This document shows, in pieces, positions 1-42,553 of a stretch of 42,553 nt of DNA; within the stretch, counting starts at the first letter, position 1, and the number at the start of each line of letters is the position of its first letter. The stretch is from a virus: the IMG/VR virus record IMGVR_UViG_3300032322_001268, positions 1-42,553 of that record; one strand, 5' to 3'. Made by a program: the position numbers and the translations under genes. The notes beneath the pieces are model-generated. The model did not search any database. It was not told the origin of the DNA and was given only the letters and a program-made list of their open reading frames with translations.

Positions 1-197
1 GGCACCGTGACCAGATCCACCCGCCAGAGGTTCACGCCTTGGTTCGACCAGCGAGAGAGCATCATGTTGGTCGCCATGCGGGCGGTCATCATGTGCTCTT
101 GCAGGATCGACGTGTTCCGTATGCCTATGCTGTTGTAGGCATAGAGAACAAGCTCGCCGAGCGAGGGGGAAAATCCGTATGTGCCGCTGGTCGTCAT
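1..197 (-). CDS. Connector-like virion protein, N-terminal part (truncated by window edge)
   Basis: Sixty-five codons are visible from an ATG at 197; the 3' part lies beyond the left edge. The N-terminus begins MTTSGTYGFSPSLGEL and continues into a helical stretch with QEHMMTARMATNMML and WSNQGVNLW. From memory this opening is common to a podovirus structural protein that sits after the capsid and decoration genes and is usually annotated only as a phage protein or head-tail joining protein; the role is inferred from that and from position. The ribosome binding site is weak (GAGG). It is the last late gene visible, 41 bases after the 132-residue gene. Confidence 0.6.
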   Translation of the reverse strand, partial: MTTSGTYGFSPSLGELVLYAYNSIGIRNTSILQEHMMTARMATNMMLSRWSNQGVNLWRVDLVTV

Positions 198-238
198 GTT
201 GCCTCGCGTAGGTTGGCGGCATTATACCGCCAATTCAG

Positions 239-637
239 TTATTCGGAAGGCGGCACGGGCGTCGGCGGGATGATGGGCGTGATCGGCTGCACGTTGGCGG
301 CTGCATTGGAGGCGGCCTGCTGCTGGTCCCACGTGTAGGCCTGCTGGAGCGAGGTGTTCATCAGGCTCTGGGCGTAGGCGATGACGGTCTCTTCCGGCGT
401 GGCGGGGCGCGTCACCCACGACTGCTGCTGAATGAACTCGGGCGGATCCAGCGGATCGGGCTGGTCGGGCGACCATGCCGGGTTCGGCACGTCAACAATG
501 ACGTTCTCCGACACGGTATTGTAGGGGCTGGTCGCCATGAGCCACTGGATCATGCGTTCGCTGTCGGCGTCTGACAGTTCCATTTCCACTGCGGTGGAGA
601 GGGACGGGCTGCTGACGGAGTAATTCACAATTGCCAT
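239..637 (-). CDS. Small structural-module protein of unknown function (132 aa)
   Basis: Not recognised. The protein is acidic to neutral, Gln/Ala-rich in its middle (residues about 85-115) and ends in a proline-rich tail (PITPIIPPTPVPPSE). A tryptophan/proline segment (NPAWSPDQPDPLDPP) lies near residue 52. The start ATG overlaps the stop of the 55-residue gene by one base (TAATG), so translation is probably coupled. Its place between fibre-type genes and the connector-like gene suggests a minor virion or chaperone role, but nothing in the sequence proves it. Confidence 0.65.
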   Translation of the reverse strand: MAIVNYSVSSPSLSTAVEMELSDADSERMIQWLMATSPYNTVSENVIVDVPNPAWSPDQPDPLDPPEFIQQQSWVTRPATPEETVIAYAQSLMNTSLQQAYTWDQQQAASNAAANVQPITPIIPPTPVPPSE

Positions 638-804
638 TATTCTGTCTCCTGCGTTTTGGCGTTGGCTTCAGCCACTGCGGCTTCCAGCTTGGCGAAGAGC
701 GGCACTGCGGCCTTGGCACCTTGGATGCCTGTTGCCTTGACTGCGGCATCCAGCAGTGCGCCGAGGGCCTGTACTTCGTTCTGGTCTAGGGTGAGGGTGA
801 TCAT
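637..804 (-). CDS. 55-aa helical protein of the fibre module
   Basis: A short acidic, alanine-rich, predicted all-helical protein starting MITLTLDQNEVQAL and ending AEANAKTQETE. Start chosen at 804 because it lies directly behind the stop of the 576-residue fibre gene (806) and ends exactly at the start of the next gene. Similar 50-60 residue proteins with an LTLDxxEV opening occur in many podovirus structural clusters (from memory); function unknown. It could be a chaperone or small minor virion protein. Confidence 0.6.
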   Translation of the reverse strand: MITLTLDQNEVQALGALLDAAVKATGIQGAKAAVPLFAKLEAAVAEANAKTQETE

Positions 805-805
805 G

Positions 806-2536
806 TTAAACTCCGATGACTGTCCAGTTTGCGCCGTTGTAGTTGACGAGGGCGTATGCAGCACCACCGCCAGCAACCGTTGCGCCAATTACGGGAGCCG
901 TTGCGTCCGTGACGCGAGCTATCATGCCAGTTGATGGTGTCGGCAGGCCAGCGACAGTTACGCCGCGACCGGGGGTGATTGATGTTCCGGCGTAGACGCT
1001 ACGCGGCCTTGTTGCGCTCACTGCGCCGATGTCTTGCGTGTTGTCGGCACCTGCAAGAAGATGGCCTGTTGAACCACCAATAGTCCATCTAGTTGAGTTT
1101 GATGTGTAAAACGCAATGTTGTTTGCGTGTACTGTGCCAAGATTGAAAGTGCTACCAACCCCCGTTCCAGCCACTTCTGAAGCCAAATCAACTTGGCCCG
1201 CAACAAATCTTATGCTGAGGCGCGAATAGTCCGCTGCGCCCGCATAGAAACTATAGACATTAAACGCTTGCGGCACGGGAGACGCATTAGTGCCACCATT
1301 CCGCAGCGCGAGGGTGTTGGCGGCGTCGGCGAAAAGCGTGGCCTGCACATTCACCGCGCCATCAAGCGGGTTGGTGCTGGACTGCGCCCAAGTTATCGCA
1401 CCCAAAGACGTAAGATAAACGCCATTTGTGCTAAAACCTACCGCAAGGCTTCCGGTATGCGTATAATTTACGCCTCTGTTTCCGTTAATAGGGTCATAAA
1501 CAAACCCACTGGTTGTTCTCCCCGCCCACGAATATTCAGGAAGGCTGCTGCTTCCGCTATTAGCCATGCGTATAGCCGCGCCGCTGGTTCCGGCTGGCGC
1601 AAGCGTCAAACCAGCGACCAGCGCATTCTGCGCCGTGCCAGAGCCGCCAGCCGGGGCGACTTGGAAGATGATGGAGCCGCCAGCAGCATTGCCTGTGCCC
1701 TGAGAGCCTTGAATGAACAGATCAGCACCAAGGCGGTCAGTGACGCCCGTGATGCTCTGCATGCTCAGGCGCTGCGTGATGTTGTAGCGCGTGCCTGTGT
1801 GCGTACCAGACTGAGAACCGCTGGTCGTGATGACGGTCGGCGTGGCGGCGATGGCGTTGGCTACGCTGCTAGCAATCTGGAATGTGTTCGCGTCAACCAC
1901 AACCGCATAGTAGGTCGTGCCTGATACAATGCCAGTCGGAAGAGCGCCAGTGGTTGTAAAGACAACAGGAGTCCCGGTGGAAAGTGTGTGGCTGCTCCAC
2001 GTTACAACGCCGGGGGCTGCAATCGTGATCGTGACGGTTGCTGTGGTTGCGCCTACGTCAGCAGCGCCAAAGCGGAGGTTGGCGGCTCCACGGCGGGTGA
2101 GGAACAAATCCTGCGCCGTCGATGGACTAGCACTGGCGGTATAGGCGATTCCTGTTCCATTAGCGAGTGCTACGCCGTTTTGGCCTACGGATACAAAACT
2201 GCCAATCAACATGTTGAGGCCCGACCCGCGTACAAGGGTAAGTCCTGTAGTGCCCCACGCTATTGTAGAGTCGGCCATAGTGATATAGCCATCCTTGCGG
2301 ATGTTAAACCTACTCGCCCCACCCACCTGCAAGTCCATCAGCAGCGAAGCCGCGTTGCTCCCCGCGCCAGTTTCGGTGATATTGAGCTTGATCGCGGTAG
2401 GCGTGCCGGATGTATTCCACGTTCCCGCGAGGTCTACGAAGCTCGCAGACGCGGAGCCTGTGAGAGAGTAGCCAGTCGCGCCGATGCCAACGGTGTTGGC
2501 CGGGACGGTGAAGGCTGAAATTGGGACGTTCGCCAT
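806..2536 (-). CDS. Fibre/appendage protein (576 aa)
   Basis: A Gly/Ala/Ser/Thr-rich beta-structured protein, as expected of trimeric fibres. The N-terminus (MANVPISAFTVPANTVGIG) is followed by phage-fibre type repeats: LFLTRRGAANLRFGAADVG (about 145-163), a Thr/Val-rich insertion at about 165-255, and a C-terminal half with LALRNGGTNASPVPQAFNVY and ADNTQDIGAVSATRPRSVY. The C-terminus, with VTDATAPVIGATVAGGGA and a final NWTVIG, is a common ending of fibre proteins from cyanophage-like and uncultured podoviruses (from memory). A GGAC ribosome binding site precedes ATG 2536. Likely an adsorption or head-decoration fibre. Receptor and location on the particle cannot be read from sequence. Confidence 0.75.
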   Translation of the reverse strand: MANVPISAFTVPANTVGIGATGYSLTGSASASFVDLAGTWNTSGTPTAIKLNITETGAGSNAASLLMDLQVGGASRFNIRKDGYITMADSTIAWGTTGLTLVRGSGLNMLIGSFVSVGQNGVALANGTGIAYTASASPSTAQDLFLTRRGAANLRFGAADVGATTATVTITIAAPGVVTWSSHTLSTGTPVVFTTTGALPTGIVSGTTYYAVVVDANTFQIASSVANAIAATPTVITTSGSQSGTHTGTRYNITQRLSMQSITGVTDRLGADLFIQGSQGTGNAAGGSIIFQVAPAGGSGTAQNALVAGLTLAPAGTSGAAIRMANSGSSSLPEYSWAGRTTSGFVYDPINGNRGVNYTHTGSLAVGFSTNGVYLTSLGAITWAQSSTNPLDGAVNVQATLFADAANTLALRNGGTNASPVPQAFNVYSFYAGAADYSRLSIRFVAGQVDLASEVAGTGVGSTFNLGTVHANNIAFYTSNSTRWTIGGSTGHLLAGADNTQDIGAVSATRPRSVYAGTSITPGRGVTVAGLPTPSTGMIARVTDATAPVIGATVAGGGAAYALVNYNGANWTVIGV

Positions 2537-2545
2537 GTTTTGTCC

Positions 2546-4399
2546 TTACGAGTAAAGAGCTTGCGTGTATAGCGGGTTGCCGCTTGCGTCGGTGATCTGG
2601 TCCCCGTTGGCGTCAACCAAGAAATCGTAGCCAGTGGGATAGTAGCCGCCGCCCATTTTGCCGCTGATCCACTGCTCAGTCTGCTCAATCTGCGTTTCGG
2701 TGGATTGAGCGCCGCGAACGATGAGTGAGTAGAGGCGACCGCTGAAGGGGAGCGAGGAACCGCCACGGCGTCCGATGTAGAGCGGGTAGTTGCCGAAGTT
2801 GCCAGTGCCTGCATCAGCCGCACCAAATGACGAACCAGACACAACGACGCCATTAGCTCTGAAAGAAATTTCAGTGGCAATTGTCGGTTGTGCAATGTCA
2901 TATAAATTTGTCAAAACATTTGTTATGGGCGCGGTAAATGTTGCGTAGTTATTTGCACCAAGAGCGGAGCCGTTCAAAAGGCTAGCGTATGTTCCAGAAG
3001 TATTTGGTGCATATACAGAAAACGTCCCTGCGTTTGTTACAATAGTAGACAATTCCGCAAAGACACCAATCGATGCATCACTCAGCTTCCTGACGCCCGT
3101 AAACACGCCCATCTTATCCGTGGCGGTGAAGTCAATGGCGCTGGTCGCCATGCTGTCATTTGAGCCGTCAAAGAAGAGATAATAGGGGAAGCCTGCGGTG
3201 TCGTAGTCCGTGGAGGTGTTCACGCGCTGGTAGGCGGGGATGCCGACGCCGTCGTTGGTGACGCGGAGGTCTGCGCCCCAAACGAAAACGCCAGAAGTCG
3301 GGGATGTGCCGTCAGCGGCGGCTACAACAACACCGCCAGCGCCAGCCGTTGCTGTAACTGTAATACGCCACCAACCATTGCCCTGCGTCTGTATTGTATA
3401 CCCGACAAGTGATCCGCCGCCATAACTACGTCCAGAAATGAATGCGCCCGTAGAAAGATTTAGATTGATTAGATATCCTATAGTGTTTGTCCCCATCGAC
3501 ACCTGACAAGAGCCTGCGCCGTTATCTTTTACACTTACACTGGCAGTGTATGTTCCCGAAACCAAAGTCCCTTGAATCACGCTAAATCCGGTAGTGTTTG
3601 GTGTAGCTGCATCCGCAGTCGTGGTTCCATCAGGGGCAACCGCAGCGTTTGCCGTCACGGTTGTGCTTGTCTTCGTCCACACCGCATCATCAAACTGCTC
3701 AGTCTTCGTCAGCAGGTTCACCCTAGCACTCAGCACGGGGCGGGAGGGAGGAGTGGTGGTGGGCTGAGTGGCGTGGTTGCCGGGGAGTTCCTTGACGGAG
3801 ATGTTGTCGATGGAGCCGACAAATGCGCCATTTGTCTCTACGATTATGTCGGAGTTGTTCGACAGCGATTTTGTGTATAGCGTATAAGTACCCGCTGCGG
3901 TCTGTAGAGCACCTTCAGCGTTTGCAGCAAAACGCACTCGGACGGACCCTGCCGACCTAGAAACAACGGTAAAGGTTACGATATACGTCTTTCCAGATTG
4001 GTTCACCGTAGGCTGAGTTGTGTTGCCACTGGTCCCACCGGAATAGGAAAGAACGCCCCCTGCGATAGCGGCACCCGTCCCAAGCGTCCAACCCGAAGGA
4101 GAAGAGAAGTCACCATTTGTGACCAACTCAGGACCCAGCACCAGCCCCTGCGACTTGTCCAGCAGCAGACCGACAGGCTGCTCTACGGCAGTCACAGGTG
4201 TGGTGCCTGCGCTGTCCTGAAACATCGTGGTGAAGTCAGACGGGTCGTACCAGACGCCCTGCTCACCCGCAGCAAAGAGCGAGGCAGGGGAGAACGAAGT
4301 GAACCCCTGAAATGCCAACCCATACCCAAGGCCAAGACCCTGCCCAATGGACAGCCCGGTGGTTTGGGAGAGGCCCGTGGGGGATGGCAATCCAGACAT
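2546..4399 (-). CDS. Lectin/carbohydrate-binding-like virion protein (617 aa)
   Basis: The N-terminus is a Gly-rich collar (GLSIGQGLGLGYGLAFQG) followed by WYDPSD. Residues about 88-210 look like a CBM4/9-type carbohydrate-binding fold (LGPELVTNGDFSSPSGWTLG ... VGSIDNISVKE); residues about 230-390 look like a second, similar beta-sandwich with TKTEQFDDAVWTK and WWRITVTA. Residues about 405-580 resemble a LamG/concanavalin-like sandwich (FFDGSNDSMATSAIDF ... LYIGRRGG ... LYSLIVRGA), ending in a short TETQIEQTEQWIS helix. These folds are inferred from pattern only. A role in binding host surface glycans is likely. The start overlaps the upstream stop by one base (TAATG). The middle of the gene is more AT-rich than its ends, suggesting domain mosaicism. 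Confidence 0.72.
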   Translation of the reverse strand: MSGLPSPTGLSQTTGLSIGQGLGLGYGLAFQGFTSFSPASLFAAGEQGVWYDPSDFTTMFQDSAGTTPVTAVEQPVGLLLDKSQGLVLGPELVTNGDFSSPSGWTLGTGAAIAGGVLSYSGGTSGNTTQPTVNQSGKTYIVTFTVVSRSAGSVRVRFAANAEGALQTAAGTYTLYTKSLSNNSDIIVETNGAFVGSIDNISVKELPGNHATQPTTTPPSRPVLSARVNLLTKTEQFDDAVWTKTSTTVTANAAVAPDGTTTADAATPNTTGFSVIQGTLVSGTYTASVSVKDNGAGSCQVSMGTNTIGYLINLNLSTGAFISGRSYGGGSLVGYTIQTQGNGWWRITVTATAGAGGVVVAAADGTSPTSGVFVWGADLRVTNDGVGIPAYQRVNTSTDYDTAGFPYYLFFDGSNDSMATSAIDFTATDKMGVFTGVRKLSDASIGVFAELSTIVTNAGTFSVYAPNTSGTYASLLNGSALGANNYATFTAPITNVLTNLYDIAQPTIATEISFRANGVVVSGSSFGAADAGTGNFGNYPLYIGRRGGSSLPFSGRLYSLIVRGAQSTETQIEQTEQWISGKMGGGYYPTGYDFLVDANGDQITDASGNPLYTQALYS

Positions 4400-4746
4400 T
4401 ACAGCGGCACCGAGCTGCTCTGGATGAACGTGGCGGTAACGCTGCCGCTCCCGCTGTTAAGCCTGATGCGGGCAAATGTGGGGGCGAAAAGGAAGTTACT
4501 TTGCTTGGTCGCCGTAGCGCCAACAACCGCCGTGTCAGAGCTATCCACCCAAGTCATGCTCGCCTCCGGCACCGGGTTCGTCGCGCTGTTGGGGTCGTCC
4601 AGCGTCGTTTGGACGGTGTAGTTCACCGTTCCGGTGACGGTGCATTGAATGGAGATGTTGCTGGGAGCGTAATCGTCGAAGCGCACAGGGGCGCTGTTTT
4701 TGGCTCCGCCAGAAGCATCGGACACGGATGTATGAAGTGGCCTCAT
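4399..4746 (-). CDS. Small beta-rich virion protein (115 aa), decoration-type
   Basis: Begins MRPLHTSVSDASGG and continues with DDYAPSNISIQCTVTGTVNYTVQTTLDD, an alternating-hydrophobic beta pattern throughout. Proteins of this opening and length recur downstream of capsid genes in many tailed phages (from memory) and are presumed minor capsid or decoration proteins; exact function unknown. Two bases separate its start from the preceding stop and its own stop overlaps the next start, so it is embedded in the late transcript. Confidence 0.65.
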   Translation of the reverse strand: MRPLHTSVSDASGGAKNSAPVRFDDYAPSNISIQCTVTGTVNYTVQTTLDDPNSATNPVPEASMTWVDSSDTAVVGATATKQSNFLFAPTFARIRLNSGSGSVTATFIQSSSVPL

Positions 4747-4749
4747 AAT

Positions 4750-4926
4750 TTAACCCTTCTTGCTCGAGCGGGACGCTGCGATGTTGTCTACCGCATTCGG
4801 ATACGGCCTGCCAGCGGCGCGAGCCATGGCCTTTGCTTGGGCCACCTGCTTGCTGGTCATGGGCTTCGACCGGTGATTCTTGGGGAGATCCTTCTCCCAT
4901 ACGGGGGTGTCTTTTTTCACGGGCAT
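4750..4926 (-). CDS. 58-aa basic conserved phage protein
   Basis: Basic, Lys-rich protein beginning MPVKKDTPVWEKDLP and containing MTSKQVAQAKAMARAAG then RPYPNAVDN. An in-frame ATG at 4932 also exists, but GAGG lies eight bases before ATG 4926 and only two before 4932, so 4926 is preferred. It overlaps the end of the upstream 79-residue gene by 10 bases. Proteins with this WEKDLPK...ARAAGRPYPNxVDN pattern commonly sit in phage structural modules (from memory); function unknown. Confidence 0.7.
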   Translation of the reverse strand: MPVKKDTPVWEKDLPKNHRSKPMTSKQVAQAKAMARAAGRPYPNAVDNIAASRSSKKG

Positions 4927-5156
4927 TTCCATTTCCTCAACGCGAGCGCCTTGCGTGTTGGCTTGCCGTTGTCGTCCTTCATGGGACCGGGCATGCCGCC
5001 CGTCCGGGCACAGAAGCTGTCCTTGCGGGGGCCGCCCTCGGGCTGCGGGCGCTTGATGTCGTGGCCCTGCGCCTTCAGGGATGCGCGCCCCTTGTCGTTG
5101 AGCCCGCCGGTCGGCGATTTGCCTGCGGACCGCTGCCATGCCGGTGACTTGGCCAT
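4917..5156 (-). CDS. 79-aa conserved phage protein, DUF6321-like
   Basis: Begins MAKSPAWQRSAGKSPTGGL, then LNDKGRASLKAQGH, PEGGPRKDSFCARTGGMPG and a C-terminal KALALRKWKC. This order (SPAWxRxxGKxPxGGLNxKGRAS ... RKxSFxARxxGM) matches the small phage family listed as DUF6321, as I remember it; it occurs beside capsid genes and is of unknown function. A strong GGAGG precedes the ATG by six bases. A terminator-like hairpin lies just upstream. The protein is strongly basic, so a nucleic-acid-contacting virion component is possible. Confidence 0.75.
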   Translation of the reverse strand: MAKSPAWQRSAGKSPTGGLNDKGRASLKAQGHDIKRPQPEGGPRKDSFCARTGGMPGPMKDDNGKPTRKALALRKWKCP

Positions 5157-5164
5157 ATGCCCTC

Positions 5165-5194
5165 CAGAGAAGAAAAGCGGGGCCGAAGCCCCGC
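5165..5194 (-). terminator. Intercistronic terminator-like hairpin
   Basis: On the minus strand a 7-bp G+C stem with a TTCG tetraloop (5177-5194) is followed by TTTTCTTCTC. It lies between the 99-residue and 79-residue genes of the late operon, so it probably reduces rather than abolishes downstream transcription. Confidence 0.65.
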
Positions 5195-5198
5195 CACC

Positions 5199-5498
5199 TT
5201 AGCCTACGCTGCGGCCCTTGGCGGGCGTACCAGCGGCGGCGGACGACAGCGGGTTCATGTTGGAGCCCGTGCGACCGCCCGACTTGCGGGCCATGCGGCC
5301 AGCGTGCTTCTTGCCGGAATTGCCATCGGCCTTGCCGACGCTCTTCTTGACCTTGCCGCCACGCTTGCGCTCCTCGGCCTCGGAATTGACATTGCTGTCA
5401 GCCGTGTAGCGCATGTTCTTCTTGCCGAGGTCCTGTTCCCATTCCCTCGAACCGGAAGTGGCATCACCACCTGCGGCCTTACCTTTGCGACCCTTCAT
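5199..5498 (-). CDS. 99-aa very basic protein with GG[KR] motifs
   Basis: Lys/Gly/Arg-rich and apparently disordered. Two linear motifs, KRGGKV (residues 45-50) and RKSGGRT (71-77), are shared with the 431-residue protein at 10249-11544. An acidic-aromatic patch (SREWEQDLGKKNMRY) lies near residue 17. GGAG nine bases upstream supports ATG 5498. Position just after the capsid genes and its charge suggest a packaged DNA-associated or internal virion protein; this is inference. Confidence 0.68.
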   Translation of the reverse strand: MKGRKGKAAGGDATSGSREWEQDLGKKNMRYTADSNVNSEAEERKRGGKVKKSVGKADGNSGKKHAGRMARKSGGRTGSNMNPLSSAAAGTPAKGRSVG

Positions 5499-5510
5499 TG
5501 GAATCTCCTA

Positions 5511-5972
5511 CTAGGTGGTGACGTTTTCGGCCTGAAGGTACTGGACAATAATTGTCGCAACACCGCCAGTACCAGCACTCGACTTGACATAGATCTGGAT
5601 GTCACTGGCACCAGTGTTCGCCCAGAGAAGAGCAGGCGCACCACCGGCAGTGCTGGGAGACAGGGCAACAAGGCCCAGAGTTCCAAGCGCCGTAGCAGGC
5701 ACAAGCTCCGTTGCAGTCGCAGACGTTCCAACGCTCAGGGTCGCAGAGCTTGCCCAAATGGTGGAAACAATCACGCTGATCGACGTAATCGTGCTGTAGG
5801 CCGGGATCACAATGCCGGTTCCCAAAGCAGTCGTCGTGTCTGCCTGAGTGATTGCCTGTGTCTGACCGGCGACGAGAATGCCCCAATCAGCAACGTCCTG
5901 ACCAATTGTGGTTCCCGAAGACTGAAGAATTGGACCCGCAACGATAGGTCCAGTAAAATGAGATGCACCCAT
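5511..5972 (-). CDS. Putative capsid decoration/stabilisation protein (153 aa)
   Basis: Begins MGASHFTGPIVAGPILQSSG and is rich in Ala/Thr/Ser/Val with alternating hydrophobics typical of a beta-sandwich, ending ATIIVQYLQAENVTT. GGAG six bases upstream selects ATG 5972 over an upstream in-frame start. It directly follows the major capsid gene, the usual location of decoration proteins or of small proteins similar to the HTxGPxxxG family seen after capsid genes (from memory). No catalytic motif is visible. Confidence 0.65.
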   Translation of the reverse strand: MGASHFTGPIVAGPILQSSGTTIGQDVADWGILVAGQTQAITQADTTTALGTGIVIPAYSTITSISVIVSTIWASSATLSVGTSATATELVPATALGTLGLVALSPSTAGGAPALLWANTGASDIQIYVKSSAGTGGVATIIVQYLQAENVTT

Positions 5973-5990
5973 GTGGGGCTCCTTTTTTAT

Positions 5991-6014
5991 GGCCCCCTCG
6001 ATCAAGAGGGGGCC
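5991..6014 (-). other. Strong hairpin between major capsid gene and downstream gene
   Basis: A perfect 9-bp inverted repeat of seven G:C and two further pairs (5991-5999 with 6006-6014, six-base loop) lies just after the capsid stop. On the transcript it is followed by ATAAAAAAGG, not by a U-run, so it is better explained as an mRNA 3'-end protector or processing site than as a terminator. Confidence 0.6.
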
Positions 6015-6024
6015 TGACCAATCA

Positions 6025-6957
6025 TTACGAGGGGGTGCTTCCGAAGATGGAGCGCCAGTTGTAGTAGCCGAAGCTGTAACGCTCGTAGCCCTTCACCAGC
6101 AGGTTGTCCGTGACGAAGTCCACCTGCATGTCCGTCTCAAACTTGATGCGCTCCATGTAGGAGAGGCCATCGATGTTCGTGAGCAGGAACCAGTTGCGGG
6201 CCGACGTGAGGAAGTCATTCGTCATGAACGATTCAGGCAGGCCGCCTGCAGTCATCATGATCGCATTGACGTCGTTGTCGGCGGTGCCGGGGCGCAGTTC
6301 CGTCTTCACCAGACGGATGGCGACCGGCTCAAGCTGCGGCGGGACGATCAGCTTGCGGGCACGCGCAAACACCTTCAGACCGGCCTGATCCTTGAAGTTG
6401 GTACGGACCGAGATCATCGCGTTGAGCAGCGTGGCTTCGTTCAGATCGACCTGAGTGGCCGGAGTGTTCGCAACGGTGCCGCCGTCAATGGGGTGATTGA
6501 CCAGAGTGCCCGACGAGTTGTAGCCCAGAAGGGACACGCCGTCGCCGCCGACAGCCGCATTGTAGGTCGTCGCCGTGTTCAGGATCGACGCGCCGTAGAT
6601 CTCCTTCGTCTGCTGGAAGCTTTCGATGAGGCCGAGGTTCGACGGGTGGAACTGGGTCTTGTAGAGGTTATCGTCAATCGCCTTGCGGGTGATGCCGTAA
6701 CCGAGACCGATTTCCACGTGCTCCTGATTGTAGACGTAACGCTCACCGGCGTTGTTGTCGAAGGAGGTCTGGCCGCCTTCGGTCTTCAACTGGGCGAGGC
6801 CGAGATACCGCATTTCAGCGGTGCGCTCGAGCGCCATCTTGGAGTCGTGCTTGGTGAAGATCTTGTCGTACTGAGACGGGATCATCTCGTACTTGCCTTC
6901 AACACCACGGAGACCGGGGAGGAGAAGGTCTTTGATTGCTGAGAGATTGACAGCCAT
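6025..6957 (-). CDS. Major capsid protein (310 aa)
   Basis: Length, position after the scaffold and composition fit a HK97-fold capsid subunit. Recognisable segments are YDKIFTKHDSKMALERTAEMRYLG (N-terminal arm region), GLGYGITRKAIDDNLY (about 93-108, a phrase typical of Mu gpT-like and podovirus capsids), FARARKLIVPPQLEPVA (about 200-216) and the C-terminal TDMQVDFVTDNLLVKGYERYSFGYYNW. The gene is preceded by its own terminator/promoter switch one gene upstream and is followed by a stable hairpin, both consistent with high expression. Assignment rests on pattern and context; mass spectrometry of virions would settle it. Confidence 0.85.
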   Translation of the reverse strand: MAVNLSAIKDLLLPGLRGVEGKYEMIPSQYDKIFTKHDSKMALERTAEMRYLGLAQLKTEGGQTSFDNNAGERYVYNQEHVEIGLGYGITRKAIDDNLYKTQFHPSNLGLIESFQQTKEIYGASILNTATTYNAAVGGDGVSLLGYNSSGTLVNHPIDGGTVANTPATQVDLNEATLLNAMISVRTNFKDQAGLKVFARARKLIVPPQLEPVAIRLVKTELRPGTADNDVNAIMMTAGGLPESFMTNDFLTSARNWFLLTNIDGLSYMERIKFETDMQVDFVTDNLLVKGYERYSFGYYNWRSIFGSTPS

Positions 6958-6970
6958 TGGTCCTTACTCC

Positions 6971-7918
6971 TTAGATGCCAGCGAAGTTACGCGGCATGGC
7001 ATTGTTGAACCCAACAATGATGTCGTTGTAACCCGATGCGTGATCATTCCCGTTGATGCTGACCAGCGGACTGGCCTGACCGGGAATGTAGTTTGCCAAA
7101 CCGATGATGCGGAAGGGGAGGTAGGCATTTGCCGCAGTCGCTGTACCGCTGGAAATCAGCGAATACTGATCGGCGAACATCGTGGACTGGCCATTGGCGG
7201 TGTTGCCGTTTGTCTCGCCACTGGTAACAGAATCGGCCCAAGTGAACGAAATGTTCTGGCCAACCTGCGCGAGCCCCACAGCCGTGGCGGTGGTGTTCGA
7301 ATTGGCGGTCTGAACAAGGAAGCGGGCGTTCGGGTCAGCGATGACCTTGGCCTGCACGTCGCCGTTGGAGCCAGAGCCCGGCCAGTAGGGAGACCACTCC
7401 TGCCGCTTCGTGGCGGTCGAGAGGTACTGGCAGCCGTTGAAGATGCCAGCGACAGGCACATAAACGACGACAGTACCGGTGTTGCTCGACAGCGAAACGG
7501 TCAAGCCAGAGTTGGCAACGACAGCGGTCGTTGCGGATGCGCTGGTAACGGTGAACGCACCATTGATGCCAGCAGTGTTGCCGGTGATGACGATGGTCGA
7601 TCCAACCGGAGGAGCCCAAGTCGCGGAAGCAAAGGTGGGCAGGTTGCTTGTCGGCGTCGAAAAGCCCGTGAATGTCACGGTCAGCACGCCAGTTGAAGCG
7701 GTCGCAATGCCGCTCGTCGTCAGCGTCACGGGGCCGTAGGCCTGCGTGATGTAGCCGGTGCCGATTCCAGTCGCACTGGCGGCCTGCACGACCGGATCGC
7801 CGTTGAAGATCGGGTTCGTATTGCCAGAGGCAATGGCCATGGTGATCAGCTCGTAGGTGGGAGTTGAGCCGTTGCCACTGTACTGGGAGAACCCGTTAGC
7901 CGCGAAAACATTCGGCAT
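6971..7918 (-). CDS. Capsid-associated protein with inserted beta module (315 aa)
   Basis: First gene after the 8.0 kb promoter and directly upstream of the major capsid gene. The N-terminus (MPNVFAANGFSQYSG) and the C-terminal half (RQEWSPYWPGSG...GDVQAKVIADPNARFLVQ...YLPFRIIGL) look conserved in phage clusters of this type (from memory). Residues about 64-152 form a Thr/Ser/Val-rich insertion (VGSTIVITGNTAGINGAFTV) resembling modules in the fibre proteins of this window. Likely a head protein, perhaps a head fibre or decoration protein with a surface-exposed insertion. A long leader of about 90 bases precedes the ATG. Confidence 0.68.
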   Translation of the reverse strand: MPNVFAANGFSQYSGNGSTPTYELITMAIASGNTNPIFNGDPVVQAASATGIGTGYITQAYGPVTLTTSGIATASTGVLTVTFTGFSTPTSNLPTFASATWAPPVGSTIVITGNTAGINGAFTVTSASATTAVVANSGLTVSLSSNTGTVVVYVPVAGIFNGCQYLSTATKRQEWSPYWPGSGSNGDVQAKVIADPNARFLVQTANSNTTATAVGLAQVGQNISFTWADSVTSGETNGNTANGQSTMFADQYSLISSGTATAANAYLPFRIIGLANYIPGQASPLVSINGNDHASGYNDIIVGFNNAMPRNFAGI

Positions 7919-8017
7919 AGGTCTATCCTTATTTCAGGGAGGTCTCGCGTGTCGCGCACCGAGGCGACTGAGAACCGGGATATTGTTTTACTTCCCGCAC
8001 CGGGGGGAAGATTTCGC

Positions 8018-8047
8018 GATTAAGCAGCAATTTCGTGCACAAGTCAA
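8018..8047 (-). promoter_or_regulatory. Promoter for the capsid genes
   Basis: Reading leftward: -35 TTGACT (8047-8042), 18-base spacer, -10 TTAATC (8023-8018). It lies directly behind a terminator and about 95 bases before the ATG of the capsid-associated gene. The leader contains a small hairpin (7991-8010). This would reset transcription just before the most abundant virion proteins. Confidence 0.6.
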
Positions 8048-8069
8048 TATATCGCATTTTATCATAGAT

Positions 8070-8100
8070 AAAAACCCGTGCTTCACGTGAAACACGGGTT
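8070..8100 (-). terminator. Terminator after the 169-aa gene, built on a 28-bp palindrome
   Basis: AACCCGTG (8073-8080) pairs with CACGGGTT (8093-8100); the 12 bases between are themselves the palindrome TTCACGTGAA with one unpaired base on each side, so nearly the whole 28 bp is self-complementary. On the minus strand it is followed by TTTTTATC. This is a good intrinsic terminator for the upstream half of the late operon. Confidence 0.75.
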
Positions 8101-8123
8101 GTTTCGTCAGGAAATGCTGGAGG

Positions 8124-8633
8124 TCACTCCTCCGGAATCGGCATCGCCTCGTAAGATTTCTTGACCTTGGCGAGCGACGAATCCTTGTTTCTGCGCTCGA
8201 ATTGGCCGGTCGGAGCCTCGTTGAGCTGCTGCTCCTTGACCCGGATCTGATCCCGCGCTCGCTTCTTGTCGATGGAGCGAACCTCCTGCGTGATCTCCTC
8301 CGGACGCTCCATCAGAATCATGCCCTTGCGCATGATCACGTCGTCCTTGTACCCGGCAGGCATCATTTCCGGGTGCCGCTGGGCAGGCACCGGTGCCCAG
8401 CCCGTGCGGCGCAGAGCGACCTGATACGACGGATCCTCCATGCCAAGCACCGTGTGGCGCTTCCATTCATAGGTCCAGCCGTCCGGAATGCTGTGGGGAT
8501 CGACAAAGAAATCGTCCACACCCTCATCCAGATCACCGCCAAGGTGCTTCCTGATCTCCTCGGCCCGCTTCTTGGCCGACTTGAGCGAGGACGTCTTGGT
8601 CTTGGCCTCGGAGTTCACTGAATCGTTTTCCAT
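8124..8633 (-). CDS. Conserved head-module protein (169 aa), function unknown
   Basis: Contains a basic helical N-terminus (KSAKKRAEEIRKHLGG), then IPDGWTYEWKRHTVLG (about 54-69), RTGWAPVPAQRHPEMMPAGY (about 85-104) and GMILMERPEEIT, ending in a Lys-rich helix. The order YEWKR...GWxPVPAxRHPxMMPxGY...LxERP is a recurrent phage protein encoded between scaffold and capsid in podovirus clusters (from memory). GGAG six bases upstream favours ATG 8633; an ATG at 8645 overlaps the scaffold stop but lacks a binding site. Confidence 0.7.
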   Translation of the reverse strand: MENDSVNSEAKTKTSSLKSAKKRAEEIRKHLGGDLDEGVDDFFVDPHSIPDGWTYEWKRHTVLGMEDPSYQVALRRTGWAPVPAQRHPEMMPAGYKDDVIMRKGMILMERPEEITQEVRSIDKKRARDQIRVKEQQLNEAPTGQFERRNKDSSLAKVKKSYEAMPIPEE

Positions 8634-8644
8634 CTCTCTCTCCA

Positions 8645-9562
8645 TCAATATTCGCTGCTGATCCGGCCTTCGCGGATGAGCGCAAGCCGGTTCTTCGCAT
8701 ATTCTTCGGGTGTCTGACCCAAGCTCTTGGCGATCTCTCGCATCTCAGGCGTCAGCGTGACGACGTTTGGCTTGCCGCCGGTGCTGTTCATGCTGCGGCT
8801 CACAGGGGCCGCCGCAGGCGACGACCGGCGCTGCACAGGTTTGGCCGCGCCCGATGTGGCGTCGTCGTCAGAATCGCGCCGGGGTTGGTTCTTGACCTGC
8901 AGGATCTCCTCGACGTAGCCGAAATACTCATCGCTGTCGGCCTCGATCCCGTCGGCAAGGGCCATCTGATGAGCGGCGATCATCTTCTGGTTCAGGCGCG
9001 GGTTCCGCACATATTCGGGGTTTGCCCTGATCCATGAGGCCGACCTCGGCGTGAGGCGTGCGGCAAACGCCTCGACCGCGTCACCGGCTGCAGGCTGCTG
9101 GACCTGCTGGGGGCGCTGCTGCGCCTGCGCCTCCATGGCGGCCTTGCCGTTCTCCAAATCGAGGATCTTGGCGGCCATGTCGGCGATGCGGTCGTTGATC
9201 TCCGCAGCGGCGTCGAAGTCACCGGCAGCCAGCGCCTGACTGTAGGCGGCCTTCATCGTGGCCCGCTCCTGCTTCACGAAGTCGAGCGTGTTGCTGACAA
9301 GCTGGCGCTGATTGTCGGCCACCTCGGAGCGCATGGCGTGCGCCTGCGATGACGCCGCGCGCTCGCGGTTCTCGGCCTCAATGCGAGCCTGACGCTCGAG
9401 GTCGAGTTTCTGCTTGAGCTCCTGAATGCCCTCGCGCGGGGTGATCTCGCGTTTCTTCGTGGGCTTCGGCTCTTCGGCGTCCTTGACGACGATTTCGTCG
9501 GAAGCAGCATCCACCGGATCGTCCTTGATCTCGATCTCAATCGAGTCGTTTTCGTCAGCCAT
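8645..9562 (-). CDS. Capsid scaffolding protein (305 aa)
   Basis: Acidic N-terminus (MADENDSIEIEIKDDPVD), a long coiled-coil from about residue 45 to 150, a Gln-rich hinge (AQAQQRPQQVQQPA), then NPEYVRNPRLNQKMIAAHQMA and EYFGYVEEIL (about 180-215), and a C-terminal basic/Ser-rich end with RRDSDDDAT. Acidic start, coiled coil and a small C-terminal capsid-binding region are the usual plan of phage scaffolds. Position between co-chaperonin and capsid genes agrees. No internal protease motif was seen. Confidence 0.75.
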   Translation of the reverse strand: MADENDSIEIEIKDDPVDAASDEIVVKDAEEPKPTKKREITPREGIQELKQKLDLERQARIEAENRERAASSQAHAMRSEVADNQRQLVSNTLDFVKQERATMKAAYSQALAAGDFDAAAEINDRIADMAAKILDLENGKAAMEAQAQQRPQQVQQPAAGDAVEAFAARLTPRSASWIRANPEYVRNPRLNQKMIAAHQMALADGIEADSDEYFGYVEEILQVKNQPRRDSDDDATSGAAKPVQRRSSPAAAPVSRSMNSTGGKPNVVTLTPEMREIAKSLGQTPEEYAKNRLALIREGRISSEY

Positions 9563-9571
9563 TGGTTTCTC

Positions 9572-9958
9572 CTACCAAATCAGATCGGGGTGAGAGGCGA
9601 GGCACTGAACCCTGACGTCCTCAAGGATCCGGCAGTTCACGCCATTGACGATCAATGAGTAACCATCGGAGGCACGGAACCCGACCCACGATCCAACCTC
9701 AAGCTTGTTGTCGCCGAACCAGTCAGCATCCGCACCGACATTGACGCCGGTCTTCACGATCAGGCCAATCTTGCCCTGATAGATGTCCTCGTCGCGGAAT
9801 TTGGTGGTCAGGATGATCCCGCCCTTGGTCTTCTCCGGGCGCACATAGATCGCACACAGAACCTTGGGGCCGATCAGATTGATTCCCGACAGGTCGCCAA
9901 TCTTGTTGCGGATCTCCGTTGCGGGATCCACCTCGTGCGTCATAGGCATAATCGACAT
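9572..9958 (-). CDS. GroES-like phage co-chaperonin (128 aa)
   Basis: Residues 28-70 read NLIGPKVLCAIYVRPEKTKGG...IYQGKIGLIVKTG, matching the Cpn10 order: beta strand, mobile loop around KTKGGIIL (44-51), then the GxVGxG-type core; residues 87-101 (VGSWVGFRASDGYSL) match the VGDxVxF...GxxV region. GroES is about 97 residues; here about 27 extra N-terminal residues and a longer C-terminus are present. It probably caps host GroEL to fold capsid proteins, as T4 gp31 does. It sits next to the scaffold gene, and GGAGAG precedes ATG 9958. Confidence 0.82.
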   Translation of the reverse strand: MSIMPMTHEVDPATEIRNKIGDLSGINLIGPKVLCAIYVRPEKTKGGIILTTKFRDEDIYQGKIGLIVKTGVNVGADADWFGDNKLEVGSWVGFRASDGYSLIVNGVNCRILEDVRVQCLASHPDLIW

Positions 9959-9970
9959 TTTTCTCTCCAG

Positions 9971-10156
9971 TTACTGCTTGTTGATGTTCGAAATTGCCTG
10001 CTCCAAAAGCTCCAGAGCGGCCTTCAAACCGTCTATTTGCCCCGTCTGCTTCTTGTATTCCGCCATGTCGCTCAAGAAGCCGGAAGCAATGTTGTCACGA
10101 AGTTCTGCGATGCGATCAGCAATGAGCCTTCGCAGCTCTTTCGCCAGTCTTTCCAT
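9971..10156 (-). CDS. 61-aa helical head-module protein
   Basis: A single amphipathic helix protein (MERLAKELRRLIADRIAELRD ... ALELLEQAISNINKQ), with heptad-like leucines, suggesting a coiled-coil oligomer. A very strong purine-rich binding region (GGAGAGATGGAGAGAGA) precedes the ATG. It lies between the basic 431-residue gene and the co-chaperonin gene; stop and next start are separated by 12 bases. Function unknown; small coiled-coil proteins at this position are often virion or assembly factors. Confidence 0.68.
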   Translation of the reverse strand: MERLAKELRRLIADRIAELRDNIASGFLSDMAEYKKQTGQIDGLKAALELLEQAISNINKQ

Positions 10157-10183
10157 TCTCTCTCCATCTCTCCAGTGTCATAT

Positions 10184-10217
10184 GGGGGTGGAATGCTGGA
10201 GAGAACACTCCACCCCC
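10184..10217 (-). other. Intercistronic stem-loop
   Basis: A perfect 9-bp stem (10184-10192 with 10209-10217, five G:C pairs in a row at its base) occupies the 92-base gap before the 61-residue gene. No U-run follows on either strand, so mRNA processing or stability is more likely than termination. Confidence 0.55.
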
Positions 10218-10248
10218 ACGAGCAGACCGGCGCATGACTACCGATCTG

Positions 10249-11544
10249 CTATCCCTTGCGCTTCTGAATCTCCGTCTTTTCCAGACGGCCAAGGCCACCG
10301 CCAGCGCCCGCGTCCATGTCCTTGTACGAACGGTGCACGCGACCACCAGCCTTGCGGCCCATCATGGGCGGAGCGCCCGGCGGAAGGCCCATCGGCATAC
10401 CGCCTGCAGGGGGCATGGGAGGGCCGCCAGCGGGCGGCAGCATGCCGGGGGCACCCATCGCAGCGGCGGGCGGAAGGCCCGGCGGCGGCTTCAGTGGCAT
10501 GGGCGGGAGCGGCATGGGCATGCCCATGGCGTCCGGCTTGGGCGCGGTGTTGATGTTGATGTGGATGTTGGTCTTGCCCTTGCCCTTGACCTTGCCGCCG
10601 TCCTTTCGGGCGGTGCGACCACCGGTCGGACGGGTGCCACCCTCATAGTTGCCCTTGGTCGCGCCGCCGGACTTCTTGCCCATCATGCCCGACATCATGC
10701 CAAGCAGGCCGGGGGGCTTGCCGCGCGCCAGCGCGTATGCGGGCGACAGGAACTGCGCGCCCATGTCGAGCATGTTGCCGCTCTTGCCCTTAAACGGGCT
10801 GTCCATGCCAAAACCGCCACCGCCGCCCTTCTTGGTGCGGCCACCGTCTTTGCGTCCGGCGCGGCCCCTGAGCAGGGAGTGAATCAGCGCGGCTTCCTTC
10901 TTGCCGATCTTCTTGCCAGACCGGTTCGAGGAGGCGATGGACTTGTTGACGGCGTCCTCATTGTAGCCGCCAGCCATGGCGTCGGGCGGCATGTCGTTGG
11001 TTTCGCCACCGGAGGCCCTGCCCATGCGGCCACCGCACGCCTTGCAGGCGCAGCCCTTGCCGTGCGTGGATCCGCCCTTCTTCTTGCCGACCGCCGTGGT
11101 GTGCTCCCACTCCCGCTCCTTCTTGCCCTGAGCCGCTTCGTTGGCGCGGATCTTCTCCAGATCGGCGTTCGACAGGTCAGCCGGGTACATACCGGCATAG
11201 TCGCCCTTGCCAGCGCGATTGACGGTCGGGCCGCCCTCCGCCTTCTTCAGGGCCTTCTTGCTGACCATCGACTTGATCAGCTTCTTGTCCATGGCGACGT
11301 CGTCATGCTTGCCGCGCGGCTTCTTGCCCGCGTGCTTCATGCCCTCGGCCCCTTCGGCCTTCAGGTTCACCTTGCCGCCGCGCTTGAAGGCCCGCTTGGA
11401 GATTGGGGCCGCGCCCGTCTTCTTGCCGGTCTCCATCAGGGGCTCGCGCCAGCCCGATGCATCAATGTCGCCTTTGGCGGGTGCTGCACGCCGCTGCGCC
11501 CGCTCCTTCATGGCCGCGCGGGCCTTCTTTGCCGTATCGCTCAT
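10249..11544 (-). CDS. Basic Gly/Lys-rich virion protein with repeated GG[KR]V motifs (431 aa)
   Basis: Highly basic and low-complexity. The first half is Lys/Ala-rich with FKRGGKV (53-59), KAEGGPTV (101-108), a Cys cluster CACKACGG (165-172) and RASGGET (176-182). Residues 231-320 carry RKDGGRT, KKSGGATK and RKDGGKV; residues 338-396 are Pro/Met/Gly-rich; the end is RKAGGRVHRSYKDMDAGAGG, a C-terminal phrase found in many rhizobial-type phage virion proteins (from memory). It is probably an internal DNA-associated or ejected virion protein. The CxCxxC cluster may bind metal. The AT-poor, repetitive DNA opens long antisense frames that are not genes. Confidence 0.7.
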   Translation of the reverse strand: MSDTAKKARAAMKERAQRRAAPAKGDIDASGWREPLMETGKKTGAAPISKRAFKRGGKVNLKAEGAEGMKHAGKKPRGKHDDVAMDKKLIKSMVSKKALKKAEGGPTVNRAGKGDYAGMYPADLSNADLEKIRANEAAQGKKEREWEHTTAVGKKKGGSTHGKGCACKACGGRMGRASGGETNDMPPDAMAGGYNEDAVNKSIASSNRSGKKIGKKEAALIHSLLRGRAGRKDGGRTKKGGGGGFGMDSPFKGKSGNMLDMGAQFLSPAYALARGKPPGLLGMMSGMMGKKSGGATKGNYEGGTRPTGGRTARKDGGKVKGKGKTNIHININTAPKPDAMGMPMPLPPMPLKPPPGLPPAAAMGAPGMLPPAGGPPMPPAGGMPMGLPPGAPPMMGRKAGGRVHRSYKDMDAGAGGGLGRLEKTEIQKRKG

Positions 11545-11564
11545 CAGAGCCTCCTAGCTAGGTT

Positions 11565-13925
11565 TTACGGGCGTCCCCGTTTATGCTGCCGAGCAATATA
11601 CACGGCTTTCTGGACAGCGTCAGTGCCGGATTTCTGCGACTTGCCACTCGCCAAACCACCGCTGGCGAAACCATATTTCTTTATCCGCTCTTCGCCCGCC
11701 TGAATGCTCTCCAGCATTCTGTCGTCTATGGGCTGGATGCCTTGCCGCAGTTCCGTGTTCCCTCGGAAAGATGCCCTGCCGGTCGGCAATGGCGAGTACG
11801 GGTGAACGAGCAACGGCTCCCCGGCATTTGGCCCTTTTTTCTGAACGTATCGCGGATCCATCAACTGCGACTGCACGAAATCGGGCATCACGTCATGCCG
11901 AGGGGCGAACGGCACCGTGCCAATGTACTCACCCTTTGTCGGGGTGTTATATGTCGCATGCTTGAAGGTTAGATTGGCCGGATCGTAATTGCTGGGGTCG
12001 AGGCGAACGATGTTGCCGCCCATCATGTTCCCGGCCACATGAAGAAGATCAGGATCCGTGACAGCAGCGCGCGTTGCAGAGACGGACGGAAAGCCAGAGT
12101 CGAGGTATTCCTTCTTGTCCATCATTTTAATCAGGCCAGCGCGCACATTTCCGTTCATGTTTTCAAACGCAAATTTTCTGGCCTTCTTTCCGCTCATCAA
12201 GCCCGGCCACTTTGCCATTATCGGAGCGGCATTTTCCTGCGCTTTTCTTTTTTCTTCGGAATTTCCCGTTTTGCTGTTGTAGACGTGTTGCGCTCGCCTC
12301 ACCTTTTCATCGAAGTCTTTTACCGCCTCCGGATCAATGCTCGATGCGTTGACGTGCGATAGCATCGCATCCATCAGATTCTTCGACGAATCGGCGGATT
12401 CAGTTCCCATGGGTGCAAATGCGCCAAACACTGCGCGCCCCTTGTCCGCTTCGCGCAAAATGTTGTTTCTCAGTGTCGTGGCCGCAATCCTGTCGTTGGC
12501 CCAGACTGCATTCGGGTTCGGTTCGCGCTGGTACTTGGTCCCGGCATGCAAATCCACCGGCCACGCCAGCTCCTTCCCATTGATGTGCGTGAGGCGTCCA
12601 AGATTTGAGCGGTCGCCACCAAGGGTAAACAACGTCCCGCCCTTCCCAATCTTGTGGAAGTCTTCCCACCCCATCTTTGTCACGGGCTTTGGTGTGACCC
12701 CCCTCAGTTTCTTGATTTTTGTGCTGACCTGAGACGGCATGATGGGGTGGCTTTTGAAATCCGAATACGAGGTGTCGTCTACATTGTAGGATTCAGCGAC
12801 CCTCTTCGCCGCCTCGTAGTGCTCCGGATTGTTGGGGTCCAGAATCTTAGACATATATTCTTGGAGGCGCTGATCCTCCGAAGTGCCCGGAGATCCGCCG
12901 CGCGCAAACCCTTCCGAGAGACCATGGAAACCAAGCGCCCGCATGGCGTGCGCCACGGGATGGCTGGCAATGTGTCCACCCTTGATGCTGCCGCCGCTCG
13001 CAGCGTGCCGCATGGAATCCATCACGTCCTGATGGGTGGTCTGGTCACCCTCGGCCTGATCCCACACTGCATGGTGCGCAAGGTGCTGGTAGTAGGGCTG
13101 GAGCTCATCCGGCAGCGACAGGTTCATGGCCTTCTGCCGGGCGGTCAGCCGGTCGAGTGCGTCCTGCGCCTTCGGGTTCATCTTTTGCCCGGCGATCATG
13201 TCGCCGACCGTGCTGCTGGGCAGGCCGGTGTGCAGGATCCGCTGCCGGGCGTCGAAGGTTGGCTGATCGCCGCGCCCCATGAGGGAGGCCACAAAGCCCG
13301 CCTTGCTGGTGTCGATGCCGTGCAGGCCCTTGGCGAAGGCACGCCATTCCCGCGCCGGGCTGGCGCTCTCCATAGCCGCAGCGACCAATTGCGAGACCTG
13401 ACCCTCCTTGCCCGGCAGGTTCTCTGCGGCCCAGCGCATGCCATTCTTCTGCAGGTTCGAGAGGCCATAGTGGCCGAAGCGGTAGGCCATGTCGTCGAGG
13501 GTGTCCTCGCGCACCTGCCCCCTCTGGGCGGCGTCAAGGTAGGCCTGACCGGCAGGTGTGTGCAGCCATTCGCCGAACGCGCCTTCGGGGCGGATCATGG
13601 AGCCAGCGTTGGGCACCGACATGCCCTTGGCGCGCAGCTTTTCGGTCGATTGGGCCTGCCGCTGGATGCTGGAGAGCGTGATCGTGTAGGCCTTGATCAG
13701 GTCGCGGGCCGTCAGGCCCTGATCTCTGGCCTTCTTGGCCGTTTCGTCCATGAACTGACCGAAATCCTGCACGTGAGACGGGATTTCTTTGATGTCCCCA
13801 AGCTCCTTGACGACATGAGACAGGGGCCGCCACTTCCAATCGGCCAGTTTCTCGCTCTTGGGGTCGCGGTAACGCTGAAGCTTCGAGATTCTGAGCGCCT
13901 GAGCGGCTTGATCGTCCTTGTTCAT
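11565..13925 (-). CDS. Large virion-module protein (786 aa), unknown function
   Basis: No enzyme was recognised. Residues about 1-200 are helical. Residues about 200-300 contain KAGFVASLMGRGDQPTFDARQ and later DELQPYYQHLAHHAVWDQ, a block I associate with large proteins encoded near phage portals. Residues about 470-630 are more AT-rich in DNA and include GTESADSSKNLMDAMLSH and KKARKFAFENMNGNVRAG. The C-terminus has SGGLASGKSQ, echoing the GG motif of its neighbours, and a basic end. The start overlaps the stop of the 1104-residue gene by four bases (ATGA), implying coupled translation. A protein ejected with the DNA is plausible. Confidence 0.65.
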   Translation of the reverse strand: MNKDDQAAQALRISKLQRYRDPKSEKLADWKWRPLSHVVKELGDIKEIPSHVQDFGQFMDETAKKARDQGLTARDLIKAYTITLSSIQRQAQSTEKLRAKGMSVPNAGSMIRPEGAFGEWLHTPAGQAYLDAAQRGQVREDTLDDMAYRFGHYGLSNLQKNGMRWAAENLPGKEGQVSQLVAAAMESASPAREWRAFAKGLHGIDTSKAGFVASLMGRGDQPTFDARQRILHTGLPSSTVGDMIAGQKMNPKAQDALDRLTARQKAMNLSLPDELQPYYQHLAHHAVWDQAEGDQTTHQDVMDSMRHAASGGSIKGGHIASHPVAHAMRALGFHGLSEGFARGGSPGTSEDQRLQEYMSKILDPNNPEHYEAAKRVAESYNVDDTSYSDFKSHPIMPSQVSTKIKKLRGVTPKPVTKMGWEDFHKIGKGGTLFTLGGDRSNLGRLTHINGKELAWPVDLHAGTKYQREPNPNAVWANDRIAATTLRNNILREADKGRAVFGAFAPMGTESADSSKNLMDAMLSHVNASSIDPEAVKDFDEKVRRAQHVYNSKTGNSEEKRKAQENAAPIMAKWPGLMSGKKARKFAFENMNGNVRAGLIKMMDKKEYLDSGFPSVSATRAAVTDPDLLHVAGNMMGGNIVRLDPSNYDPANLTFKHATYNTPTKGEYIGTVPFAPRHDVMPDFVQSQLMDPRYVQKKGPNAGEPLLVHPYSPLPTGRASFRGNTELRQGIQPIDDRMLESIQAGEERIKKYGFASGGLASGKSQKSGTDAVQKAVYIARQHKRGRP

Positions 13926-16900
13926 GACCGGGATCCCGTTTTTTTCGCCGCCATCAGGGCTTTTTTAGCCAATTTTACCGGATTTTCGTACTGTGGGGCG
14001 ACCAGCCCGCCCGCTTTTTTCACGACAACGTGACGATACACCGGATGCTCCTTGCCGCGAACAAGAATTGAGCCTGCCTGCGGGCCCAGCTCCACGTTTC
14101 CGGTCGTTGTCGGGCGCAGGCGGGGCTCCGTGGGGGAGTTTTCGTACCGCGCGAGGTCCACACCCCTCGGGAAGTGCGCGTTCAGGGCGTAGTGGTGCTT
14201 GCCGCGATGTTCGACAGACACGATTGTGTCCGTGCTTGCGTGCTCCTCCGGGGCGTTCAGCCATTTCCAACCCGCCTTCTGCTTGAACAGGTTGGCCCTC
14301 GCCATCGCGGTGCCGCGCCCGGTGCTGCCGGTCTGCTCGACGGCATCCGCCGACGCTTTGAAGAACGGTTTCCCGCCCGGCTGAACGCCGATTGTGGCCG
14401 CCGCAGCCTTGTGGCCGGTGATGTCGCGCTTGTCAGGCATGGCCAGATATTGGCCGCCGGGGGGTCGGGCTTCCTCGGGGAACATGCGCTGGGGCTTCGG
14501 GAAGACCGACATAGAGTTTCGGATGCTCGCGCCCACCACGCCCTCTGGATCGACGCCGAAATTCTTGTAGATTGCCTCCATCTGGGCGCGCTCTTCAGGC
14601 TTGATGAACTCAGCGCCATCATGGTGCACCCAGACGGGCAGGACGCCCAACTTCTGAGGGGAGAAAAAGGTGTCATCCGTGCTGGCGTTGCGATTGCGCT
14701 CGCCATTGGGACCATAGTTTAGCAGGCTGTTCTGCCCGCGAGTTTCGGAGCCCATCGCGATCCGGGCCAACGGGCTGTACATGGCCGCATGGGACCGCCA
14801 AGCATTCTCTTCGCCGTCTCCGCGAAAGCCAACGCCTTCCTTGACGTGCCCATAGTAATCATGGACGGCCCGGAACAGGTCGTTGAACGTGACGGGCTTG
14901 CCGTTCCAGCGTTCTCCGCTATCGCCCAGCAAGGGGTTGTTTTCGTGTTCCTCTGGCTGTTGCCCGGTGCCGAAACCAGCGTCGGTCGGGTAGACATACA
15001 TATGGTTGTTCTTGTTCACGTCCTCAGACATCAGGCGCGGCTGGCTGCGGTACGGATCTTTGGTGGGGTCGGGGTAGAACTCCGCCTTCAGCCCGGCGGC
15101 CTTGGCCGCTTGATACTGGGCCAGCGTTTCCTGCTTAAGCGCCTCGTAGGATGCCTTCACCAATGGATGGCTTGGGTCATGCTCCATGTTTTCGTAGGCA
15201 TGGGCGATCCGGGTGGCGCGCTCGGGGTCAACTCGCTGGTAAGAGGTGGGCGGGTTATAGTCGATGCCCGCCGCTCGGGCGTAATCACGGGCCGCCTGCC
15301 GAATGACTGGGTTGTGCGCGGCAACAATCGACATCCCGAGCTTGGGAATCTTGATGTTGGTCGGCAACCCGGTCAGGTCTACTTCGCCGTGTGGCGGAAG
15401 CGATGCAGGAAGAACGCCCTCGCCTCCTCGTATTCCTCCTGCGAGGGGAAATCCTCCCGCTTGGGCGACATCGCCAAGACGTGCGGCGGGAGCTTCATTT
15501 TTTTGTTCATCTACGGTGCCTCCTTCGGCCTTGGCTAGATGCTTCTTCGTCAGGTTATAAGCGCCGGAGTTGCCGATTGCGCTCTTGATGTGCGTGCCCT
15601 GATTCGTAAGCTTGACGACGAGCCTTCCCTCGCCGCTTGCTGGCACCCATGCATCGTGCCCCTTTCTGCGCAGCGTGTCAAACCAATCGCTCTGCGCTTT
15701 CTTATAATTATCGGTCCGCACAAAATCTGGAAGCTCGCCGGTGTAGGGGTTCTCGATGCGCACATAGGCGGGGATCACGCGCGAGGCGGTGTTCGTTTTT
15801 TCATATGTCCAGCCCGGCCCCTGCCTATACCCCTGACTGTCGTTCTGCTCCGCGTAATCGCTGGCTTCTTTGGGGTCATCTGTCAGCCACGTGCCGTGGC
15901 GGCTCTCCTGAAACGCGGTGAAGTCTTTGTCCTTCGACGTGCCGGTGTAGTAGCGGCGGCGCAGGCTCTGGTGGGTGGGCCCGAAGAACTGATCGAGGCC
16001 GCCCTCGACCTCGCCACCCGCAGATTTTACCGCCTTGGCAAAGCCGCGACCCGCCGTAGTCAAATCCGTGCTGTGCTTCACATCAAAATCCTGACGCGCC
16101 CTCTTCAGAAGGCCCGTGGCAACTTTTGATCTGCGGAACGGCTCTGCTACATAGACGTTTTGGATCGTGGCGTTCTTTGATCTTGGTCCTTCGGTCTGGA
16201 TCTGGAGAGCGCCGATTGGATTTCCATTTTCGTCGTGATGGAGATAGCGAATGGATTTTCTGTTGTTCATCGAAAAGCCAGACACACCGGCTTTGTACAT
16301 GCCGTCATCAAAAAGCATCTTCTCGTCACCGACCATCCGGGACTTGCCTATGGGCTGCAGCAAATCATTTTCACTTGCATATGCCGCGCCTTGCGGTGTC
16401 GGATCCTGATCGTCCACCTCGCCGCCGTCAGCGTACCCAACGCCGGGCCCTTTGCCGAAGGGCGATTCAAGCTGTCCGGCGTCAAACGCAATGTAGCTGT
16501 CAGTAGCTTCCGGAAAGTGCTTCTTAAATTCGTCGTCGGTCATCTTGCTCAATTGACCGCGCATAATGTACCCCGGACGCTTGACATCTTCCATGCGCGC
16601 CTTTGCTTCGTCGGTCGGCATTTCATATCTGTTCAGGTACACAACTCCGTCGTAGCCGTGCTTTCTGATCATGTCATGGACCTCTTGCACGGCCTGCTTC
16701 TGATACCTCAAAGACGTCCCGTGATGCGCCACGGAATCGCCGGTAGGCCCAGATCCGCTTTCAAGATTGGCAAGACGCTCTTCTACCTGCGGATTGTATT
16801 TTTCGAGGCCTTTTTCAACAAGCTGTTTGTAGACCATGCTGGGATCCCATGTCCCGTGTTTGTCATGCAAGCGAAGAGGGTTTTGCATTTTTGCATCAAA

Positions 16901-17236
16901 CGGGATCACGCGGGGCGCACGCGCAAAACCAGAATTTGGGTCATAGCTCGTGCGCGTGGCGAACCTGTTCGCCGTAGCCGCATCACCCAAGTGGATGCCG
17001 AGCTGATCGGGCGAAATGAACGGATCCAGTTCGTCAATCGGGTGCGACACCTCAGTGCCGTGGTAGAGCCGAAGCGGGCCGCCGTCAGCGCGCACCTGTC
17101 GCGGCACGTCAGGCATGTACTTCGACGGGCTCACCTGCCCCGGCGCTCGCTTCTTGGCCTCCTTCGCCCGGTTCAGCTCCAGCCTGCCGCCAAAGGACTT
17201 TGCCGTCATCAATGCAGAACGAATTGGCCCGCTCAT
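13922..17236 (-). CDS. Polyvalent protein: two ADP-ribosyltransferase-like domains plus GNAT-like domain (1104 aa)
   Basis: Region 1 (about 55-262): LYHGTEVS, GIHLGDAATANRFA, KHGYDGVVYLNRYE and SYIAFDAGQLESPFG follow the order of ART-PolyVal domains, with His/Tyr at the first strand and Glu near 205 as candidate catalytic residues. Region 2 (about 300-405) has TIQNVYVAEPFRRSKVATGLL, a GNAT acetyltransferase acetyl-CoA loop. Region 3 (about 428-560) is a second ART-like unit (YTGTSKDKDF, TWLTDDPKEASDYA, VIPAYVRIENPY, KGHDAW, IKSAIGNSGAYN). Region 4 (about 630-870) includes AVHDYYGHVKEGVGF and is unassigned. ADGGEV and AEGGTV link the regions. It overlaps the portal stop by ATGA. A packaged, injected host-modifying protein is the likeliest role (inference); activity is unproven. 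Confidence 0.75.
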   Translation of the reverse strand: MSGPIRSALMTAKSFGGRLELNRAKEAKKRAPGQVSPSKYMPDVPRQVRADGGPLRLYHGTEVSHPIDELDPFISPDQLGIHLGDAATANRFATRTSYDPNSGFARAPRVIPFDAKMQNPLRLHDKHGTWDPSMVYKQLVEKGLEKYNPQVEERLANLESGSGPTGDSVAHHGTSLRYQKQAVQEVHDMIRKHGYDGVVYLNRYEMPTDEAKARMEDVKRPGYIMRGQLSKMTDDEFKKHFPEATDSYIAFDAGQLESPFGKGPGVGYADGGEVDDQDPTPQGAAYASENDLLQPIGKSRMVGDEKMLFDDGMYKAGVSGFSMNNRKSIRYLHHDENGNPIGALQIQTEGPRSKNATIQNVYVAEPFRRSKVATGLLKRARQDFDVKHSTDLTTAGRGFAKAVKSAGGEVEGGLDQFFGPTHQSLRRRYYTGTSKDKDFTAFQESRHGTWLTDDPKEASDYAEQNDSQGYRQGPGWTYEKTNTASRVIPAYVRIENPYTGELPDFVRTDNYKKAQSDWFDTLRRKGHDAWVPASGEGRLVVKLTNQGTHIKSAIGNSGAYNLTKKHLAKAEGGTVDEQKNEAPAARLGDVAQAGGFPLAGGIRGGEGVLPASLPPHGEVDLTGLPTNIKIPKLGMSIVAAHNPVIRQAARDYARAAGIDYNPPTSYQRVDPERATRIAHAYENMEHDPSHPLVKASYEALKQETLAQYQAAKAAGLKAEFYPDPTKDPYRSQPRLMSEDVNKNNHMYVYPTDAGFGTGQQPEEHENNPLLGDSGERWNGKPVTFNDLFRAVHDYYGHVKEGVGFRGDGEENAWRSHAAMYSPLARIAMGSETRGQNSLLNYGPNGERNRNASTDDTFFSPQKLGVLPVWVHHDGAEFIKPEERAQMEAIYKNFGVDPEGVVGASIRNSMSVFPKPQRMFPEEARPPGGQYLAMPDKRDITGHKAAAATIGVQPGGKPFFKASADAVEQTGSTGRGTAMARANLFKQKAGWKWLNAPEEHASTDTIVSVEHRGKHHYALNAHFPRGVDLARYENSPTEPRLRPTTTGNVELGPQAGSILVRGKEHPVYRHVVVKKAGGLVAPQYENPVKLAKKALMAAKKTGSRS

Positions 17237-19608
17237 TTCCTCTCGCGCCCCTCTGAATCTGTCCTCGCCATCAATTCGTGGGCGTGCCGAACGTGCTCGC
17301 TCAAGTGGTCACGCTCCTGCAACGCCGAGGCGTGCTTTCGCTCCGACTCCGCCTTGATGCTGTCGCTCTCCAGCCGCATCTTCTCGATGGTCACGTCGGA
17401 CTGCCGGTCGAGATCGCGGTTCTGGTCGTCAGCCGCAGCACGCTCCTGCTTGAACTGCAGATCCTTGGCCTTCAGTTGAAGGTTCAGGATCTTTGTCGGA
17501 TCCTCCTGCGGCACCAGCCCGCCCTGCGCATAATCCTGCTTGGACTTTGCCACGTCGGCCTGCGCACGCATCATGTCGGCCTGATCCCGGATGGAATCGG
17601 ACTGGATCTTGGCCTTGGCCAAGGCCTCCTTCAGATTGGCATCGCGGTTCTTGAGCTTGAGCTCCTCCATGCCCTTCAGCACTTCAGGCGGCGGAGATTT
17701 CTGGTTTTGCTCCGGAGCCATGAACTGCTCCGGGTTGTTCCAGCCAATGGCCTGCAGCGCGGCCTTATCGACCGCCACGGGGTCGTAGAGGCTGGGGTTC
17801 GCCCCCTGAAGCTGCTTCAGGGCCATGATCTTCATCAGGCGCTGGCCGTGGCTGGCGGTGTTCGGGTCGGCCTGCGGCACCAGATCGACCTGATCGAGCG
17901 CCATCAGGAACACCTGCTCATCCCACGGCAGCGCGGGCTTGCGGTTGCGCTGCCAGAAGCTCTCCGGGTTCTCTCGGAAACACCGGACGATCAGGGCGAA
18001 CTCCTCGGCCTGCGCCGCATGCATGCGCTTGTGGACGGCGTTCATGACCTTGGTGGCCTGCTCGATCATGGCCAGCGTGGTGCCCACAGGCGCGTCAGGG
18101 CGGCCTTCGCCCACCTGAAGCTCCGACGTGCCGCCGACGCGCATGCCGGTCTGGGCGATGTTCTCGACCAACTGCATGAGGGCCGCGCTGGGCTCCTTGT
18201 AGGGCAACGGCATGATGGCTTGGCTGATCGGCATGCCGCCGGTCTTTACCAGCGCACCCCCGCCCGGCGGGACGCGGAAGATGTTTGTGTTCTGGCGAGC
18301 GCCGACGTCCGACATGAGGAATCCGGGGAAATTCGAGAACATGCCTGCATCGAGCAGCTCGCGCCATGCCGCAGTGATCGCGTTGGTCGTGTTGCCCAGA
18401 ATGTGGAGCAGGCCGATGTCGTAGAAGCCGAGCCCCGGCACGAAGGTGTACTTGACGAAATTGACGCGGGCTTCGGGAAGGTCCTTCGTGTCCTCGTCGT
18501 AGTTCCGGACGATGGACAGGATCTTGCGGCTCGAGACGTCGATGGTCACCCGGTAGGGGATTTCGAGGCCGGTGATCTTGCCCTTGCGCTTGTGCTGAAA
18601 GCCGGGGATGTCCAGCTCGCAGTAGATCTCATAGATCTCGCGGTCGCGCTCGTCGGAGTTTGCGCTCGAATTGGAGATGCCCTGAATTGCGTTCTTCTCC
18701 TGCTGCACGCCGTCGAGGTTCAGCGCCAGCGGCGTCGAGAGATCGTCGTCCTTGTAGACGCCCAGAATCTGCATGCGCTTCACGACGCTCGACCGCATGA
18801 TGATGCGGTGGGTGATGCGCTTGGCGTTGCTCAGGTCCGTCGCGGATTGGTTCACGATCAGGTCGTCGGCATCGACGGATTCGGAAACCGGGCGGCTTCG
18901 CAGCGGGCAGAAATAGACCTTCTTGAAGGCCGTGCCGCCGAAGCCCAGCATCAGCAGCATGCGGTCTGTGTCGGGGTAGTATTCCGTGGCCGTGCTGGTC
19001 AGGTAGTGGTTCAGGTCGCGCTCCAGCGCGTTGGCGATCTGGTCCCGCTGCAGATTGGGGTTGTTGCCGTCCTCGCGGATCTTCACCGGCCCGTCCGTGG
19101 GCAGCAGCTCGCTGCGGGCATTTGCTTGGAAGCGCAATACAGCCTCCAGCAGGAGCGGGTGGCGGACCTTGCTCATGCCCTCGACCGGCGCGCCATCGGC
19201 GGTGCCCTGCTGGCTGGGCAGCTCGATCTTGAGCCCCAGCAGCTTGAGCCCGGTCGCCCGGTTCTCAATCCAATCCTGTCGGCTCTGGATGTCGTCGCGC
19301 ACGCCGCGCAGCAGCTCCTCGGAGATCTCGGAGAGCTTCATCTCCGGAATGTCGTCCACCAGATTGTCGAACCACTCTCGGTTGAACTCTTGACCGTTGG
19401 CTTGGGCGAGCGGCGTGCCGTCAATGCTGACGGTGATCGACCCGTCCGGGTGCTCGATGGACAGGATGTTGCCCTTGTCGTCCATCTTCGGCGCGTCTTC
19501 GCCCTCCGGGGCGTCCTCGATGACGATGTCGGTGTCGTCGCCGGTCAGCGCCTCTTCTTCGGGATAGACCTGACGGATTGAGGGCGACAGCCCCGGCATC
19601 ATTGGCAT
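17233..19608 (-). CDS. Portal protein (791 aa)
   Basis: Immediately follows TerL, as portals usually do. The acidic N-terminus (about 1-60) precedes a body with WFDNLVDDIPEM, GLKIELPSQQG, RHPLLLEAVLRFQANARSELLP (about 150-170), and VRVNFVKYTFVPGLGFYDIGLLHILGNTTNAITAAWRELLDAG-type membrane-free helices (about 395-435), all typical of long podovirus portals. Residues about 635-790 form a long coiled coil (EELKLKNRDANLKEALAKA onward) like the barrel of P22-type portals. The length is close to that class (700-800). It has its own promoter and lies behind the TerL terminator. It forms the dodecameric DNA channel at the capsid vertex. Confidence 0.85.
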   Translation of the reverse strand: MPMMPGLSPSIRQVYPEEEALTGDDTDIVIEDAPEGEDAPKMDDKGNILSIEHPDGSITVSIDGTPLAQANGQEFNREWFDNLVDDIPEMKLSEISEELLRGVRDDIQSRQDWIENRATGLKLLGLKIELPSQQGTADGAPVEGMSKVRHPLLLEAVLRFQANARSELLPTDGPVKIREDGNNPNLQRDQIANALERDLNHYLTSTATEYYPDTDRMLLMLGFGGTAFKKVYFCPLRSRPVSESVDADDLIVNQSATDLSNAKRITHRIIMRSSVVKRMQILGVYKDDDLSTPLALNLDGVQQEKNAIQGISNSSANSDERDREIYEIYCELDIPGFQHKRKGKITGLEIPYRVTIDVSSRKILSIVRNYDEDTKDLPEARVNFVKYTFVPGLGFYDIGLLHILGNTTNAITAAWRELLDAGMFSNFPGFLMSDVGARQNTNIFRVPPGGGALVKTGGMPISQAIMPLPYKEPSAALMQLVENIAQTGMRVGGTSELQVGEGRPDAPVGTTLAMIEQATKVMNAVHKRMHAAQAEEFALIVRCFRENPESFWQRNRKPALPWDEQVFLMALDQVDLVPQADPNTASHGQRLMKIMALKQLQGANPSLYDPVAVDKAALQAIGWNNPEQFMAPEQNQKSPPPEVLKGMEELKLKNRDANLKEALAKAKIQSDSIRDQADMMRAQADVAKSKQDYAQGGLVPQEDPTKILNLQLKAKDLQFKQERAAADDQNRDLDRQSDVTIEKMRLESDSIKAESERKHASALQERDHLSEHVRHAHELMARTDSEGRERK

Positions 19609-19638
19609 GGTGGGTTCCCCAATGGAATTTGGGAACGG

Positions 19639-19667
19639 ATACTACCATCAATGGTTGGGGGTCGCAA
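19639..19667 (-). promoter_or_regulatory. Promoter for the portal gene
   Basis: Reading leftward: -35 TTGCGA (19667-19662), 17-base spacer, -10 TAGTAT (19644-19639), about 30 bases before the portal ATG and right behind the TerL terminator. Confidence 0.55.
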
Positions 19668-19671
19668 TTCG

Positions 19672-19715
19672 GGAAAAAAGGGCGCGAACCGTGGGTGGGT
19701 TAGCGGCTCGCGCCC
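19672..19715 (-). terminator. Terminator after TerL
   Basis: GGGCGCGA (19680-19687) pairs with TCGCGCCC (19708-19715) and six T residues follow on the minus strand (19679-19674). A classical intrinsic terminator that separates packaging genes from the head operon. Confidence 0.8.
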
Positions 19716-19759
19716 TAGGTGCACATCGGGGAGGATGCCCGACTTGTATACCTTGCGTA

Positions 19760-21421
19760 TCAGACCTCGTAAAGCGGTGCCGTGCGGGACGGCGCAGTCT
19801 TCTCCCGGTCGAGGGCCTCCAGATGCTCTGCGGCCCGGCTCAGGAGCCCGGCGGAGCGCAGGTGGCGCAGTGCCATGCTCACCGTGTCTACCAAATCGTC
19901 GTGCTTTGCCCTTGGAAATTGAGCGCACTGCGTGATGACCTGATCGGCCCACGCGCGGTCAGGGGCGTAGATGAGCCCCTCCGCGAACAGGTGCTGGACC
20001 GAATAGAGGCGGCTGATCTTGTCTTGAGATCCCGGATTCACGATCTGCACGCCCCACGGCTCGCTGCCGTAGAGCCTGCGGATCTCTTGCGCCACGCTCA
20101 GGCCTGACGCCTTGCCCTCGATCAGCAGCAGATCGACCTTCAGGCGCGTGCAGCTCTCCGCGATCTTCACCACAAGCTCATGCAGCGGCAGGCGCACCTG
20201 CCACGCATGCATCATCATCAGCTTGGGGTGCTGCTCCGCGTATTCGCGTTCAATTGACATGGAATATTCGTGCAGGGTTCCGTTCCGGGCGACGACCTTC
20301 GTGGCCTGCGCCACGGTATCGACCGAGTAGATCCCCCAAACCGTCAGCGCCGACAGGTCGTTCTCTGATTTCTCTGTGTAGGCCGTGTCCACGCTGGCGA
20401 TGACATAGTCCATCATGGGATAGGCGTCGGCGTCCCATAGCTGCCACCAATCGCGCTTGATGATGCCGCCACCGCGCGGCTCAGGCGTCTGCTGGAATTG
20501 CCCGGCGGTCGCGTAGGGCCCCATGGCCTTCTCGTCGCGATCCACGACCTCAATCGGAAACCGCTCAGGAAACAGCAGCTCGCCGTCCTCTGTGCGCGGA
20601 TCCCGATAATCGAGCATGGTGGGCGCTGCCCGCGTTGGATCGTAGCGCATGGGCAGCATGATGTGATCGTAGCCCAGCTCCTTGTCGAGGATGATTCCGC
20701 TCACGTCCTCTTCGTGCAGGCGCTGCATGACGACGACGATGGCCGACGATTTCGGATTGTTCAGGCGGGTGGGTACGGCCTCGAGGAACCACTGGTTCGT
20801 GCTGTCGCGGACGGCGTCGGAGTTTGCTCCGTCCACGGACAGTGGGTCGTCGATGACCACCCTGTCGCCTCGGGCACCCGTGATCGACCCGGCGGCAGCG
20901 GCCTGCCGGAACCCCGTTGCCGTGTTCTCGAACTTGGTCTTCTGGTTCTGGTCGCCGGTCAGCTTCACGCGGTCGCCCCAGTGGCTCTGATACCATTCCG
21001 ACATCAGCAGGCGGCGCATGCGCAGGCCGTCGCGGATGGCGAGATCTTGGCTGTGTGAGGCGCACACATAGCGCATGTGCGGCATGTTCATTGGCCCCCA
21101 CTCCCACGCAGGCCAGAAGACGCCGACCGTCAGGCTCTTCATGGTGCCCGGAGGGACGTTGATCAGCAGCCGGTTGTACGGCGTGCCGTCCTCGATCTCC
21201 AGCCCGGCGGTGATGGCCTCAAGGTGGGCGCAGAGGAAATCGATGTGCCAGCCGTGCACGTAGGGCTGGCCGGGCTCAATGACGCTCCACGCCTTCCTGA
21301 TGAAGTAGGCGAGGGATTGCTCGCACCTGCGCTTCTCGATGGCCCGCCGCAGCTCGCTTGAGTCAATTGGCGCTGCAACGCCGGTAAGGCGGGCGATGTG
21401 CGGGAGCTGGACGATGGCCAT
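19760..21421 (-). CDS. terL: Terminase large subunit (553 aa)
   Basis: ATP-driven DNA packaging motor and nuclease. Walker A is NVPPGTMKS (88-96), Walker B VVIDDP (188-193), and a coupling motif follows near SSAIVVVMQR (225-233). The RNase H-like nuclease domain shows its three acidic sites: ASVDTAY (D345), LLLIEGKASG (E435) and KHDDLVD (D508/D509). Length is normal for this family. The start shares one base with the upstream 78-residue gene stop (TGATG). The small subunit is not adjacent but lies 6.5 kb upstream at 27949-28485, which is unusual. Confidence 0.96.
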   Translation of the reverse strand: MAIVQLPHIARLTGVAAPIDSSELRRAIEKRRCEQSLAYFIRKAWSVIEPGQPYVHGWHIDFLCAHLEAITAGLEIEDGTPYNRLLINVPPGTMKSLTVGVFWPAWEWGPMNMPHMRYVCASHSQDLAIRDGLRMRRLLMSEWYQSHWGDRVKLTGDQNQKTKFENTATGFRQAAAAGSITGARGDRVVIDDPLSVDGANSDAVRDSTNQWFLEAVPTRLNNPKSSAIVVVMQRLHEEDVSGIILDKELGYDHIMLPMRYDPTRAAPTMLDYRDPRTEDGELLFPERFPIEVVDRDEKAMGPYATAGQFQQTPEPRGGGIIKRDWWQLWDADAYPMMDYVIASVDTAYTEKSENDLSALTVWGIYSVDTVAQATKVVARNGTLHEYSMSIEREYAEQHPKLMMMHAWQVRLPLHELVVKIAESCTRLKVDLLLIEGKASGLSVAQEIRRLYGSEPWGVQIVNPGSQDKISRLYSVQHLFAEGLIYAPDRAWADQVITQCAQFPRAKHDDLVDTVSMALRHLRSAGLLSRAAEHLEALDREKTAPSRTAPLYEV

Positions 21422-21657
21422 CAGTGCCTCTTGTGCCCCTCGACGTCCATGGCGAGCTTGATGTCATTCAGGAGCCCGAACATGTCGTAGACATTCTTCT
21501 CGATCTGCTCCGCGAAGAACTCGACCGATTGCACCCCGACCGATTCTCCACACGCCTTTGCATGGTCGCGCATGAGGTTTTCGATCAGCTCTACGCGGTC
21601 CACCGCCTTGAAGAAGGACGCGAACAGCTCGTCAGTTGACTTTATAGGTTTGTCCAT
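21421..21657 (-). CDS. 78-aa helical protein directly upstream of TerL
   Basis: Starts MDKPIKSTDELFASFFKAVD and is predicted mostly helical, with EFFAEQIEKNVYDMFGLLND. Not recognised. GGAG ten bases before ATG 21657 supports this start; an in-frame GTG at 21660 is possible. It is translationally coupled to TerL by TGATG and so may be a packaging accessory, but it lacks the helix-turn-helix and GRPxxY signatures of the TerS candidate elsewhere. Confidence 0.65.
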   Translation of the reverse strand: MDKPIKSTDELFASFFKAVDRVELIENLMRDHAKACGESVGVQSVEFFAEQIEKNVYDMFGLLNDIKLAMDVEGHKRH

Positions 21658-21895
21658 CACCAAATATCTCCTTTATGCCAGCATAGGTTTCGCCATGGAA
21701 CATGATGGGTGTCCCCTCCCCAAACCACACCTCCTCGAGCTTTTCAGTCAGCTCAATAGCCTCGTTCAGAGTCACGCGGTGCTGCCTCATCACGAGCTTC
21801 ACGATCTTGGTGAAGTCATAGACCAGCGTGATCTGGTCGCACCGCAGCGCGTAGCCGATCACCGCATCGCGAAGCTCAGGCATCTCTATGTACAT
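21632..21895 (-). CDS. 87-aa small accessory protein
   Basis: Begins MYIEMPELRDAVIGYALRCD; mostly helical with a Glu-rich stretch (LNEAIELTEKLEEVWFGEG) and an end that reads FGDGQTYKVN. Not recognised. Start 21895 sits inside the 3' end of the methyltransferase gene (20-base overlap) with a weak AGAAG; ATG 21883 is an alternative. It overlaps the next gene by 26 bases, as is common in this cluster. Confidence 0.6.
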   Translation of the reverse strand: MYIEMPELRDAVIGYALRCDQITLVYDFTKIVKLVMRQHRVTLNEAIELTEKLEEVWFGEGTPIMFHGETYAGIKEIFGDGQTYKVN

Positions 21896-22463
21896 CGGCG
21901 GCTTCTTGTTCAACGCGGTCCTCCTTCGGCTTGGGCAATGGCATAAAGGCCGGGCCATCAAAGCCCCACGCATACCAGCACACGTCCATAGTCGGGTTCC
22001 CCTGACCTGTCACGTCGATGCGGAACGTCAGCGGCATCACCCGGCTGGGCGGATGCTCTGCGAACAGCGGCAGCCTGCTGGCGGCGTTCCAGTAGTTCGC
22101 CTTGAGCAGCAGGGCGACATGCGAGGTGTAGAACAGCGCCCGGCGGATGAAGACCTCGGCCAGACTGAACGGTGGGTTCGTGACGATGGCGAAGTGGCCG
22201 TTGGCTCGCACGATAGCTGTCTTTGCAAAATCGATCTTGGCCGCGCCTTCCATCCGGGGATCGATGTCGGAGCACGTCACGGTGTGACCGTGCTGGCTCA
22301 GAACGCGCGCCATAGCGCCATCGCCGCAGGCAGGCTCCCAAATGCGCCGGGGAAGGTCCAGCGCCCTGCGCATCGCCTCTGTGGCCGCCCACGGCGTCGG
22401 ATAGAAGTCACCGGCGCGGCGCTTGCCGTTGCCGCCCGCCATGGCGGCACCGATGTTCGTCAT
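21876..22463 (-). CDS. DNA methyltransferase, N6-adenine type (195 aa)
   Basis: A SAM-dependent methyltransferase. Motif I is WEPACGDGAM (42-51), the acidic motif II end is SDID (65-68), and motif IV is TNPPF (95-99), typical of N6-adenine or N4-cytosine DNA methylases. The order (SAM motif before NPPF) differs from CcrM-like beta-class enzymes. At 195 residues it lacks a clear separate target-recognition domain, so the recognised sequence cannot be predicted. FYPTPWAATEAM near the N-terminus is a usual phage methylase opening. It overlaps its upstream neighbour by ATGA. Roles could be restriction evasion or marking of phage promoters (inference). Confidence 0.85.
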   Translation of the reverse strand: MTNIGAAMAGGNGKRRAGDFYPTPWAATEAMRRALDLPRRIWEPACGDGAMARVLSQHGHTVTCSDIDPRMEGAAKIDFAKTAIVRANGHFAIVTNPPFSLAEVFIRRALFYTSHVALLLKANYWNAASRLPLFAEHPPSRVMPLTFRIDVTGQGNPTMDVCWYAWGFDGPAFMPLPKPKEDRVEQEAADVHRDA

Positions 22464-22864
22464 GTCTCGCCCCGCGCCATGTCTTCATCGCCATCGTCTT
22501 CATCGTCTGCAGGATCCCAGTACGGAAGGCCCGGAAGATCCAGCGGGTCGAGGTAATGGCTGGCGCTCCAGTGTGCCCAAAGGCGCGGTGCCGGGCTGAT
22601 ATTCCAATCGCAGCCAGCCTCAACCATCCATTCCTGCTGGTCCTCGCGCCAGTGGATGATGTCGTAGTAGGTCTTGTCCTCATAGGGTGGGCGCTCGACG
22701 CCGATCAGAACCCGATCCTTCGGGGCCTTGTCATCAAGCGGCTTCGGCGTCACCATCGCCCGCAGGCGCTCGATTTCGTCGGCAGCCTTGCCCATGACTT
22801 CACAGCATTCATCGTAATCATCAGGTGAAGTAGAGCGCAGCAGTTCCACGATGTCAGTCATCAT
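22460..22864 (-). CDS. Ead/Ea22-like accessory protein (134 aa)
   Basis: Begins MMTDIVELLRSTSPDDYDE and has KAADEIERLRAMV (about 26-38), an N-terminal helix common to Ead/Ea22-type phage accessory proteins. A Trp-rich middle follows (DIIHWREDQQEWMVEAGCDW ... LWAHWSASHY), then an acidic tail (PADDEDDGDEDMARGE). GAGGAGAAA directly precedes the ATG. Function unknown. Confidence 0.65.
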   Translation of the reverse strand: MMTDIVELLRSTSPDDYDECCEVMGKAADEIERLRAMVTPKPLDDKAPKDRVLIGVERPPYEDKTYYDIIHWREDQQEWMVEAGCDWNISPAPRLWAHWSASHYLDPLDLPGLPYWDPADDEDDGDEDMARGET

Positions 22865-22903
22865 TTTCTCCTCTCATGCGACGCGGTGTTGACGGGTTGT
22901 TAA

Positions 22904-23101
22904 TTAGTCATCCCGCCTCCCAGCGGTCCAATTGGCTTGCATCCTGACCTCGCGGTTCGGCACGCACCATATCTCCCGGCTGGAGTCGAGCGCGACCACC
23001 CAGATCAGGTCCGCTTCAAAGCCGTAGTCAATTACGGCAAATGCCCAGCCGTCGCCCTTGACGGTTGACATTGGAATTGGCGGTTCAAGCCTTGTCAGCA
23101 T
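22904..23101 (-). CDS. 65-aa conserved phage protein
   Basis: Begins MLTRLEPPIPMSTVKGDGW; the core reads GWAFAVIDYGFEADLIWVVALD then EIWCVPNREVRMQANWT. This compact beta-rich core is familiar from many alphaproteobacterial phages as a small protein of unknown function (from memory). GGAGGAGAAG nine bases upstream makes ATG 23101 certain enough. The upstream stop lies inside the binding site spacing. Confidence 0.7.
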   Translation of the reverse strand: MLTRLEPPIPMSTVKGDGWAFAVIDYGFEADLIWVVALDSSREIWCVPNREVRMQANWTAGRRDD

Positions 23102-23102
23102 G

Positions 23103-23513
23103 TCACTTCTCCTCCAGTGTGGCGCGGGCTTTACAGCCAGAGCAGCGTGTATCATCCAGTTTGCCGCACAGAGGGCCAGCAGGACCTTCGCAAAACGTGT
23201 CGGCATACCACTCCAGCGCCGCCCGCAGCTTCTCATTTTCTTTGGCAGTCCCCCAAAGCAAGCCTTCCACTTTTGAGGCGTGCTTATCGGCATAGGCAAT
23301 ATCAGCCCGCATCTTCTTCACCTCGACACGGAGGCGCTCGCTCTCGCGCACCCAGTCATCATGTGCATCGTGCACGGTGTTGTAGTCGCGGCCCACCTTT
23401 TCCACCTCGGCACGGAGGCGGGCGATCTCGGCGGCGGCTTCATCGCGGGTATCGTTGATCTTCCCCTCGTCATGCTCAGACCAGTCGAGCAGCCTTTCTA
23501 CAATGTCACTCAT
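23103..23513 (-). CDS. Coiled-coil accessory protein with C-terminal cysteine motif (136 aa)
   Basis: Begins MSDIVERLLDWSEHDE, then RDEAAAEIARLRAEVEKVG, a coiled coil through about residue 95, and a C-terminal Cys cluster (FCEGPAGPLCGKLDDTRCSGCKAR), which could bind a metal. The MSDIVERL start followed by AAAEIxRLR is the Ead/Ea22-like pattern. Function unknown. It overlaps the upstream gene stop by eight bases. Confidence 0.65.
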   Translation of the reverse strand: MSDIVERLLDWSEHDEGKINDTRDEAAAEIARLRAEVEKVGRDYNTVHDAHDDWVRESERLRVEVKKMRADIAYADKHASKVEGLLWGTAKENEKLRAALEWYADTFCEGPAGPLCGKLDDTRCSGCKARATLEEK

Positions 23514-23778
23514 TGCTTGTTTCCTTCAATGCTCTGATGGCGGCGGCGCGGTTAACCAGCAGCAACCGATGCTCGGTACAGAGTTCCTGATAATGTTCCG
23601 TGACTACCTTCGCAGCTTCCTCCAGCGCCTCTGCGCGGATGAACGGGCGCATGGCGTTGATGGCGGCGAGGGCACTATCTTCAAACGATCCGATTATCTC
23701 GTCGTCTGGTGTGAGATAACCTTCCGCAAAAGCCAAGGCCAGCGCAACAACCTCTATCTGCTCTGGTGTGGTGGTCAT
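23506..23778 (-). CDS. 90-aa accessory protein of the TPEQ/ALEEAA type
   Basis: Begins MTTTPEQIEVVALALAFAEG and has AALAAINAMRPF-type wording (SALAAINAMRPFIRAEALEEAAKVV), then a Leu-rich end. The helix-AAIxAM/W pattern relates it loosely to the neighbouring genes at 23775-23969 and 24553-24786. GGAG ten bases upstream supports ATG 23778; it overlaps the upstream stop by ATGA. Function unknown. Confidence 0.62.
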   Translation of the reverse strand: MTTTPEQIEVVALALAFAEGYLTPDDEIIGSFEDSALAAINAMRPFIRAEALEEAAKVVTEHYQELCTEHRLLLVNRAAAIRALKETSNE

Positions 23779-23969
23779 GCGCTTGACTCCTGTGGCAGGG
23801 GGAGGATGAGACGGGCAGGAGGTGGGTCGGAAGCTGGACGCACCCCCGGCCACGCATTGAGGGCGGCGGCGATAGCTGCGGTGCAGTTCCGGGCAGACAA
23901 TGGTCGCCCAAGTAAAGCCTGCTCAAGAGTCTTGACCACCTCATCAGGTATCTGTTCAGGCGAGATCAC
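23775..23969 (-). CDS. 64-aa accessory protein with GTG start
   Basis: Starts at a GTG (23969) that overlaps the upstream stop as GTGA, with GGGGGAAGGA just before it. The protein reads ISPEQIPDEVVKTLEQALLG, then AAIAAALNAWPGVRPASD and a tail LILPLPQESSA. The same tail (LILPLPQEN) ends the 77-residue gene at 24553-24786, and the DNA there matches over 24 bases with two differences. Function unknown. Confidence 0.6.
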   Translation of the reverse strand: MISPEQIPDEVVKTLEQALLGRPLSARNCTAAIAAALNAWPGVRPASDPPPARLILPLPQESSA

Positions 23970-24319
23970 AGTCCTTCCCCCTCTTCGCAGTCGATGGTGA
24001 TTTTTACGCAAGCGAGGCGGGGGTGAGGTCCCGTCACCGCCAACAAATCCGCCGTCTCTTTTGTTTTGCGCACAGTACAACGATCCCCATGAACATTCAC
24101 CCACACCTCACGCTGGATGCGGGGCTTCATTTCGATGAGGTCGTCGGAGCAGTGCTCATGGTCTGGAAACATTGTTCCCTTCGCTGACCAATGACGCAGA
24201 AACCATTCGCCGTGATTGATGACTGCACCGTGGACTGGGCGGTCACCGCCTCCATCAGTGGCATAGATGCGGACTTCGCGGCCATCGCGGGTCTTGTAGG
24301 TCTTTTTGATATCAATCAT
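23966..24319 (-). CDS. 117-aa protein, long copy of a tandem duplication
   Basis: The first 25 residues (MIDIKKTYKTRDGREVRIYA and TDGGG) are identical to those of the 82-residue gene immediately upstream, and similarity continues through HGEW, FPDHEHCSDDLIEMK. The unique C-terminal half (QREVWVNVHGDRCTVRKTKE ... KITIDCEEGEGL) is absent from the short copy. GGAGAA lies seven bases before the ATG. It overlaps its upstream paralogue by eight bases. Function unknown. Confidence 0.68.
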   Translation of the reverse strand: MIDIKKTYKTRDGREVRIYATDGGGDRPVHGAVINHGEWFLRHWSAKGTMFPDHEHCSDDLIEMKPRIQREVWVNVHGDRCTVRKTKETADLLAVTGPHPRLACVKITIDCEEGEGL

Positions 24320-24560
24320 CGGTGTTCTCCAAGGGCGCTGAGCGGGATGAAGTGGGTGGGCTGGACTTAACTTCGATGAGGTCGTAGGAGCAGTGCTCAT
24401 CGTCTGAAAACGTTGTCCCCTCCGCTGTCCAGCGACACATAGACCATTCGCCATAGTAATTGATTGCACCGTGAACAGGGTATACACCACCCCCATCAGT
24501 GGCATAGATGCGGACTTCGCGGCCATCGCGGGTCTTGTAGGTCTTTTTGATATCAATCAT
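24252..24560 (-). repeat. Tandem duplication: 68-bp identical blocks
   Basis: Bases 24252-24319 and 24493-24560 are identical (offset 241) and cover the first codons of two adjacent paralogous genes; the next base differs and the following ten bases (binding-site region) match again. This is a recent or selection-maintained local duplication. Confidence 0.9.
24312..24560 (-). CDS. 82-aa protein, short copy of the tandem duplication
   Basis: Shares its first 25 residues exactly with the 117-residue downstream paralogue, then VHGAINYYGEWSMCRW and TFSDDEHCSYDLIEVK align with about half identity. The C-terminus (SSPPTSSRSAPLENTDD) is short and unrelated, suggesting truncation or divergence after duplication. 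GGAGAACACC precedes the ATG. Function unknown; the conserved DEHCS and DLIE residues are the ones worth testing. Confidence 0.65.
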   Translation of the reverse strand: MIDIKKTYKTRDGREVRIYATDGGGVYPVHGAINYYGEWSMCRWTAEGTTFSDDEHCSYDLIEVKSSPPTSSRSAPLENTDD

Positions 24561-24786
24561 TGGTGTTCTCCTGCGGCAGGGGGAGGATAAGGGCGGGATA
24601 CACGCCGCCAACTTCGTCCAATGCTTTTCCGACAATAGCCTTGTGCATCTGCGTTTGCCACGCATTGATCCCCGCGCGGAGAGCGATGTCGGCCATACCA
24701 AGCTCCCATTGCGACGGCTCATCGGTCCTCCACATAGCCCTCGCAGCCTTCTCCAGTGCCTCTGGCGGAATGGTGATGTCAGTCAT
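24553..24786 (-). CDS. 77-aa accessory protein with LPLPQE tail
   Basis: Begins MTDITIPPEALEKAARAMWR, with ADIALRAGINAWQTQM in the middle and GVYPALILPLPQENTND at the end. The pattern (PPEALEKAARA ... AINAW ... ILPLPxE) is a frequent small phage protein of unknown function in Rhizobiales phages (from memory). Its tail is shared with the 64-residue gene at 23775. It overlaps both neighbours by eight bases. Confidence 0.62.
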   Translation of the reverse strand: MTDITIPPEALEKAARAMWRTDEPSQWELGMADIALRAGINAWQTQMHKAIVGKALDEVGGVYPALILPLPQENTND

Positions 24787-25003
24787 TGTTGACCTCCCTG
24801 TTGAGCGAAAACACGCTGTTGGGAAAATGGACAAGTGCTTGCGCCTCAAGCCACGGCTCAACCTCGGCCCATGTACGAACGTTGGTCCATGCCTTGAAGC
24901 CGTTCATTTCGTCACCGAGCATTACGTCGAAGCCGCCGTCCCAGAAGCACGAAACGTCAAAGTTGATCTCAGAGTTGTAGAGGCGTTCAAAAACAGTCTT
25001 CAT
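24779..25003 (-). CDS. 74-aa accessory protein
   Basis: Begins MKTVFERLYNSEINFDVSCFWDGGFDVMLGD and continues with AWTNVRTWAEVEPWLEAQA, ending NREVNND. The FWDGGFDVxLGD ... FxTxxEVxxWLxxxA arrangement is known from other small phage proteins (from memory), function unknown. It has an AGGAGACGTGAA-type binding site before the ATG. Confidence 0.65.
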   Translation of the reverse strand: MKTVFERLYNSEINFDVSCFWDGGFDVMLGDEMNGFKAWTNVRTWAEVEPWLEAQALVHFPNSVFSLNREVNND

Positions 25004-25004
25004 T

Positions 25005-25346
25005 TCACGTCTCCTGTTGTGTGGTGGGGTTAAGCACGGCGCGGGCCTTGTCCATGATCATGACAAGCTGATCATTGAGGCGCGCCCATTGCTCAAACGC
25101 ATTGGACGGGTTGATCGTGCTGCGGTCGGCATATCGCTGCTGATCAATCCATTGCAGCGCCGCCTCCAGTTCCGCAACGCGCCGCAGAAGTACATCCTTG
25201 ACTGCTCCCCGGCATGCGCTGCTGTCTTTGTGCCATTGGACCTCAGCCTCAAGTTCCGCAACGCGCGCCTGCAGCATAATCGGGCACTCACTGTAACACC
25301 CCTGTCCGTCTGAGGCCCCGCACGATGTGCATTCATCGTAGCTCAT
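25005..25346 (-). CDS. Zinc-motif plus coiled-coil protein (113 aa)
   Basis: The N-terminus carries CTSCGASDGQGCYSECP (residues 6-22), four cysteines that could form one zinc site, followed by two coiled-coil segments (LQARVAELEAEVQWHK and LLRRVAELEAALQWIDQQ), a near internal repeat. GGGAGG lies before ATG 25346, which overlaps the upstream stop (ATGA). Function unknown. Confidence 0.62.
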   Translation of the reverse strand: MSYDECTSCGASDGQGCYSECPIMLQARVAELEAEVQWHKDSSACRGAVKDVLLRRVAELEAALQWIDQQRYADRSTINPSNAFEQWARLNDQLVMIMDKARAVLNPTTQQET

Positions 25347-25519
25347 GATGTTGCCCTCCCCAGCAGCTCTTTCCGGTTCAGCTCCGCCTCCAACTCCTCC
25401 ACGCGAGCGGCGAGCTTGGCGTTCAGTTTCTTGTGTTCGTCGTGCTGAAGCTTCCAATGGTTGGCCAACCTGCGCAGTTCATCTCGCTCGCGTTTCAGCA
25501 GATCATTCTTGCTGGCCAT
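25343..25519 (-). CDS. 58-aa coiled-coil protein
   Basis: A short gene filling an otherwise empty gap. It reads MASKNDLLKRERDELRRLAN, then HDEHKKLNAKLAARVEELEAEL, and ends in LLGRATS. Its TGA overlaps the next start as ATGA and its start lies within the end of the 94-residue gene (17-base overlap), the same packing as its neighbours. The protein is one long charged coiled coil; function unknown. Confidence 0.6.
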   Translation of the reverse strand: MASKNDLLKRERDELRRLANHWKLQHDEHKKLNAKLAARVEELEAELNRKELLGRATS

Positions 25520-25787
25520 CGGGAGCCCCCTTCAGCCGGTCGATCTCCTCCTGCACCATCTTCACGGTTGCGTCGGCCCGCTTCAAGTCCTCCATCAACC
25601 CGCGTGACAACCTGCTCAGGGTTATGTTGACAGCCTTCAGGCGTTCGTTCTCAACCTCGAGCTCCCGTAGGCTGCGCAATTCGCCGGTGCGCATGCGCCA
25701 GATCAGGTATCCGATGAACAACCAGCCGCCGAGCGTGCCGACGACGAAGAGGGCGAACCAGAGCCACTGCGCAATGTTACTGGGCAT
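25503..25787 (-). CDS. Small membrane protein with coiled coil (94 aa)
   Basis: A single transmembrane helix (about residues 8-30, WLWFALFVVGTLGGWLFIGYLIW) is followed by RMRTGELR and a coiled coil (about 38-88). Topology by the positive-inside rule puts the coiled coil in the cytoplasm, which argues against a classical i-spanin, although the size and layout resemble one. Other options are a superinfection or accessory membrane protein. It overlaps its upstream neighbour by 11 bases. Confidence 0.6.
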   Translation of the reverse strand: MPSNIAQWLWFALFVVGTLGGWLFIGYLIWRMRTGELRSLRELEVENERLKAVNITLSRLSRGLMEDLKRADATVKMVQEEIDRLKGAPDGQQE

Positions 25788-26127
25788 CAAGAGCCTCCGG
25801 GCCTGCGCACGCCTCGATGGCCTTGCGCTTGCGCGGCGACGGCGTGTCAATCGAGGCCACGATCTGCCCCTGATTGATCTGATTGATCATGGCCAGCGCC
25901 ACGCCGCCGCTCGAGGTGAGGGCGCTGTTCAGGGTGTCGTGCGCCGTGCGCTCAATGTCGTCGGCCTGCTCGCGCAGCGCCTTCACCTGCCGCATTGCGT
26001 CGTTGTAGGTGCCCAGCGCCACGTTGCGGGCGTCGAAGTCGGCGTTCAGCTCGCGGACGATACTGTCGCTCTGCTCGCGCGCTGCCTTGCGCACGGCGTC
26101 CATTGCGATCTCGATGGCGTTAATCAT
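25777..26127 (-). CDS. 116-aa helical accessory protein
   Basis: Begins MINAIEIAMDAVRKAAREQSD and is predicted almost entirely helical, with KALREQADDIERTAHDTLN and a conserved-looking ALAMINQINQGQIVASI near residue 78. The tail is basic then acidic (PSPRKRKAIEACAGPEALDAQ). Not recognised. Confidence 0.6.
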   Translation of the reverse strand: MINAIEIAMDAVRKAAREQSDSIVRELNADFDARNVALGTYNDAMRQVKALREQADDIERTAHDTLNSALTSSGGVALAMINQINQGQIVASIDTPSPRKRKAIEACAGPEALDAQ

Positions 26128-26311
26128 GGTGCGATGTCCTCACGTGTTCAGATGATACCTTTGTCAGGCGAATGTCGTTCTGCTGCTCCATTTCGCGGAG
26201 CATGTCCCTCATGCTGCGGTCGAACCGGCGCGAATCGCGCCAATCAATGATCCAATACGTGACGCCGCACGCAATGGCACCGCAGACGAAACCGTAGGCA
26301 AACATGGTCAT
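26120..26311 (-). CDS. 63-aa membrane-anchored protein
   Basis: One N-terminal transmembrane helix (MFAYGFVCGAIACGVTYWII, residues 3-22) followed by a charged cytoplasmic helix (DWRDSRRFDRSMRDMLREME). The start at 26311 overlaps the upstream stop (ATGA); ATG 26305 is an alternative. Size and layout would suit a small holin-like or accessory membrane protein, but a single helix and a strongly charged tail make this uncertain. Confidence 0.55.
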   Translation of the reverse strand: MTMFAYGFVCGAIACGVTYWIIDWRDSRRFDRSMRDMLREMEQQNDIRLTKVSSEHVRTSHHD

Positions 26312-26634
26312 GGCGCACCCGCCAATCCGCAGTAGCCGTGCGTTTCGCTGTCAATATAAGCCTGCGGAACCTCGGCTGGGTGCTTCACATCATCCGGGCT
26401 GGGAGGATTGGCCAAATGCATCGTTTTCCTGAACGACCAATTTGGGTTCTGCACCTTTGCCCAGCGCCACGCCATGCATTCAGATCCAATGCACTGGTTT
26501 TCCGAATGAACCGCCCCATCCGGGAGAGCATCTGGGTGCTCACCATCTCGGTTCACGGCGGTCTTGCCGTTCATCGTTGCCACACGCACATGGGGGCACC
26601 ACTTAAATCCAACCTTATTGTGCTCTACGATCAT
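26308..26634 (-). CDS. 108-aa cysteine-containing conserved protein
   Basis: Contains WCPHVRV (12-18), CIGSECMAWRW (48-58) and a C-terminal GYCGLAG. The spaced cysteines (C13, C48, C53, C101) suggest a metal site. The motif CxGSxCMAWRW ... GYCGLAG is a known small phage protein pattern of unknown function (from memory). AGGAGAAGAC precedes the ATG. Confidence 0.68.
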   Translation of the reverse strand: MIVEHNKVGFKWCPHVRVATMNGKTAVNRDGEHPDALPDGAVHSENQCIGSECMAWRWAKVQNPNWSFRKTMHLANPPSPDDVKHPAEVPQAYIDSETHGYCGLAGAP

Positions 26635-26797
26635 CGTCTTCTCCTGTTAAATTGGTGCCGGTCGCGGCGTCATGGAGACCGCCCACCGGCTGACGGGGTT
26701 GTGGCCCACTGGCCGTCTGACAGCCCTGCCGCAAAAACCAGCGCGGCGACGAGGTCGCACGCTGGCCATGAACGCACCCGGCAGGTGGTAGCTTCAT
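26615..26797 (-). CDS. Possible 60-aa protein in the gap (uncertain)
   Basis: An open frame starts at ATG 26797, overlapping the upstream stop as ATGA, and reads MKLPPAGCVHGQRATSSPRW with a Gly/Gln-rich remainder. The overlap geometry matches true neighbours and it fills a 159-base gap, but the composition is unusual for a folded protein. It may be a small basic protein or simply non-coding spacer. Confidence 0.35.
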   Translation of the reverse strand: MKLPPAGCVHGQRATSSPRWFLRQGCQTASGPQPRQPVGGLHDAATGTNLTGEDDDRRAQ

Positions 26798-27279
26798 TTC
26801 TGTTGTTTCCTGTATCTGGCGAGGATCCTCTCGAACACCGCGCGCTGCTTTTCCGTCATCGACCAATGGTCTGGCCGGTCCTTGAAGCTCTCCAAAAACT
26901 CCTTCTCCCAATCTGTCAGAAGGTGCGGGCACTCGTCCAGCATGCGAAGGCATTCGCGTTTCATCGAAACTTCGTCGCCCTTTGAGCTCTCGCGCTGACG
27001 AGCCTGCTCGCGGGCATGAGCGTTCTCCCGCGCCCGCGCATATTCCTCGCGCTCGCGCTGGCGCTGCGCCTCGCGCTGCGCCTTCTCGTAGGCATGCGCA
27101 AACGGATCCCAACCGGCACCCGCTCCGCCCTGCTGTTGCTTCGGCGCGCCGATCAGATCCTTCCACGTCTTGCCATTGGCGGACATGAGCTTCTGCGCCA
27201 TGCGAAGGGCGGCCAGCGCCTCGCCGTCGTGCGAGGAGCCGGTCATGCCCAAGATCTTAATGAATCGATCCATATCCAT
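26794..27279 (-). CDS. 161-aa DUF2786-like phage protein
   Basis: Residues 5-43 (RFIKILGMTGSSHDGEALA ... NGKTWKDLI) match the opening of a phage family related to DUF2786: a short helical domain that senses or binds an unknown partner. A Gly-rich linker, a very charged helix of Arg/Glu/Gln (about 65-100) and a C-terminal helical domain (LDECPHLLTDWEKEFLESF ... WSMTEKQRAVFERI) follow. The last part resembles a small domain in phage primase-like proteins. No good binding site precedes ATG 27279; ATG 27273 is possible. Function unknown. Confidence 0.65.
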   Translation of the reverse strand: MDMDRFIKILGMTGSSHDGEALAALRMAQKLMSANGKTWKDLIGAPKQQQGGAGAGWDPFAHAYEKAQREAQRQREREEYARARENAHAREQARQRESSKGDEVSMKRECLRMLDECPHLLTDWEKEFLESFKDRPDHWSMTEKQRAVFERILARYRKQQK

Positions 27280-27287
27280 GTGATGGC

Positions 27288-27325
27288 GGGGGTCGGCGTC
27301 ACCGGGAGGGAGCGCACCGACCCCC
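27288..27325 (-). other. Intercistronic stem-loop
   Basis: A perfect 9-bp stem (27288-27296 with 27317-27325, ending in five G:C pairs) occupies the gap between the 104-residue and 161-residue genes. There is no U-run; processing or stability is more likely than termination. Confidence 0.5.
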
Positions 27326-27331
27326 CTCCCC

Positions 27332-27646
27332 TCACGCCGCCTTGGCGGCGGAGTTGACGGCCTTGATGGTCATGACGACCGACGCGGCACCCGTCTTGCT
27401 GTTGGCCGCGACCCAGTCAGCGCCCAGCGCCTTTTCGACGGCGGCCTTGTCGAGCGACACCGAGCCGCTGCGCAGGTTGAAGCTCACGGCGAACTCGTTG
27501 CCGCAGATGGTGTCGGCGTCGAGGTTGCGGGTTTCGAGAGCGGCGCGGAGCGCCTTCTTCTCGGCCTCGAGGGCCTTGGCCTGCGCATCGACGTTGCCGA
27601 TCAGGTCAGCGATCTGGGCGGCAGAGAGGTTGTCAAAGCGGTTCAT
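27332..27646 (-). CDS. FDNLS-family coiled-coil protein, minus-strand copy (104 aa)
   Basis: Begins MNRFDNLSAAQIADLIGNVD, followed by a coiled coil (AQAKALEAEKKALRAALETR) and a C-terminal beta-type region (EFAVSFNLRSGSVSLDKAAVEKALGADW ... MTIKAVN). The plus-strand gene at 38305-38601 has the same plan: FDNLS, ADxIG, ExxxxALxAA, SxxxxLDxxxVxxxLG and TxKAV. The two are therefore paralogues. GGAG ten bases upstream and a promoter-leader cassette support the start. Function unknown; similar small proteins are frequent next to phage recombination genes. Confidence 0.68.
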   Translation of the reverse strand: MNRFDNLSAAQIADLIGNVDAQAKALEAEKKALRAALETRNLDADTICGNEFAVSFNLRSGSVSLDKAAVEKALGADWVAANSKTGAASVVMTIKAVNSAAKAA

Positions 27647-27664
27647 GATGGTCTCCAGAGGTTG

Positions 27665-27718
27665 GGCGCTTGATTGCGCCATGAATTTCTTCTACATCGA
27701 ATCACCATGACAGGTCAA
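27665..27718 (-). promoter_or_regulatory. Promoter-leader cassette E (for the 104-aa gene)
   Basis: Reading leftward: -35 TTGACC (27718-27713), weak -10 GTAGAA (27695-27690) at 17 bases, then a hairpin GGCGC-AATCAA-GCGCC (27680-27665) and a GGAGACC binding region. A GAATC (GANTC) lies in the spacer at 27699-27703. The -35 overlaps the 5' end of the opposing regulator gene. Confidence 0.5.
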
Positions 27719-27919
27719 CAAAAAAGTGTAGACAAAAAGAAACGGCCTCGAGGGCGACCTCGGACAGGCCGGGGTCATCAGATCAACCTGATGGTCAGCA
27801 CCGAGGTGCGGGACGCCCTGCGGATCTATATCGAGGATCGCGGCGGCGGGTTCAAAGCGACGGAGGCAATCCGGCGGCTCCTGTTGGAGAGCTTGGGCTC
27901 AAAGGGCTGCTTCCGGTGA
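27707..27919 (+). CDS. AT-hook plus ribbon-helix-helix DNA-binding protein (70 aa)
   Basis: The only plus-strand gene among 36 kb of leftward genes. Residues 11-23 (KKRPRGRPRTGRG) contain an AT-hook core RGRP, which binds the minor groove of AT-rich DNA. Residues 24-63 (HQINLMVSTEVRDALRIYIE ... KATEAIRRLLLESLG) follow the ribbon-helix-helix pattern of a beta strand and two helices, as in Arc/MetJ-type repressors. No binding site precedes the ATG, but TTGATT (27670-27675) with TACATC (27693-27698) at 17 bases would start transcription at the ATG, so a leaderless message is possible. A good terminator follows. Likely a transcription regulator of the adjacent operon or of the AT-rich region 0.8 kb away. 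Confidence 0.72.
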   Translation: MTGQQKSVDKKKRPRGRPRTGRGHQINLMVSTEVRDALRIYIEDRGGGFKATEAIRRLLLESLGSKGCFR

Positions 27920-27925
27920 AGAGAG

Positions 27926-27950
27926 GGGCGGGAGAAATCCCGCCCTTTTC
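27926..27950 (+). terminator. Terminator of the AT-hook/RHH gene
   Basis: GGGCGGG (27926-27932) and CCCGCCC (27939-27945) with a six-base loop, followed by TTTTC on the plus strand. It also lies exactly at the end of the convergent TerS gene. Confidence 0.8.
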
Positions 27951-28485
27951 ATTCCTGCTCCTCGACCGCCTCACCCTCGATCACGTCATCGACCTCCGGG
28001 TTCTCCATCAGCTCCAGCGCCCGCTCGAGGGCGTCGAGGGCCTGCGCAGGCAGGTTGCTCACGTCGATGCGCTGCACGTTGATCTGAACAGGACCGCCGT
28101 CGGCCCCGACGATCTTCGCCTCTTTGCTCTCGCGCCAATCAGCCGGGAACCGGGCGGCCATCGACCGGCTCCAAATCGCCGCGTTGAAGCCCGGAGCCTG
28201 CATTCCCTGCTGCCCGGCATCCTCCCACCACAATTGGGAAAATTCCGTAGCAATTTCTAAGGCGTTATGAAACTCAGGGTTTACTGAAGCCCATTCAAGC
28301 ATGACCCGGCGGCTCGTTCCCAAGGACGCCGCGAACCAAGCCCTTGATTTTCCTTGCTTTCCCCATTCGATCACGAGATCGCAGTATTCTGGGCGGTAAT
28401 TGGTTGGCCTGCCAATGGGGCGTGGCGGCACGTCGGGCTTGGGCGCGCCGGATTTCTTGGTCTTGAACTCGGGTTTCTTTGCCAT
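27949..28485 (-). CDS. terS: Terminase small subunit (178 aa)
   Basis: Recognises the packaging site and delivers DNA to TerL. A Lys/Pro-rich N-terminus leads to PIGRPTNYRPEYCDLVIEWG (22-41), GKSRAWFAASLGTSRRVMLEW (45-65, helix-turn-helix) and NPEFHNALEIATEFSQLWWEDAG (69-91), then FPADWRESKEAKIVG (113-127) and a helical acidic tail. This order is characteristic of phage small terminases. GGAG nine bases upstream supports ATG 28485. It is separated from TerL by about 6.5 kb of accessory genes, unlike most phages, and abuts the non-coding origin/pac-like region. Confidence 0.85.
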   Translation of the reverse strand: MAKKPEFKTKKSGAPKPDVPPRPIGRPTNYRPEYCDLVIEWGKQGKSRAWFAASLGTSRRVMLEWASVNPEFHNALEIATEFSQLWWEDAGQQGMQAPGFNAAIWSRSMAARFPADWRESKEAKIVGADGGPVQINVQRIDVSNLPAQALDALERALELMENPEVDDVIEGEAVEEQE

Positions 28486-28531
28486 GCATCAGTTCTCCAT
28501 TTCGCCCCCAGAATAACACGCCATGCATCAG
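28481..28531. repeat. Direct repeat GCCATGCATCAG at the TerS start
   Basis: Two exact 12-bp copies (28481-28492, which includes the TerS start codon, and 28520-28531), 39 bases apart. Related ATGCAT palindromes occur at about 28562-28570 and, as a 16-bp run of alternating CATG, at 28995-29010. Confidence 0.75.
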
Positions 28532-29031
28532 GGCGGTAGCGGGGCCCGCTGGCGGCGATTGACATGCATTGGGGGGCCGGCGTAGCCTACCTCTTGATCG
28601 TCTTCCTGCGCCCTCTCTGGGCCTTCTTTGGGGCACACGCAATGCGCGACCAGCCCGCACTTTGGAAGCCAAAAATCCACTAGGAATAAAACCAAAACAG
28701 TCAAGTGAGGGGTGGGGGGGGTATAGGCTCTTATTGGTATATATACCCCCCCCCCTACTACACTACTAACGATCGATTATTATATAATATAATCAATAAC
28801 TTACAATCAATGTTCACGTAGTGTTCTAAGCTAACGTTCGATAACGCTCGACTTGTTTTTTTCTTGGTTTAATCAAGAGCGGTTCTAAAATCAGAAAAAT
28901 TTACAATCTTCAATCGAGTGTTAGCAAAACAGAACACTACGTGAACAACACTCTTATATTCAGCCGATCATTTTTGGCGAACAATTCCAACCCCCATGCA
29001 TGCATGCATGCCGCAGCGAATCGCTCAGGCG
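28486..29031. other. Non-coding region with origin-like and packaging-site-like structure
   Basis: The longest gene-free stretch of the window. Its right three-quarters (about 28690-28985) is markedly AT-rich against a GC-rich genome. It holds: a 12-bp stem of eight G:C pairs plus TATA (28714-28725 with 28742-28753); TAACGNTCGA repeats at 28767-28776, 28832-28841 and 28842-28851, with a one-mismatch inverted copy at 28914-28923; an AT-only core at 28778-28792; and a perfect 17-bp inverted repeat (28811-28827 with 28931-28947). A leftward promoter TTGATT-17-TTATAT (28810-28782) is embedded. Iterons beside an AT-rich core are typical of replication origins; proximity to TerS also allows a pac site. 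Neither is proven. Confidence 0.6.
28811..28947. repeat. Perfect 17-bp inverted repeat, 103-bp spacing
   Basis: TGTTCACGTAGTGTTCT (28811-28827) and its exact reverse complement (28931-28947). Each arm contains CACGTAGTG, itself an imperfect palindrome, so each may be a protein-binding half-site. Confidence 0.9.
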
Positions 29032-29262
29032 TCAGAAGACCCGCCAGATGTGAAGCTGGTCATCGATGGTTTTGTGTTTGAACTTCTTGTTGTGTCTGCT
29101 GGCATACAGAAATTGATAGTTGTATGCTTTTTTCAAGATTTTTGGGTCTGTGTCCCTTTCAAAAATCACGCAATCTCCAACCTTCATGTCCTTGAACGGC
29201 CATTCGATGGATGGCTGTTTCGGCTCTTCCGGCGGAACAAAGCCTTTCTTGATTTGAAACAT
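29032..29262 (-). CDS. 76-aa conserved phage protein
   Basis: Begins MFQIKKGFVPPEEPKQPSIE, then WPFKDMKVGDCVIFERD (21-37), LYASRHNKKFKHKTIDDQ and a final HIWRVF. The plan WPFxxMxVGDxVxF ... A.R...KKF ... LRxWRV is a small phage family of unknown function (from memory). AGGAG nine bases upstream supports ATG 29262. A palindrome GTTTGT-ACTA-ACAAAC-type element lies just upstream (29278-29293) between the start and a terminator, suggesting its own promoter or operator. Confidence 0.68.
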   Translation of the reverse strand: MFQIKKGFVPPEEPKQPSIEWPFKDMKVGDCVIFERDTDPKILKKAYNYQFLYASRHNKKFKHKTIDDQLHIWRVF

Positions 29263-29277
29263 TTGAAGCTCCTGTCT

Positions 29278-29293
29278 GTTTGTTAGTACAAAC
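29278..29293 (-). promoter_or_regulatory. Operator-like palindrome upstream of the 76-aa gene
   Basis: GTTTGT and ACAAAC arms (29278-29283, 29288-29293) around a four-base centre, 15 bases before the start codon and behind the upstream terminator. It could be an operator or a leader hairpin. Confidence 0.4.
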
Positions 29294-29310
29294 ACAATAC
29301 ACCCATTCAG

Positions 29311-29340
29311 CCAAAAGAAAACCCCGGCGCTGGGCCGGGG
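29311..29340 (-). terminator. Terminator after the 82-aa gene
   Basis: CCCCGGC (29322-29328) with GCCGGGG (29334-29340), five-base loop, followed on the minus strand by TTTTCTTTT. A strong intrinsic terminator for the 29.4-30.2 kb genes. Confidence 0.8.
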
Positions 29341-29375
29341 TCGAAGTCTGCCGATCAGGTCAAGATGGATGCCTG

Positions 29376-29624
29376 TTACACCCCGCCGGTCGTCATCGGC
29401 TGAACAGGATCGGGCCGGTCAATCATCTTCTCGCCGTGTGCCTTGTTCAGGACGTTGACGGAGCAGAAGGTCATGCCACGGTTATGGGCGACCGCCTTGG
29501 CGTGTTCCTTGGCCAGCGGCTTGCTGGGGGCGGTGAAGACCAGATCGTGCCACCGGCAGGTGCGCTTGGCCGGGTTGAGCTGGTCCCAATTGTCCTCTCG
29601 GAGGATGGCGCGATAGTAGCTCAT
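29376..29624 (-). CDS. 82-aa accessory protein
   Basis: Begins MSYYRAILREDNWDQLNPAKRT, then WHDLVFTAPSKPLAKEHAKAVAHNRGM and a C-terminal DRPDPVQPMTTGGV. Not recognised. It overlaps the upstream stop as ATGA and is the last gene before the terminator. Confidence 0.6.
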   Translation of the reverse strand: MSYYRAILREDNWDQLNPAKRTCRWHDLVFTAPSKPLAKEHAKAVAHNRGMTFCSVNVLNKAHGEKMIDRPDPVQPMTTGGV

Positions 29625-29914
29625 GTGTCGGGATCCTTGCTGGCGGCCATGGCTCGCCGGTAGACGAACTCGGAGGCCTCGATTGACGGGAAACGGGGTC
29701 GGATGATGGGCTCGAGGACGGCCAGAGCGCCGTTCACGTCGCCCCGCAGCAGGCACTGGTAAACCAGCTCCAAGCCGTCCAGCGGGACGTCCTCGCCCCG
29801 ATGGCGAAGCTCCTCGAGCAGGTCTTCGGTGTCGATCTCGCCAAGCAGATCATCGACATCCACCTCGACATTGACCTCGCCCACATGGGCGGTCGTGGAT
29901 AGGGTGCGGCCCAT
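29621..29914 (-). CDS. 97-aa accessory protein
   Basis: Begins MGRTLSTTAHVGEVNVEVDVDDLLG, then an acidic helical part (EIDTEDLLEELRHRGEDVP) and YQCLLRGDVNGALAVLEPIIRP. The DVDDLLxEIDTEDLLEELxxR pattern is common in alphaproteobacterial phages (from memory). Starts at ATG 29914, which shares one base with the upstream stop (TGATG); GTG 29917 is the alternative. Confidence 0.6.
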   Translation of the reverse strand: MGRTLSTTAHVGEVNVEVDVDDLLGEIDTEDLLEELRHRGEDVPLDGLELVYQCLLRGDVNGALAVLEPIIRPRFPSIEASEFVYRRAMAASKDPDT

Positions 29915-30183
29915 CACGCACCCTCCATCGCGCTGTAGATGTCGCTGCGGACGCTGTCCAATTGCTCGAGAATGGCAACCATGGCCTCGGCGTAGGCCAT
30001 ACGGTCGGCATGAGACGCATCATGGGGAGCGGCGAGGTGCTGGTAGTTGCGACCGTTCAGGACGTCGCCCATGAGCAGCCTGCGGGCGTTGCCGACGGCC
30101 TCCATGGCGTCGGTGAAGCTGTCGATGACGGCCTGAAAATCTTTGGCAGTATTGCCGTTGAGGTTGGGGCGGGCGTTGATCAT
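29914..30183 (-). CDS. 89-aa helical accessory protein
   Basis: Begins MINARPNLNGNTAKDFQAVIDSF; all-helical, with AMEAVGNARRLLMGDVLNGRNYQHL and AYAEAMVAILEQLDSVRSDIYSAMEG. GGAG seven bases upstream selects ATG 30183. Not recognised. Confidence 0.62.
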   Translation of the reverse strand: MINARPNLNGNTAKDFQAVIDSFTDAMEAVGNARRLLMGDVLNGRNYQHLAAPHDASHADRMAYAEAMVAILEQLDSVRSDIYSAMEGA

Positions 30184-30215
30184 GATGGTCTCCAATGGTT
30201 TGAGGGGAAGAAGGG

Positions 30216-30233
30216 GAGGGGCCGAAGCCCCTC
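30216..30233 (-). terminator. Weak intercistronic terminator-like hairpin
   Basis: GAGGGGC-CGAA-GCCCCTC stem (30216-30233), followed on the minus strand by TTCTTCCCC. The poor U-run suggests partial termination between the 123-residue and 89-residue genes. Confidence 0.45.
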
Positions 30234-30234
30234 C

Positions 30235-30606
30235 TCAAAGGTCGATCACTTCGATGGTGACGGCGGCACGCTTGCGGGCGGTGATGTCTGCGTTGTGGGC
30301 CTTCAGGAAGGCCAGAGCCGCTCTGTCACCTTTGCCAGTCCAACCGTAATACTTGCGAGCCTGCTCTGCGTGGTAACCCGGCATTGCGCGGCCAGTGTAG
30401 GCATAGCCAAGGTGATCAACGCCCGGCACCTTGGTGTTGCGAAGGTTGCCCTCGGCGGTCTTCTGCGCCTTGAGGCGGTCGAGGCTGTGGCCGGAATTGA
30501 TCACTTGGCCCGTTGCGCGGTCGATGATGGCCCATGCGGCCTTGACGGCGCGGTCGCCCTTGTAGGTGTCGGTGAAGCCGTTCGAGAAGGTTGCGACGAT
30601 ATTCAT
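30235..30606 (-). CDS. 123-aa accessory protein
   Basis: Begins MNIVATFSNGFTDTYKGDR, then AVKAAWAIIDRATGQVINSGHSLD and a middle YAYTGRAMPGYHAEQARKYYGW, ending AVTIEVIDL. Not recognised. The leader is cassette A: promoter, hairpin and GGAGACTGAC before the ATG. Confidence 0.62.
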   Translation of the reverse strand: MNIVATFSNGFTDTYKGDRAVKAAWAIIDRATGQVINSGHSLDRLKAQKTAEGNLRNTKVPGVDHLGYAYTGRAMPGYHAEQARKYYGWTGKGDRAALAFLKAHNADITARKRAAVTIEVIDL

Positions 30607-30624
30607 GTCAGTCTCCAAGCAATG

Positions 30625-30674
30625 GGGCGGGATTGCCCTGAACCCTTTTCAGCACATTCTTAGTTTTGAGTCTA
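30625..30674 (-). promoter_or_regulatory. Promoter-leader cassette A
   Basis: Reading leftward: -35 TAGACT (30674-30669), 17-base spacer, -10 position TGAAAA (30651-30646), then hairpin GGGC-AATCCC-GCCC (30638-30625) and GGAGAC six bases before the ATG. The spacer holds CTAAGAAT (30663-30656), the reverse of the box in cassettes B and C. A GANTC (30668-30672) overlaps the -35. Confidence 0.55.
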
Positions 30675-30701
30675 CAAAAAAAGAAGGGGCCGAAGCCCCT
30701 T
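30675..30701 (-). terminator. Terminator after the 158-aa gene
   Basis: AAGGGGC (30684-30690) with GCCCCTT (30695-30701), TTCG loop on the transcript, followed by CTTTTTTTG. It begins at the last base of the gene's 3' side. Confidence 0.85.
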
Positions 30702-31178
30702 TTATGCCGCCCGCTTGCGGACAGTGCCCGTGGCCGTGAGGGTGTCCTGATAGGCCAGCGCCTCGGCGACCAGCCGGGCCTTTTCTTCGCCCGCCGGAAT
30801 CAGCTTGACCGGGTAGCCTGCCTGCGCGCCGTATTCCTTACCGCTGGTGCTCTTGAAATTGTGGTGCATGATCGGCTCCCACACGCCGTTCTTGAGGTAA
30901 GAGCCGCTCTGCGCGACCGGCAGGATCTCGGCGACCGTGAACTTGGCCATGCCGTTGTCGATGCGCTGGCCGACCCGCACGTCCTGCGGCAGCAGCTTCA
31001 GGCTCTCGACGTAGAACATCTTGGCGGCCTTGCCGCGCTTCGTGTACTGCTGCTTCTCGCCGTTGCAGCCGTAGCAGCGCGAACCGTCGATCTGGTTGTA
31101 GCTGTACTGACCAGAGCCGTGGCAACGCGAGCAGATCTTGACTTCAAAACCAAGGGGAGAGGTCAGTTCGTAAGTCAT
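30702..31178 (-). CDS. 158-aa protein with DnaJ-like zinc motif
   Basis: Residues 16-38 carry C16-x2-C19-x15-C35-x2-C38 (CSRCHGSGQY and CYGCNG), like one unit of the DnaJ zinc domain CxxCxGxG. The rest (MFYVESLKLLPQDVRVGQRI ... FTVAEILPVAQSG ... YPVKLIPAGEE) is beta-rich and looks like a small SH3-type or barrel domain. It may bind RNA, DNA or a host chaperone; function unknown. GGAGACTGAC precedes ATG 31178 within leader cassette B. Confidence 0.68.
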   Translation of the reverse strand: MTYELTSPLGFEVKICSRCHGSGQYSYNQIDGSRCYGCNGEKQQYTKRGKAAKMFYVESLKLLPQDVRVGQRIDNGMAKFTVAEILPVAQSGSYLKNGVWEPIMHHNFKSTSGKEYGAQAGYPVKLIPAGEEKARLVAEALAYQDTLTATGTVRKRAA

Positions 31179-31195
31179 GTCAGTCTCCATGCAAG

Positions 31196-31246
31196 GGGCG
31201 TGATTGCCCGTGCCCCTCTTATGACAGAAACTAAGAATTGAGTCTA
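31196..31246 (-). promoter_or_regulatory. Promoter-leader cassette B
   Basis: Reading leftward: -35 TAGACT (31246-31241), 17-base spacer containing ATTCTTAG (31238-31231), -10 CATAAG (31223-31218), hairpin GGGC-AATCAC-GCCC (31209-31196), then GGAGACTGAC before the ATG. A GANTC (31240-31244) overlaps the -35. Confidence 0.62.
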
Positions 31247-31273
31247 CAAAAAAAGAAGGGGCCGAAGCCCCTT
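31247..31273 (-). terminator. Terminator after the 127-aa gene
   Basis: AAGGGGC (31256-31262) with GCCCCTT (31267-31273), TTCG loop, then CTTTTTTTG on the minus strand. It is nearly identical to the terminator at 30675-30701. Confidence 0.85.
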
Positions 31274-31275
31274 GC

Positions 31276-31659
31276 TCAAAATTTCGGGAACACCGCGTCG
31301 ATCCCCGCCGCAAACAGCATTCGTTCCAGTGGTTTGATCTGCCTCAGCATCAACCGAGCCTCGCGGATCTCGGCGGACGTCCCGAAATTTAACTGGTCCT
31401 TCAGCTTGGCAGGCATAATCGAACCCTCGACCGCGTCGATCAGGATGTCGAGATCCAATTGATCCCGGATGGTCACGCGCTGATCCAGCGCCATGTCCCG
31501 AATCCGATCCCAGATCTCTGTGTTGTCGGGCTCCGGCCGGTCGTCGCCCTCCTCATGATCGGTCAGGGCGTTCACAATGGCGCAGGGGGCGTCCAGCCGG
31601 TCGAAGACCAGCGGCCACTGGGTGCTGGTGAAATTGATGACAATCGGGAACTTGTTCAT
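31276..31659 (-). CDS. 127-aa accessory protein
   Basis: Begins MNKFPIVINFTSTQWPLVFDRLDAP, with an acidic loop (DHEEGDDRPEPDNTEIWD) and helical C-terminal half (RIRDMALDQRVTIRDQLDLDILIDAVEG). Not recognised. Overlaps the upstream stop as ATGA. Confidence 0.6.
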   Translation of the reverse strand: MNKFPIVINFTSTQWPLVFDRLDAPCAIVNALTDHEEGDDRPEPDNTEIWDRIRDMALDQRVTIRDQLDLDILIDAVEGSIMPAKLKDQLNFGTSAEIREARLMLRQIKPLERMLFAAGIDAVFPKF

Positions 31660-32117
31660 GCAGTCCTCTCCATTGGCTCCTTCGGGCGAGGGCCACCCCC
31701 CAGTGCGTGGGCCGTCCACGCCGTCAGGATCGGAGACAGTTCCGGCTGGGAGCGGGCGACACCCAGCAGACGGTCGGCGCTGGCCTTGCCTGCCCGGTAC
31801 GCGCCCGGATCGTCGGAGTATTCGTGGTTCCAGTCGTGGTTGGCGCACATGAGGTGGAACTCCTGCGGGCTGACCTTCTCGGACCGACCGGCGGCGGGGG
31901 CCAGACCGGGCGCGGGAGGCTGATCGGCGGCGGGGGATGACCGGCGCTTCATCTCGGCCTTGATGGCCTTCCAGCGGTCCTGCAGCGCCGCGTGCTTCGG
32001 GCGGTAGGATTCGTCCCCCGCCTGCACCATGGCCTTCGCCTGCTTCCCGTCTTGCTCGACGTTCATCAGCATCGTCTGCAACTGGTAATCGTTAAACTTG
32101 CTCAGGTTGTCATTCAT
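31656..32117 (-). CDS. 153-aa accessory protein
   Basis: Begins MNDNLSKFNDYQLQTMLMN; helical N-terminal half, an Ala/Pro linker (SSPAADQPPAPGLAPAAGR), and a C-terminal MCANHDWNHEYSDDPGAYRAGKASADRL. The C-terminal piece (W..DP..Y..G) is a small recurring phage motif of unknown function. It overlaps its upstream neighbour by eight bases. Confidence 0.6.
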   Translation of the reverse strand: MNDNLSKFNDYQLQTMLMNVEQDGKQAKAMVQAGDESYRPKHAALQDRWKAIKAEMKRRSSPAADQPPAPGLAPAAGRSEKVSPQEFHLMCANHDWNHEYSDDPGAYRAGKASADRLLGVARSQPELSPILTAWTAHALGGGPRPKEPMERTA

Positions 32118-32289
32118 GGTCGGATCCCTTCTCTTCGTTGTACATCAGCCCGAGGTGGGCCAGTTCGGCCATCATGCCGGTAGGCGGCCACGAGATCTCG
32201 TCGGTGACGGGGTCGCGGCGGATGTGGTGAGCCTGCTCCAGCCGGTCGTAATCGGGGCGCAGGTGGGCGCAGGGTTCGTTACGCCGCAT
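32110..32289 (-). CDS. 59-aa accessory protein
   Basis: Begins MRRNEPCAHLRPDYDRLEQAHH, then DPVTDEISWPPTGMMAELAHLGLMYNE. The MRRNEPCAHxRPDYDxxE opening is typical of a small phage protein of unknown function (from memory). The ATG follows two bases after the upstream TGA. Confidence 0.6.
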   Translation of the reverse strand: MRRNEPCAHLRPDYDRLEQAHHIRRDPVTDEISWPPTGMMAELAHLGLMYNEEKGSDHE

Positions 32290-32291
32290 GA

Positions 32292-32444
32292 TCACTCCCC
32301 CACCGGAATGTAGAGGGCGTAGAGGCCGGTCGAGAACTCGAACACGATGTCCATGTCCTCTTCGTCGTACACGCCGATCCAGAGCAGGAGCGCGTCGATG
32401 GCGGCTTCGCGGGTCTTGTGGATGCTGATCTTGAACTTGCTCAT
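32292..32444 (-). CDS. 50-aa protein, first gene of cassette C
   Basis: Reads MSKFKISIHKTREAAIDALL, then WIGVYDEEDMDIVFEFSTGLYALYIPVGE. GGAG seven bases upstream and the promoter-leader cassette immediately in front support it. Acidic C-terminal half; function unknown. Its small size is typical of phage host-takeover proteins, but there is no direct evidence. Confidence 0.58.
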   Translation of the reverse strand: MSKFKISIHKTREAAIDALLLWIGVYDEEDMDIVFEFSTGLYALYIPVGE

Positions 32445-32459
32445 GTTGGGCTCCATTGG

Positions 32460-32511
32460 CGGGCTTGATTGCCCGTGCCATTCTTATGGCAAATCTAAGA
32501 ATTGGCGTCAA
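32460..32511 (-). promoter_or_regulatory. Promoter-leader cassette C
   Basis: Reading leftward: -35 TTGACG (32511-32506), 17-base spacer with ATTCTTAG (32502-32495), -10 CATAAG (32488-32483), hairpin CGGGC-AATCAA-GCCCG (32475-32460), then GGAG. The -35 overlaps the last codon and stop of the primase-helicase gene. This is the best match to a sigma-70-type promoter in the family. Confidence 0.68.
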
Positions 32512-34928
32512 CCACTTTTCTTAGCTCTCTTGTAAATGATAAGCGGATGCCCGCCCTTCCGGGGGATCGACTTTTTTTGCTCGATGTCGCCAGACTCCAG
32601 GGCCATCTTGAGCATATCCTCCAGTTCCTTTGCCTTCACCGCGCCGCGCAGGCGCTGCAGTAGATCGCGCCGGGTGAGGCCGCCCGAGGCCGCGTTCTCG
32701 ACCATGCGGATGATGCGGTTGTACATTTTCTGATGCTCGTTCTCGGCCATGTAATCGATGGCCGATGCCGCCATGTTCTGGGCGCTCCACAGGGCGACGT
32801 CCCTGCCCCATTCCATGTCCTCGCGAATCACCTCCATGCGACCACAGCCCCACGCCACGATGCTGGCGATGCGGACGGCGATCTCGGCGGTGCGGGCGAA
32901 GAACGGCTCCATGTGCCTGTCCTGCGAGATCTCCTCGACCTTCCTTACCATGTCCTGATAGACCGGCCTGCCACCGTTCCAGACCATGTCCTTCAGGATC
33001 CGTGGGGCGTTCAGCGGCATGTCCTTCTGGGCGGGGTCAAGAGCCATGGCGGCGTTGAAGGCATGCACGATCTTCAGGGCCAGATCCTGCGGCACGTCAC
33101 CAGCATGCTGGGGCTCGACCTCTGCGGGCTTGATGTTGGTTGAGAAGACCAGAAACCGGTTCAGGAAGCCGTTCCGGATGTCGGCGCTCTGCAGGCTCTC
33201 GAAATACTCCTCCGCCGTGCTGACGCCGTAGATCGACATGGCGGGGCGCTGGATCTCGACCGACGCCCGCCCGGCCCATTCCGGGGTCATGTAATCGCCA
33301 AAACTGATGCCCCAGATCGACCGCAAGATTTTGCTGATACCCTGCTCGTGGGTCGAAGAGTTCTTGCTGTTGAGCTTCCGGAGGAAGGCCCCGAACTCGT
33401 CCATGCCGCAGACGGACAGGGCCTGCCGCTGCAGGTAGTTGATGATCGAGGACATGCTCATGAACTCCGATGGCCCAACCAGATAGCCGCAGGTGCTGGC
33501 CTTCAGCAGCTTCCCAATGGCCTGCAGGGGGTGATCCTTGCCCGCCCCTGACGGTGCCAGACCGACGATGTAGAGGTGGCTGCCTGACCGCGTAGGGCCA
33601 CGCACGCCCGCCCCCATGAGGGTGCCCACGATGGTCAGGGCGGCCCCCAGCGCCAGCAGGCGCGACGGGCGACGGGCACCACCGACAATCCAGTCCATGA
33701 TGTCGCCCACAAGCCCCTGCGGGTTCAGCAGGTGCTGCGGAAACTCCCGAAGCATGGCTTCCGTCTGCGGCGCGGCCTTCGGGGGCTCCGGGGCATACTC
33801 TTCCGAATTTTCGGCTGGCTCCTCTTCGGCGGCCTCTTCCGGTTTTTGCTCTTTTTCCTGAATGAATTCCGCGTCCTCCATGGCGGAGCTGACCGGCTCT
33901 TCGGCTGGTGCCGAATTTTCGGGAGAGTTTTCACCCCTGTTTTCACCCCCGTTTTCACCCTCCATGCGGATGGGTGGGACGCTGAACTTGACCTCCTGAA
34001 TCAGGTTCACGCGGGTGCCCAGCCACCGCACGGCGTCGTCCAGATCGACGCTCAGGGCCTGCATGACCAGATTGATGGCGGTGTACCGGTCGCCCGTCCC
34101 GAAATCCCGCGCGCCCAGATTCGGAGCGATGGACAGGTTGGGGCTGCGCTGGCTGAGATCCCTGCCGGTTGAGGATGGCCGCCACCATGCGACCGCCTTG
34201 TAGTGCCCGTTGCCCTCCCGGCGGCACTTGGGCAGGTTCAGATCCGGCACCCACATGTCGAGGTTCGCGTAGGCGGTGTTGTTCAACAGCCGCCAGAACT
34301 TGTCGTCGCCCGGCTCGACCGGCTGGAACGGCGTCTCGACCGGCTTCACCGGCTTCTTCGTGAGCGCCTCGACGGTGTCCATGAACCGCTCGAGATCGTC
34401 CTCGGTCAGCACCGGCAGATCCTTCGCCGGGGTGTTCAGCAGGGTGCTGGCGGTCGTCCAGATGTAGGGCTTGCCGGTGTCCGGATGGATCGATGGCGGA
34501 ATCACCGTCTGCCGGGTATCGGTCAGAAGCTCCACGATGGGCGTTCGGAAGCCCTTCGTGCCGACCGGCGCGAGATAGAACGACGAATGCCCGCGACGCC
34601 CTTTCTTGCGCACCGGCGAGTAGGGTAGGGCCGCCTCGAGCTCCTGCAGGATGTCATAGTCGTCGGTGTCGAAATCGATGACCACGAGGATGTATTGGGG
34701 CGTGGCGCTCGTGCCGGTGACGATGCCGACGTTGCCGTCCGGCCAGTTCGACCAGACCTTGACCAGAAAATCCTTCGGCTGCTCGTGACGGAATTTTTGC
34801 CAGCCCGTCATGGGCCGCCATTTCCCGCCACGGAACTCCGATGGAGCCTTGCTGTCCGGCGCAATGGGGAGCGGGTGATAGCCGTTGGCCATCAGCGCCG
34901 CGATCACAGTGGAGAGAGGGGATGTCAT
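32508..34928 (-). CDS. Prim-pol / DUF3987 primase-helicase (806 aa)
   Basis: The N-terminal bifunctional primase-polymerase domain shows VVIDFDTDD (82-90, metal-binding acidic pair), GHSSFYLA (113-120) and IPPSIHPDTGKPYIW (143-157), in the order of PF09250. An acidic Glu/Pro-rich linker (about 322-395) includes three GEN repeats. The C-terminal DUF3987 region has a Walker A-like LAPSGAGKDH (457-466) and a Walker B VCGMDEF (506-512), then a helical AAA-like segment. It would prime and unwind phage DNA. It is followed by cassette C; the gene at 34941 is 12 bases upstream. Confidence 0.85.
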   Translation of the reverse strand: MTSPLSTVIAALMANGYHPLPIAPDSKAPSEFRGGKWRPMTGWQKFRHEQPKDFLVKVWSNWPDGNVGIVTGTSATPQYILVVIDFDTDDYDILQELEAALPYSPVRKKGRRGHSSFYLAPVGTKGFRTPIVELLTDTRQTVIPPSIHPDTGKPYIWTTASTLLNTPAKDLPVLTEDDLERFMDTVEALTKKPVKPVETPFQPVEPGDDKFWRLLNNTAYANLDMWVPDLNLPKCRREGNGHYKAVAWWRPSSTGRDLSQRSPNLSIAPNLGARDFGTGDRYTAINLVMQALSVDLDDAVRWLGTRVNLIQEVKFSVPPIRMEGENGGENRGENSPENSAPAEEPVSSAMEDAEFIQEKEQKPEEAAEEEPAENSEEYAPEPPKAAPQTEAMLREFPQHLLNPQGLVGDIMDWIVGGARRPSRLLALGAALTIVGTLMGAGVRGPTRSGSHLYIVGLAPSGAGKDHPLQAIGKLLKASTCGYLVGPSEFMSMSSIINYLQRQALSVCGMDEFGAFLRKLNSKNSSTHEQGISKILRSIWGISFGDYMTPEWAGRASVEIQRPAMSIYGVSTAEEYFESLQSADIRNGFLNRFLVFSTNIKPAEVEPQHAGDVPQDLALKIVHAFNAAMALDPAQKDMPLNAPRILKDMVWNGGRPVYQDMVRKVEEISQDRHMEPFFARTAEIAVRIASIVAWGCGRMEVIREDMEWGRDVALWSAQNMAASAIDYMAENEHQKMYNRIIRMVENAASGGLTRRDLLQRLRGAVKAKELEDMLKMALESGDIEQKKSIPRKGGHPLIIYKRAKKSG
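33927..33962. repeat. Three tandem 12-bp units within the primase-helicase linker
   Basis: GTTTTCACCCNN repeated three times, encoding GENxGENxGEN in the acidic linker. Slippage could change linker length between isolates. Confidence 0.8.
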
Positions 34929-34940
34929 ACTACCTGTCCA

Positions 34941-35372
34941 TTAAAACGGGGTGTCGCTCTCGAGCGCGGTGGTCTCTTTCCGCATCTGATTGGAGTATGC
35001 CAAGAAGATCTGAGCGACGACCTTAGATGCTTCGCCGCTCTCGAAGATCTTTGCCACCATGGGATCGAACCGGTCCCCAGTCATGGCATCAAGATCTCGA
35101 ACGCCGCTCTCCCATATCACGCCCATGATGGCGGCGACGAGGCTCCCGATGTTCTGCTCTATGGCGTGATCGAAGGCCATGGCCTCCGCCTTTTCAAGTT
35201 TCGTGGGGTTCATGAGGGCGACCTTCATTCCAAGCCGGGCGTTGCACAGGTTGCACATCCACTGCACGCCGGGGATCGTGCGGGGCTCTACGGTCCCGAC
35301 GTTCCCGGCTGCACGGAAGCAGACTCCGCATATTTGAGGTTCTTCAGACCTCGTCAGGGTAAAGCGAGGCAT
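34941..35372 (-). CDS. Zinc-ribbon protein (143 aa)
   Basis: Starts MPRFTLTRSEEPQICGVCFRAAG and has a second Cys pair in WMCNLCNARLGM, giving CxxC-x~22-CxxC, a zinc ribbon at residues about 15-45. The rest is helical (KAEAMAFDHAIEQNIGSLVAAIM) with an acidic end (ESDTPF) like those of single-strand DNA-binding partners. The start overlaps the GcrA-like gene stop by one base (TGATG). It may help the primase or transcription; unproven. Confidence 0.65.
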   Translation of the reverse strand: MPRFTLTRSEEPQICGVCFRAAGNVGTVEPRTIPGVQWMCNLCNARLGMKVALMNPTKLEKAEAMAFDHAIEQNIGSLVAAIMGVIWESGVRDLDAMTGDRFDPMVAKIFESGEASKVVAQIFLAYSNQMRKETTALESDTPF

Positions 35373-35881
35373 CACCTGACAACACGCAACGACTTCTTGA
35401 TCGGCACCATTGCCTGCACGTAGCACCGGTCGTGATGCTCTGAGCAATACCGAGAGTTCGCCTGTTTCTGTTTGTTGCAGAACAGATGGATCTCATCGTG
35501 GGTGGACGAAACCGCGTAAAGGCAACCGGTCACCGCATCTATCGTGACCAGACCATTACGTGCGGGGCGCGGAATCGGCTTGAAAGCGAAGACATTCGCG
35601 TGGCCCTGAGCCTTGGGTTCGGTCTTTGCAGGCGCGGCCTTTGCAGGTTCACCCTCGTTCGCTGGGGTCGTCGAGGATTTAAGCTGCCGTTTCATGGGCT
35701 TGTAATCTTTTCGGCGCGGCAGATCACCCTTGTACATGAGCCGACTCAATTTGCCCAGAACGGCGTTTCTTGTGAACCTGCAATTGTACTCTTCATTCAG
35801 CAAATGCGCCACTTCCGAAGCCGATTTGCCGTCGCTCCAGAGCTTCGCCGCCACGTCGAGAATTTCCTGTGTCCAAGCCAT
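35372..35881 (-). CDS. gcrA: GcrA-like cell-cycle regulator (169 aa)
   Basis: Residues 1-50 (MAWTQEILDVAAKLWSDGKSASEVAHLLN ... RNAVLGKLSRL) match the GcrA DNA-binding helix-turn-helix (PF07750), with the typical WT...L...GxSAxxIA...TRNAVIGKxxRL. A Lys/Pro/Ala linker follows, and the C-terminus (CNKQKQANSRYCSEHHDRCY) has the RYCxxH ending of GcrA family members. Length is close to cellular GcrA (about 173). Cellular GcrA binds sigma-70 and activates promoters with methylated GANTC. Phage copies are known and may redirect host transcription; here three phage promoters carry GANTC. Confidence 0.85.
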   Translation of the reverse strand: MAWTQEILDVAAKLWSDGKSASEVAHLLNEEYNCRFTRNAVLGKLSRLMYKGDLPRRKDYKPMKRQLKSSTTPANEGEPAKAAPAKTEPKAQGHANVFAFKPIPRPARNGLVTIDAVTGCLYAVSSTHDEIHLFCNKQKQANSRYCSEHHDRCYVQAMVPIKKSLRVVR

Positions 35882-35885
35882 GGAA

Positions 35886-36071
35886 TCACACCTCGTAAAG
35901 ATCAGGGCGAAGCACCCGCACAGGGATCTTGGTGATCTTGGCGACCATGCTCAAATGCCTTTTGGGCACTCTTTTCCACTGGCTGATAGCGCCGGTCGAG
36001 AGGTCGAGCTTCTCCGTCATGCGCAGCTTGCGGCCACGCTTCGCCTCGAACCACTTGATAAGATGTTCCAT
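35886..36071 (-). CDS. Cro/YdaS-like DNA-binding protein (61 aa, start uncertain)
   Basis: The core KLRMTEKLDLSTGAISQWKR is a helix-turn-helix of Cro/YdaS type, followed by VPKRHLSMVAKITKIPVRVLRPDLY, where the phrase V.RPDLY is typical of YdaS/Cro antirepressors. GGAG nine bases before ATG 36071 favours this start; ATG 36095 would add eight residues without a binding site. It is the first leftward gene of the divergent region and probably regulates the two opposed promoters. No partner CI-type repressor is visible in the window. Confidence 0.75.
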   Translation of the reverse strand: MEHLIKWFEAKRGRKLRMTEKLDLSTGAISQWKRVPKRHLSMVAKITKIPVRVLRPDLYEV

Positions 36072-36109
36072 TTTTGATTTCTCCATTTCTGCCATCTGGG
36101 GCCGGGCAA

Positions 36110-36139
36110 ATCTTAGGTGAGGCCGTCCGAAGAAGTCAA
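36110..36139 (-). promoter_or_regulatory. Leftward promoter of the Cro-like/GcrA/primase operon
   Basis: Reading leftward: -35 TTGACT (36139-36134), 18-base spacer, -10 TAAGAT (36115-36110). It faces away from the plus-strand promoter 23 bases to the right. Confidence 0.62.
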
Positions 36140-36161
36140 AGGTAATCTACGAAAAAGGTGG

Positions 36162-36191
36162 TTGACGAGAAACGCGGGGTGAGCGTATGCC
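36162..36191 (+). promoter_or_regulatory. Rightward promoter of the recombination operon
   Basis: -35 TTGACG (36162-36167), 18-base spacer, -10 TATGCC (36186-36191). The block before and at its -35 (GAAAAAGGTGGTTGACG) closely matches that of cassette C on the other strand, so both may answer to one regulator. Confidence 0.58.
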
Positions 36192-36265
36192 TATGCCGTC
36201 GCCCGGAAACGGACCGACTGCGCCGAACACAAGCGCATCATGAACGAGCAAAACGAGGAACGAAA

Positions 36266-36466
36266 ATGAACATCAAGCACGTCATATCTGAGATTTCCGA
36301 GGCGCTGGAAACGGCCTCCAATTATTTCGACGCACGCGCGGACGTCGTCGATGGATCCTACGGGATCCCCGAAGCCAACAAAGAAATGAGCCTGCTGCAG
36401 CAGTGCGAAGCCGCCATAAAGCTGCTCTCCGCGCTCCAGAGCCGTGTGGAGAAGGCAAATGCTTAA
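36266..36466 (+). CDS. 66-aa helical early protein
   Basis: Begins MNIKHVISEISEALETASNYFD; helical, acidic, with MSLLQQCEAAIKLLSALQSRVE at the end. AGGAA eight bases before the ATG. First gene of the rightward operon; overlaps the next by eight bases. Function unknown. Confidence 0.62.
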   Translation: MNIKHVISEISEALETASNYFDARADVVDGSYGIPEANKEMSLLQQCEAAIKLLSALQSRVEKANA

Positions 36467-36869
36467 TTTTAAGAATCTGAAGCACGGCGAGCTGCCGTAT
36501 GGCCCTGAAGGCTTGGTTGCGTGGGTGGTTCTGGCCGAATGCGGCGAGGCAATCGCATACTACCGTGGGAGCCTGTGCAATGACCGTGGCATCAAATCCA
36601 GCTACATCGGCGCTGCAGCGGACATCATGCTCGCAGCATGCGAAGCCGGGTTCATCAACATCCTGCAGATGCGGCGCGGTGAGAGCGATTACGTGTACGT
36701 CGCCAAGCGCACCGGTGTTGAGTTCAAGAATGAGAAACTGATTGAGTGCATGGACGAAATCAAAAATCGCCGAAAAGAGGGCTTGAAGAACGAGCGCGCC
36801 AGAGAGCGTGAGGCGGCAAGGAAGAAGGCAAGAAAACAAATGGAACTAAAAGAAGGAGATATGGCGTAA
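36459..36869 (+). CDS. 136-aa early protein, basic C-terminus
   Basis: Begins MLNFKNLKHGELPYGPEGLV, with a core VLAECGEAIAYYRGSLCND (about 24-42), AADIMLAACEAGFINILQMRRG and a Lys/Arg-rich C-terminal helix (KNERAREREAARKKARKQM). GGAGAAGG precedes the ATG. The C-terminal helix could bind nucleic acid. The core resembles helical domains in phage recombination clusters; not assigned. Confidence 0.62.
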   Translation: MLNFKNLKHGELPYGPEGLVAWVVLAECGEAIAYYRGSLCNDRGIKSSYIGAAADIMLAACEAGFINILQMRRGESDYVYVAKRTGVEFKNEKLIECMDEIKNRRKEGLKNERAREREAARKKARKQMELKEGDMA

Positions 36870-37642
36870 TGGCGCTTTCGTTGGAATCACTTCAGAAAAT
36901 CAAGAACCGGGTCGATCCGATCCTCCTGTTCTACGGCACCGCAGGCATGGGCAAAACCACGCTTGCGCTCGACGCGCCGAACCCCGTCTACCTGCAGATC
37001 TCTCCGGAGCGCCCGCCCATGGGCGTGGAGACGACGTCCTTCGGCGAGATCACGTCGTGGGCGCAGGTCTGCGAGGCCCTGACCGCGCTCTATGAGCAGG
37101 AGCACGAGTTCAAGACCGTGATCATCGACAGCCTCGACGCCCTTGAGCCGATCCTCTGGAAGGATGTCTGCATCCAGCACCAGTGGGCCAACATCGAGGC
37201 TCCGGGCTATGGCAAGGGCTACATGATCGCCGACGGCCATTGGCGTCAGTTGATCGACATGTGCGATTACCTGCGCCGGGATCGCGGCATGACCGTCATC
37301 TGGCTCGCTCTGGCGCTGGCCAAGGATCATGAGGAGCCGGGGGCTCAGTCCTACAAGCGGTACGACCTGAAGCTCCACAAGCGGGCCGAGGGCTTCGTCA
37401 CGCAGGCGGCTGACGGCGTCTTCTTCATCAACACCAAGGTCGTCGTGAAGGAAGCGGACGGCGGCTTCGGGAAGAAATCTGTCCACGCCGAAGGCGGCGG
37501 TGCCCGGTGGCTGTTCACCGACGCACGACCGGCTTTTGTGGCCAAGAACCGTTTCAACATGCCGGAATCCATCATGCTGCCGAAGGGCAAGGGGTGGATG
37601 GAAATCTCCAAGCACATCACCAACTCTCAGAAGGAAGCCTAA
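36869..37642 (+). CDS. Sak4-type RecA-like ATPase (257 aa)
   Basis: An AAA_24-type ATPase: Walker A GTAGMGKTT (23-31), Walker B TVIIDSLD (83-90), and a later VIWLALALAKDHE with a conserved His near residue 150. The family includes Sak4 single-strand annealing proteins, a RecA-core recombinase seen in many phages. It is paired with a DUF669 protein right downstream, the usual arrangement. Start shares one base with the upstream stop (TAATG). It likely promotes annealing or strand exchange in replication and recombination. Confidence 0.82.
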   Translation: MALSLESLQKIKNRVDPILLFYGTAGMGKTTLALDAPNPVYLQISPERPPMGVETTSFGEITSWAQVCEALTALYEQEHEFKTVIIDSLDALEPILWKDVCIQHQWANIEAPGYGKGYMIADGHWRQLIDMCDYLRRDRGMTVIWLALALAKDHEEPGAQSYKRYDLKLHKRAEGFVTQAADGVFFINTKVVVKEADGGFGKKSVHAEGGGARWLFTDARPAFVAKNRFNMPESIMLPKGKGWMEISKHITNSQKEA

Positions 37643-37644
37643 AA

Positions 37645-38259
37645 ATGGCACGTCTTATTGATCTCTATGATTCCAGCTTCAACCCCGATGAAGTCGAGGC
37701 GGCTCGCCAGTCGGAGCCGATCCCGGATGGCGATTACATCATGCAGGTGACCAAGACGGAGCTGAACGAAACCCGTTCCCGCAACGGCTACCGGCTCGAC
37801 GTGGAGTTCACCATCGTCGAGGGCCAGCACGAGAAGCGGAAGTTGTTCACGTCCCTGAACGTGCGCAACTCCAACCAGCAGGCAGAGCAGATCGCCCTGA
37901 GCGAGCTGAAGCGCCTGTCCGAGGCCTGCGGTGTCGATTTCAATGCCGTGCTGGATGATAGCGACACCCTGCTGTTCCAGCCGTTCCGGGGCCACGTCGT
38001 CTACGCTCAGGACATGGTCAAGAATGCGCTGGGGACGAAGGAGGCGAAGGTCAATCCCGAGACCGGCCTGCCGTACCCGCCGCGCAACCGGGTCACGCGG
38101 TTCAACAATCTGTCCAGCGAGGCCCCGCCAGCCCCGGCAATGGCGAAGCCTGCCGCACCCACCGCCGCTCGCCCGCAGGCTGCCCAGCGCCCTGCGGCGG
38201 CCCCCACGGGGCGTCCTGCGCCGACCAATGGCACGAACCCCTTCGGCAACCGCAAGTAA
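37645..38259 (+). CDS. DUF669 single-strand DNA-binding partner of Sak4 (204 aa)
   Basis: Begins MARLIDLYDSSFNPDEVE; the OB-fold-like part (about 25-130) includes PDGDYIMQVTKTELNETRSRNG, LDVEFTIVEGQHEKRKLFTSLNV and AEQIALSELKRLSEACG, matching the DUF669 layout. The Ala/Pro-rich C-terminal tail (about 165-204) ends in TNPFGNRK, like an SSB-type tail. The pair Sak4-DUF669 is an established phage recombination module. A terminator-like hairpin follows. Confidence 0.82.
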   Translation: MARLIDLYDSSFNPDEVEAARQSEPIPDGDYIMQVTKTELNETRSRNGYRLDVEFTIVEGQHEKRKLFTSLNVRNSNQQAEQIALSELKRLSEACGVDFNAVLDDSDTLLFQPFRGHVVYAQDMVKNALGTKEAKVNPETGLPYPPRNRVTRFNNLSSEAPPAPAMAKPAAPTAARPQAAQRPAAAPTGRPAPTNGTNPFGNRK

Positions 38260-38267
38260 CGTCATCA

Positions 38268-38293
38268 GCGAGGGCTTTGGCCCTCGCGTTTTC
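38268..38293 (+). terminator. Terminator/attenuator after DUF669
   Basis: GCGAGGGC (38268-38275) with GCCCTCGC (38280-38287) and a TTTG loop, then GTTTTCT. It lies in front of the FDNLS gene and would step down transcription of the nuclease-helicase part of the operon. Confidence 0.72.
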
Positions 38294-38304
38294 TGGAGAG
38301 AGAA

Positions 38305-38601
38305 ATGACCAGCAAGTTCGACAACCTGTCAGACGAGACTTTGGCCGACGAGATCGGCGAGCTGAACGCCATCATCAAGGGCCACGAGGAACGGCTCGAC
38401 GCCCTGAAGGCGGCATTCAAGGCACGCGCACGCTCCGTTGTGAAGGGGCAGAGCTGGATCGTCACCAGCAGCACCAGCACGACCAAGCGGCTCGACGTGA
38501 AGAAGGTCCGTGAGGTTCTGGGCGATGCTCTGGACGACAGCTACTTCATCTCATCCGACTCCACCCGCATCACCACCAAGGCTGTGAAGGAGATCGAATA
38601 G
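38305..38601 (+). CDS. FDNLS-family coiled-coil protein, plus-strand copy (98 aa)
   Basis: Begins MTSKFDNLSDETLADEIGELN, then an amphipathic helix (IIKGHEERLDALKAAFKARA) and a beta-type C-terminal part (SSTSTTKRLDVKKVREVLGDALDD ... ITTKAVKEIE). It is a paralogue of the 104-residue protein at 27332-27646 on the other strand. GGAGAG eight bases upstream. Its stop overlaps the GTG start of the nuclease (TAGTG). Confidence 0.7.
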   Translation: MTSKFDNLSDETLADEIGELNAIIKGHEERLDALKAAFKARARSVVKGQSWIVTSSTSTTKRLDVKKVREVLGDALDDSYFISSDSTRITTKAVKEIE

Positions 38602-39545
38602 TGGCCAAGATCCCAGTAAGGGGCAAAACTCTGGTCGATGCCATCTATAGGCACTACGAGGTGACTGCCGACAGGACGGAACGCTCCTATCTGGGGATGT
38701 CTACATTCGGAACGGAATGCGACAGGGCGCTCTGGTATGCCTTTCGGTGGGCCAGAGCGTCCGAAGCTTTCGACGGTCGCATGCTGCGCCTGTTCGAGAC
38801 CGGCCATCGTGAGGAGGCCCGCATGCTGGATGACCTCGAGGCCGTGGGGCTGAAGGTCTACCGGGTGGATCCGAAGACCGGCAAGCAGTGGGCGTTCCGC
38901 GACGAGAAGGGGCACCTGCGCGGGCACGCCGATGGCATGGCGGAGGGAGTGATGCCCGATTGCCTGCACCACGAGCACCTGCTTGAGTTCAAGACGCACA
39001 ATGAGGCGAGCTTCAAAAAGCTGGTCTCCGACGGCGTGAAGAAGACGAAATTCGGGCACTACTGCCAGATGCAGCTCTACATGCGGTTCTCCGGTGCGCC
39101 CTGCGCCCTCTACATGGCGCACAACAAGAACACGGACGAGCTGCACACGGAGCATGTCGCCTACAATGCGGAGTTCGCCGAGGCGACCGTTCGGCGGGGC
39201 CAGCGCATCATCAATTCACCCAATCCTCCTGCACGGCTGCACGAGGATCACACCGCCAAGGCCGCCTTCGCTTGCCGGTTCTGCCCCTCCATGAAGATCT
39301 GCCACGAGCGGGCGTTCGCACCACGGAACTGCCGCACATGCCTGCACTCGACCCCCGTGGCGGAAAAGTTCAGTTGCGCGCGGCATCGGTGCGATCTTGA
39401 GGTGCTGACTCAGCGAGCCGGGTGCCCGGACCACCTCTACATCCCGGAGCTTGTCCCCGGAAGGCAGATCGATGCCGACCCCGACGCCATGACGGTTACC
39501 TACGCCATGCCCAACAACGTCACTTTCATTGATGGAGAGAAATAG
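38601..39545 (+). CDS. Cas4/RecB-like PD-(D/E)xK nuclease with cysteine clusters (314 aa)
   Basis: Nuclease core: GHADGM (108-113, D111), LLEFKT (E129, K131) and QMQLYM (Q156), the PD-(D/E)xK order. C40 with C225, C228 and C234 gives the four-cysteine Fe-S arrangement of Cas4/AddB-type nucleases. Beyond the family's usual end, C244-x2-C247-x11-C259-x4-C264-x10-C275 forms a second probable metal site. Likely an exonuclease producing single strands for Sak4. Starts at GTG 38601 overlapping the upstream stop (TAGTG); the helicase follows in the same way. Confidence 0.82.
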   Translation: MAKIPVRGKTLVDAIYRHYEVTADRTERSYLGMSTFGTECDRALWYAFRWARASEAFDGRMLRLFETGHREEARMLDDLEAVGLKVYRVDPKTGKQWAFRDEKGHLRGHADGMAEGVMPDCLHHEHLLEFKTHNEASFKKLVSDGVKKTKFGHYCQMQLYMRFSGAPCALYMAHNKNTDELHTEHVAYNAEFAEATVRRGQRIINSPNPPARLHEDHTAKAAFACRFCPSMKICHERAFAPRNCRTCLHSTPVAEKFSCARHRCDLEVLTQRAGCPDHLYIPELVPGRQIDADPDAMTVTYAMPNNVTFIDGEK

Positions 39546-41173
39546 TGATTACCCTTCGCCCGTATCAGCGCGAGAGCATTGATGCCCTGTACCAACATTG
39601 GCGTGCTGGGGGTGGCGATTCCCTGATCGTCATTCCGACCGGCGGCGGAAAGAGCCTGATCATCGCCCAGCTCCTGAAGGAGTTGCTTACGGATTACCCC
39701 CTCATGCGCATCTGTGTCGTGACGCACGTTAAGGAGCTCATCGCCCAGAACTATGCCGAACTGATCGGGATATGGCCCGACGCCCGTGCAGGCATTTATT
39801 CCGCCGGAATCGGTCGGCGCGACACCCATCACCCGATCCTGTTCTGCGGCATCCAATCGGTGTGGAACAAGACCGGCAAGCTGGGGAAGTTCGATCTGGT
39901 CCTGATTGATGAGGCGCACCTGATCGGACGCAAGGCCGAGAGCATGTATGGCCAGTTCTTCAAGGGGCTTCGCGCGATCTATCAGGACATGCGGATCCTC
40001 GGACTGACGGCCACGCCGTACCGTCTGGATTCTGGCCGTCTCGACAGGGGCGATGACCGGATGTTTGATGAGATCGTCTATGAGGCGAACGTCTCAGACC
40101 TGATCGAGGAGGGATACCTTTCCCCGCTCATTTCCAAGGCCGCCAAGGCCGAGATCAATGTGTCGGGGGTCCACAAGCGGGGCGGCGAATATGTCGCCAG
40201 CGAGCTTGAGCAGGCCGCCATGGCGGATGATCTTGTGAAGCGGGCAGCAGAGGAGATCGTCGCCCGTGGGCAGGACCGCAGGGCGTGGCTCTGCTTCTGC
40301 TCCGGTGTCGATCACGCCATCGCCATGCGCGATGCCCTGCGCGAGCTTGGGGTCACTGCCGAAGAGCTTGATGGCAACACACCAAAAGACGAGCGCGACC
40401 GGCTGATCCGGAATTTCAGGGACGGCCATATCCGCTGCCTGACATCCGTGAACGTCCTCTCGATTGGGTTCAACGTGCCGCACGTCGATCTGGTTGCCCT
40501 GCTGCGCCCGACCGAAAGTGCCGGTCTCTATATCCAGCAGGTGGGTCGTGGGTTCAGGAAGGCACCCGGCAAAAAGAATGCTTTGGTCTTGGACTTCGCG
40601 GGAAACGTCCGCAAACACGGGCCGGTCAACATGGTCGTCGGCAAGAATAAAAAGGCCAAGAACGGCGACGTCGAGCTGGAGGATAAGATCCCCTGCAAGA
40701 AATGCCCGGATTGCGAATCTTACGTGCCGATAGCCATGCGCACCTGCGAATATTGCGATTATGAGTGGCCGGTGAAAGAGGAGCCCAAGCACGCCCCGAA
40801 GCCAGAAGATGTTGACATCCTTTCGAAGCGCAAGGATTCGGGCTGGATGCCAGTTCTCAGCACCGATTACGGAATCCACAACAAGCCCGGCAAGCCGCCG
40901 TCTCTGGTCGTCAGGTACGTGATCTCCAATGGCGGCGCGATTGAGGTCAGGCAATGGCACTGCTTTTCGCATCCGGTCAATTCATTCCCATATCAAAAGG
41001 CTGGCCAGAGCTGGCTCATTGCCGGTGGAAATGTTCCGGTGCCTCGGAGCGCGGCAGAAGCATTCGCGCGTTCAAGAGAGTTGCGCGATCCAACGTCCGT
41101 CTACGTTACAAAAGAAGATAAGTATTACGTGGTCAAGCGGGCCGAATATGAGAAACGGAAGGAGAGAGCATGA
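39545..41173 (+). CDS. SF2 DEAH-box helicase with zinc ribbon (542 aa)
   Basis: Q-motif-like RPYQ (5-8), Walker A PTGGGKS (31-37), DEAH (122-125), LTATPYR (motif III) and C-terminal motif VI QQVGRGFRKAPG. The part after residue about 375 carries CKKCPDCESYVP and TCEYCDYEW, a zinc ribbon, then a DUF-like C-terminal domain with YVTKEDKYYVVKRAEY. It resembles UvsW/RadD-type recombination helicases. Starts at GTG 39545 overlapping the upstream stop (TAGTG). It probably acts with the nuclease and Sak4. Confidence 0.87.
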   Translation: MITLRPYQRESIDALYQHWRAGGGDSLIVIPTGGGKSLIIAQLLKELLTDYPLMRICVVTHVKELIAQNYAELIGIWPDARAGIYSAGIGRRDTHHPILFCGIQSVWNKTGKLGKFDLVLIDEAHLIGRKAESMYGQFFKGLRAIYQDMRILGLTATPYRLDSGRLDRGDDRMFDEIVYEANVSDLIEEGYLSPLISKAAKAEINVSGVHKRGGEYVASELEQAAMADDLVKRAAEEIVARGQDRRAWLCFCSGVDHAIAMRDALRELGVTAEELDGNTPKDERDRLIRNFRDGHIRCLTSVNVLSIGFNVPHVDLVALLRPTESAGLYIQQVGRGFRKAPGKKNALVLDFAGNVRKHGPVNMVVGKNKKAKNGDVELEDKIPCKKCPDCESYVPIAMRTCEYCDYEWPVKEEPKHAPKPEDVDILSKRKDSGWMPVLSTDYGIHNKPGKPPSLVVRYVISNGGAIEVRQWHCFSHPVNSFPYQKAGQSWLIAGGNVPVPRSAAEAFARSRELRDPTSVYVTKEDKYYVVKRAEYEKRKERA

Positions 41174-41586
41174 ACAGGATCAGCTTTATTATTCCCGGCA
41201 TCCCAACAGCGTGGGCTCGCGCCAGAACTCATGGCAAGGTTCACTTCACGCCGGGCAAGCAGCGATATGCGATGTCGGTGATTCAGACCATTGCGCATGA
41301 AGCCATGAGTGGGCAAAATGCATTTTCCGTTCCGGTCTCCATGACAGTCTTCGCCGTGTGGCCGTGGCCTAAATCATGGAGCGAAAAGAAAAGGAGGGTT
41401 CAAGGAGCGCACCACAAAACGAGCAGGCCCGACGCTGACAATGTCGCCAAGCTCGTCGCCGACAGCCTGAACGGTATTGTCTTCAATGACGACGCTCAGG
41501 TCACCGAACTGCGGGTCGTGAAACAGTACGGGGTCAACGCCCTGACGAGAGTCGAGATCGAGCCGCTTCAACAAAGGGAAGAGTAG
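41170..41586 (+). CDS. rusA: RusA-like Holliday junction resolvase (138 aa)
   Basis: A small nuclease that cuts Holliday junctions. RPDADNVAK (86-94) carries the D88-x-D90 and K94 arrangement of RusA (D70, D72, K76 in the E. coli protein), and FNDDAQV (105-111) supplies the later acidic site. The usual length is about 120-140. It overlaps the helicase stop by ATGA. Confidence 0.87.
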   Translation: MNRISFIIPGIPTAWARARTHGKVHFTPGKQRYAMSVIQTIAHEAMSGQNAFSVPVSMTVFAVWPWPKSWSEKKRRVQGAHHKTSRPDADNVAKLVADSLNGIVFNDDAQVTELRVVKQYGVNALTRVEIEPLQQREE

Positions 41587-41587
41587 T

Positions 41588-42013
41588 ATGAAGATTTTGT
41601 CAGCACTGTTTTTGATGTTCTTAGTTTTGCACGTCGCGCCAGCTTATGCGGATCCTCATGTGGAGACGATGGTGCGCAAGACTGCATCCAAATTCGGCGT
41701 CCCGCCGGATCTCGCGGTGAAGATCGCTCGAGTGGAATCGGGCAATTCCTGCGGCGCGGTCGGCAAACTCGGAGAGCGCGGGCCGCTTCAGATCCGCCCC
41801 AGCAGCGCCTCTGGGCTTGGCTACAAGAACGTCAAGCGGGCTTCATGCCAGACACAGCTCAATGCCGGTATGGCGCATCTTTTGATGTGCTACAGGGCAG
41901 CGCGAAAGAATTGGTACAGGACCGCCGCATGCCATAACGGCGGCCCCGGAATCCTCAAGAGCAAGCGCGGGCATCATGCCGTTCGACACTATGTCCGGCT
42001 GGTGATGCGCTAA
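41588..42013 (+). CDS. Secreted lytic transglycosylase, candidate endolysin (141 aa)
   Basis: A signal peptide (MKILSALFLMFLVLHVAPAYA, with AYA-D cleavage near 21) precedes an SLT fold: catalytic Glu in ARVESGN (E50), GPLQI (65-69) and a HNGGPG (116-121) variant of the usual AYNAGPG. Four cysteines (C55, C87, C101, C115) may form disulphides, fitting the periplasm. It cleaves peptidoglycan glycan strands. It is encoded at the end of the early operon rather than with late genes, and its stop abuts the convergent fibre stop. No holin was identified beside it. Confidence 0.82.
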   Translation: MKILSALFLMFLVLHVAPAYADPHVETMVRKTASKFGVPPDLAVKIARVESGNSCGAVGKLGERGPLQIRPSSASGLGYKNVKRASCQTQLNAGMAHLLMCYRAARKNWYRTAACHNGGPGILKSKRGHHAVRHYVRLVMR

Positions 42014-42553
42014 TCAGAGCTTGATCACATAGTTCAGCACAAAGGTGGGCTGCACGTTATTGTGCGGCCCGCTTCCACCCTGTGCGCTTGTTGTGCTGGT
42101 GTTTCCAGTGCCAGCCAAATATGACGCCTGATCTCCTGATCCGCCGCTGGGGCTCTGGAATTGCCAATCTATAGTGTGAGTATGGGTCGGCATTTGACCA
42201 GTGGTCAGGGTGTTTGTTCCTAAACCGCCCGACGCGCCAAGAGTTGCACCGCTCACGCCGTTCGCAATGGCAACGGTGATAGTGCCACCAGCCACAGCCG
42301 TGATAGCGCCGGACGAAACGGTTGAGAAGGTAAATGACGTTGAGCTTATGACGGAGACAACAGCCCACGTACCGTTGAAGGCTGCGTTACCGGCACCAGA
42401 AATCGTAATGCTGTTTCCAACGTCCAGACCATGAGCCGTTGTCGTGACAACAGTGCACGTGGTGGAGGCGCGGGATATAGTGGAGACGCTGACTGTCCTT
42501 GTGTCTACGAGGCGACCAGAGGCTGTTCCGCCCATGTCATCCTTGCCAGCCAC
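42014..42553 (-). CDS. Tail fibre C-terminus with collar-type end (truncated by window edge)
   Basis: Only the last 179 residues are present. The first visible part (AGKDDMGGTASGRL) is the common end of a phage tail-collar domain. A Thr/Ser-rich insertion (about 20-100, with VGNSITISGAGNAAFNGTW) follows, then TGQMPTHTHTIDW (His-rich collar) and the C-terminal HNNVQPTFVLNYVIKL, which is typical of tail-collar fibres. The gene runs leftward and its N-terminal part lies outside the window. It abuts the lytic gene stop with no space for a terminator. Confidence 0.78.
   Translation of the reverse strand: MAGKDDMGGTASGRLVDTRTVSVSTISRASTTCTVVTTTAHGLDVGNSITISGAGNAAFNGTWAVVSVISSTSFTFSTVSSGAITAVAGGTITVAIANGVSGATLGASGGLGTNTLTTGQMPTHTHTIDWQFQSPSGGSGDQASYLAGTGNTSTTSAQGGSGPHNNVQPTFVLNYVIKL

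Follow-up and report, generated by a model that had tools for sequence, protein, structure and literature searches.

The window, by which is meant the whole 42,553-nucleotide stretch analysed, is the 42.5-kb sequence of an uncultivated virus. It contains a 1104-aa open reading frame (ORF), here called P0001, at 13922-17236 on the minus strand, which starts with ATG and has no internal stops. The start of P0001 shares 4 nt with the stop of the portal gene (17233-19608), and its own stop overlaps the gene for a 786-aa protein downstream (11565-13925) by a few bases. The portal was identified by matches to SU10_portal (Pfam PF23899, E=2.4e-11) and phrog_1216 (PHROG, 5.5e-25), and the large terminase (TerL), which P0001 also adjoins, was recognised via Pfam and PHROGs. 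A preliminary description had placed a single 1104-residue protein with a particular order of motifs directly behind the portal, and this is borne out: the frame is genuine, shares bases with the portal gene and is no chance ORF, since relatives at the module level occur in 80 viral loci. P0001 carries at least two domains of disparate activity on one polypeptide, as in the polyvalent protein class described in 2017 (Iyer et al., PMC5512222). A GroES-like co-chaperonin is also encoded within the head operon (window positions 9572-9958) and is kept in relatives. The metagenomic loci used for comparison are fragments, with ORFs taken as genes; sequences that are related do not count as independent, and redundancy was lowered in every test. 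The features are as follows, with the basis for each in brackets.

13922..17236, minus strand: polyvalent protein P0001, 1104 aa (ORF, Pfam/PHROG matches, relatives)
17078..17236, minus strand: N-terminal leader, residues 1-53, MSGPIRSALMTAKSFGGRLELNR...VRADGG (conserved in several loci)
17180..17200, minus strand: Gly-Gly (GG) tag 1, KSFGGRL (homology breakpoint against L085, the closest relative)
17072..17092, minus strand: GG tag 2, RADGGPL (homology breakpoint, residue 52.7)
16451..17077, minus strand: ART1 module, residues 54-262 (PF18760 below curated cut-off; motif table)
16415..16435, minus strand: GG tag 3, YADGGEV (within the low-pLDDT segment 242-287)
16019..16375, minus strand: GNAT module, residues 288-406 (PF00583; AF2; Foldseek; relatives 54-67%)
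16004..16027, minus strand: GG tag 4, KSAGGEVE (breakpoint, residue 407.0)
15539..15964, minus strand: ART2 module, residues 425-566 (PF18760 E=1.6e-8 alone; alignment)
15509..15532, minus strand: GG tag 5, KAEGGTVD (breakpoint, residue 572.7)
14552..15469, minus strand: HDYYGH module, residues 590-895 (phrog_3170; 29-sequence alignment; AF2)
14018..14533, minus strand: C-terminal module, residues 902-1073 (30-sequence alignment)
14000..14020, minus strand: GG tag 6, KKAGGLV (GG closes the C-terminal module in 26/26 close relatives)
13925..13999, minus strand: C-terminal tail, residues 1080-1104, ..LAKKALMAAKKTGSRS (tail motif analysis)
17512..17532, minus strand: GG tag of the portal, YAQGGLV, in its C-terminal region (rare in other portals)
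11565..13925, minus strand: second tagged protein, 786 aa (13/20 relatives have at least two tags)
10249..11544, minus strand: basic protein, 431 aa, with many basic-type tags (57/57 homologues with at least two tags)
5199..5498, minus strand: basic protein, 99 aa, with tags RKRGGKV and RKSGGRT, both conserved (gene-class tag count)

Two ART-like regions had been proposed in P0001, and across the whole protein the Pfam family ART-PolyVal (PF18760) does match two stretches (E=1.5e-13). When the regions are searched separately, ART2 (E=1.6e-8, 35.9 bits) exceeds the 31.2-bit cut-off, ART1 (E=7.9e-6, 27.1 bits) stays under it, and the GNAT region exceeds its own; the second ART region is thus secured by profile, and the first falls short on its own. 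The Pfam matches are solely of the HYD type, with no R-S-E match of the Alt/VIP2 kind in P0001. The published active site of the ART-PolyVal family (Tox-ART-HYD2 clade) is formed by H in strand 1, Y in strand 2 and D in strand 5 (PMC5512222). ART1 reads H-H-D, with H59 in LYHGT and the Asp of IAFD kept and a His replacing the strand-2 Tyr in GIHLG. ART2 has T (YYTGT), then W in place of the strand-2 Tyr (GTWLT), and the strand-5 Asp is absent. The suggestion that both look active is not supported: neither region has the H-Y-D signature, so the assignment is to the ART fold, with activity putative. Because many ART2 relatives carry the same T and W, ART2 is read from its sequence as a derived ART-fold family and a putative enzyme. 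No relatives of ART1 were confirmed in viral contigs.

The assignment of the GNAT region is supported by both profile and predicted structure. It matches PF00583 (E=1.4e-4, 22.6 bits against a cut-off of 20.7), its AF2 model has a pLDDT of about 80-95 across residues 290-388, and a Foldseek search with that model recovers GNAT structures at a probability of 1.0 (E about 1e-3), so the structure prediction proposed as a check turned out in favour of the fold. The acetyl-CoA loop, from which the GNAT-like region was initially recognised, is degenerate: it reads RRSKVA, with Lys replacing a Gly of Q/R-x-x-G-x-G/A, and most relatives have RRQGIA. In the lineage that carries the tags, all GNAT relatives terminate in A-K-A-x-K-x-x-GG.

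The region containing HDYYGH matches phrog_3170, a PHROG without a function (E=6.8e-14). In an alignment of 29 sequences, from phages and from contigs of bacterial genomes, the invariant residues are N785, D786, R789, H792, D793, H797, E809, H816, E831-TRGQNS and N840. The AF2 model, with pLDDT above 90 for most residues, places most of them on three neighbouring helices, which suggests a helical site that binds a metal or cofactor, as in a metalloenzyme. The fold search returned approximately 20 predicted phage proteins and no match in the PDB, and there is no Pfam family. Stand-alone HDYYGH proteins of 306-431 aa are found in Enterovibrio and BD1-7 clade genomes (L191, L192). The C-terminal module (KQKAGWKW, GKHHYAL, EPRLRPTT, HPVY) has 33 invariant columns among 30 sequences, and neither a Pfam family nor a PDB sequence match. 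PDB profile searches with the whole of P0001 and its modules gave no sequence match, NCBIfam and PADLOC searches of P0001 gave none either, and no peptidase or zincin-like metallopeptidase (MPTase) domain was matched in it by Pfam.

With the exception of ART1, the modules of P0001 recur independently or in a different order in proteins of up to 3477 aa. L085, whose contig is shared with L003, has structural genes approximately 90% identical to those of the window and a protein with the P0001 leader, ART2 and C-terminal module, without ART1, GNAT or HDYYGH; it also encodes an inorganic pyrophosphatase (PF18823, 7.6e-53). The blocks of homology between the two proteins break at residues 12/15, 52.7, 407.0 and 572.7, that is, at the Gly-Gly pairs GG16, GG52, GG407 and GG572. 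At a fifth junction, residue 904.7, GG is absent on the window side. The 786-aa protein likewise has a segment, at about residues 330-762, that is substituted in L085. All of the glycine linkers named in the preliminary description were found (residues 52, 271, 407, 572 and 1076, with another at residue 16); listed there merely as linkers, they proved to be the most informative feature of the protein.

Across 60 ORFs, GG lies within 6 aa of 51% of 232 protein-level block ends (null 15.5%, sd 2.3), and the strict tag is found at 25% (null 2.9%). For 177 block ends defined at the nucleotide level (at least 80% identity), the proportion near GG is also 51% (null 16.6%, sd 2.7). Only ORFs with two or more strict tags were included in this set, and the test therefore shows where the tag is located, not how frequent it is. 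The consensus around block ends is [YKF]A[DE]GG[ED]V[DE]D. Tags number 547, compared with 48 in shuffled proteins. Their DNA differs (151 sequences among 164 tags) and their Gly codons are near the background of the genes; the tag is conserved as a peptide, not as DNA.

The tag is restricted to certain genes. TerL, the major capsid protein (MCP), GroES and three conserved head genes, including the scaffold-like and decoration-like ones, contain none, and only one was found among 36 portals. Homologues of the 431-aa basic protein, in contrast, have 13 per 1000 aa, and all 57 are tagged. In the examined stretch of MW202675, a named relative discussed below, the only genes with recognisable tags are those for the polyvalent proteins and the basic protein. 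The control, a set of polyvalent proteins from other lineages, has GG at 11.4% of block ends against 8.6%, which is not an enrichment. All 26 close relatives close the C-terminal module with GG, as does 1 of 13 distant ones. Across the fragmentary loci, co-occurrence of tag and basic protein is moderate (Fisher p=3.6e-4). The positions of the tags, the exchange of modules at them, their restriction to polyvalent and basic proteins and their conservation as a peptide are, like the ORF and its modules, established computationally. The last 35 residues of the 431-aa protein contain a near-invariant SYKDMDAGAGxGxGRLEKTEI across the 57 homologues; a tblastn search with this C-terminus found no match in named phages, despite the syntenic homologue in MW202675. 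Elsewhere, modules of the giant polyvalent proteins of L077, L076, L078, L172 and L186 often end in [DG]IRFMP or [GD][IV]RFS, and FMP is near homology-block ends in 6 of 12 occurrences. This is possibly a second, distinct boundary tag, and [IV]x[FY][MS]P is a weak lead for such a motif in other lineages.

Most polyvalent proteins of the lineage also have a common C-terminal tail, GG-x-[IV]-V-D-R-A-L-M-L-A. Of 50 polyvalent ORFs whose stop could be seen, 40 have GG within their last 40 aa (20.7 expected). A strict helix regular expression gave 11 hits, and an unbiased motif search was used instead, yielding K-G-G-[SA]-[VI]-V-[DR]-[RK]-A-L-M-[LI]-[AT]. The scoring matrix was trained on tails that were also counted, although the comparison with internal windows in a non-redundant set still holds (324 vs 254-266). 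In P0001 the two ends are alike (IRSALMTAK and LAKKALMAAKK): the ALMxAK stretch of the leader resembles the tail motif, with a tail-motif score of 9.6 at residue 1.

We infer that P0001 is packaged in the head and then injected into the host, carrying its effector modules (two with the ART fold, the GNAT, HDYYGH and the C-terminal domain), together with their enzymatic activity, on one chain. The cassettes would be joined by linkers, probably disordered, and flanked there by the short linear Gly-Gly motif; phages would swap cassettes at this motif, and the motif and the C-terminal tail would be retained at the ends of otherwise differing polyvalent proteins. During head assembly the tag would be recognised and would recruit tagged proteins, plausibly through the basic protein of the same operon, with its many tags, or jointly with it. 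The chances that P0001 is such a packaged and injected polyvalent protein, with GG-bounded cassettes and a recruitment motif, appear to us about even. A more specific version, in which the GG tag and ALML tail together act as an address, or code for assembly, that the prohead or the multi-tag basic protein would read, is more tentative. The tags of the 431-aa protein are basic (RKDGGRT, FKRGGKV, RKAGGRV) and those between modules are acidic, and a common partner for them is for this reason a guess.

It may be that the tags are merely permissive flexible linkers with no partner, at which exchange does the least harm. Gly-rich linkers are common and block ends necessarily fall between domains, but among linker-like dipeptides GG and DG alone are strongly enriched at block ends, with no enrichment of GS, SG, PG or PP. 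The flanking A-D/E and V-D/E positions are conserved, the tag persists at C-termini and recurs in two non-modular basic proteins, and homologous modules of other lineages lack it. This explanation is possible but doubtful. Cleavage, in which a head maturation protease would free the modules in the head or the host and cut the basic protein into peptides, seems unlikely. It would suit a motif that is present once per cargo boundary and many times in the basic protein, and that sits in linkers, modelled with low confidence and probably disordered, which separate the folded modules; release of polyvalent domains by a peptidase has already been proposed (Iyer et al., PMC5512222). However, P0001 lacks an MPTase and, as far as sequence can tell, the conserved head genes include no recognised protease, those of 305 aa and 315 aa being scaffold-like and decoration-like and that of 174 aa having no obvious catalytic signature. 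The tag may also form the final residues of a protein (KYARGGAV), where a cut would free almost nothing. Recognition is favoured over cleavage because of these tags at chain ends and this lack of a protease. It is improbable that P0001 is a late intracellular protein, outside the virion and merely encoded beside the portal, given the overlapping reading frames, the identical synteny in MW202675 and the class-wide inference of Iyer et al. Finally, a DNA recombination site, with GGCGGC micro-homology driving module exchange, would fit the 6-nt overlaps of neighbouring L085 homology blocks at GG52 and GG407, but is largely disfavoured and very improbable given the varied DNA of the tags, their background codon usage and their presence in non-modular genes.

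If the packaging and recruitment model is correct, a peptide that marks cargo modules, is swapped with them and is repeated in a partner would constitute a testable packaging code. With an address code, any new effector cassette could be loaded into the virion, which would explain the rapid swapping of modules. A sequence search would suffice to find injected effectors in metagenomes, and modules which, like HDYYGH, have no known fold relative would come to light. To our knowledge, the way in which phages choose the proteins that they package and inject has been worked out in detail for very few of them, and in the open-access literature checked, Gly-Gly punctuation of modules seems to be undescribed.

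Among known systems, T4 Alt is a single effector of the R-S-E class with an N-terminal capsid targeting sequence, and the T4 prohead protease gp21 cuts Alt, internal proteins and the scaffold. P0001, if packaged, would resemble Alt as an injected ART-fold effector with a short motif shared by the cargo and a second internal protein; it differs in its HYD-type ART folds, in tags at module boundaries and in that a protease was not found. The HDYYGH domain is shared with phrog_3170 (gp110 of Bxz1-like mycobacteriophages, 433 aa), which is about 30% identical and, unlike in P0001, is a separate gene. In Mycobacterium phage Pio, gp109 and gp110 adjoin (L195:6861-10059) and have a common N-terminal TAREQFEML-PW, which may be a targeting leader, as gp110 belongs to the HDYYGH family.

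The nearest named relative by portal (63.5% identical) is MW202675 (Caudoviricetes sp. ct7L0027, Manatee Spring). It has the same order of TerL, portal, polyvalent proteins, multi-tag basic protein, GroES and MCP, but its modules, including HDY and InPase, are spread over three genes. One of its polyvalent proteins (L082:20316-22532) joins a GNAT, an M15 peptidase and an ART with the canonical H and Y. With the polyvalent class P0001 shares a long chain of disparate enzyme domains, a location near virion genes, domain mosaicism and predicted injection, the last an established inference for polyvalent proteins beside the portal (PMC5512222); ART-PolyVal, a GNAT beside an ART and, in relatives, InPase are also common to both. 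Two ARTs and a GNAT had been thought an unusual toolkit, a claim that fails because GNAT typically adjoins ART in this class and as many as 12 ARTs have been reported in one polyvalent protein (Iyer et al., PMC5512222). The words "glycine" and "linker" do not occur in that paper. P0001 differs from the class in its HDYYGH and C-terminal modules, which have no Pfam family, and in three features absent from PMC5512222: the GG boundary tag, the common C-terminal tail and the multi-tag basic partner gene.
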